Shown here in pieces: positions 1 to 41,544 of a stretch of 41,544 nucleotides of DNA (position 1 is the first letter of the stretch; each line of letters starts with the position of its first letter). Both the position numbers and the translations under genes were made by a program. The DNA comes from Mesorhizobium sp. M7A.T.Ca.US.000.02.2.1 (GTDB lineage: Bacteria; Pseudomonadota; Alphaproteobacteria; Rhizobiales; Rhizobiaceae): positions 1-41,544 of the forward strand of contig NZ_RZTT01000006.1 in assembly GCF_003996995.1 (NCBI RefSeq). The letters run 5' to 3'. The notes under the pieces are model-generated. The model was not told where the DNA came from. It searched no databases and saw only the letters and a list, made by a program, of their open reading frames with translations.

Positions 1-555
1 GTTCTGGAGGAGCGTCAGGCGCTCATCGTCACCGGGCCGAACGGATCGGGCAAGTCGACCTTGCTGCGTGTCATCGCCGGGCTGCTGCCGGTGGCGCAAG
101 GCAACGTGAGGATCGAGGGTACCATGAAGATTGAAGACGGGGACGAAGCGTTTCCGTCTGTTGCCTCGGCCTGTCACTACCTTGGCCACCAGAACGCAAT
201 GAAGCCGGCGCTCAGCGTGGCGGAGAATTTGCGCTTCTGGCGCGACTTCAACGGCGACGGACAGCTCGGCGTCGAAGAGGCGCTGGAAACGGTCGGGCTC
301 GGCGGCATCGGCCACCTGCCGTTCGGCTATCTATCGACCGGGCAACGGCGCCGGGCGGCGATCGCCAAGCTTCTGGTCAGCCACCGGCCATTGTGGTTGC
401 TGGATGAGCCGACAGCAGGGCTGGACAAGGCGTCGGAGGCGCGGTTCGCGGGGTTGATGGCCAAGCATTGCACGGATGGCGGGATGATTGTCGCGGCGAC
501 GCATCTGCCGCTGGGGATCGAGGGGATGGAGTTGAGGATGGGGGAAACGGGTTGA
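1..555 (+). CDS. ccmA: Heme exporter ATP-binding protein CcmA (5' end outside window)
   Basis: ATPase of the CcmABCD system, which releases heme-loaded CcmE for cytochrome c maturation on the periplasmic side of the inner membrane. The frame is open from base 1, so the gene starts upstream; 184 residues are visible. Walker A GPNGSGKST lies at visible residues 12-20, the ABC signature LSTGQ at about 111-115, and Walker B LWLLDEP at about 131-137. A Q-loop-like stretch (YLGHQNAMK) comes between them, and THLPL near the end supplies the switch histidine. Only about the first 25 residues appear to be missing. It is followed after 25 bases by ccmB, so the two are probably co-transcribed. Assignment to CcmA rather than another small ABC ATPase rests on ccmB, ccmD and ccmG following directly. 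Confidence 0.95.
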   Translation, partial: VLEERQALIVTGPNGSGKSTLLRVIAGLLPVAQGNVRIEGTMKIEDGDEAFPSVASACHYLGHQNAMKPALSVAENLRFWRDFNGDGQLGVEEALETVGLGGIGHLPFGYLSTGQRRRAAIAKLLVSHRPLWLLDEPTAGLDKASEARFAGLMAKHCTDGGMIVAATHLPLGIEGMELRMGETG

Positions 556-580
556 TGATGGCGCGCGAGCATCTCATACC

Positions 581-1246
581 ATGCTAGCGCTCTTCGCCCG
601 CGACATCCGCCTCAACATCCGTGCCGGCGGCGGGGCGCTGACCGGGGTCATCTTCTTCCTCACCGTCATCGCCACCATCCCGTTCGGAGTAGGGCCAGAC
701 CTGAAGCTGCTGGCCCGCATCGGACCGGCCATCCTGTGGATCGGCGCGCTGCTGTCCTGCCTGCTCGGGCTCGACCGGTTGTTCCAGGCCGATCGCGAGG
801 ACGGCTCGCTCGATCTCCTGGTGCTCGGCAATGATCGCCATATGCTGGCCGTGACGGTGCTGGTGAAATGCCTGGCGCATTGGGCGGGGAGCGTGCTGCC
901 GCTGGTCATCGCGGCTCCTTTGCTCGGCCTGTTCATGAACATGGAGCCGCTAGGCATCGGCGCCACGGCGCTGACGCTGCTGGTCGGGACGCCGGCGATC
1001 ACCTTCATCGGCGCCGCCGGTGCTGCGGTGGCAGTGGCGCTGCCGCGTGGCGGGCTGCTGATCTCGGTACTGGTGCTGCCGCTGACCATTCCGGTGCTGA
1101 TCTTCGGTGTTTCGGCGAGCTATGGGGCGACCGCCAATCCCGATCCGTTTCTGCAGCCCTTCCTCATTCTTGCCGCGCTGACCCTGTTTCTTGGCGTGCT
1201 GGGCCCGGTCTCGGCGGCGCTGGCGTTGCGGCATGGAACGGATTGA
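581..1246 (+). CDS. ccmB: Heme exporter membrane protein CcmB
   Basis: Integral membrane partner of CcmA in the cytochrome c maturation ABC complex. At 221 residues it has the usual family length. It shows about six hydrophobic segments, and the N-terminal LFARDIRLNIRAGGG followed by the QADREDGSLDLL loop is typical of CcmB. In E. coli CcmB sits with CcmC and CcmD. Here the next gene should be ccmC, but after the stop there are only 124 bases before ccmD. The reading frame itself looks complete and undamaged at both ends. Confidence 0.95.
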   Translation: MLALFARDIRLNIRAGGGALTGVIFFLTVIATIPFGVGPDLKLLARIGPAILWIGALLSCLLGLDRLFQADREDGSLDLLVLGNDRHMLAVTVLVKCLAHWAGSVLPLVIAAPLLGLFMNMEPLGIGATALTLLVGTPAITFIGAAGAAVAVALPRGGLLISVLVLPLTIPVLIFGVSASYGATANPDPFLQPFLILAALTLFLGVLGPVSAALALRHGTD

Positions 1247-1311
1247 CGCGGCGTATGACTGCGGCGCGGCGACCGATTGCGAAGCCGACGGAGCGAGGCT
1301 AAGGGAAAGGC

Positions 1312-1374
1312 ATGTCTAGACTGGGCGACATGATCGGCTTGGAAGCCCCCACTTCAGCGAGGCCCGTCGCATGA
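1312..1374 (+). other. 20-codon frame where ccmC should be
   Basis: A short frame, MSRLGDMIGLEAPTSARPVA, begins with ATG after a purine-rich AAGGGAAAGG and ends with a TGA that overlaps the ccmD ATG (ATGA). Those are the start and end signals one would expect of ccmC in this operon, but the roughly 250-residue body is absent. It could be the residue of an in-frame deletion, a leader peptide, or chance. I cannot match the peptide to CcmC termini with confidence. Confidence 0.35.
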
Positions 1375-1538
1375 GCGCGCATGCACTCTACGTGACCGCC
1401 GCCTATGGCATTACGGCCGTGGTGCTGGCCGGATTGATCGGCTGGATCCTGCTCGACCAGCGGGCGCGCAAGCGCGAACTCGCCGAACTGGAGGCATCCG
1501 GCGTGCGGCGGCGCTCCGACAAGGCGGCAAAGCCATGA
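1371..1538 (+). CDS. ccmD: Heme exporter small subunit CcmD
   Basis: A 55-residue single-pass membrane protein. It is required for release of holo-CcmE from CcmC in cytochrome c maturation. One hydrophobic segment spans about residues 8-25, followed by a positively charged, Arg/Glu-rich cytoplasmic tail (DQRARKRELAELEASG), which is the CcmD signature. Its stop overlaps the ccmG start (ATGA at 1535-1538), so translation of the two is probably coupled. CcmD acts through CcmC, which is not encoded next to it here. Confidence 0.9.
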   Translation: MSAHALYVTAAYGITAVVLAGLIGWILLDQRARKRELAELEASGVRRRSDKAAKP

Positions 1539-2113
1539 GCACCGAAACGGAAACGCCGCCCCCACGCACTCGTCGCCTGTTCGTGCTGTTGCCGCTGCTG
1601 ATCTTCCTCGGCCTGGCCGGACTGTTCCTGTCGCAGCTGCTGTCGGGGCGCGATGCTTCGGAAGTGCCATCGGCCCTGATCGGCCTGCCGGCGCCGCAAA
1701 CCAGCCTGCCGGCGCTGGAGGGGTCCAACCTGCCGGGGCTCGATTCGAAAACCTTCGCCGGCAAGGTCACATTGGTCAACGTCTTCGCGTCGTGGTGCGC
1801 GCCATGCCGCGAAGAGCACCCGGTGCTTCTGGCGCTGTCGCAGGATAAGCGTTTCACCATGGCGGCGCTGAACTACAAGGACCGGCCGGAAAATGCACGC
1901 CGGTTCCTCGGCGATCTCGGCAATCCGTTCCAGGCGATAGGGGTCGACGAAGCGGGCCGCGCGGCGATCGACTGGGGCGTCTACGGCGTGCCGGAGACCT
2001 TCGTCATCGGCAAGGACGGCAAGATCGCCTACAAGCATGTCGGCCCGCTGACGCCCGAGACGGCGAGGGATCTCTTGCTGCCACAGATCGACAAGGCGCT
2101 GGCGGCACGTTGA
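1535..2113 (+). CDS. ccmG: Thiol:disulfide interchange protein CcmG (DsbE/CycY)
   Basis: Membrane-anchored periplasmic thioredoxin that reduces the haem-binding cysteines of apocytochrome c before haem attachment. An N-terminal anchor lies at about residues 15-36. A thioredoxin fold follows, with the active site WCAPC at 87-91 and a cis-proline motif GVPETF at 151-156. The acidic GVDEAGRAA region typical of CcmG precedes the latter. Length is 192 residues, normal for DsbE. It overlaps ccmD by four bases and is the last gene of the operon; a palindromic repeat and convergent genes follow. Confidence 0.95.
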   Translation: MSTETETPPPRTRRLFVLLPLLIFLGLAGLFLSQLLSGRDASEVPSALIGLPAPQTSLPALEGSNLPGLDSKTFAGKVTLVNVFASWCAPCREEHPVLLALSQDKRFTMAALNYKDRPENARRFLGDLGNPFQAIGVDEAGRAAIDWGVYGVPETFVIGKDGKIAYKHVGPLTPETARDLLLPQIDKALAAR

Positions 2114-2150
2114 TATTCAGGTGATGCCGGCCTGCAAACGGCGGCTTCCT

Positions 2151-2192
2151 GCGCTTCCGGTGCTCACGTACTTAAGTACGCTCCGCTCCGGT
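2151..2192. repeat. Palindromic intergenic repeat centred on GTACTTAAGTAC
   Basis: The 12-base perfect palindrome GTACTTAAGTAC (2168-2179) is flanked by near-mirror arms (CCGGTGCTCAC and GCTCCGCTCCGG). It lies between the convergent ends of ccmG and the DUF1127 gene. The form resembles a repeat often seen between genes in rhizobia, and may act as a transcription stop for either side. Confidence 0.55.
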
Positions 2193-2235
2193 TCTCGGAA
2201 ACCACCGTTTTCGTCTCGGCCTGACCTGAATCTCA

Positions 2236-2254
2236 ACGCACCTTGGCGGTGCGT
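2236..2254. terminator. Stem-loop between ccmG and the DUF1127 gene
   Basis: ACGCACC at 2236-2242 pairs with GGTGCGT at 2248-2254 around a 5-base loop. It sits just beyond the stop of the DUF1127 gene. There is no strong U-tract on either strand, so terminator function is tentative. Confidence 0.35.
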
Positions 2255-2270
2255 CTTATCGGACTCGAGA

Positions 2271-2438
2271 TCAGCCGTAGATCTGCTTGTGGATCTGGTA
2301 GAGCATTTCCGAGCGATCGGCGCGCATGTCGGCCAGATCGCGGCTGGAAAAGCTGTCGATTTCGGCGACAAGGCGGTTGTAGTGCTTGCGCTTGGCAATG
2401 CTGTTGCGAGCGCGGGTCATGAGACTGTCGAGGATCAT
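2271..2438 (-). CDS. DUF1127 small arginine-rich protein
   Basis: A 55-residue basic protein with the DUF1127 pattern: an N-terminal helix rich in Arg/Lys (LMTRARNSIAKRKHYNRL), then SSRDLADMRADRSEM near the C-terminus. Small DUF1127 proteins in Agrobacterium and Rhodobacter have been linked to phosphate and carbon metabolism, RNA turnover and stress. The start at 2438 is chosen because an AAGGAA ribosome site lies directly upstream and family length is 45-60 residues; the frame stays open further upstream but without family similarity. A strong inverted repeat lies about 80-115 bases upstream and may control it. Confidence 0.85.
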   Translation of the reverse strand: MILDSLMTRARNSIAKRKHYNRLVAEIDSFSSRDLADMRADRSEMLYQIHKQIYG

Positions 2439-2514
2439 AGCAAGGTTCCTTTTTTGGCGCCGCGTTTCGGCGGCGGTTTCTTCCTCCCTTGATCGATACG
2501 AAGCATGACATAGT

Positions 2515-2554
2515 AATGGTGCATTGCAAAAAGAAGATGTTGCAATGCACCATT
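2515..2554. promoter_or_regulatory. Perfect 15-bp inverted repeat upstream of the DUF1127 gene
   Basis: AATGGTGCATTGCAA at 2515-2529 is exactly mirrored by TTGCAATGCACCATT at 2540-2554, with a 10-base spacer. It lies in the 262-base gap between the divergent DUF1127 gene (start 2438) and the SMP-30 gene (start 2701). A dimeric regulator site or an RNA hairpin are both possible. No U-tract follows on either strand, which argues against a terminator. Confidence 0.6.
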
Positions 2555-2700
2555 GCGCTGGACGCATAGCCGGTTAATACGGCGCTAACGTCATGCGCAG
2601 AGCCGGCAAGCGATCTTTTGCATGACACTGTGCGTACCCACATTGCCTTCTGTCCCTCCGGCTGGCTTGATCCGGGTGTCATTGATGCCGGGAGGAAAGC

Positions 2701-3621
2701 ATGGCGGCCGCAGACTATTATGAAATTCTCGATCCGCGCTTCGCGCGCCTGTTCAACGGCAACGCGCAGGTCGAGAAGCTGTTCACCGGATGCCAGTGGG
2801 CGGAGGGGCCGGCCTGGTTCGCCGCCGGCCGCTATGTCATCTGGTCCGACATCCCCAACAACCGCATGCTGCGCTATGACGAGACCGACGGCAATGTCAG
2901 CGTCTTCCGCCAGCCGTCCGGCAATTCGAACGGCAACAGCGTCGACCGGCAGGGCCGGCTGATCACCTGCGAGCATTCGGGCCGCCGTGTCAGCCGCACC
3001 GAGTTCGACGGCTCGGTCACCACGATCGCGTCCAAATGGAAGGGCAAGCGGCTGAATTCGCCCAACGACGCGGTGGTGAAATCCGACGGCTCGATCTGGT
3101 TCACCGATCCGAGCTACGGCATCGATACGGATTATGAGGGCGACAGGGCCGAGAGCGAAATCGGCGCCTGCCATGTCTACCGGGTCGATCCCGGCACCGG
3201 CGAGGTCGAAGCCGTCATCACCGACATGGTCCGGCCCAACGGCCTGGCTTTCTCGCTCGACGAGAGCAAGCTTTATGTCGTCGATACCGGCCGCACGCAT
3301 GGCGCACAGAATCCGGCACATATGCGGGTGTTCAATGTCGGCAAGGGCGGCAAGAAGGTTTCGGGCGAGAAAATCTTTGCCGACTGCACGGCCGGCCTGT
3401 TCGACGGCTTCAGGCTCGACGAGGACGGCCGCATCTGGACGAGTGCCGCCGACGGCATCCATTGCTACGATCCGGACGGCACGCTGATCGGCAAGGTCAA
3501 GGTGCCGGAAGTCACCGCCAACTGCGTGTTCGGCGGCAACAAGCTGAATTGCCTCTATATCGCCGGCACCACGTCGCTCTACATGGTGCGGCTGATGGTC
3601 AACGGCGCCAAGACATACTGA
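2701..3621 (+). CDS. SMP-30/gluconolactonase/LRE family protein
   Basis: Six-bladed beta-propeller lactonase-type enzyme, probably hydrolysing a sugar lactone. The likely metal ligands are visible: Glu35 in CQWAEGPAW, Asn180 in VRPNGLAFS and Asp235 in LFDGFRLD, with the substrate-side motif LNSPNDAVV at about 118-126. Length is 306 residues, normal for the family. A GGGAGG ribosome site precedes the ATG. There is no signal peptide, so it is cytoplasmic. The exact substrate cannot be told from sequence. A tautomerase gene follows 91 bases downstream on the same strand, which hints at a small catabolic unit. Confidence 0.9.
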   Translation: MAAADYYEILDPRFARLFNGNAQVEKLFTGCQWAEGPAWFAAGRYVIWSDIPNNRMLRYDETDGNVSVFRQPSGNSNGNSVDRQGRLITCEHSGRRVSRTEFDGSVTTIASKWKGKRLNSPNDAVVKSDGSIWFTDPSYGIDTDYEGDRAESEIGACHVYRVDPGTGEVEAVITDMVRPNGLAFSLDESKLYVVDTGRTHGAQNPAHMRVFNVGKGGKKVSGEKIFADCTAGLFDGFRLDEDGRIWTSAADGIHCYDPDGTLIGKVKVPEVTANCVFGGNKLNCLYIAGTTSLYMVRLMVNGAKTY

Positions 3622-3654
3622 GACTGGAGCACTGGCTGAGACTGGAGCACTGGC
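3619..3654 (+). repeat. 18-bp tandem duplication starting at the SMP-30 gene stop codon
   Basis: TGAGACTGGAGCACTGGC occurs twice back to back (3619-3636 and 3637-3654). The first TGA is the stop codon of the upstream gene. It is a simple local duplication, probably replication slippage. Confidence 0.9.
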
Positions 3655-3712
3655 GGCCGTTCGACGGTTTCATCGAAGCGGGTCGCGAGCACGAACATCC
3701 CGGGAGGACAAA

Positions 3713-3919
3713 ATGCCATTCGTCAACATCCGCATCGTCAAGGAAGTGATATCAGCCGATCCGGCAGGCAAGAAGGCGGACATCGCTAAAAAGGTGACGG
3801 CGGCCATCATGGACGCCACCGGGCTGAGCAACGACGATGTCTGGGTGGTTTTTGAAGAGGTCAACGCGCGCGATTGGTACGTTGGGAAGACTGATGTGGA
3901 GACGCTGCGAAAGGGCTAG
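3713..3919 (+). CDS. 4-oxalocrotonate tautomerase family protein
   Basis: A 68-residue protein beginning MPFVNIRI, so that removal of Met exposes Pro1, the catalytic base of this family. The remaining sequence (KKADIAKKVTAAIMDATGLSNDDVWVVFEEV) fits the beta-alpha-beta tautomerase fold, and the length matches the usual 60-75 residues. GGGAGG precedes the ATG. These enzymes act as small oligomers on enol/keto acids; the substrate here is unknown. It is probably transcribed with the upstream SMP-30 gene. Confidence 0.9.
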   Translation: MPFVNIRIVKEVISADPAGKKADIAKKVTAAIMDATGLSNDDVWVVFEEVNARDWYVGKTDVETLRKG

Positions 3920-3944
3920 CTCGAAGGTCTGGGGTGGCCGCCGC

Positions 3945-4475
3945 TCAACGCGAGCGGATAAACTCCGCGAAGGCATTCAGCGCATCATGCATCGCCTGCC
4001 GGTTCCCCGGCTCGTCGAGGATGCCCGCCACCTCCGGTGGCTTCTTGCCGAGCAGGGCAATCTCCAGCACGGCGTCGCAAAGTGCGAACGACATGGTGCG
4101 CATGATCTCGGCCAGTGCGGCGCGGGCGAACAGCGAGCGCGGCGAGGCGTGTGCCAGCATGGCGGGCTTGGCGACAGCGGCATCGCGCGAGACCAGCCAG
4201 TCGAGCGCGTTCTTCAGCCCGCCCGGCACGCCATGGGCATATTCCGGACAGGAAACGATCAGGCCGTCGGCTCGGCTGACGGCATCGATCAGCTTGGAGG
4301 CTTCGAGCGGTGTCCGCTCGCCTTCATCGTCGGGATTGAAGATCGGTAGACGGCCGAGCCCGTCACGGATGGTGACGCGGCAGCCGGACGGCGCTTCGCG
4401 CGCCAGTGCGGCGATCAGCGCCGAATTTGTGGAGGCCGCGCGCAGGCTGCCGGAAATGGCAAGGATGTTCAGCAA
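3945..4475 (-). CDS. NADPH-dependent FMN reductase (flavodoxin-like)
   Basis: Flavodoxin-fold reductase of the YieF/ChrR type that uses NAD(P)H and FMN to reduce quinones or other acceptors. The phosphate-binding GSLRAASTN motif is at residues 9-17 and the flavin-binding PEYAHGVPGGLKNALDW at 77-93. Length is 176 residues, usual for the family. It is convergent with the tautomerase gene and lies 39 bases downstream of the PPOX-family gene on the same strand, so the two flavoproteins may be expressed together. Substrate not determinable. Confidence 0.9.
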   Translation of the reverse strand: MLNILAISGSLRAASTNSALIAALAREAPSGCRVTIRDGLGRLPIFNPDDEGERTPLEASKLIDAVSRADGLIVSCPEYAHGVPGGLKNALDWLVSRDAAVAKPAMLAHASPRSLFARAALAEIMRTMSFALCDAVLEIALLGKKPPEVAGILDEPGNRQAMHDALNAFAEFIRSR

Positions 4476-4514
4476 GGTATGGAATCGGTCCAGACGCGAA
4501 TCGCGTTCGGAAAC

Positions 4515-5135
4515 CTACCACATCGTCTTCCTGTATTCCTCGTCGAGCCAGCGATCGGTCGCCTCGGCGGAATCGGCAACCGCCAGCTGATCGCGCATGA
4601 TCTGGCCGAGCGTCGGCAGCGTCGCGCGGTCGTACCAGGTTTCCGGCTTCCACAAATCCGAGCGCATGAAGGCTTTTGCGCAGTGCATATAGGCGGCCTT
4701 GACGCTGACCACGACGACGCTTTGCGGCTCCCTGCCGTCGACGGCGAGCCGTTCGCGCAAATTTGCGTCGACGGTGATGCGGGCATCGCCGTTGACGCGC
4801 AGCGTCTCGTTCATGCCGGGAATGAGGAAGAGCAGCCCGACCGAGGGATTGAGGAGGATGTTCTCCAGCGTGTCGAGCCGGTTGTTGCCGGGCCGGTCGG
4901 GAATGGCGATGGTGGTGTCGTCGAGAACGGTGGCAAAGCCCGGCTTATCGCCCTTTGGCGTCACGTCGGCGTTGCCGGCACCGTCGGACGAGCCTATCAG
5001 CACGAACGGGCTCTTGCCGATGAAGGAGCGGCAATGGCCGTCAAGTTTTTTCAGCTCCTTGCGGATAGAACCGTCGGTCGGCCGTGGCGTCTTGTAGATC
5101 GTCCTCAACTGGTCGTGCGTGGTGATGAATTCCAT
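4515..5135 (-). CDS. Pyridoxamine 5'-phosphate oxidase family (FMN-binding) protein
   Basis: Split-barrel flavoprotein of 206 residues. Recognisable motifs are SPFVLIGSSDGAGNADVTPKGD, where the core beta strands begin, IPDRPGNNRLDTLENILLNP in the middle, and VNGDARITVD; these match a PPOX subfamily of unknown substrate. The start MEFITTHDQL at 5135 is preferred because GGGGAGAGGG lies directly before it; the frame continues upstream without similarity and across a repeat. This is not the biosynthetic PdxH, which has other substrate-binding motifs. Confidence 0.85.
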   Translation of the reverse strand: MEFITTHDQLRTIYKTPRPTDGSIRKELKKLDGHCRSFIGKSPFVLIGSSDGAGNADVTPKGDKPGFATVLDDTTIAIPDRPGNNRLDTLENILLNPSVGLLFLIPGMNETLRVNGDARITVDANLRERLAVDGREPQSVVVVSVKAAYMHCAKAFMRSDLWKPETWYDRATLPTLGQIMRDQLAVADSAEATDRWLDEEYRKTMW

Positions 5136-5188
5136 GTCCCTCTCCCCAGAACGGTTCATTGTCTCACGAACGCAGAACCGCTGTTTCC

Positions 5189-5225
5189 CTTTGTTTTGAC
5201 GCAGCTCCGGACACTTTTCCTGGAG
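5189..5225. repeat. Degenerate rhizobial intergenic repeat
   Basis: Read on the minus strand this gives CCAGGAAAAGTGTCCGG, then TGCGTCAAAACAAAG. The same words occur at 40282-40369 and, in part, at 12146-12182. It lies between the ispZ stop and the PPOX-family gene. Confidence 0.6.
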
Positions 5226-5230
5226 TTGCT

Positions 5231-5905
5231 CTATTTCCCGGCCTTCTCCTCTTTGCCGGCCTTGTCCTCGAGTGAATGACGCAGGATCAGCGGCATCTGG
5301 CTGAAGGTGAACAGAAGCGTGATCGGCATGATGCCCCAGACCTTGAAAGTAACCCAGGCGTCGGTGGAAAAATTGCGCCACACCACCTCATTGACGATGG
5401 CCAGGAACAGGAAGAACAGGCCCCAGCGGAAGGTCAGTTTCCGCCAGCCATCTGCGTCGAGGCTGAAGGCTGAATCGAAGACATAGCCAAGCAGCGACTT
5501 GCCGAAGTAGAGGCCGCCGAGCAGCACGCCGCCGAACAGCGTGTTGACGATGGTCGGCTTCATCTTGATGAAGATGTCGTCCTGCAGATAGAGCGTCAGC
5601 GCGCCGAAGATGAAGACGACGACGCCCGACACCATCGGCATGATTGGCAAGGTGCGGGTGAGCAGCCACGAGGCAATCAGCGCGATTGCCGTGGCGGCCA
5701 TGAACAGCCCGGTGGCGACGAAGATCGGCCCGCCGAACTCGGCCAGAACAGGGAATTTCTGCACCAGCCATCCGCTGCGCGCATTGGCGAAGAAGAACAC
5801 CATCAACGGCCCAAGCTCCAGCACCAGCTTGAGCAGCGGATTGACGCCTTCCTTCTTCTGCTTCTGCGGGTCCGACGGATCGCGTTCGAGAATGGGTGGG
5901 TTCAT
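5231..5905 (-). CDS. ispZ: Septation protein A homologue, inner membrane (IspZ/YciB)
   Basis: A multi-pass inner-membrane protein of 224 residues with about five or six hydrophobic segments. The family signatures [15 protein letters not shown] near residue 30, [23 protein letters not shown] in the middle and [19 protein letters not shown] followed by [11 protein letters not shown] are all present. YciB is linked to cell-envelope synthesis and septation in enterics. It is the last gene of the minus-strand run dapF-mtaB-ftsY-ispZ and is separated from ftsY by a small palindromic repeat. The C-terminal [10 protein letters not shown] is a short charged tail. Confidence 0.93.
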
Positions 5906-5918
5906 GGAATCTCTTTCT

Positions 5919-5965
5919 TGCGCATGATCTGATCCAATAAGTCTGCGACTTTTTGGGACATGCTT
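5919..5965. repeat. Palindromic intergenic repeat between ftsY and ispZ
   Basis: GCATGATCTGATCC at the left is imperfectly mirrored by TTTTTGGGACATGC at the right, around AAGTCTGCGAC. This is a degenerate copy of a GCATGATC-type rhizobial repeat, related in style to the copy at 23642-23685. It fills most of the ftsY-ispZ gap. Confidence 0.6.
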
Positions 5966-5966
5966 G

Positions 5967-7856
5967 TTAAGCTACTCCAGCGATCGCCCTGGCGAATTCG
6001 CTTGCCGAGAAAGGTTCGAGGTCGTCGACCTGTTCGCCGACGCCAATGAAATAGACCGGCAATTTGTGCTTTGCCGCGATCGCCACCAGAATACCGCCGC
6101 GTGCCGTGCCGTCCAGCTTGGTCATCACCAGGCCGTTGACGCCGGCGATATTGCGGAAGATCTCGACCTGGTTGAGCGCGTTCTGGCCGGTGGTGGCGTC
6201 GACCGTCTGCAGCACGGTGTGCGGTGCTTCCGGATCGAGCTTGCCCAGCACGCGAACGATCTTTTCGAGCTCGGCCATCAGTTCGGTCTTGTTCTGCAGG
6301 CGGCCGGCGGTGTCGATGATCAGCACGTCGGAACCGGCCTCCTTGGCCTTCTCGAAGGCGTCATAGGCGAGCCCCGCGGCATCGGCGCCGATCTTGGAGG
6401 CGATGACCGGCGATTTCGTCCGCTCGCCCCAGATCTTCAGCTGCTCGATCGCAGCGGCGCGGAACGTGTCGCCGGCGGCGAGCATCACCGACAGGCCGCC
6501 ATCGGTGAGCTTGGCGGCGAGCTTGCCGATCGTGGTGGTCTTGCCGGTGCCATTGACGCCGACCACCAGGATGACATGCGGTTTGTGGGAGAGGTCGAGC
6601 TCCAGCGGCATGGCGACGTGGGTCAACACCTTTTCCACCTCGGCCGCCATGATGGCGCGGACCTCGGTGTCGGAGACGTCCTTGCCGTAGCGGCTGGCGG
6701 CCAGCGCGTCGGTAACGCGCAAGGCCGTCTCCATGCCGAGATCGGCACGGATCAGCACATCCTCAAGGTCCTGCAAAGTCTCTTCGTCCAGCTTGCGCTT
6801 GGTGAAGACGCCGGCAATGTTGCCGGTGAGCTCCTTGGAGGAGCGGGCAAGCCCGTCCTTCATGCGCTGGAACCAGGAGCGCCTCGGTGCCGGTTCGGGC
6901 GCCTTCCGCGGCTCGGCCTTCTGCTGGACCTTTTTGGTGACGGTCACCTTGCCGGGCGCGGCTTTCGGCTCCGGCGCGGGTTGTGGAAGAGACTGCGGCT
7001 CGGGCGCGATTTCCGCAATGACCGGCTGCGATTCGATCGGCGCAGGCTCGCGAATGGGAGGTGCGATTTCGGCGGCGGGCGCTTCGGCCACGAGAGCAGC
7101 CGGCATGGCTTCCACGGGTGGCGCCGAATCTTTCGCAAGTTCGTGCTGCCCCTCACCCCGTGAAGGACGGGGAGAGGGGGGCGTCAGCGTTGAGGCTTCG
7201 TCTTCGATGTTTGCGAGAGGAGACGCAGCTTCACCGCTAGCCCCCTTCTCCCCGTCTCTATACGGGGAGAAGGTGCCGGCAGGCGGATGAGGGGCGGTGC
7301 CGGCCTCTGAAGACGGCTGAAGAGGGGACGGCGCCGGTGTCGGCACCTCGATCGGCGCTGGTGTTTCTGCCGGAACCTCGACAGGCGTCGGCACTTCGAC
7401 CGGGGCCGGCTCCGGCTGCTTTTCCGGCCGCGACGGGACGATCTCCGGCTCGGCCGGCGCCGGAGCAGGGACTTCTTGCGGCTGCGGTTCGGGAGCAGGC
7501 TCCGGAACGGCGGGAGGTGTTGGTATCTCCTCGGGCGCCGGCGGCTCGGCTGGCGTCTCGGGCGCCGGTTCTTCTTCCGGCTCGGGCTCCGGCAGAGGCT
7601 CCGGCTCGGGCGCCGGTTCCTCGACAGGCGCCGGTTCCGGCGCAGGAATTACCTCCGGCTCGACCGTCGGCGTCGTTTCTGCCTCCGGCCGCGGCTCTTC
7701 GCGCTTCAAGAACTCCGGAACGACCTGTTCGGCCGCCGGCTTCAGCGCATCGAGTGCTTCCCATTTGATCGGCGGCAGCGGGGCGGTCTCGTCGATCCGC
7801 TCCTCGACAACCTCTTTCTTGCCGAACGAAAATATCTTCTTGAAAAAACCAGCCAT
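5967..7856 (-). CDS. ftsY: Signal recognition particle receptor FtsY
   Basis: SRP receptor GTPase that docks ribosome-nascent chain complexes at the membrane. The conserved NG domain occupies about residues 327-629. It has G1 GVNGTGKT at 433-440, a DTFRAAA motif, DTAGRLQNK (G3) and [10 protein letters not shown] (G4). The N-terminal 320 residues are an acidic Pro/Glu-rich region (many EPAPE units), longer than in E. coli FtsY (497 residues in all). Within it, residues about 189-237 come from a two-hairpin repeat element read in frame (see 7149-7273). The first residues, [16 protein letters not shown], form a basic amphipathic membrane anchor. It lies 11 bases downstream of mtaB, so it is co-transcribed. 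Confidence 0.97.
7149..7273. repeat. Two-hairpin repeat element embedded in ftsY
   Basis: Hairpin one: CCCCTCACCCCGT (7149-7161) pairs with ACGGGGAGAGGGG (7167-7179), one mismatch, 5-base loop. Hairpin two: CCTTCTCCCCGT (7244-7255) pairs perfectly with ACGGGGAGAAGG (7262-7273), 6-base loop. This is the look of a Mesorhizobium intergenic repeat, here inside a coding region; flanking similarity may run to about 7295. The related hairpin at 35608-35636 is intergenic. Confidence 0.85.
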
Positions 7857-7867
7857 GCTTTGCGTTC

Positions 7868-9181
7868 TCAGGCGGCGCGGGCGGCAAGGGGCGCCGCGAT
7901 CAGCCTGCTACCATCGTGGCCTGATATCTCAGCCTCGACGATCTCACCCGGTGCGCCCGTGCCGAGTGCGGCAAGCGTAAAACCCTCGGTGCGGCCAAGG
8001 CCGTCGCGCTCGATCAGGATCGACTGGCGCGTTCCGGTGAGCGACGACAGATGCCTGAAATAGGCAGCTTCACCGGCGGCACGCAGCCGGGCGGCGCGCT
8101 GCTTGACGACCTCGCGGCGGAGCTGCGGCATGCGCGCGGCGGGCGTGCCTTCGCGTGGGCTGAAGGGGAAGACGTGGAGATGGGTCAGGCCACACTCCTC
8201 GACAATTTTTTCCGAGTTCTCGAACATTTCGTCGGTCTCGGTCGGGAAGCCGGCGATGATGTCGGCGCCAAAGACGATACCGGGGCGCAGCTTGCGCACA
8301 TCCTCGCAGAAGCGGATCGACTGATCGCGTAGGTGCCTTCGCTTCATCCGCTTCAGGATCATGTCGTCGCCCGATTGCAGCGACAGATGCAGATGCGGCA
8401 TCAGCCTGGGCTCGGTGGCGATGGCATCGAGCAAATCGTCGTCAGCTTCGATCGAATCGATCGACGACAGCCGCAGCCGCTTCACGTCGGGCACCTGTTT
8501 CAGGATTGTTTTCACCAGTTTGCCGAGCTTCGGCGCCCCCGGCAGATCGGCGCCGAATGATGTCATGTCGACGCCGGTCAGCACGATCTCGGCATAGCCG
8601 TTGCCGGCGAGCCGCTTGACCTGCTCGACCACGGCGCCCATCGGCACCGAGCGCGAATTGCCGCGGCCGTAGGGAATGATGCAGAAGGTGCAGCGGTGGT
8701 CGCAGCCGTTCTGCACCTGGACGAAGGCGCGCGCCCGGCCCTCGATGGCGTCGACCATGTGGCCTGCGGTCTCACGCACCGAAAAGATATCGTTGACGCG
8801 CGCCTTCTCGGTGTCGTTGACGCCGAAATCCGGCAGCGCGCGATAGGAATTGGCGTTCAGCTTCTCTTCATTGCCAAGCACGAGATCGACCTCGTCCATG
8901 GCGGCGAATTTTTCAGGCTCGGTCTGCGCGGCGCAGCCGGTGACGATGATGCGTGCCCGTGGGTTGTCGCGGCGGGCCTTGCGGATCGCCTGCTTGGCCT
9001 GGCGCACTGCTTCGCCTGTCACGGCGCAGGTGTTGAAGATCAAAGCGCCGCCTTCCAGCGCGCCCAGACCGGCACTTTCGGCCTCGCGCCGCATCACCTG
9101 CGATTCATAGGTGTTGAGCCGGCAGCCGAAGGTGACGACATCGATGCCCTTGGACACCGGGCTCTTGGGCAGAGCGGACAT
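7868..9181 (-). CDS. mtaB: tRNA t6A37 methylthiotransferase MtaB
   Basis: Radical-SAM enzyme that adds a methylthio group to N6-threonylcarbamoyladenosine at tRNA position 37. The N-terminal UPF0004 domain carries Cys20 (TFGCRLN), Cys52 and Cys83 for the auxiliary cluster. The radical-SAM motif is C160-x3-C164-x2-C167 (NGCDHRCTFC). A C-terminal TRAM-like part follows (SILIERDGLGRTEGF). FGCRLNTYES and GCDHRCTFCIIPYGRG suit MtaB better than MiaB or RimO. The start at 9181 shares one base with the dapF stop (TGATG), which indicates coupled translation; a longer frame to 9250 lies wholly inside dapF. Length 437 residues. Confidence 0.93.
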   Translation of the reverse strand: MSALPKSPVSKGIDVVTFGCRLNTYESQVMRREAESAGLGALEGGALIFNTCAVTGEAVRQAKQAIRKARRDNPRARIIVTGCAAQTEPEKFAAMDEVDLVLGNEEKLNANSYRALPDFGVNDTEKARVNDIFSVRETAGHMVDAIEGRARAFVQVQNGCDHRCTFCIIPYGRGNSRSVPMGAVVEQVKRLAGNGYAEIVLTGVDMTSFGADLPGAPKLGKLVKTILKQVPDVKRLRLSSIDSIEADDDLLDAIATEPRLMPHLHLSLQSGDDMILKRMKRRHLRDQSIRFCEDVRKLRPGIVFGADIIAGFPTETDEMFENSEKIVEECGLTHLHVFPFSPREGTPAARMPQLRREVVKQRAARLRAAGEAAYFRHLSSLTGTRQSILIERDGLGRTEGFTLAALGTGAPGEIVEAEISGHDGSRLIAAPLAARAA

Positions 9182-10065
9182 CAGGCCGCGCTTTCGGTGT
9201 CGCGGGCCCATGTCCCGTTCGACGGGTCGAAGCTGCCGGAAAATTCCCATTCGGCGGCGCCGGTCAGCACCACATGGTCATCGTCGCGCCATTCGACATG
9301 CAGCGTACCGCCGCCTGGCGTCAACAGACCGACGCTGCGGCCGGTCCGGTTGGTGCGGGCCGCGGCCACCACGGCCGCGCAGGCGGCCGAGCCGCAGGCC
9401 TTGGTCAGTCCGGCGCCGCGCTCCCAGGTGCGGATGATCATGGTTTCGGGCGAAGTAACCTGAGCGATGGTGATGTTGGCGCGCTCGGGGAACATCGGAT
9501 GGTTCTCGAGCAGCGGGCCGAAGCGGTCGAGCTCATAGGACCAGACGTCATTGTCGACCCAGAAGATGGCGTGCGGATTGCCCATCGAGACGACCGAGGG
9601 GGAATGCAGCACCGGCGCGTCGATCGGGCCGATCTGCAGCTCGATCATGCGGGTGTCGCGGAATTCCTCGGCCAGCGGGATATCCTGCCAGCCGAAGCGT
9701 GGCGTGCCCATATCGACCGAGATCGAGCCGTCGGCATGTTCGCGCGCATTGAGGATGCCCGCCACGGTTTCGAAGGTGAAGATCTTCTGGCCGGTCTCGG
9801 CGGCGAGCGCCTGGACGACGCAGCGCATGCCATTGCCGCAGGCCTGCGCGCCAGTTCCGTCGGAATTCAATATGTCGATGAAAAAGGCGGTGCCCGGCGT
9901 CCTTGCGTCGTGGATCGCCATGATCTGGTCGAAGCTGGTCGCGGCATCGGCGTTCAGCGCAATCGCCGCCGCCCCCGTCACTCGATCGGCACGGCCGCGC
10001 ATATCGGCAACGATGATCTCGTTGCCGATGCCGTTCATCTTGGCGAAAGGGGCAGTGCTGGCCAT
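9181..10065 (-). CDS. dapF: Diaminopimelate epimerase
   Basis: Interconverts LL- and meso-diaminopimelate, the last step before meso-DAP use in lysine and peptidoglycan synthesis. The two catalytic cysteines are seen at C76 (ACGNGMRC) and C224 ([10 protein letters not shown]), and the N-terminal [10 protein letters not shown] is the usual family start. Length 294 residues, normal. GGAG lies just before the ATG. It leads the minus-strand operon dapF-mtaB-ftsY-ispZ. Confidence 0.97.
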
Positions 10066-10160
10066 TGCTCCGGAAATTCCGTGTCCGTTTGGCGCTATAT
10101 GGCGGAAACGGGCAGGAATTACCAGTGCGCAGCCGCTTGGTCACGGCGAAAGCGCCGGAC

Positions 10161-10260
10161 TCACGTGACGGCGAAAATGCCCAGCACCACCAGCAGGAAG
10201 ATGATCAGAACGATGCCGATAAGGATGCGCGCGCCGGTGGCGGCAGCACCTGCCAGCGTC
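10161..10260 (-). pseudogene. DUF1328 (UPF0391) membrane protein, 3' half
   Basis: On the minus strand this piece encodes TLAGAAATGARIL and then a hydrophobic helix ending GIFAVT and TGA. That is the second half of a DUF1328 small membrane protein. Its first half is on the opposite strand at 10335-10394. Joining the two in frame gives a complete protein of about 53 residues (MLKW...LLG-MT-LAGAAA...GIFAVT). In the present arrangement the piece is read only as the tail of an unrelated 81-codon frame (10161-10406), so the gene is broken. Confidence 0.75.
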
Positions 10261-10261
10261 G

Positions 10262-10325
10262 CTATGTGCTCCGGTACATTCCAGACCTCGCCCGGCCGCA
10301 AGGCGCGAAAGCGCTCGAGCGGGAT
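10262..10325 (-). pseudogene. Displaced C-terminal end of the MBL-fold hydrolase
   Basis: This piece encodes IPLERFRALRPGEVWNVP, which is the kind of C-terminus expected after ...KLTEALDDQ in NAPE-PLD-like MBL proteins (pattern G-I-x2-ERF-x2-L-x-PGE-x-W). It is in a different frame from the main MBL reading frame because a 67-base foreign piece (10329-10395) lies between. Restoring GGCATC directly after the DDQ codons would give a continuous protein. Confidence 0.7.
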
Positions 10326-10334
10326 GCCATCGCC

Positions 10335-10394
10335 ATGCTCAAATGGATCATCATCCTCCTGATCGTCGCCGCGGCGGCGAGCCTGCTCGGCATG
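10335..10394 (+). pseudogene. DUF1328 (UPF0391) membrane protein, 5' half, inverted
   Basis: The plus strand reads MLKWIIILLIVAAAASLLGM, the first transmembrane helix of a DUF1328 protein. It then runs into the antisense of the MBL gene (PDRQAPRS...), with no second helix. The matching second half is on the minus strand at 10161-10260. The piece sits in an inserted 67-base segment at 10329-10395. Confidence 0.75.
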
Positions 10395-11406
10395 CCTGAT
10401 CGTCAAGCGCCTCGGTCAATTTGCGCGCCGGCTCGTCGATCGGCTCGTCAGTGAGCTGGAAAGTTCCCCAATGACAGCCGGCGGCATGGGCGGCATTGCA
10501 CAGCGTCATGCCTTGCACCGCTTCCCAGGGGTTCTGGTGCTGCGGCGCCATGAACCAGCGCGGTTCATAGGCGCCGATCGGCAGGATGGCGAAGCGGAAA
10601 CCGCCATGTTTGTCGGCCATCCGCCGGTAGTTGATGCCATTGTGAAAGCCGGTATCGCCGGCGAAATAGAGCTTGCTGTCAGGTGTTTCGACGACGAAGC
10701 CGGCCCAAAGCGCCATGCGCCGGTCGCGGGCGCCACGCGCCGACCAGTGATGCACCGGCTCGACATGGACGGCGGCGCCATCGCCGATCTCGACCCTGTC
10801 GCCCCAGTCATGCGCCGACAGTCGCATGCCGGGCACGGCGGCTTCGATGATGGCGTCGTTGCCGAGCGGAGTGAGCACCAGCGGGTCGTGGCCGGCCTTC
10901 AGCCGCTTCAACGTGGCGAGGTCGAGATGGTCATAGTGGTTGTGGCTGACCAGCACGAGGTCGATCGGCGGCAGGTCGGCAAAGGCGATGCCTGGCGCAT
11001 TGATGCGTTTTGGTCCGGCGAAGGAAAGCGGCGACGCGCGCAGCGACCACACCGGATCGGTAAGAATGTTCAGACCGGCCGTCTGGACCAGCAAGGTGGA
11101 ATGACCAACCATGGTCACTTCCAGCGCGGCGCCCTCGACCCGAGCCGTCGGTTTCGCCTGCGGAAAGGGGCTTGCATCGCTCGCCGGCCATTTCGAGCGC
11201 TGGCCATTCAACTGCCATTTCAGCAGGTCGGCGAAACGGCCGGGTGGCTGGCCGTCGGGATTGAAGAACAATGCGCCGTCGAAATGGTCGCTGGGCGGGC
11301 CGCTGTAATAGCGATTGGCGGCAGTCTTTCTCGCGGCCAATTTGCGGCTCCAGCAGGGTTTCGTTTTCCAGACATAGGCGCTAAGGCGGTTCGCGCAAGC
11401 GTCCAC
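10351..11406 (-). CDS. MBL-fold metal-dependent hydrolase (NAPE-PLD-like), 3' end disrupted
   Basis: Zinc-dependent hydrolase of the Lactamase_B_2 type. The core is intact: GHSTLL at 101-106, TDPVWS, the metal motif HNHYDH at 155-160, HHWSARG, FAGDTG, and CHWGTFQLTDEPIDEP near the end. After LTEALDDQ the frame runs into a foreign 67-base segment and ends ACRAGSPPRRRSGG. The native C-terminus is found displaced at 10262-10325. All catalytic ligands lie before the break, so some activity could remain. The start is uncertain: the frame opens with GTG at 11406, but family similarity begins only at ANRYYSGPPSDHFDG (about residue 30), so a later non-ATG start is possible. Confidence 0.8.
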   Translation of the reverse strand: MDACANRLSAYVWKTKPCWSRKLAARKTAANRYYSGPPSDHFDGALFFNPDGQPPGRFADLLKWQLNGQRSKWPASDASPFPQAKPTARVEGAALEVTMVGHSTLLVQTAGLNILTDPVWSLRASPLSFAGPKRINAPGIAFADLPPIDLVLVSHNHYDHLDLATLKRLKAGHDPLVLTPLGNDAIIEAAVPGMRLSAHDWGDRVEIGDGAAVHVEPVHHWSARGARDRRMALWAGFVVETPDSKLYFAGDTGFHNGINYRRMADKHGGFRFAILPIGAYEPRWFMAPQHQNPWEAVQGMTLCNAAHAAGCHWGTFQLTDEPIDEPARKLTEALDDQACRAGSPPRRRSGG

Positions 11407-11603
11407 CGACGAAGTGTTGACCGGAATTCCCGAGCGATGCGCGACAAACGGTCAGCCGTCGCGATTGCGATAAATTTTGCAACAATTCTTGCTGCAAACT
11501 GTATTTTAACCATATCGGGTTGAAATTTCGCCACCTTCTCCATCTTGGTGGGGGTGAGATTGTGCGGACGGCTTCCCCCCAGCCGGATCCGACGGAGGTT
11601 GGA

Positions 11604-12143
11604 ATGACTTTTTCGAAAACCGGTCTGGTGGCCGTATCGCTGGCGGCCCTCGTTGCGAGTGGCTGTTCGACCTCACGTTTTTCCTCGATGGATGACCAGC
11701 AGCCGGCACCGCTGGAGGCCGCGCCCGCCGGCAAGGTGACGGCGAACCAACTGCCGCCGCCGGCATCGCCCGGCACCACCGACCCGTCGCAATTCCCGAC
11801 CGCTCCGGCGAACACGCAGGTCGCCGCGCTGCCTGCGGACGGTTCGGCGCCGGCCGGCGCTTCGGACGTGACCGCCGCCAGCGTCGCCGGTGTCTGGAAC
11901 GCCAGCGTTGCGGGCCAGAGCTGCAAGGTGGCGACACCGCAGACCAAATTCGGCGCCGGCTTCCGCGCCGGGCCGCTGCACTGCCCGGCACCGATGGACG
12001 GCGTCAAGTCGTGGAACGTCGCCGGCAAACAGCTGACGCTCTATGACGAGAGCGGCGGTGCGCTGGCGCGGCTCTATTCCTCGGGCGGATCGAAATTCGA
12101 CGGCCAGACTTCCAACGGCCAGCCGATTTCGCTTACGAGATAG
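11604..12143 (+). CDS. omp19: Outer-membrane lipoprotein, Omp19 / protease-inhibitor Inh family
   Basis: Homologue of Brucella Omp19, a surface lipoprotein with protease-inhibitor activity. A lipoprotein signal ends LVASGC, giving the lipidated Cys21. A Pro/Ala-rich linker follows to about residue 90. The inhibitor-type domain comes next, with near-identical words to Omp19: VAGVWNAS, QSCKVATPQTKFG, FRAGPLHCP, LTLYDESGG and GKFDGQT-like SKFDGQTSNGQ. The domain contains the usual cysteine pair. The ATG at 11604 is preceded by GGAGG; a longer frame from 11520 would put 28 residues before the signal peptide. Length 179 residues (Brucella Omp19 is about 177). Confidence 0.93.
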   Translation: MTFSKTGLVAVSLAALVASGCSTSRFSSMDDQQPAPLEAAPAGKVTANQLPPPASPGTTDPSQFPTAPANTQVAALPADGSAPAGASDVTAASVAGVWNASVAGQSCKVATPQTKFGAGFRAGPLHCPAPMDGVKSWNVAGKQLTLYDESGGALARLYSSGGSKFDGQTSNGQPISLTR

Positions 12144-12145
12144 TT

Positions 12146-12182
12146 TTTGTTTTACGCAATTCCGGTTCCCGGAATCGCTCCA
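12146..12182. repeat. Degenerate rhizobial repeat after omp19
   Basis: Contains TTTTACGCAATTCCGG, the reverse of the end of the repeat at 40282-40369, and a small stem ATTCCGG (12159-12165) with CCGGAAT (12169-12175). It lies between the omp19 stop and zapE. Confidence 0.6.
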
Positions 12183-12196
12183 GAACGACGTGACCG

Positions 12197-13396
12197 ATGC
12201 ATCTGCGTGACGGCCTCCAGACCCATGCGACCGTCAGACAGCGCTACGACCATCTGGTGGAAACCGGTACGATCGACCGCGATCCGGCGCAGGAACGGAT
12301 CGTTGCGGCACTCGACCGGCTGACCGATGAGATTTCGGCCAAGCGGCTGGCGCATAAGTCGAGCGCGCTGGGCTGGCTGTTCGCCCGCAAGCGCGAGACG
12401 CATGAGGCCGTCAAAGGCCTCTACATCCATGGCGGCGTCGGTCGCGGCAAGACCATGCTGATGGACATGTTCTTCGACTTGCTGCCGGTGCGGCGCAAGC
12501 GCCGCGTCCACTTCAACGACTTCATGGCCGACGTGCAGGACCGTATCCAGAAGCACCGGCAGGCGCGCAAGAATGGCGACGTCAGGGAAGACGATCCGAT
12601 CCCGCCGGTGGCCAAGGCCCTTGCCGAGCAAGCCTGGGTGCTGTGCTTCGACGAGTTCTCGGTCACCGACATTGCCGACGCGATGATCCTGTCCAGGTTG
12701 TTTTCGGCGCTGTTTGCCAGCGGCGTGGTGCTGGTCGCCACCTCGAATGTGGCGCCGGAAAACCTCTACAGCGACGGGCTGAACCGCCAGCTTTTCCTGC
12801 CCTTCATCGGCATGCTGGAGCGGCACACACAGGTGCTGGCGCTCGATGCCGACAAAGACTACCGGCTGGAAAAGCTCGCCCGGACACCGGTCTATGTCAC
12901 GCCGGCCGATGCGGCGGCGGACCAGCTACTCGACGAGGCCTGGCAAGCCATGACGCGGGGCGCGCCGACCGCCGAGACATCGATTGCCCTCAAAGGACGG
13001 CAGGTGATCGTGCCGCGTGCGGCGGGCGATGCGGCGCGGTTCTCCTTCGCCGATCTCTGCGAGAAGCCGCTTGGCGCGCGCGATTTCCTGGCGATCGCCG
13101 GGCGCTTCTCAACCATTTTCATCGACCACGTCCCGGTGCTCGGCGAAGGCAAGCGCAACGAGGCCAAGCGCTTCATCCTTCTGATCGACACGCTCTACGA
13201 CCATCATGTGCGGCTGGTGATGAGCGCCGAAGCGCCGCCGCAAGCGCTTTATGCAGCCAAGCGCGGCGTCGAAGTCATCGAGTTCGAGCGCAGCGCATCG
13301 CGGCTGATCGAGATGCAAAGCCGCGGCTGGCTGGAGGATTGGGCGCAGCGGCAGAAGGTGAAGCCGGCGCCAGATGCAAAGCAGGCGCAGGCCTGA
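12197..13396 (+). CDS. zapE: Cell division ATPase ZapE (AFG1-like)
   Basis: AFG1/ZapE-family P-loop ATPase; E. coli ZapE associates with the FtsZ ring and the mitochondrial homologue Afg1/Lace1 helps quality control. Walker A GGVGRGKT is at 79-86, Walker B VLCFDEF at 148-154, sensor VATSNVAPENLY near 185, and FIGMLERH at about 205. The family ending EFERSASRLIEMQSRGW is present. Length 399 residues, within the family range. No strong ribosome site precedes the ATG. In many alphaproteobacteria this gene lies just upstream of mdh, as here. Confidence 0.95.
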   Translation: MHLRDGLQTHATVRQRYDHLVETGTIDRDPAQERIVAALDRLTDEISAKRLAHKSSALGWLFARKRETHEAVKGLYIHGGVGRGKTMLMDMFFDLLPVRRKRRVHFNDFMADVQDRIQKHRQARKNGDVREDDPIPPVAKALAEQAWVLCFDEFSVTDIADAMILSRLFSALFASGVVLVATSNVAPENLYSDGLNRQLFLPFIGMLERHTQVLALDADKDYRLEKLARTPVYVTPADAAADQLLDEAWQAMTRGAPTAETSIALKGRQVIVPRAAGDAARFSFADLCEKPLGARDFLAIAGRFSTIFIDHVPVLGEGKRNEAKRFILLIDTLYDHHVRLVMSAEAPPQALYAAKRGVEVIEFERSASRLIEMQSRGWLEDWAQRQKVKPAPDAKQAQA

Positions 13397-13459
13397 ATTT
13401 CCAGAGAATCCGTCGGTAGCGATCCTTAGTGTCCCCTCCCTCGGCAGCACAGAGGGGGG

Positions 13460-13591
13460 CGCTGTCCCGCCGACGTCTACAACTCGAACCTCCTCGGCTA
13501 CCCGCATCACAAGGGCGTCATCGCCCGCATCCGGCCTTACGATCTCCATCTTCATCGGCTACTTCTTCCCAAGTCGGCTTACAAACTTTGA
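13460..13591 (+). other. Gap between zapE and mdh: possible decayed reading frame
   Basis: The 394-base gap (13397-13790) has no clear gene. One frame reads ADVYNSNLLGYPHHKG, then VIARIRPYDLHLH and PKSAYKL before TGA, which looks protein-like but matches no family I know. Just before it, CCCTCCCTCGG and GAGGGGGG form a weak hairpin. The AT-rich part after 13580 holds the likely mdh promoter. Confidence 0.25.
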
Positions 13592-13593
13592 CG

Positions 13594-13603
13594 TTTACGT
13601 AAA
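13594..13603. promoter_or_regulatory. Palindrome TTTACGTAAA upstream of mdh
   Basis: A perfect 10-base palindrome within GACGTTTACGTAAATCC, about 190 bases before the mdh start, at the edge of an AT-rich stretch. It resembles half-sites of MerR-type LiuR regulators in alphaproteobacteria, but the full motif is not present. Confidence 0.3.
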
Positions 13604-13646
13604 TCCCAAATGATCTAACCGATTGAAAATGCTGACACCAAAATAA

Positions 13647-14759
<1,113 letters not shown>

Positions 14760-14805
14760 ATCTCCAGTAAGTGAACATCCAGCAAGCAACCCGGAGACCA
14801 TCCAG

Positions 14806-15999
<1,194 letters not shown>

Positions 16000-16003
16000 G
16001 CGG

Positions 16004-16375
16004 ATGCCTCCGCGCAAGATAAACCTCGTCGAGGCGGCGGATCGGACCATCACCAAGGTTTTCGATCCGCATATCGCCGGCGACGTCAACGACAGCCAGG
16101 CTAAGGTCGCCAAGTTCGGCGAGATGTTCGACTGGCACGCGCATGACAATGAGGATGAAGCCTTCCTCGTGCTGCGCGGGCGCATCGCCATCGATTTTCG
16201 CGACGGTCCGGTCGAGCTCGGCGAGGGCGACTTCATCGTCGTGCCGCGCGGTGTCGAGCACCGGCCGCGTTCACTCACCACGGAGCCTGTCGTGCTGATG
16301 TTCGAACCGGCCACGACGCTCAACACCGGCAATGCCAAGAGCGACCTCACGGTCGCTGACCTGAAGCGGCTCTGA
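16004..16375 (+). CDS. Cupin-domain protein between sucC and sucD
   Basis: A 123-residue single-domain cupin. The first metal motif is seen as [16 protein letters not shown] (His, His, Glu), and the second motif region as [14 protein letters not shown] with a further His. It starts four bases after the sucC stop and ends 41 bases before sucD, on the same strand, so it must be transcribed with them. No enzyme activity can be assigned; it may be an isomerase, a dioxygenase-like protein or a small-molecule sensor. The codon use looks like its neighbours, which does not suggest a recent arrival. Confidence 0.85.
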
Positions 16376-16416
16376 CCATGTTTTCCTCGATCAACAGTTT
16401 TTAGAAAAGGGCTCCC

Positions 16417-17319
16417 ATGTCCATTCTCGTCGACAAGAACACCAAGGTGCTGGTGCAGGGCCTGACCGGCAAGACCGGCACGTTCCACACCGAACAGGCG
16501 CTGGCTTATCACGGCACGAAAATGGTCGGCGGCATCCACCCCAAGAAGGGTGGCGAGACGTGGACCGGCTCAAAGGGTGAAAACCTGCCGATCTTCGCCA
16601 CGGTCGCCGAGGGCAAGGAAAAGACCGGTGCCAACGCTTCGGTCGTCTATGTGCCGCCGGCGGGTGCCGCCGAAGCCATCCTCGAAGCGATCGAGGCCGA
16701 GATCCCGCTGATCATCTGCATCACCGAAGGCATACCGGTGATGGACATGATCAGGGTCAAGGCCAGGCTCGACCGCTCGACCTCGCGGCTGATCGGGCCG
16801 AACTGCCCGGGCGTGCTCACGCCCAACGAATGCAAGATCGGCATCATGCCCGGAAACATCTTTCGCAAGGGCTCGGTCGGCGTTGTTTCGCGGTCCGGAA
16901 CGCTTACCTATGAGGCAGTGTTCCAGACCACCAATGTCGGCCTCGGCCAGACCACCGCCGTCGGCATCGGCGGCGACCCCGTCAAAGGCACCGAATTCAT
17001 CGACATGCTCGAGATGTTCCTCGCCGACGAGGAGACCAAGTCGATCATCATGATCGGCGAGATCGGCGGTTCGGCCGAGGAAGACGCCGCGCAGTTCCTC
17101 AAGGACGAAGCCAAGCGTGGCCGCAAGAAACCGATGGCCGGCTTCATCGCCGGGCGCACGGCGCCGGCCGGCCGCACCATGGGCCACGCCGGCGCGGTCA
17201 TCTCCGGCGGCAAGGGCGGCGCCGAAGACAAGATCGCGGCGATGGAATCCGCCGGCATCAAGGTATCGCCCTCGCCGGCAAGGCTGGGCACGACCTTGGT
17301 CGAGGCGATCAAAGGTTAA
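16417..17319 (+). CDS. sucD: Succinyl-CoA synthetase subunit alpha
   Basis: Alpha subunit of succinyl-CoA synthetase, carrying the phosphohistidine and the CoA site. CoA-binding [10 protein letters not shown] is near residues 15-24. [21 protein letters not shown] is central. The phosphorylated His257 is in [14 protein letters not shown]. Length 300 residues, close to other alphaproteobacterial SucD. It partners with SucC, from which it is separated by the cupin gene. A G-rich octamer array follows its stop directly. Confidence 0.98.
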
Positions 17320-17407
17320 GGGAATAGGGGAGTAAGGGAGTAGGGCAGTAGGGAAAATAGCAGCGGCAAAAAGCGCTACTCCCCTATTCCCTTATTCCCC
17401 TACTCCC
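17320..17407. repeat. Facing arrays of four G-rich octamers between sucD and sucA
   Basis: The left arm (17320-17351) is GGGAATAG, GGGAGTAA, GGGAGTAG, GGCAGTAG. The right arm (17376-17407) is CTACTCCC, CTATTCCC, TTATTCCC, CTACTCCC. The arms can pair along 32 bases with mostly A/G changes; the best part is GGGAATAGGGGAGTA (17320-17334) with its exact complement at 17377-17391. The left arm also fits the four-tract G-quadruplex pattern. Confidence 0.9.
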
Positions 17408-17446
17408 TCCAAAAACAGGAGACGGAGCCGGGCTCCGCGGACAAAA

Positions 17447-20434
17447 ATGGCAAGACAAGATCAGGCCAACGACCAATTTTCGCTCACCTCTTTCCTTTAC
17501 GGCGGCAACGCCGATTACATCGATGCGCTCTATGCCGCCTATGAAGACGATCCAGCCTCGGTCAATGCCGAATGGCAGGAGTTCTTTGCCGGGCTGAAGG
17601 ACGATGCCGGCGATGTGCGCAAGAACGCCAAGGGTGCCTCATGGGCCAAGCCCTCCTGGCCGCTGCAGGCCAATGGCGAACTGGTGTCGGCGCTGGACGG
17701 CAATTGGGGCATTGTCGAGAAGACCGTCGAAAAGAAGGTCAAGGACAAGGCGGTCACCAACGGTGTCGTCCTTTCCGACGCCGATGTGCACCAGGCGACG
17801 CGCGATTCAGTGCGCGCCATCATGATGATCCGCGCCTACCGCATGCGCGGCCATCTGCATGCCAATCTCGACCCGCTCGGCATCGCCAAGCCGCTCGAGG
17901 ACTACAACGAGCTGTCGCCGGAAAATTACGGCTTCACCGCTGCCGACTATGACCGGCCGATCTTCCTCGACAATGTGCTCGGGCTCGAATTCGGCACCAT
18001 CCGGCAGATGCTGGAAATCCTGACGCGCACCTATTGCTCGACGCTCGGCGTCGAGTTCATGCATATTTCCGACCCCGAGGAAAAGGCCTGGATCCAGGCC
18101 CGCATCGAAGGTGCCGACAAGGAGATCACCTTCACCGCCACCGGCAAGAAGGCGATCCTGCAGAAGCTGGTCGAGGCCGAAGGTTTTGAGCAGTTCATCG
18201 ACGTCAAGTACAAGGGCACCAAGCGCTTCGGCCTCGATGGCAGCGAAGCGCTGATCCCGGCGCTGGAGCAGATCGTCAAGCGCGGCGGCCAGCTCGGCAT
18301 GAAGGAAATCGTGCTCGGCATGGCGCATCGCGGAAGGCTCAACGTGCTTTCCCAGGTGATGGCCAAGCCGCACCGCGCCATCTTCCATGAGTTCAAGGGC
18401 GGCTCGGCCGCACCTGACGAGGTCGAGGGTTCGGGCGACGTCAAGTACCATCTGGGCGCTTCGTCGGACCGCGAATTCGACGGCAACAAGGTGCATCTGT
18501 CCCTGACCGCCAATCCCTCGCATCTGGAAATCGTCGATCCGGTGGTGATGGGCAAGGCGCGCGCCAAGCAGGATTACCTGTTCGGCCGCAGCCGCGAGGA
18601 GATCGTGCCGCTGGAAGAGCGCGCCAAGGTACTGCCGCTCTTGCTGCATGGCGATGCCGCCTTCGCCGGCCAGGGCGTGATTGCCGAGATCCTCGGCCTG
18701 TCCGGTCTGCGCGGCCACCGCGTCGCCGGCACGCTGCATTTCATCATCAACAACCAGATCGGCTTCACCACCAATCCGCGCTTCTCGCGCTCGTCGCCCT
18801 ATCCGTCGGACGTCGCCAAGATGATTGAAGCACCGATCTTCCACGTCAATGGCGATGACCCGGAAGCCGTGGTGCACGCCACCAAGGTGGCGATCGAATT
18901 CCGCATGAAGTTCCACAAGCCTGTTGTGGTCGACATGTTCTGCTACCGCCGCTTCGGCCACAATGAGGGCGACGAGCCGGCCTTCACCCAGCCGATCATG
19001 TACCGCAACATCCGCACCCACAAGACGACCGTGCAGATCTACGGCGACCGGCTGATCGCCGAGGGTCACCTCACCCAGGCCGAGCTCGACCAGCTCAAGG
19101 CCGACTGGCGGGCGCATCTGGAATCCGAGTGGGAAGTCGGCCAGCACTACAAGCCCAACAAGGCCGATTGGCTCGACGGCGCCTGGTCTGGCCTGCGCAC
19201 CGCCGACAACCAGGACGAACAGCGGCGCGGCAAGACCGCCGTGCCGGTCAAGACGCTGAAGGAAATCGGCAAGAAGCTGACCGAGGTGCCGAAGGATTTC
19301 GAGGCGCACAAGACGATCATCCGCTTCCTCGAAAACCGCCGCCAGGCGATGGAGTCCGGCGAAGGCATCGACTGGTCGACGGCCGAGGCGCTGGCCTTCG
19401 GCGCCATCCTGCTCGACGGCAATCCGATCCGCCTGTCGGGGCAGGATTCCGAACGCGGCACCTTCTCGCAGCGTCACTCGGTCCTTTACGACCAGCGCGA
19501 CGAGACCCGCTACATCCCGCTCAACAATCTGTCTGCGGCTCAAGCCGGCTACGAAGTCATCAACTCGATGCTGTCTGAAGAGGCGGTGCTGGGCTTCGAA
19601 TATGGCTACAGCCTTGCCGAGCCGAAGGCGCTGACATTGTGGGAAGCGCAGTTCGGCGACTTCGCCAACGGTGCCCAGGTGGTGTTCGACCAGTTCATCT
19701 CTTCGGGTGAACGCAAGTGGCTCAGAATGTCGGGCCTCGTCTGCCTGTTGCCGCATGGCTATGAAGGCCAGGGTCCGGAACACTCCTCGGCCCGGCTCGA
19801 ACGCTTCCTGCAGCTTTGCGCCGAAGACAACATGCAAGTCGCCAACTGCACGACGCCGGCCAACTACTTCCACATATTGCGCCGGCAGCTGAAGCGCGAC
19901 TTCCGCAAGCCGCTGATCCTGATGACGCCGAAGTCGCTGCTGCGCCACAAGCGGGCGGTGTCGACTCTGCCGGAAATTTCGGGCGAAAGCTCGTTCCACC
20001 GATTGCTGTGGGACGATGCGCAGCTGCTTTCCGGCCAGGCGATCAAGCTCACCAAGGATTCGAAGATTCGCCGCGTCGTGCTGTGTTCGGGCAAGGTCTA
20101 TTACGACCTCTATGAGGAGCGCGAGAAGCGCGGCATCAACGACATCTATCTGCTGCGCGTCGAACAGCTCTATCCGTTCCCGGCCAAGGCGCTGATCACC
20201 GAACTGTCGCGGTTCCGCAATGCCGAGATGGTGTGGTGCCAGGAGGAGCCCAAGAACATGGGCGCCTGGTCGTTCATCGACCCCTATCTGGAATGGGTGC
20301 TGGCGCATATCGACGCCAAGCATCAGCGGGTGCGCTACACCGGCCGCCCGGCCGCCGCTTCGCCGGCGACCGGCTTGATGTCCAAGCATCTCGCGCAGCT
20401 CGCCGCCTTGCTCGAAGACGCGCTCGGCGAATAG
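17447..20434 (+). CDS. sucA: 2-oxoglutarate dehydrogenase E1 component
   Basis: Thiamine-diphosphate E1 of the 2-oxoglutarate dehydrogenase complex, decarboxylating 2-oxoglutarate and passing succinyl to the lipoyl arm of SucB. The N-terminal [17 protein letters not shown] is the segment that binds the complex core. [11 protein letters not shown] is near 290. The ThDP motif [10 protein letters not shown] is at about 400, with NNQIGFTT thereafter. [16 protein letters not shown] is near 500, and the pyrimidine-binding half contains [19 protein letters not shown]. Length 995 residues, normal. It is followed by sucB after 47 bases. Confidence 0.98.
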
Positions 20435-20481
20435 AGAAGATCTGGGCGAACAACAGAACCGAAAGAAAACGGACAGGCACA

Positions 20482-21762
<1,281 letters not shown>

Positions 21763-21772
21763 GGCTGACGCG

Positions 21773-22354
21773 GTGGCTGAATCTGTCGAGCCAATCGATC
21801 TGTTCGAGCTTGTTACGACAGGCCGGGCGGGTCCGATTGAACTCGGAAAAAGCAGCCGTGAAACGGTGCGAGGCTTGATCGATCCGGAGGATGTGCGGGC
21901 GGACAATCATTATCGCCACGAGGACGCGGAGTCAGCGTGGTGCATCTATGGTAGAAATTGCGAGTTCTTCTTCAGTCCCGATTTTCATCTGAGGTCGATT
22001 AGCGTCGAGCCTGTCTTCGGAAGATTGCAATCGGGTGGAACGATGGCGACTTGGTACGGCCATCTGGACGTCGATTTGGGGCGGCATCCTGTGATTTTTG
22101 CAGGCACAAAGCCCATAGCCATACATACCTTGCCCAAGGCATTGCAGTTCCTGAACAAGAGCGAATTCAAGTGGGCAATCAGCGGCGGTCGTGAGCGCGA
22201 CGTTTATATTGAGCTGGCGGAGAGTTCTCGCATCTTGACCCTCAAATACGAGGTTAATGCGGTTCCGGTCGACAGGAATGAAAACGTTGCGTTCGAGGTA
22301 GATTATTTTCTTTCGACGGTCTTCATCCTCGGTCAAGCTGTTCAAGGCGGATAG
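21773..22354 (+). CDS. Hypothetical protein, AT-richer than its neighbours
   Basis: A 193-residue soluble protein I do not recognise as a named family. The order GRAGPIELGKSSRETVRGLIDPEDV near the N-terminus, then CIYGRNCEFFFSPDFHLRSISVE, recalls a loose group of small proteins (GxIxLGxSR...Y..LEFhF...), some found near toxin systems; no toxin gene is seen here. The base composition is visibly lower in GC than sucB and lpd, and codon use is less biased, which suggests transfer. The GTG at 21773 with AAGG before it is the likely start; TTG at 21752 inside sucB is less likely. It interrupts the sucB-lpd linkage. Confidence 0.65.
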   Translation: MAESVEPIDLFELVTTGRAGPIELGKSSRETVRGLIDPEDVRADNHYRHEDAESAWCIYGRNCEFFFSPDFHLRSISVEPVFGRLQSGGTMATWYGHLDVDLGRHPVIFAGTKPIAIHTLPKALQFLNKSEFKWAISGGRERDVYIELAESSRILTLKYEVNAVPVDRNENVAFEVDYFLSTVFILGQAVQGG

Positions 22355-22356
22355 CA

Positions 22357-22872
22357 GTGACGATCCGTTCTTTCTTGTCCGAAAGCCTGTCTACCGCATC
22401 GATAGCGGTCGGTGCGGCGATGATCCCGGCGGCAGCTTATGCCGCCTGCCCGATCGAACTCGCCGTCTATGGCGACACCCAGAGCGGCAGCGAGATCGAT
22501 TTCACGCCGACCGGAACCTCGGCGACCGTCACCAACAGCTTCCGCATGATCCTCGACAACAGTGTGGTGCTCAACGGCATCGTCATGTGGAACGAGGGCG
22601 TGTCGCGGCCGAACGGCGCGCTGATGTACAAATGCCCCGAGGGCGACGTCACCGGCGAGGAGCTTGCCGCCTGCACGCCCTGGCATGGCGTCATCTACAC
22701 GGCGGATGACAAGGGCAACATCGGGCTGCTGCCGGCCGAAGGTGTCGAAGCGCCGAAGACGCTGATCCTGCCGGATCTCGGGCCAGCGTTGCGCCAATCC
22801 AGTGCCTATGGCGGCAGCGGGTTTTCGAAAGTGCCGGGGGATGTGTTTGCCTTGAAGGGATGCCAGGAATGA
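22357..22872 (+). CDS. Hypothetical exported protein
   Basis: A 171-residue protein with a signal peptide (IAVGAAMIPAAAYA, cleavage before Ala-Cys-Pro at about residue 29-30), so it is probably periplasmic. The mature part contains four or more cysteines (ACPIEL, YKCPEG, AACTPW, LKGCQE), consistent with disulfides. I do not recognise the family. GTG at 22357 is the start, two bases after the preceding stop. Its TGA overlaps the ATG of the SDR gene (22869-22872), so the two are translationally coupled. Confidence 0.75.
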   Translation: MTIRSFLSESLSTASIAVGAAMIPAAAYAACPIELAVYGDTQSGSEIDFTPTGTSATVTNSFRMILDNSVVLNGIVMWNEGVSRPNGALMYKCPEGDVTGEELAACTPWHGVIYTADDKGNIGLLPAEGVEAPKTLILPDLGPALRQSSAYGGSGFSKVPGDVFALKGCQE

Positions 22873-23624
22873 GCGGGACGCAAAAGGTGCTGCTGGTCAC
22901 CGGCGGCAGCCGCGGCATCGGCGCGGCGATCTGCCGGTTTGGATCGAAGGCCGGCTACAGGGTCGCGGTCAACTACGCTGCGAATCAGGACGCCGCCGAT
23001 GCACTGGTCGCGGAGATCGAGGCTGCCGGCGGCGAGGCTTTTGCGGTCAAGGGCGATGTCGGCAGCGAGGCCGATATCGTGGCCATGTTCGAGGCCGTCG
23101 ACCGCGCCTATGGACGGCTCGATGCCTTCGTCAACAATGCCGGCATCGTCGACGTCAAGGCGCGCGTCGACGAGATGGACGTTTCGCGGCTGGAGCGCAT
23201 GATGCGCGTCAATGTCGTCGGCTCGTTCCTCTGCGCCCGTGAGGCGGTCAAGCGCATGTCGACCCGCCATGGCGGGTCGGGCGGGTCCATAGTCAACATC
23301 TCGTCGGCGGCAGCGACATTGGGCTCGCCGGGCGAGTATGTCGATTATGCCGCCTCCAAGGGCGCCATCGACACCTTCACCATCGGGCTCGCCCGCGAGG
23401 TGGCGCTGGAAGGCATCCGCGTCAATGCGGTGCGCCCTGGCATCATCGACACGGATATCCACGCTTCCGGCGGGCAGCCGGACAGGGTGGAGCGGTTCCG
23501 CGACCTGCTGCCGATGAAAAGAGCCGGTACAGTGGATGAAGTCGCGGGCGCGGTTCTCTATCTTCTCTCCGACGCCGCGTCCTATACGACAGGCGCGATC
23601 CTGAATGTAAGTGGCGGCCGCTGA
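22869..23624 (+). CDS. SDR-family NAD(P)-dependent oxidoreductase
   Basis: Classical short-chain dehydrogenase of 251 residues. The cofactor motif TGGSRGIG is at about 11-18, NNAG at about 87-90, and the catalytic Ser and Y-x3-K in SSAAATLGSPGEYVDYAASKG. The C-terminal VSGGR is normal for the class. The phosphate-site residue after the second strand (NYAANQ) suggests NADP may be preferred, but this is weak. ATG at 22869 overlaps the preceding stop. Substrate unknown. It lies within the TCA block, but nothing ties it to the cycle. Confidence 0.9.
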   Translation: MSGTQKVLLVTGGSRGIGAAICRFGSKAGYRVAVNYAANQDAADALVAEIEAAGGEAFAVKGDVGSEADIVAMFEAVDRAYGRLDAFVNNAGIVDVKARVDEMDVSRLERMMRVNVVGSFLCAREAVKRMSTRHGGSGGSIVNISSAAATLGSPGEYVDYAASKGAIDTFTIGLAREVALEGIRVNAVRPGIIDTDIHASGGQPDRVERFRDLLPMKRAGTVDEVAGAVLYLLSDAASYTTGAILNVSGGR

Positions 23625-23641
23625 GCGCTCTCAAGCAGATC

Positions 23642-23685
23642 GAGCATGATGTTATCCGAAAACCGCGTCACACGGCATCATGCTC
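23642..23685. repeat. Palindromic repeat before lpd
   Basis: GAGCATGATG (23642-23651) is exactly mirrored by CATCATGCTC (23676-23685), around TTATCCGAAAACCG. This matches a GAGCATGATG...ACCG type of repeat very common between genes in rhizobia. The lpd ribosome site lies just downstream. Confidence 0.75.
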
Positions 23686-23703
23686 AAACAGAAGGACAGT
23701 ATC

Positions 23704-25110
23704 ATGGCTTATGACGTCGTTATCATCGGGTCGGGACCGGGCGGCTATGTCTGCGCCATCAAGGCGGCGCAGCTCGGGCTCAAGGTGGCGGTGGTCGAGA
23801 AGAGCGCGACCTTCGGCGGCACCTGCCTCAACATCGGCTGCATCCCTTCCAAGGCGCTGCTCCATGCCTCCGAGATGTTCGCCGAGGCCGGTCACTCCTT
23901 CGACACGCTCGGCGTCGAGATATCAGCGCCGAAATTGAACCTGAAGAAGATGATGGCGCACAAGGATGCGACGGTGTCGTCGAACGTCAACGGCGTCGCC
24001 TTCCTGTTCAAGAAGAACAAGATCGACAGCTTTCGCGGCACTGGCAAGGTGGTCGCGGCCGGCAAGGTGTCGGTGACGGCTGAGGACGGCAAGGTCGAGG
24101 AGATCGAGACCAAGAACATCGTCATCGCCACCGGCTCGGATGTCGCCGGCATTCCCGGCGTCAAGGTCGACATCGACGAGAAGGTGATCGTGTCGTCGAC
24201 CGGCGCTTTGTCGCTTGATAAGGTTCCCGGCCATCTGGTGGTGGTCGGCGGCGGTGTCATCGGGCTCGAGCTCGGCTCGGTGTGGGCACGGCTCGGCGCC
24301 AAGGTCACCGTGGTCGAATTCCTCGACACCATCCTGGGCGGCATGGACGGCGAGGTTTCCAAGCAGTTCCAGCGCTTGCTTTCAAAGCAGGGCTTCGAGT
24401 TCAAGCTCGGCGCCAAGGTCACCGGTGTCGCCAAGGCCAAGAAGGGTGCGACCGTCACCTTCGAGCCGGTCAAGGGCGGCGCCGCCGAGACGATCGAGGC
24501 CGATGCCGTGCTGATCGCCACCGGCCGCCGCGCCTATGCCGACAGGCTCGGGCTCGGGGAAGCCGGCGTCGAGGTCGACGAGCGTGGCCGGGTCAAGACC
24601 GATGGCCATCTCAAGACCAATGTCCCGGGCATCTATGCCATCGGCGATGTCATCGCCGGGCCGATGCTGGCGCACAAGGCCGAGGACGAGGGCGTGGCGG
24701 TGGCCGAAACCATTGCCGGCCAGGCCGGCCACGTGAACTATGACGTCATTCCGAGCGTCGTCTACACCAGCCCGGAAATCGCCTCGGTCGGCATGACCGA
24801 GGAAGAGCTGAAGAAGGCCGGCATCGACTACAAGGTCGGAAAATTCCCGTTCAGCGCCAATGGCCGGGCGCGCGCCATGCTGCACACCGACGGTTTTGTG
24901 AAGATCCTCGCCGACAAGACGAGCGACCGCGTGCTCGGCGTGCATATTGTCGGCTTCGGCGCAGGCGAGATGATCCACGAGGCGGCGGTGCTGATGGAAT
25001 TCGGCGGCTCGTCTGAGGATCTCGCCCGCACCTGCCACGCGCATCCGACGATGTCGGAAGCGGTGAAGGAGGCGGCGCTGGCGACGTTCTTCAAGCCAAT
25101 CCACATCTAA
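23704..25110 (+). CDS. lpd: Dihydrolipoamide dehydrogenase (E3)
   Basis: Flavoprotein that reoxidises the dihydrolipoyl groups of SucB, reducing NAD. FAD motif GSGPGG is at about 10-15. The redox-active disulfide is in [17 protein letters not shown]. The NAD motif is [12 protein letters not shown] near 180, the second FAD motif [17 protein letters not shown] near 310. The C-terminal catalytic His-Glu is in [15 protein letters not shown]. Length 468 residues. ATG at 23704 is preceded by AGAAGGACAG. It completes the complex encoded by sucA and sucB. Confidence 0.98.
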
Positions 25111-25121
25111 AGCGACAACGC

Positions 25122-25155
25122 TTCGTTATCCTCGGGTAAGCCTGAGGATGACGAA
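25122..25155. repeat. Hairpin repeat after lpd
   Basis: TTCGTTATCCTC (25122-25133) pairs with GAGGATGACGAA (25144-25155), one mismatch. TTCGTCATCC is also the terminal word of the large repeats at 27477 and 28797. It may end lpd transcription. Confidence 0.6.
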
Positions 25156-25176
25156 CGTAGCGATATCGCCAAACAA

Positions 25177-25202
25177 AACGGCCCGCTTTTCAGCGGGCCG
25201 TT
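25177..25202 (-). terminator. Rho-independent terminator of the Pro/Ala-rich protein gene
   Basis: AACGGCCCGCT (25177-25187) pairs perfectly with AGCGGGCCGTT (25192-25202) around a 4-base loop. On the minus strand the stem is followed by TTTTGTTT, so it suits the gene at 25221-25592; it may also stop lpd read-through. Confidence 0.85.
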
Positions 25203-25220
25203 CGTATCTGATCGAGCCGG

Positions 25221-25592
25221 TCAGTTGGCCGGAGCTGGAGCCGGCGCTGGCGCTGGAGCCGGCGCAGGTTCTGCAGGTGCCGGAGCCGGAGCTGCAGGCG
25301 CCGGGGCAGGCGCCGGTTCTGCAGGCGCCGGAGCAGGCGCGGGTGCTGGCGCAGGTTCGGCCGGCTTCATCGGTTCCGCCGGTGCCGGTGCGGGCGCCGG
25401 TGTGCTGGCCGCCGGCGGCTCGGCGGGTGCCGGGTGCTCACTGCTTCTTCCGAAAATATAATACGCGACAACCGCCAGAATAACGACGACCAGCGCAATC
25501 AGCCAGCCACTACCGCCGCCACCGCTCTGCTTGATGGTGGTGTTGGTGGTGTTGGGATTGAACGGGTCGTTTGGATTCGGTGCGTTCGCCAT
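25221..25592 (-). CDS. Small membrane protein with Pro/Ala-repeat tail
   Basis: A 123-residue protein. An Asn/Pro/Thr-rich N-terminus (about 1-28) is followed by one transmembrane helix (SGWLIALVVVILAVVAYYIFG, roughly 28-48). The last 70 residues are built of APAP and APAEPAP units, a stiff extended tail probably in the periplasm. The DNA shows the corresponding short repeats. No family function is known to me; such tails occur in envelope-spanning proteins. A clear terminator follows, and AGGAC precedes the ATG, which supports a real gene. Confidence 0.8.
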   Translation of the reverse strand: MANAPNPNDPFNPNTTNTTIKQSGGGGSGWLIALVVVILAVVAYYIFGRSSEHPAPAEPPAASTPAPAPAPAEPMKPAEPAPAPAPAPAPAEPAPAPAPAAPAPAPAEPAPAPAPAPAPAPAN

Positions 25593-25785
25593 AAAAGTGT
25601 CCTCCGTGGATGAAAAATATCAATCAACACCATATAACGCGCAATCATTGAACTGGTTTCACGCTAGGGTTGGAAAACGCCAAAAACAAGGACAATCCCG
25701 CCGTTCCGGCGCCGGAATGGCGTTGTTTCGCCACGCAACGCGCCAAGTTGGTGCCTATTATGGGTTTTTCCGGAGGATTTTTGTC

Positions 25786-26265
25786 GTGACGAATCCCATA
25801 GCAGAGTTTGTCCCGAATCACTGCGATGTTCTCGCCGGAGCCCAGTTCGCCGACCGCTTTGTGCTGATCACCCAGGGTCTTTCTTTAACGGCACTCGGCG
25901 CGGCGGAACGCGCCCTGGGGCGAACGCCGCCCTGGGTCGGCAGGCTCATGGCGCTGCGCAACCTTGCCGTCAAGCCGTTCCGGCTGAAGACGGGCCTGGA
26001 AACTGCGGTGTTGCCGTCGGGCCAGATCGGGATATTTCCGCTCATCAGCCAGTTTCCCGGCAAGGTTGTGCTTGGCCTCGACGACCGGCATCTCGATTTC
26101 CGTGTCCTGGTCGAAGTCAGGGATCTCGGCATGGGCCGGCAAGAGGTGGCCGCGACGACGATCGTCAAGACGCACAATTGGCTCGGCCGCGCCTATCTTG
26201 CGATCATCATGCCGTTCCACCGGATCATCGTTCCGGCGATGCTGGCCCAGATCGAGGCGAAGTAA
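25786..26265 (+). CDS. DUF2867 family protein
   Basis: About 159 residues with the DUF2867 pattern: an N-terminal DVLAGAQFADRFVLI, a middle FPLISQFPGKVVLGLDDRHLDFRV and a C-terminal VKTHNWLGRAYLAIIMPFHRIIVPAML. Function unknown; DUF2867 belongs to a lipid-binding-like superfamily in some classifications. GTG at 25786 is preferred because GGAGG lies nine bases before it; the frame is open upstream to 25531 but that part reads through the promoter of the divergent gene. It converges on the TraB/GumN gene with ten bases between stops. Confidence 0.8.
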   Translation: MTNPIAEFVPNHCDVLAGAQFADRFVLITQGLSLTALGAAERALGRTPPWVGRLMALRNLAVKPFRLKTGLETAVLPSGQIGIFPLISQFPGKVVLGLDDRHLDFRVLVEVRDLGMGRQEVAATTIVKTHNWLGRAYLAIIMPFHRIIVPAMLAQIEAK

Positions 26266-26275
26266 ACTTAAGTAG

Positions 26276-27346
26276 CTAAAGTCCTATAGGCGTGACGGTG
26301 TAACCGGCCTTGCGAAAATCCTCGACCAAGCCTTCGGGGCCGGGGAGATGGAGGGCGCCGACCGCCATGAAGACGTTGCCCCTGGCAAGGATCGGTTCGG
26401 CATGCTCGACCATCACCTTGTTGCGGCTGGTGATCATGGTTTCCTCGAATGCCGCATAGCCCGCGGGGTCGTCCGTGCCTTCCGGCATGGCCGCGCGAAA
26501 CAGCGGCCAGAACATTCCGGTGTCGCCGCGCTGGTAGAGCACGATCATGGTTTCGTTGATGTCGTTGATCTTATCGCCGAGCTTCAGCGTGTCGACGAGG
26601 CCCTTCATGTGAAACGCCAGCGGCAGCGAGGCCATGGCGCGCAACTGGCTTTCAGCAGTCTCCAATCCTTCCACCGGCTTGCCGGAAGCCTTTGCACCTT
26701 CCGCCAGCCTGACATCGAGCACCGGGGCGCCGCCTGACTGGCGGGCCAGCTCGCAGGCCGGCAGTGCCATCATGGCCGAGAGCATCCAAGGCTTCATCTT
26801 GGCAACCGTTGCCGGAGGAATGCCGCGTGCGTCGAGTGCGGCGTTCATGGCCGCCGCATCGTCGGGCGACAGCAGCGACGCCAGCGTCGTCGAATCAGTG
26901 AACATCATCAGGTCCGGCTCCTTGAGCATCGCGACCATCATCTTCTGCTTGTCGAGCACGTCCGTGGTTTCGATGACGATGGTGCCGGCGGCGTCATAGG
27001 CTTTCTGCGCGTCGGGAGGCAGCGTGGTGACGCGCGGGTCGGTCATATGCATGGTGCCGAACAGGAAGGACGGCTTCTCGCCGGGCTTTTCCAGTTTCCA
27101 CAACAGGCCCTTGCCGTTCGGCGTCGCGGCGGCTTCCGCTTCGATCTTGCGGTAGGTCGCCGGATCGTTCTTCTGCAAGGCCGACAGCATGTCGGCGCCG
27201 GTGCAGGTCGGGATTTCGGCATGCGCCTTGCCGACGGCGAACAGCAGCGCGGCGAGGAAGGCCAGGAAGAACAGAACATTGAGCGCGACGAGCAGCTTCA
27301 GCGACACGGAAGCTGCATGGTCGGCGATGGCGATGACGCGTTTCAT
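26276..27346 (-). CDS. TraB/GumN family protein
   Basis: A 356-residue protein of the TraB/GumN group, in which eukaryotic TIKI relatives are metalloproteases; the bacterial role is unclear. An N-terminal hydrophobic segment (LLVALNVLFFLAFLAALLFAV) acts as signal or anchor. Family motifs are FLFGTMHMTDPR near 95 and VFMAVGALHLPGPEGLVEDFRKAGY at the end, with the conserved His and Glu residues (GTMH, VIETTDV). The start MKRVIAIADH at 27346 is chosen over an upstream ATG because it follows a GGAATGGGA stretch. Confidence 0.88.
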   Translation of the reverse strand: MKRVIAIADHAASVSLKLLVALNVLFFLAFLAALLFAVGKAHAEIPTCTGADMLSALQKNDPATYRKIEAEAAATPNGKGLLWKLEKPGEKPSFLFGTMHMTDPRVTTLPPDAQKAYDAAGTIVIETTDVLDKQKMMVAMLKEPDLMMFTDSTTLASLLSPDDAAAMNAALDARGIPPATVAKMKPWMLSAMMALPACELARQSGGAPVLDVRLAEGAKASGKPVEGLETAESQLRAMASLPLAFHMKGLVDTLKLGDKINDINETMIVLYQRGDTGMFWPLFRAAMPEGTDDPAGYAAFEETMITSRNKVMVEHAEPILARGNVFMAVGALHLPGPEGLVEDFRKAGYTVTPIGL

Positions 27347-27476
27347 GATCCCATTCCTAGAACCGAAAAGCGGCAAAACGGTTAATTGGTACTGCGAAAT
27401 TGTCTTCGACCGGCTATCGCCCTCAGCGGACGTCGATGGTGCTCATGACTCAATGATTAGCGGAAACGCCCATTTC

Positions 27477-27663
27477 TTCGTCATCCACGGGCGGAGCAAG
27501 GAGCGTAGCGACGCGGCGCAGAACCGAGGATCCATGCCGGGACTCTGGAACGCTGCAACAGTGCAGAATTCCGCTCCGCAGCACTCCATGGCAAAGGTCG
27601 CGGCATGGATCCCAGGGTCTCCGCGACGGAGCTTCGCTCCTGCTTCGCCCAGGGATGACGACG
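27477..27663. repeat. Large imperfect palindromic repeat between TraB/GumN gene and xerC
   Basis: About 187 bases. The ends mirror one another: TTCGTCATCCACGGGCGGAG on the left, and TGCTTCGCCCAGGGATGACG on the right. Inside, GAGGATCCATGCCG faces CGGCATGGATCCC. It holds most of the 380-base gap 27347-27726, in which no gene is seen. The same family occurs at 28797-29054. Confidence 0.8.
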
Positions 27664-27726
27664 TTGGGGAGGCTTTCGGCCAATGGTGAACGTTTGGCCA
27701 CCGATACTATGCGACGCTACTGGCGT

Positions 27727-28665
27727 TCATGCCCGTGGATGGGCTGATTCGTAAATCTCGAGCAGCCTCGCGGTGTCGACGCCGGTGTAGATCTGCGTCG
27801 TCGACAGGCTGGCGTGGCCGAGCAGTTCCTGGATGGTGCGCAAATCGCCGCCGCGGCCGAGCAGATGCGTAGCGAAGGAATGGCGCAGCGCATGCGGCGT
27901 CGCGGTATCGGGCAGGTTGAGCGCCGAGCGCAGCTTGGCCATGTCGCGCTGGACAATGGCCGGGTTGAGCGGACCGCCGCGGGCGCCACGAAACAACAGG
28001 CCCTTGGGGTCGAGATGGTAGGGGCAGAGCCGGCGATATTCGGCGATCGCCCTGAGCGCCACCGGCAGCACCGGCACCAGGCGCGTCTTGCCGCCCTTGC
28101 CGGTGACGCGAAGCACCGTGTCGTCCGCCGACGCCAGATCGGCGCCCGCCAGACCGAGCGCCTCGGAAATGCGCAGACCGGAGCCGTAGAGCAGTGTCAG
28201 CACGGCGGCGTTGCGCGCTGCGATCCAGGGTTCCTCCGCCAGTTGGCCTTCAATGGAAACAACATGCTTGGCATCGCTCGCTGTCAGCGGCTTGGGCAGC
28301 GATTTCGGCTGGCGCGGCGCGCGCAGTGCTGCCGCCCCGGCCGCATTGGCGAGGCCGCGCCGCTCGAGGAAACGTAGCAGCGAACGGATGCCGGCGAGAC
28401 CCCGGCCGAGCGTGCGGGCACCGGCACCGGCATTGCGCCGCGCCGCGAGAAAGCCGCGCAGGTCGGCCGGGCGCAGATCGGCGATGTCCGAAATGCCGGG
28501 CGAGCCGCCGCAATGGCCGGTGAGGAAATGCAGGAACTGGCGCGTGTCGCGCTCATAGGCTTCCACGGTCTTGGGCGACAGCCGACGTTCTCGCGCCAGC
28601 ATCTTGAGCCAGCTTTCGCGCGCCGCCTGGAGATCGGGTTTGGCCGGGATCAGGAATTCCTGCAT
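27727..28665 (-). CDS. xerC: Tyrosine recombinase XerC
   Basis: Site-specific recombinase that resolves chromosome dimers at dif together with XerD. The N-terminal SAM-like core-binding domain covers about residues 1-100. The catalytic residues are all visible: Arg in GSGLRISEALG, Lys in GKGGKTR, HALRH, LLGHASLSTTQ and the nucleophile Tyr in TQIYTGVD. MQEFLIPAKPDLQAARESW is taken as the start because rhizobial XerC proteins begin so; ATG at 28713 in the same frame would add 16 residues. No strong ribosome site is seen at either. Length about 312 residues. Confidence 0.92.
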   Translation of the reverse strand: MQEFLIPAKPDLQAARESWLKMLARERRLSPKTVEAYERDTRQFLHFLTGHCGGSPGISDIADLRPADLRGFLAARRNAGAGARTLGRGLAGIRSLLRFLERRGLANAAGAAALRAPRQPKSLPKPLTASDAKHVVSIEGQLAEEPWIAARNAAVLTLLYGSGLRISEALGLAGADLASADDTVLRVTGKGGKTRLVPVLPVALRAIAEYRRLCPYHLDPKGLLFRGARGGPLNPAIVQRDMAKLRSALNLPDTATPHALRHSFATHLLGRGGDLRTIQELLGHASLSTTQIYTGVDTARLLEIYESAHPRA

Positions 28666-28796
28666 GGCGGCATTTTCGGGTATTCGGGTTAGGAAGCGGT
28701 GAAGAGCCGTCATTGAAATGACAGCCGGCTGAGGTTAGGAGACCATCGATTGGTGGCAGGTGACTACCTTGGTGATTGGCTGAAATGCCCGCCCCC

Positions 28797-29054
28797 TTCG
28801 TCATCCTGGGGCGGAGCAGGAGCGAAGCGACGTCGCGGAGACCCCAGGATCCATGCCGTGACCTGCGAGCGTTGCTGCGTTACAAGTCTGATAGCTTTGC
28901 GGTGGAGACCACGCGAAGTGTTTGCAAATAAAGAGTTGGCAGGAACGAGACTCGTGACCCTTTCTGAACTGCCGTGCTTTTTGGTCGCCGTAACGGAATG
29001 GATCCTCGGGCCTGCGCAGTCGCTTCGCGCCTGCTCCGCCCGTGGATGACGAAG
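28797..29054. repeat. Large imperfect palindromic repeat upstream of rimM
   Basis: About 258 bases. The left end TTCGTCATCCTGGGGCGGAG mirrors the right end CTGCTCCGCCCGTGGATGAC-GAA. Inside, CAGGATCCATGCCGTGACC faces CGTAACGGAATGGATCC. The right end (GATGACGAAGG) supplies the ribosome site of rimM. With a short plain stretch it accounts for the gap 28666-29065; no gene is seen there. Confidence 0.8.
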
Positions 29055-29065
29055 GTAAAAGCGCC

Positions 29066-29665
29066 ATGAGCAAGCCCCAGAACCCTGTCCAGATGGCCGT
29101 GATCGGCGCCGCCCATGGCATCAAGGGCGAATTGCGGGTGAAGACCTTCACAGGTGAGCCGCTGGCGCTGGCCGATTACGGGCCGCTCTACGCCAGGGAC
29201 GGGCGCGCCTTCCAGATCGTCGACATCAGGCCTGCCAACACCGTCGTCGTGGTCCGCTTCAAGGGCATTGCCGACCGCAATGCGGCCGAGGCGCTGGCAG
29301 GCACGGAGCTGTTCGTCGACCGTTCGATGCTGCCGGACGACGGCGAGGAAGACGAATTCTACCATGCCGACCTCGTCGGCCTCGAAGTCCGCGACGACAC
29401 GGCTGCCGTGCTTGGCAAGGTGGTCGCGGTGCACAATTTCGGCGGCGGCGACATTCTCGACGTGACGCTGGGCGGGCGCAAGGGCGTGCTGATCCCGTTC
29501 ACACAAGCCGCCGTGCCGCAAGTGTCGATCGCCGAGGGTTTTGTCCGTGTCGATCCGGCTGCTGCCGGGCTGGTCGACGACGAGGAAGGCGATGGCCCGC
29601 GCGAGGAAGACTTTGATCCCAAGGGCCGGCCGCGCGGACCGAGCGATGCCGGGGGCAATCGGTGA
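29066..29665 (+). CDS. rimM: Ribosome maturation factor RimM
   Basis: 16S processing factor acting on the 30S head with protein S19. The N-terminal RimM domain begins [18 protein letters not shown], and the PRC-barrel half contains [28 protein letters not shown] and [15 protein letters not shown] 30-residue acidic and Pro/Gly-rich tail ([20 protein letters not shown]) is typical of alphaproteobacteria. ATG at 29066 follows [14 protein letters not shown] nine codons later is an alternative. Its TGA overlaps the GTG of trmD (GTGA). Length 199 residues. Confidence 0.95.
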
Positions 29666-30366
29666 GTTTTTCCGCTTCGGTGCTGACGCTTTACCCCGAG
29701 ATGTTTCCCGGCGCGCTCGGCCTGTCGTTGGCCGGCCGGGCGCTGGAGGCCGGGACGTGGTCGCTGGAGGCGATCCAGATCCGCGACTTCGCCCCCGACC
29801 GCCATCGCACCGTCGACGACACGCCCGCCGGCGGCGGCGCCGGCATGGTGATGCGCGCCGACGTGCTGGCGAAAGCCATCGACCATGCTTCGCCGGAAGG
29901 CGATGCGCGGCCTCGGCTGCTGATGAGCCCGCGCGGCAGGCCGCTGACCCAGGGGCGCGTGCGCGAACTGGCCGCTGGGCCAGGTGCCGTCATCGTCTGC
30001 GGCCGTTTCGAGGGCGTCGACCAGCGGGTGATCGACGCGCGGGGATTGGAGGAGGTCTCTATCGGCGACTTCATCCTCTCCGGGGGTGAGCCGGCCGCCC
30101 TTGTGCTGCTCGATGCGGTGGTGCGGCTGTTGCCCGGCGTGATGGGCAATGCGGTGTCGGGCGAGGAAGAGAGCTTTGAGAACGGCCTGCTCGAACATCC
30201 CCACTACACGCGGCCGCAGGAGTTCGAAGGCCGTGTGATTCCCGAGGTGCTGATCTCGGGCAATCACAAGAAGATCGCCGCCTGGCGGCGGGCGGAGTCC
30301 GAGAGGCTGACGAAGGAGCGGCGTCCGGATCTGTTGGGCGCCGCCGCTCACCCTTTCCAAAAGTAA
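29662..30366 (+). CDS. trmD: tRNA (guanine37-N1)-methyltransferase TrmD
   Basis: Methylates G37 of tRNAs with G36 to prevent frameshifting. The SPOUT trefoil-knot motifs are present: [15 protein letters not shown]-like [39 protein letters not shown] and [18 protein letters not shown]. The C-terminal part has [16 protein letters not shown]. Length 234 residues, normal. The GTG start overlaps the rimM stop by four bases. Its last 19 bases overlap the 3' end of the convergent TSUP gene. Confidence 0.96.
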
Positions 30367-31100
30367 TAGAAAGCCAGAAACAGACCGACAGCGACGACGA
30401 AGCCGCGCACTGCGTTTTGCGGCACGCGCTTGGCGATCCAGACGCCGGCATAGCCGCCGAGCGCGCCGCCCGGGATCATGATGATCGCCTGCGGCCAGGC
30501 GACGACGCCGCCCGAGACGAAGACGACGATCGCAACAGCGGCGATGACCATGGCCAGCATGTTCTTCAACGCGTTCAGCCGGTGATAGTCGCCGGCTTGC
30601 GTCAGGCCGAGCGTCGCCAGCATCATCACGCCCATGCCGGCGCCGAAGAAGCCGCCATAGATGGCGGTGAGAAACTGCGCCAGGGAGCCGGCGAGTGAGC
30701 CCACCGCCGCTTCATGGCCGGGCTTCGGCACTGGTTTCAGCCAGGGGCCGGCTGCGAACAGGGCTGTCGCGGCCAGGAGCAGCCACGGCACCAGAGCGCG
30801 AAATGACGGATTGTCGAGCGCCAAAAGGATCAGCGCGCCGGCCAGTGCACCCACGGCCGAAATCAGGCACAGCAGCAGCGCGCCGCGCCAGAAGTGCCTG
30901 ATATCGGCCGAGTAGGCGAGGGTCGAGGTGATGTAGCCTGGAAATTGCGTCACCGAGGAGGTGGCGTTGGCGACGATCGGCGGCAGGCCGACCAACGTCA
31001 TGGCGCCGAAGGTGATGAAGGTGCCGCCACCGGCGACCGCATTGGCGGCGCCTGACAGAAAGCCCGCCAGAAACAGCAGGATGGCATCGAAGACAGACAT
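30348..31100 (-). CDS. TSUP family (TauE/SafE-like) membrane transporter
   Basis: Sulfite/organosulfur exporter family protein of 250 residues with about eight hydrophobic segments. The duplicated motif pattern is visible: [21 protein letters not shown] in the first half and [20 protein letters not shown] in the second, with NALKNMLA and [17 protein letters not shown]. Substrate not determinable. It sits on the opposite strand between trmD and rplS, and its stop lies inside trmD (19-base tail-to-tail overlap). No strong ribosome site is seen. Confidence 0.9.
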
Positions 31101-31128
31101 GAATTGCGGCCGCTCAAAACTGTGTTAT

Positions 31129-31149
31129 TTCAGGCTTAGAAAGCCTGAA
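31129..31149. terminator. Tight stem-loop upstream of the TSUP gene
   Basis: TTCAGGCTT (31129-31137) pairs exactly with AAGCCTGAA (31141-31149) around AGA. It overlaps the stop of a possible small minus-strand frame. No U-tract follows, so its role is unclear. Confidence 0.4.
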
Positions 31150-31357
31150 CGACCGGCGCAACCCGGCACGGCAGGATTACGATGGTGCCATGCGAGCAGA
31201 AAATGCGCTGCCAAGGCGTGACAAAGCGGCGAAATAGCTGTATGTGCCCGCCCGTACCGGCCAGAAAGAATCTGCCGGACCCGTCAACAATGACGGTGTA
31301 GTCGCCCCTGCCTGATGTTTCAAAGACAAATGTCTTGGAGACAAAAGGCATAGCCAA
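31136..31357 (-). CDS. Possible small hypothetical protein
   Basis: A 73-codon frame in the 328-base gap between the TSUP gene and rplS. It reads [20 protein letters not shown] and [16 protein letters not shown], a plausible protein composition, and ends at a stem-loop. There is no good ribosome site, no known family and no other support. The same stretch must also hold the rplS promoter, so this may be chance. Confidence 0.25.
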
Positions 31358-31428
31358 GCGGTCAATGGAACTGCAAGGCGAGTGTCGGACGCTCTGACTG
31401 TCGGAAGAACAAGAAGTGGACTTTTGAG

Positions 31429-31980
31429 ATGGATATCCTCCGTCAGCTCGAGGCCGAACAGGCCGCCAAGATCGAAGCCAAGCGCAAGCTTCCCGAATTC
31501 CAGCCCGGCGACACCGTGCGCGTCCAGGTCCGCGTGACCGAAGGCACCCGCACCCGCGTCCAGGCCTATGAGGGCGTCGTCATCGCCCGCGCAGGCGCCG
31601 GCTTCCAGGAGAACTTCACGGTTCGCAAGATTTCCTACGGCGAAGGCGTCGAGCGCGTGTTCCCGGTCTACTCGCCGATGGTTGAAGGCGTCGAGATCGT
31701 TCGCCGCGGCAAGGTGCGTCGCGCCAAGCTCTACTACCTGCGCGATCGTCGCGGCAAATCGGCCCGTATTTCGGAAAACACCGGCGTGCGCGCCCGCAAG
31801 CTGAACGACGAGGAGCGCGATGCGCTGAACGCCGAGAAGGCCCGCATCGAGGCCGAGAAGGTGGCAGCAGCCGAGGCCCTGGCCGTCGAGAAGGCAGCCC
31901 AGGACGCCGCCGAGAAGAAGGCCGCCGCCGAAGCCGAAGCAGCAGCCAAGGCCGCCGCGGAAGCGACCCCCGCCGAATAA
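31429..31980 (+). CDS. rplS: Ribosomal protein L19 with Ala/Glu/Lys tail
   Basis: L19 of the 50S subunit, at the interface with 30S. The conserved body (about residues 1-118) has [52 protein letters not shown] and [19 protein letters not shown]. Residues about 125-183 form a long helical tail of Ala, Glu and Lys ([16 protein letters not shown]...), far beyond the usual 115-residue bacterial L19 but seen in rhizobia. A strong terminator follows. It is separated from rimM-trmD by the opposite-strand TSUP gene, so it needs its own promoter. Confidence 0.97.
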
Positions 31981-32000
31981 GGTTTTCGGAAATCCCATTC

Positions 32001-32026
32001 AAAAAGGCGGCTTCGGCCGCCTTTTT
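32001..32026 (+). terminator. Rho-independent terminator of rplS
   Basis: AAAAAGGCGGC (32001-32011) pairs with GCCGCCTTTTT (32016-32026) around a UUCG tetraloop, followed by T and CG. A textbook terminator 20 bases after the rplS stop. Confidence 0.95.
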
Positions 32027-32077
32027 TCGTTTCACCAGACTGTGAACGCTTTCAGCGTCAGAAACAGGATCCGGCTG

Positions 32078-32124
32078 TTGACGGCATATTATCTTGTGTA
32101 CTAAATAATCGTGCACAAGATAAT
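32078..32124 (+). promoter_or_regulatory. ohr promoter with OhrR-type operator
   Basis: ATTATCTTGTGTAC (32088-32101) and GTGCACAAGATAAT (32111-32124) form a 14-base inverted repeat with one mismatch and a 9-base AT-rich spacer. A promoter with -35 TTGACG (32078-32083) and -10 TAAATA (32102-32107), 18 bases apart, places the -10 inside the palindrome, as expected for repression by a MarR-type dimer. Confidence 0.7.
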
Positions 32125-32136
32125 TGGAGATTTGAT

Positions 32137-32550
32137 ATGGCACTCTACACCACACAGGCTCACGTCACCGGCGGCCGCGCCGGTCATGGCGAGACCAGCG
32201 ACGGTCTGCTCAAGGTCGATCTGGCAATGCCCAAGGAGCTCGGCGGGCCGGGGGGCGCCACCAATCCCGAGCAACTGTTCGCAATCGGCTATGCCGCCTG
32301 CTTCGAAAGCGCCATCCGCTTCGTCGCGCGTAAACAGAAGCTGTCGCTGACGGATGCCGGGGTAACCTCCACCGTCAGCCTGCTTCCCAATGGCGAAGGC
32401 TTTAAGCTCGGCGTCGCGCTCGCGGCGGAAACGAAAGGCCTTGATCAGGCGGCGGCGGAAGCGCTTGTATCGGAGGCGCACAAGATCTGCCCCTATTCCA
32501 ACGCCATCAGGGGCAATGTCGACGTAGCGCTTTCGGTAAAGGCGGCATGA
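32137..32550 (+). CDS. ohr: Organic hydroperoxide resistance protein Ohr
   Basis: Thiol peroxidase of the Ohr/OsmC family that reduces organic hydroperoxides. The two catalytic cysteines are C55 (GYAACFESA) and C118 (HKICPYSNA), and the active-site region around E45-Q46 (NPEQLFAIG) is also typical. Length 137 residues, usual for Ohr. GGAG lies nine bases before the ATG. Its stop overlaps the start of the MarR regulator (ATGA), giving a two-gene operon controlled from the palindrome upstream. Confidence 0.96.
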   Translation: MALYTTQAHVTGGRAGHGETSDGLLKVDLAMPKELGGPGGATNPEQLFAIGYAACFESAIRFVARKQKLSLTDAGVTSTVSLLPNGEGFKLGVALAAETKGLDQAAAEALVSEAHKICPYSNAIRGNVDVALSVKAA

Positions 32551-33056
32551 CGGAAAAGACGACAAAGAGCACCAGCGACGTCCTGGCGGAGGCCACCGGG
32601 ACGTTTCACGTTCCGCGGCTCGACCAGCAGCTGTGCTTCGCGCTTTATTCGGCAAGCGGGCTGATGACGAAGCTCTACCGCCCGCTGCTCGATCCGCTCG
32701 GCCTGACCTATCCGCAATATCTGGCCATGTTGGCGCTTTGGGAACGGGCTCCAAGCACGGTTGGCGCGCTTGGCGAAGCGCTCGGGCTGGATTCGGCGAC
32801 GCTGACGCCGCTGCTCAAGCGGATGGAGGCTGGCGGCCTCGTTACCCGCCGCCGCGACCCGGCCGACGAGCGCCGGGTTATGGTCGAGCCGACAGCGAAG
32901 GGCCAAGCGTTGCGTGAGCAGGCCAAAAGCGTGCCGGCGGCTATGCTTTGCAACCTGCCGCTGGATGCCGACGAGTTGAGATCCCTGCACAGCACCCTGA
33001 CGCGGTTCGTCTCCGGCTTGCGCAAGGCAGATGCCGGCATCGCGAAGCGGAGTTGA
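32547..33056 (+). CDS. ohrR: MarR-family peroxide regulator OhrR
   Basis: Winged-helix repressor of 169 residues that senses organic peroxides by oxidation of a single N-terminal cysteine, here C30 in RLDQQLCFALYSAS, the position used by OhrR. The helix-turn-helix lies in TVGALGEALGLDSATLTPLLKRMEAGGLVTRRR, and the wing in DPADERRVMVEPT. The protein begins with about 20 extra residues compared with short OhrR forms. It overlaps ohr by four bases and is likely autoregulated through the operator before ohr. Confidence 0.92.
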   Translation: MTEKTTKSTSDVLAEATGTFHVPRLDQQLCFALYSASGLMTKLYRPLLDPLGLTYPQYLAMLALWERAPSTVGALGEALGLDSATLTPLLKRMEAGGLVTRRRDPADERRVMVEPTAKGQALREQAKSVPAAMLCNLPLDADELRSLHSTLTRFVSGLRKADAGIAKRS

Positions 33057-33233
33057 TCGCTGCCGCGACACCGTTCATTCCTGAATCCCGGAAATGAAGG
33101 CACTGGAATCCCTTTTCGCGCGCGCTGACGCAGCCGACCGTCTTGCATGACGCTTGCGGAAAGCTAAAGTCGGCGCCGTATTTTCCAGCAAGCCCGGCCA
33201 TGTCCGGGTCCGTCAATTTCCGGGGAGTGTGTC

Positions 33234-34031
33234 ATGACCAAATCGAAACTGCTGCTAGCAGGCCTGCTTGCCCTCGTCCTGACGCCCGTTGCCGCCTTCG
33301 CGCAGGCGCTGCCCGACCTCGGCGGCAAAAAGGTGGTGGTTGTGACCGAAAACGCCTATCCGCCGCTGCAGTTCATCGATGCCAAGACCGGCAAGCAGAT
33401 CGGCTGGGAGTATGACGCGATGAACGAGATCGCCAAGCGGCTCAATTTCACGGTCGAGTACCAGAACACTTCCTGGGACGCGATGATCCAGGCGGTTTCC
33501 GACAACCAGTACAACATTGGCATGACCGGCATCACCATCAAGGACGACCGCAAGGAGAAGGTCGATTTCTCCGACCCCTATATGCGCTCGCAACAGTTCA
33601 TGCTGGTGCGCGGCGATGAGAGCCGCTTCACTGACGCCAAGACCTTCGGCGACTTCAAGGACGGGCTGATCGGCGCGCAGGCCGGCACCACGCCCTTCTA
33701 CACCGCCGTCTATAGCGTGCTCGACGGCAATGAGCAGAACCCGCGCATCAAACTGTTCGAAACCTTCGGCGCGACCGTGCAGGCACTGAAGTCCGGTGAC
33801 GTCGATGTCGTTTTGACCGATGGCACCGCTGGCAAAGGCTATGTCGACGCCTCCGAGGGCAAACTGAAACTGATCGGTGGGCCGCTCGGCACCGAGGATT
33901 TCGGTTTCATTTTCCCCAAGGGTTCCGACCTGGTGAAGCCGGTCAACGCGGCAATCGCTGCGTTGAAGGCGGACGGGACGTTCGATGCGCTGAACAAGAA
34001 GTGGTTTCTTGACTACAAGATGGGGCAGTGA
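33234..34031 (+). CDS. Amino-acid ABC transporter substrate-binding protein
   Basis: Periplasmic binding protein (SBP_bac_3 family), 265 residues. Signal peptide MTKSKLLLAGLLALVLTP with cleavage after AFA at about residue 23. The mature part has VVVTENAYPPLQFID, GWEYDAMNEIAKRLNF, VSDNQYNIGMTGITIKDDRKEKVDFSDPY and the hinge-side GAQAGTT, all characteristic of polar amino-acid binders. GGGGAG precedes the ATG. The permease follows after 66 bases; no ATPase gene is nearby. The exact ligand cannot be told. Confidence 0.92.
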   Translation: MTKSKLLLAGLLALVLTPVAAFAQALPDLGGKKVVVVTENAYPPLQFIDAKTGKQIGWEYDAMNEIAKRLNFTVEYQNTSWDAMIQAVSDNQYNIGMTGITIKDDRKEKVDFSDPYMRSQQFMLVRGDESRFTDAKTFGDFKDGLIGAQAGTTPFYTAVYSVLDGNEQNPRIKLFETFGATVQALKSGDVDVVLTDGTAGKGYVDASEGKLKLIGGPLGTEDFGFIFPKGSDLVKPVNAAIAALKADGTFDALNKKWFLDYKMGQ

Positions 34032-34097
34032 TTTCCCGCTGACTTCGCGCTTCAACGCCCCCCTCTGCCCCCACGTCTGCTTGGCCGGCATCGCCTG

Positions 34098-34910
34098 ATG
34101 GCAACGCCTTCCTCTTCGTCCAAAGCCGACTTCCCCTGGTGGCTTGTCGTTGCCGCAGCCCTCGCCATCGCGGTGGCCGTCTTCGTCGCCACCAGCAACC
34201 TCTATGCCCAGGTGTTCGCCACGGTCGCCAAGGGCATCGGCATCACCATCTTCGTCACCGTGATCGCCTTCGTGCTGGCGTCGGCCATGGGTCTTGGCAT
34301 CGCGCTGATGGGAATGTCCGGCTCGCGCTGGCTGCGCCAGATCGCGCGCTTCTATGTCGAGATCGTCCGCGGCGTGCCGATCCTGGTGCTGTTGTTCTGG
34401 ATCGCCTTTGCCGGCGCGCCGGCCTTCGTCGCGGCCTGGAACGCGCTGACCGCGCCGCTGCAAAGTGCCGGTCTGTTCGGCGAGCTTTTGGTGCGCGACG
34501 TGTCGCTGCTCTGGCGCGCCATCATGGCGCTGACCATCGGCTATTCGGCTTTCATCTCGGAGGTTTTCCGGGCCGGCATCCAGGCGGTGGAGAAGGGTCA
34601 GATCGAAGCGGCGAAGGCGCTTGGGCTGACACGCGCGCAGCGTTTCCGGCTGATCGTGTTCCCACAGGCAATCCGCACCATCCTGCCGCCGCTCGGCAAT
34701 GATTTCGTCGCTTTGGTCAAGGATTCCTCGCTGGTCTCGGTGCTCGGCGTTGCCGACATCACGCAGATGGGCAAGGTCTACGCCGCCGGCTCCTTTCGCT
34801 TCTTCGAGACCTATTCGATAACGGCCTACATCTATCTCATCCTGACCGTCGGCCTGTCGCTGGCGCTCAGGGCGCTGGAGCGGCGGCTGCGCCGCCAGCA
34901 CGAGGAATAG
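34098..34910 (+). CDS. Amino-acid ABC transporter permease
   Basis: Inner-membrane permease of the HisM/GlnP type, 270 residues with about five or six hydrophobic segments. The first cytoplasmic motif YVEIVRGVPILVLLFWIAF and the ATPase-coupling EAA loop EAAKALGLTRAQRFRLIVFPQAIRTILPPLGNDF are clear. VKDSSLVSVLGVADIT follows, as usual. Only one permease gene is present, so it may form a homodimer. It would need an ATPase encoded elsewhere. Confidence 0.93.
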   Translation: MATPSSSSKADFPWWLVVAAALAIAVAVFVATSNLYAQVFATVAKGIGITIFVTVIAFVLASAMGLGIALMGMSGSRWLRQIARFYVEIVRGVPILVLLFWIAFAGAPAFVAAWNALTAPLQSAGLFGELLVRDVSLLWRAIMALTIGYSAFISEVFRAGIQAVEKGQIEAAKALGLTRAQRFRLIVFPQAIRTILPPLGNDFVALVKDSSLVSVLGVADITQMGKVYAAGSFRFFETYSITAYIYLILTVGLSLALRALERRLRRQHEE

Positions 34911-34965
34911 TTTTTCGGCCAAGGCAGCGCTACGATCCCCGAGCATTCCCCTTGAGGAGGTCCCC

Positions 34966-35601
34966 ATGATCGTCGACAAAGCCAATGCGGCGCTGGATTC
35001 CGTCTATACGGCCGACACGCCGGAAGCGCTTGAGGAGGCCTATGCCGCGTGGGCTGCGACCTATGACAGCGAGACCGCCTCGCTCGGCTACCTCCTGCCT
35101 TTCCTGATCACCGCCTGGGTGGCGCGTCATGTGCCGGCGGGCGATGGCCCCTTGCTCGATGCCGGCTGCGGCACTGGCCTGTCGGGACCCTCGCTGAAGG
35201 CGCTCGGTTACCGTGACATCGCGGGGCTCGACCTCTCGCACGATATGCTGAAGATCGCCGGCAGCCGCAATGCCTACAGCGACCTGAAGCAGGCAATGCT
35301 GGGCGAAACGCTGCCATGGCCTGACGGCCACTTCCGCGCCTTCTTCTCGACCGGCGTGTTCACCATCAGCCATGCGCCGGCATCCGGCCTGCACGAACTG
35401 GTGCGCATCACCCGCCAGGGCGGCCACGCCATCTTCACCGTGCGCGACCAGGTGTTCGAGAGCGGCGGCTTCCAGGCGGTGTTCGATGAGCTGGAGCAAG
35501 CTGGGAAATGGCGGCCGATCGAGGAAAGCCCGTGGTTCCGCTGCTATGCGATCGCCGAGCCTGACGCGCTGGTGAAGACGTTTGTGTTTGAAGTGTTGTG
35601 A
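34966..35601 (+). CDS. Class I SAM-dependent methyltransferase
   Basis: A 211-residue Rossmann-fold methyltransferase. Motif I LLDAGCGTGLSG is at 63-74, motif II GLDLSHDMLKIA about 20 residues later, and the acidic/proline post-motif WPDGHFRAFFSTGVFTISH follows. GGAGG lies seven bases before the ATG. Homologues are often annotated as Williams-Beuren-region-like methyltransferases. Substrate unknown. A hairpin repeat follows its stop directly. Confidence 0.9.
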   Translation: MIVDKANAALDSVYTADTPEALEEAYAAWAATYDSETASLGYLLPFLITAWVARHVPAGDGPLLDAGCGTGLSGPSLKALGYRDIAGLDLSHDMLKIAGSRNAYSDLKQAMLGETLPWPDGHFRAFFSTGVFTISHAPASGLHELVRITRQGGHAIFTVRDQVFESGGFQAVFDELEQAGKWRPIEESPWFRCYAIAEPDALVKTFVFEVL

Positions 35602-35607
35602 CTCCAC

Positions 35608-35636
35608 TTACCTTCTCCCACAAGGGGAGAAGGTAA
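35608..35636. repeat. Hairpin repeat after the methyltransferase gene
   Basis: TTACCTTCTCCC (35608-35619) pairs exactly with GGGAGAAGGTAA (35625-35636). It shares the CCTTCTCCC...GGGGAGAAGG core with the hairpin inside ftsY (7244-7273) and may act as a terminator here. Confidence 0.75.
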
Positions 35637-35678
35637 AGGCGCTGAACGCCGCAATTGCCGAAAACCCAAAACATTGGT

Positions 35679-35807
35679 ATGAGCCACGCCATGGAAGAGC
35701 TTTTTGGCGATCCGGCCTACAAGGGGTTCGTGCTGCAGGACAGGAAACGCCTGCCGTCGCGTTTTTCCGCGCGCGTGTCCGGGGCGCTGACCAGCCGACT
35801 ACCCTAG
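35679..35807 (+). other. 42-codon frame upstream of leuC
   Basis: Reads MSHAMEELFGDPAYKGF, then VLQDRKRLPSRFSARV and a short end before TAG. It looks protein-like but no family is recognised, and there is no clear ribosome site. It is followed by GGACC...GGTCC stems (about 35811-35828) before leuC. It may be a gene fragment, a leader or chance; it is not leucine-rich, so classical leucine attenuation is unlikely. Confidence 0.3.
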
Positions 35808-35888
35808 GCGGACCTGTTCGGGTCCCTTTCGCCGGCCGTAGGTCCGGTACCTGCTCTTTCCCATTCTCATATCGACGGATTTACGCAC

Positions 35889-37298
35889 ATGAGCGCACCG
35901 CGCACCCTCTACGACAAGATTTTCGACGACCATGTCGTCGATCGCCAGGACGACGGCACCTGCCTACTCTACATCGACCGCCACCTGGTCCATGAAGTGA
36001 CCAGCCCGCAGGCCTTCGAAGGCCTGCGCATGACCGGCCGTAAAGTCCGGCATCCGGAAAAGACGCTGGCCGTGGTCGATCACAATGTCTCGACCTCGCC
36101 CGAGCGCAAGTTCGGCATCAAGAACGAGGAAAGCCGCATCCAGGTCGAGGCGCTGGCCAAGAACGCCAGGGATTTCGGAGTCGAATATTATTCCGAGAAC
36201 GATATCCGCCAGGGTATCGTCCACATCATCGGACCCGAGCAGGGCTTTACTCTGCCCGGCATGACCATCGTCTGCGGCGACAGCCACACCTCGACGCATG
36301 GCGCTTTCGGCGCGCTGGCGCATGGCATCGGCACGTCCGAGGTCGAGCATGTGCTGGCGACGCAGACGCTGATCCAGCGCAAGGCCAAGAACATGCTGGT
36401 GCGTGTCGACGGCCAGCTGCCGGAGGGCGTCACCGCCAAGGACATCATCCTGGCCATCATCGGCGAGATCGGCACCGCCGGCGGCACCGGCTATGTCATC
36501 GAATATGCCGGCGAAGCGATCCGTGCGCTGTCGATGGAAGGCCGCATGACGATCTGCAACATGTCGATCGAGGGCGGCGCGCGCGCCGGCCTGATCGCCG
36601 CCGACGCGACGACCTTCGCCTATGTCAAGGACAAGCCGCGCGCGCCGAAGGGCGCGTCCTGGGATGCGGCACTCGAATACTGGAAGACGCTGCAGTCCGA
36701 TGAGGGCGCGCATTTCGATAAGGTGATCGTCCTCGACGCGGCCAAGCTGCCGCCGATCGTCTCCTGGGGCTCCTCGCCCGAGGATGTCGTGTCGGTGCAG
36801 GGTATCGTGCCGAACCCGGACGACATCGCCGATGAAAACAAGCGCACCTCCAAGCAGCGTGCGCTCGACTATATGGGTCTGAAGCCGGGCACCAAGATCA
36901 CCGACATCACGCTCGACCGCGTCTTCATCGGTTCATGCACCAACGGCCGCATCGAGGATCTGCGCGCCGTCGCCAAGGTGGTCGAAGGCAAGACGGTCAG
37001 CCCGCATGTCGATGCGATGATCGTGCCGGGCTCCGGCCTGGTCAAGGAACAGGCGGAAGCCGAAGGCCTCGACAAGATCTTTGTCGCCGCCGGTTTCGAC
37101 TGGCGCGAGCCGGGCTGTTCGATGTGCCTGGCCATGAACGACGACCGGCTGAAGCCGCATGAACGCTGCGCCTCGACCTCGAACCGCAATTTCGAGGGCC
37201 GGCAAGGCTTCAAGGGCCGCACCCATCTCGTGTCGCCGGCGATGGCGGCCGCGGCGGCGATCGCCGGCCACTTCGTCGACATCCGCGAGTGGAAGTAA
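35889..37298 (+). CDS. leuC: 3-isopropylmalate dehydratase large subunit
   Basis: Isomerises 2- to 3-isopropylmalate in leucine synthesis, together with LeuD (not in this window). The [4Fe-4S] ligands are Cys350 (FIGSCTNGR), Cys410 and Cys413 ([10 protein letters not shown]). Other family motifs: [58 protein letters not shown] and [12 protein letters not shown]. Length 469 residues, normal. No clear ribosome site is seen before the ATG. Confidence 0.98.
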
Positions 37299-37337
37299 CC
37301 GGGATTTGAACAGAACCCGAGCCGCGCCCGGCTCGGG

Positions 37338-37655
37338 TCAGCTCTTTCCGTCGCGGCGGACGAGCTCGTGGAACTCCTCGCGGCGTCCCGGCTGTTCGGC
37401 CGCGACCACAAGCGCAAGCTGTTGTTCCTCGAAGAGCTTGAACCATTCGTCCCATTCGACGAGTTCATAGCCTCCCGCATTGAGCGGCCGTTCAGGCTGG
37501 TCCTGATCCTGATAGGCGTGCTGGCCGAAGACCAGCCTCAACATGGGCTGCGTCCCCGCTTCGGGCGATATGTCGACGATTGCGGGAAAGCCGGCGCGCC
37601 CGGCAGCCCATGAGCGGATCGCATCGTGGTCGGTCAGTGTGATTGTGTCGGTCAT
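37338..37655 (-). CDS. Conserved hypothetical protein
   Basis: A 105-residue soluble acidic protein beginning MTDTITLTDHDAIRSWAAGRAGFPAIVD and ending HELVRRDGKS, with GYELVEWDEWFKLFEEQQLALVV in the middle. I recognise this as a common unnamed protein of rhizobia but know no function. It is convergent with leuC. GGAGCG precedes the ATG. The frame, codon bias and start signal support a real gene. Confidence 0.8.
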   Translation of the reverse strand: MTDTITLTDHDAIRSWAAGRAGFPAIVDISPEAGTQPMLRLVFGQHAYQDQDQPERPLNAGGYELVEWDEWFKLFEEQQLALVVAAEQPGRREEFHELVRRDGKS

Positions 37656-37815
37656 GGGTCGCTCCAGATTGTGAACGGAGGAACGCTGACTGGGGACTGC
37701 GGTTCCCTGACATTATTTTGAGACGGCGGTCCTGCTTACCGCTTTCGCTTAACCGCTTGTTTGGGCTTGCCCTCTAAGCTCTTCCCTGACGTAAGCCAGG
37801 GGAAGTCACAGTCGG

Positions 37816-39012
37816 TTGGACACGGGTCTGCTCATTGCGCTGCTCAACCCGACGATCGCGCTGGCGCTCGGCGCGGCGTTCCTTGTGCTATGGTCCTATC
37901 AGCGCCACCGCCCCTATCTGGCCGTTTTGGCGATCAGCTACAGTCTCTCGGCGGCTGGCTTCCTGCTGCAGTATTTCACCTTGCCCATCGGGATGCCGCT
38001 GACCAAGCTTACGTCGAACATCTGCTTCACCATCGCCGCGTGCTGCCTGGCCAGCGCTGTTATCCACCGCTATGGCCGCAAGGTGCCCTATGTGGGGATC
38101 GCCGTGCTGGCCGGCGGCGGCCTGGCGTCGTTGTGCTGGTTCCTGTTCGTCGCGCCGGATCTCACCTGGCGCATCCTGGCGATGAATTTCGCATTCGGCG
38201 GCATCAGCCTTCTGGTTGCTGCCGAACTGCGCCCGGTGCGCAACAACGGCCCGACCGAAAAAATCCTGTTCGTGCTGTCGCTGCTGTCGGGCGTCAATTT
38301 CTTCGTGCGCACCCTTGCCGTCGTCATCGCGCATGGGCCCTTCGCCAGCTATGACGGGTTCTATGGCTCGTCCTACTGGACGACGGCGCTGCTGTCGCAC
38401 GCGCTGCTCTCGCTGCTCATTGCGCTGTGCCTGTTTTCCGCCGCGGCACTCGACGTGTTGAAGGCATTGAAGACCGAGACCTATACCGACCCCCTGTCGG
38501 GCCTGCTCAACCGGCGTGGCTTCGAGGAACGCGGCATGCGGCTCTTGCAGCACTGCGCCTCGGCCCGGTTCCCGGTCGCGCTGGTGCTGGCTGACCTCGA
38601 TCACTTCAAGGCGCTCAACGATGTGCATGGACATGGCGCGGGCGATCGGGTGATCGCCGACTTCGCCGCCAAGCTTCGGTCGGCGGCCGGCGCGCGCGGT
38701 GTTGCCGGGCGTATCGGCGGCGAGGAATTCGCGGTGCTGCTGCCACTCAGCGATCTTGCCGCGGCCCGGCTGTTCGCCGAGGCGGTGCGCACCGTCTATT
38801 CGGCCGGCCATGTCGACGGACTTCCCCAGGGAACGAGGGTGACGGCAAGCTTCGGCGTGGCGGCCCGCAGCGGTGGCGAGGCGCTGGAGCCGCTGATGCG
38901 CCGTGCCGACGATGCGCTCTACAAAGCCAAGAAGAACGGCCGCGACAGTGTACGCCTGTCCTATGAGCGGCCGGAAACGGCGTTCCTGCCGGAGCCGCTC
39001 AAGACCGGCTGA
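37816..39012 (+). CDS. Membrane-bound diguanylate cyclase (GGDEF protein 1)
   Basis: Predicted c-di-GMP synthase of 398 residues. About seven transmembrane helices fill residues 1-210. The GGDEF domain follows: DPLSGLLNRRGF, LADLDHFKALND, and the active loop GRIGGEEF. The inhibitory I-site (RxxD before the loop) is not present; the stretch is AAGARGVAGRIGGEEF. The start is probably TTG at 37816, with GGGGAAG about 12 bases before it. The next gene is a paralogue of the same architecture, 75 bases downstream. Confidence 0.9.
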   Translation: MDTGLLIALLNPTIALALGAAFLVLWSYQRHRPYLAVLAISYSLSAAGFLLQYFTLPIGMPLTKLTSNICFTIAACCLASAVIHRYGRKVPYVGIAVLAGGGLASLCWFLFVAPDLTWRILAMNFAFGGISLLVAAELRPVRNNGPTEKILFVLSLLSGVNFFVRTLAVVIAHGPFASYDGFYGSSYWTTALLSHALLSLLIALCLFSAAALDVLKALKTETYTDPLSGLLNRRGFEERGMRLLQHCASARFPVALVLADLDHFKALNDVHGHGAGDRVIADFAAKLRSAAGARGVAGRIGGEEFAVLLPLSDLAAARLFAEAVRTVYSAGHVDGLPQGTRVTASFGVAARSGGEALEPLMRRADDALYKAKKNGRDSVRLSYERPETAFLPEPLKTG

Positions 39013-39087
39013 ATCTGCCCGGACGGGACGGCGTTAACGTCTTCTTCGCCCGTCGATGATTAGCTGTCGGCGCGGGTGCGGGAGAAC

Positions 39088-40305
39088 ATGAGCGGCGCCA
39101 ACTTCATCCTGTTGATCAATCTGTCGGTTGCCGGCCTGCTGGCGGCATCCTTCATGGCGGTCGCCTTCCACGATGTCGGCCGCGCGCCGGCGCGCTGGCT
39201 GGCATTTGGCTATCTGCTGGGCATGGCCTATTCGGCCATCGAGTTCTCCATTCCCGCTTTCACCGACGCGCGGCTCCCGGTCGTGGCCGCCTTCGCGGTT
39301 TTCCTTGCCGCCACCATTGCGTTCAATGGCGGGCTTGCCCGCAAATACGGCGTGGCACTGCCCTGGAAGCCGATGCTGTTGTTCCTGTTGACCACCACCA
39401 TAGCTGTGTATTTCGTGCAGGATCTGCCCCGCCAGTCGCTGATCCGCATCATGGCTTACCAGCTTCCCTATGCGGTCATGCAGTTTGTCGGGCTGGCCAT
39501 TGTCTGGTCATCGAGGCAAAAGCTTGCCCGTCTCGATCGCATGTTGATGGCCGTGCTGGCGGCGAGCGGCCTGCAGTTTGCCTCCAAACCGTTCATCGCG
39601 CATGCGCTTGGCGGCTGGGGCGCCAATCCGCAGGCCTATCTGCAAAGCAACTACGCGCTGGTGTCGCAATCGCTCGGCACTGTCTTTGCGCTGGCGCTGG
39701 CGCTGCTGATGCTGGCCATCCTGGTTCGCGACGTGCTTGCCGAAGTGACGTCGAAGTCGGAGACGGACACGCTTTCGCGCCTGCTCAACCGCGGCGGCTT
39801 CACCCGGCATGCCGAGCTGGCGGTGCTTGGCGCGATGCGGCAAGGCGTGCCGGTCGCGCTGGTCATCGCCGATCTCGATCATTTCAAGAGCGTCAACGAC
39901 AGTTTCGGCCATGCGTCAGGCGACCGGGTGATCGAGACTTTTGCAGGCTTCCTGCGCGAAGCTGCAGCCGCGCATCACGTTGCGGGCCGCATTGGCGGCG
40001 AGGAGTTCGCCATCATCCTGCCGGGAACCAACCTTGCCGCGGCGCGGCTGTTCGCCGAGGGGACGCGCAGCGCCTTTGGCGGGCTGCCCATCGACGGGCT
40101 GCCGGCTGACAACCGCTGCACCGCGAGCTTCGGCGTCGCCGAACTTCATCCGAGCGAAGATTTTGCCGATCTGATGCGGCGCGCCGACCAGGCGCTCTAT
40201 CAGGCGAAGAATGCCGGGCGCGATTGCGTGCGCGTTTCCGCCGGACCTGCCGGCAACTGGTCGTCAGCCGGAATGGAAGCCAGAGCAATTTCAGGAAAAG
40301 TGTGA
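39088..40305 (+). CDS. Membrane-bound diguanylate cyclase (GGDEF protein 2)
   Basis: Second diguanylate cyclase, 405 residues, with about seven N-terminal helices and a C-terminal GGDEF domain: DTLSRLLNRGGF, IADLDHFKSVND, GRIGGEEF. The I-site Asp is again missing (AHHVAGRIGGEEF). ATG at 39088 follows GGGAGAAC; a GTG four codons upstream is possible. The last residues (RAISGKV) and the stop are encoded by a repeat element (40282-40369), so the C-terminus was probably re-made by insertion. Likely arose by duplication with the preceding gene. Confidence 0.9.
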   Translation: MSGANFILLINLSVAGLLAASFMAVAFHDVGRAPARWLAFGYLLGMAYSAIEFSIPAFTDARLPVVAAFAVFLAATIAFNGGLARKYGVALPWKPMLLFLLTTTIAVYFVQDLPRQSLIRIMAYQLPYAVMQFVGLAIVWSSRQKLARLDRMLMAVLAASGLQFASKPFIAHALGGWGANPQAYLQSNYALVSQSLGTVFALALALLMLAILVRDVLAEVTSKSETDTLSRLLNRGGFTRHAELAVLGAMRQGVPVALVIADLDHFKSVNDSFGHASGDRVIETFAGFLREAAAAHHVAGRIGGEEFAIILPGTNLAAARLFAEGTRSAFGGLPIDGLPADNRCTASFGVAELHPSEDFADLMRRADQALYQAKNAGRDCVRVSAGPAGNWSSAGMEARAISGKV

Positions 40306-40369
40306 AACGGTTTTCCCGGGAAAGCGCATAGCGCTTTCCCTTGGGAATTGCGTCCAAACAAAGTCTCTA
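40282..40369. repeat. Rhizobial repeat spanning the stops of two convergent genes
   Basis: AGAGCAATTTCAGGAAAAG, then TGTGAAACGGTTTTCC, a perfect stem GGGAAAGCGC (40318-40327) with GCGCTTTCCC (40331-40340), and GGAATTGCGTCCAAACAAAG. Partial copies are at 5189-5225 and 12146-12182. It provides the stop of the GGDEF gene at 40305 and abuts or includes the stop of the minus-strand gene at 40367. Confidence 0.75.
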
Positions 40370-40729
40370 GCGGCAGGGGCTGAGTTCGGGCATCTCGCCA
40401 TCGGAGAGACCGTACATATAGGAGCGGCCCTTCACCAGCACCGGCGGCCGGTAGCAATCGCTGTATCCGCTGATTTCGTCGGCTTCGTTCTCGTAGATCA
40501 CCTTGGGCTGGCCGGCGCTGGTGTAGTCGGATAGCTGCTTGGCCAGCTTGCCTTCGCCGACGATGATGCGCTTGTAGCCGGCGGCGCTGTCGATAACGAG
40601 ATTGCCGAAGGAATCCGCGTAGACGCGATCCTGATGCCGGGCGCCGGCGAGCGCTGGCGCTGCAAGGGCAACGACCGATGCCGCCACGATGAGCGCCGCA
40701 AGGCGCGATCTGCCTGAATTCGAACGCAT
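40367..40729 (-). CDS. Hypothetical exported protein
   Basis: A 120-residue protein with a signal peptide (LAALIVAASVVALAAPALAG, cleavage near residue 29). The mature part (DRVYADSFGNLVIDSAAGYKRIIVGEGKLA...CYRPPVLVKGRSYMYGL) has two cysteines, one near the end, that may form a disulfide. Unnamed rhizobial family, function unknown. It is divergent from the lipoprotein gene at 40993; the shared upstream region holds several TTAA motifs including a CtrA-type box 44-58 bases from its start. Confidence 0.8.
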   Translation of the reverse strand: MRSNSGRSRLAALIVAASVVALAAPALAGARHQDRVYADSFGNLVIDSAAGYKRIIVGEGKLAKQLSDYTSAGQPKVIYENEADEISGYSDCYRPPVLVKGRSYMYGLSDGEMPELSPCR

Positions 40730-40772
40730 GGCGTCCTCCGTGTCTTGAGGGAAAGCCTCCTCGAATCAGAAA

Positions 40773-40856
40773 TTAACGTTTTCTTAACCTTTGTTAAGAG
40801 GCCGGCGCGTTTGGCGGCGATGTCTCGGTTAACATGGTTAATATCCGTTAATATCC
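40773..40856. promoter_or_regulatory. CtrA-type box and TTAA cluster in a divergent promoter region
   Basis: TTAACGTTTTCTTAA (40773-40787) is an exact TTAA-N7-TTAA, the consensus for the cell-cycle regulator CtrA, followed by CC and another TTAA at 40794-40797. A second group, GGTTAAC and the tandem GTTAATATCC (40837-40846, 40847-40856), lies in the same 263-base gap between divergent envelope-protein genes. Confidence 0.6.
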
Positions 40857-40992
40857 GACTGGATGGAAAACCTGGTGGTCATCATTCGGCCATGCTTGGC
40901 CGCACCATCGCGGCTGGTGTCCGTCTCGGCGTCGGGATGACCTTGATCTTGGCAAAGCATCGCGGCTGGTTTGCCGCGCGGGAGGACAGCAT

Positions 40993-41421
40993 ATGGCGCT
41001 ACGCCGGCCGATTTGGGCGTCCGTTTTCCCGTTGCTCGGGGTCGTCGCTGGCTGTGTGCCACAGGACAGCGCGCCGAAGGCGGCCAATACCGTCGTCGTC
41101 TCACCTGCGTCGGCTCAGCAGTCCGTCACAGCCGCGGCGCCTCCGACAGCTGCAACCAAGATCATCACCGACCTTACTGCGCCGCGATCCGGCATAGGCA
41201 CGGCCACCTACCGATGCGGCAACAACGGTATGATCTCCATCCAAAATCTAGGCACGTCGTTGCGTGTGGTCGGGTCCGATGGCGCGACCGAGGAGTTTGC
41301 GGCGTCGCCCGCCAACCAGAGCAGCCGCTACCAGGCGGCCACGCATGACGCAATCGTGATCGACGGACGCGAGGCGCTGGTGATGAAGAAGGGGTCGACG
41401 CCGCAGACCTGCAAACGCTAG
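40993..41421 (+). CDS. Lipoprotein with MliC-like lysozyme-inhibitor domain
   Basis: A 142-residue lipoprotein: signal ends LLGVVAGC, giving lipidated Cys21. A Ala/Thr-rich linker follows. The C-terminal 70 residues (ATYRCGNNGMISIQNLG...SSRYQAATHDAIVIDGREALVM...TCKR) follow the MliC pattern of a Y-x-C start, an S-x-RY motif and a G-x-A-x2 ending, with a cysteine pair. MliC proteins inhibit C-type lysozyme in the periplasm. The match is by pattern only. GGGAGGACAG precedes the ATG. Confidence 0.75.
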   Translation: MALRRPIWASVFPLLGVVAGCVPQDSAPKAANTVVVSPASAQQSVTAAAPPTAATKIITDLTAPRSGIGTATYRCGNNGMISIQNLGTSLRVVGSDGATEEFAASPANQSSRYQAATHDAIVIDGREALVMKKGSTPQTCKR

Positions 41422-41544
41422 GGCTAATCTCAACACCGCTGGGCTCTTGGGCCAGACATGTTGCACTGCAGCGATATCGAGCCGGCTTCGGGCCTCCCGG
41501 CCTAATCGATTGAAGCCTAAGCCGGCCTTTTAGTCAGACTAAAT

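Follow-up and report, generated by a model that had tools for sequence, protein, structure and literature searches.

Two neighboring genes in the draft genome of Mesorhizobium sp. M7A.T.Ca.US.000.02.2.1 are broken at a single spot, one half of the smaller gene lying backwards inside the larger one, and this raises the question of whether the chromosome itself carries the scramble or whether it was made on the way to the assembly. The window, that is, the whole stretch of DNA that was analyzed, is the entire contig C666 (NZ_RZTT01000006.1; 41,544 nucleotides, read on the forward strand) of a draft with a size of 6.65 Mb in 939 contigs, which is given as 99.95% complete (GCF_003996995.1). The rearrangement is located 10 kb inside this 41.5-kb contig, the longest one examined, and consists of three joins within ~140 nt. 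In close relatives, the plus strand of the locus reads C - A - S (~80 bp) - B - M. Here, C and A are the 3' half and the 5' half of a small DUF1328-like gene, B and M are the 3' end and the body of an MBL-hydrolase gene, and S is a spacer; both genes are encoded by the minus strand. In the window, the order is C - B - A (flipped, here A') - M, S is absent, and both genes are broken. The features of the region are as follows.

9181..10065, minus strand: next gene downstream, diaminopimelate epimerase (DapF), 294 residues, open frame (PF01678, 137.7 bits).
10161..10261, minus strand: segment C, which holds the 3' half of a DUF1328-like gene for a small two-helix protein and ends GIFAVT; within alignments from 10060 to 10256/10261 at 82-97% identity to 9 relative loci.
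10256..10261, no strand: join C/B, ~2 nt common (CG); the ~150 bp of A and S that the relatives have here are lacking, as read from their alignment and the window sequence.
10260..10328, minus strand: segment B, the native MBL 3' end (GIPLERFRALRPGEVWNVPEHIA), which retains its direct orientation and is now apart from the MBL body (84-94% identity over 45-73 nt, 9 relative loci).
10325..10331, no strand: join B/A', ~1 nt common, read from the window and the relatives' alignment.
10328..10396, plus strand: segment A', the 5' half of the small gene (MLKWIIILLIVAAAASLLGM), relocated and inverted (inverted match to 9 relative loci).
10351..11406, minus strand: MBL-fold hydrolase open reading frame (PF12706, 122.9 bits; from the list of open reading frames and the intact G104 homologue), with the frameshifted tail ACRAGSPPRRRSGG in place of the native last residues.
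10389..10396, no strand: join A'/M, 5 nt common (ATGCC/GGCAT), read from the window and the relatives' alignments.

An earlier note, made from the letters of the window, had concluded that the first half of the small gene was moved and flipped into the MBL gene from an order in which both genes lay on one strand, and had proposed an alignment with other Mesorhizobium loci. This alignment bears the conclusion out. In 9/9 aligned close-relative loci, positions 10328/10333-10396 match in inverted orientation (91-97% identity over 64-79 nt). The matches of B (from 10260/10269) and of M (10385-10397 onward) are direct. The inverted match is best in G124 (97.1% over 69 nt, E 2.8e-28); it reaches 93-97% over 69 nt in G104, G066, G067, G029, G124, and G126 and 91-95% over 64-79 nt in G079, G091, and G027. 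The break is identical against G104, G066, G067, and G029, as well as against G124 within the part of the window covered by this genome (7732-25394), and no further site in the window had an inverted match in all five of these genomes. A single inversion, which had already been judged insufficient, is ruled out because B retains its orientation. The earlier description of the move and flip of A thus stands, but it had missed the loss of the ~80-bp spacer: the flanking matches are 216 nt apart in G066 and 133 nt apart in the window. An inverted insertion and a deletion are therefore both needed, giving three joins. Two features of the relatives are noted separately. The small gene is separated from the MBL end by ~0.74 kb in G079, G091, and G027 (vs ~0.08 kb), and the MBL gene of G124 contains ten Ns with overlapping flanks (L034, ~2018-2027), which look like that draft's scaffold-gap mark.

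The intact proteins that had been deduced by joining the pieces agree with those of G104, in which the small protein is encoded by an 89-residue open reading frame whose last 53 residues are MLKWIVVLLIVAAAASLLGMPALAGAAATGARILIGIVLIIFLLMVLGIFAVT and the MBL protein has the C terminus LTEALDDQGIPRERFRALRPGEVWDVPEHIAP; the frameshift at the MBL end in the window is evident from the same comparison. The MBL protein of the window matches positions 2-200 of 200 of the Lactamase_B_2 profile (cut-off of 27 bits) and differs from MBL-fold hydrolases of this family in the frameshifted tail that follows LTEALDDQ. The name chosen for the small protein holds less well. The intact 53-residue G104 homologue covers positions 1-38 of 39 of the DUF1328 profile (PF07043) but scores 20 bits, below the curated cut-off of 27; the match at this locus is 27.1 bits in G086 and 23 bits in G005, and a clear DUF1328 gene is found at other coordinates in all six relatives compared (G104, G066, G067, G029, G077, and G079). 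With a score below the cut-off, "DUF1328-like" would be the proper and fair name, and the DUF1328 label is weak. PF07043 matches above the cut-off were found in 144/146 genus genomes and none were found in our draft and G023. However, the place of the clear G104 gene corresponds to a ~2.3-kb unassembled gap between contigs C142 and C36 of our draft, and hence the missing match is uninformative as to a true loss of DUF1328. Both A' and C remain readable as open frames in the window, and there is no sign of their decay.

The arrangement seen in the window is not shared within the genus. We surveyed the order of the segments in 58 loci from 53 genus genomes, the best-matching ones of the locus searches. 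The order C+A-B+M+ was found in 51 loci, C+A-M+ with B undetected in 6, and B+M+ with C and A undetected in 1; A adjoins C, in an orientation opposite to that in the window, in 57/58 loci. Neither the order of the window nor any intermediate order occurs among these 58 loci. A search with positions 10130-10470 matched 143 of the 146 genus genomes (our own included), and among the matches listed (to ~E 6e-21), only the window's own extends well across a join, the longest overrun elsewhere being ~14 nt, in G027. Within the 939 contigs of our draft, a second copy of the locus was not found (40/198 and 40/75 candidates scored). When the C-A-S-B stretch of G124 was used, A, B, and C matched only the window and S matched nowhere (40/75 scored), and a second intact copy was rejected as a candidate.

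The order and orientation of the segments, the absence of S, and the few nucleotides common to both sides of each join are observations, from which we infer a copying path and a library origin. The overlaps, judged by eye from the window letters and the relatives' alignment, are ~5, 1, and 2 nt, and joins of this size bear the signature of polymerase template switching rather than that of a recombinase or a k-mer misjoin. While the MBL body was being copied, synthesis would have switched strands at GGCAT, resuming at the A/C boundary, and A would then have been copied backwards for ~67 nt. Synthesis would next have returned to the point of departure and copied B, after which S and A would have been skipped and copying would have continued into C. 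The setting may have been the sequencing library, with fold-back or partial single-strand pairing in fragmentation, end repair, or amplification, and the chimera would have entered a thinly covered spot of the draft. On balance, the best account seems to us to be that the scramble is a template-switch chimera of library molecules that entered a fragmented draft, in which case both genes are probably intact on the chromosome, in the order found in the relatives. The earlier note had offered template switching or two nested inversions and had allowed for an assembly error. The first of these fits as to type, although the evidence leans, short of proof, towards an artefact rather than an event in the cell.

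What tips the balance towards a library chimera is the presence in the draft of two further flips, read by us as genic, close to contig ends. We surveyed 40 of our own contigs (the window included; 553,328 aligned bases) against the two-contig genome G066 by a method other than BLAST, since BLAST aligned straight through one of the events, in contig C200. These contigs came from a sample of 67 own contigs and the window, 12 of which were all N, the remainder being without placement by probe searches or unprobed; the choice was by number, with some taken for the comparison of the flanking DUF1328 gap, and hence non-random. An inverted match of at least 14 nt was found in 10 of 400 low-identity or gap stretches, and three of these, in the window, C26, and C200, were read by us as genic. 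In C26 (L203), 40 nt at 14538-14577 are flipped between CGCCGGC and GCCGGCG in an open frame, ~86 nt from the contig end. In C200 (L214), positions 55-111 are an inverted copy of neighboring sequence, with 41-nt perfect arms that start 16 nt from the contig start (17-111). Each is flipped relative to 8/8 relatives checked. C200 adjoins C665 in G066 with ~54 bp between them, indicating that the assembly broke beside this flip. Two of the three flips read as genic therefore lie no more than 125 nt from a contig end, a zone that holds ~1.7% of the aligned bases (75 ends; P 0.00085, with both the cut-off and the classing set post hoc and with only three genic flips, of which that in the window is far from a contig end). 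The location of these two flips, both missing in all relatives checked, is our reason for favoring a library chimera, and the restriction of the window's order to a single locus in our own draft is in line with it, as are the undecayed open frames of A' and C.

Artefacts of this general kind have been described. For human DNA, PMC10908179 reports reads from sonication libraries with inverted sequence between inverted repeats; it also describes inverted chimeras that arise when DNA is fragmented by sonication or enzymes, and it accounts for such artefacts by a PDSM model. The flips seen here resemble them as local inversions between short inverted repeats, most clearly in C26. For MDA assemblies of Bartonella, the relevant part of PMC3842359 reports deviations from the reference that were small and mostly at contig ends, the position taken by C26 and C200. 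Unlike such chimeras, the event in the window lies away from the contig ends and comprises three joins, and the same part of PMC3842359 describes chiefly shorter contigs rather than misassembled ones, which counts against an artefact. A further argument against it comes from a control between relatives, which gave 6 inverted matches in 248 stretches (342,796 aligned bases in 15 pairs, with regions that overlap one another in G066). The unclassed rates of inverted matches are 1.81 per 100 kb in our draft and 1.75 per 100 kb in the control, and there is no general excess in our draft. Because the overall rates are equal, the case for an artefact rests on the genic or repeat reading of the matches and on the two end-located flips, and our confidence in it was lowered slightly. 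The other seven matches in our draft (L199, L207, three in L079, L263, and L269) were read as repeat elements from the letters and alignments, as open frames fail to separate them from genes: long frames cross most of them (none of at least 60 residues at L199). The 6 control matches were also read as repeats; the alignments of 3/6 (two of them one place) show repeats, while the orientation went undetected for 2 and 1 was untried. In addition, of 75 contig ends, 4 had 8-600 nt of unaligned tail with space for it in the reference, and none of the 4 gave an inverted match; the frames of C26 and C200 stay open (C200 with 24 additional nt), as selection on real mutations would favor.

The main rival is that the rearrangement is a genuine and very recent template-switch mutation of the chromosome, by which A was inserted inverted and A plus S were deleted, inactivating the small gene and altering the MBL end; we give this a substantial chance, though short of an even one. 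Short-range template switching is treated as a mutation process in the portions of PMC7954356 and PMC8604942 concerned, the latter citing E. coli cases. In the four-point model of Loytynoja and Goldman, as presented in that portion of PMC7954356, a reverse-complement copy of a nearby stretch is placed between direct flanks through low-homology joins and the original template is then resumed. The window has all of these features, including the return to the original template, and the A/C boundary in G066 is marked by a 10-nt palindrome, CGGCATGCCG. It differs in that the source copy and the spacer are deleted as well, so a single four-point event is insufficient and the A-S deletion at the C/B join is an extra step, and in that it is seen here in the assembled record alone. 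The position of the event deep inside the contig, the open frames of the other two genic flips, and the similar rates in draft and control are also in favor of a real mutation. Against it stand the breakage of two genes, the confinement of the order to this one locus, and the two additional genic-read flips near contig ends, compared with 0/6 control matches read as genic (a reading not proved for each). It is conceivable, but we consider it improbable, that all three flips in ~0.55 Mb are real and recent and that the strain or its lineage has raised short-range template switching in genes, making it a natural mutator for inverted micro-rearrangements.

The choice between these two readings has practical consequences. 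If the scramble is an artefact, two genes look broken, a false gene loss would be recorded in the annotation, and at least 2 further places in the same draft (C26 and C200) are suspect. If it is real, the locus would provide a clear bacterial case of a multistep template switch that destroyed two genes at once; even then, it would be a mutation of a known kind and not a new system.

A pair of nested inversions with later loss of S, which on paper would give an identical final order, is very unlikely, as it requires three events within ~215 bp with common breakpoints, the best 12 inverted matches in the G066 locus are no longer than 10 nt (those of 9-10 nt being single palindromes), and no intermediate was seen among the surveyed loci. 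Movement of A by site-specific recombination or a mobile element is less likely still: the mirrored word GGCAT/ATGCC, pointed out in the earlier note, is indeed seen at the joins and flanks A, but the neighboring open reading frames that were profiled encode the MBL protein, DapF, a radical SAM protein, and an AFG1 ATPase, with no recombinases among them, and A stays beside C in nearly all relative loci.

Some other features of the draft were observed. In contig C332 (L207), an element at 7572-7669, bounded by ATGCATGTCG and CGACATGCAT and apparently lying between convergent genes, is inverted relative to G066; this looks like the flipping of a palindromic repeat, the direction of which is unpolarized. 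The window itself contains palindromic repeat elements at 27469-27661 and 28795-29058, with copies elsewhere in G104 and G067. Lastly, two adjacent related open reading frames of 398 and 409 residues are found at 37816-40305 in the window, with DNA that is ~67-69% identical between 38485-38961 and 39763-40239; from the motif, their products look like membrane-anchored GGDEF proteins.
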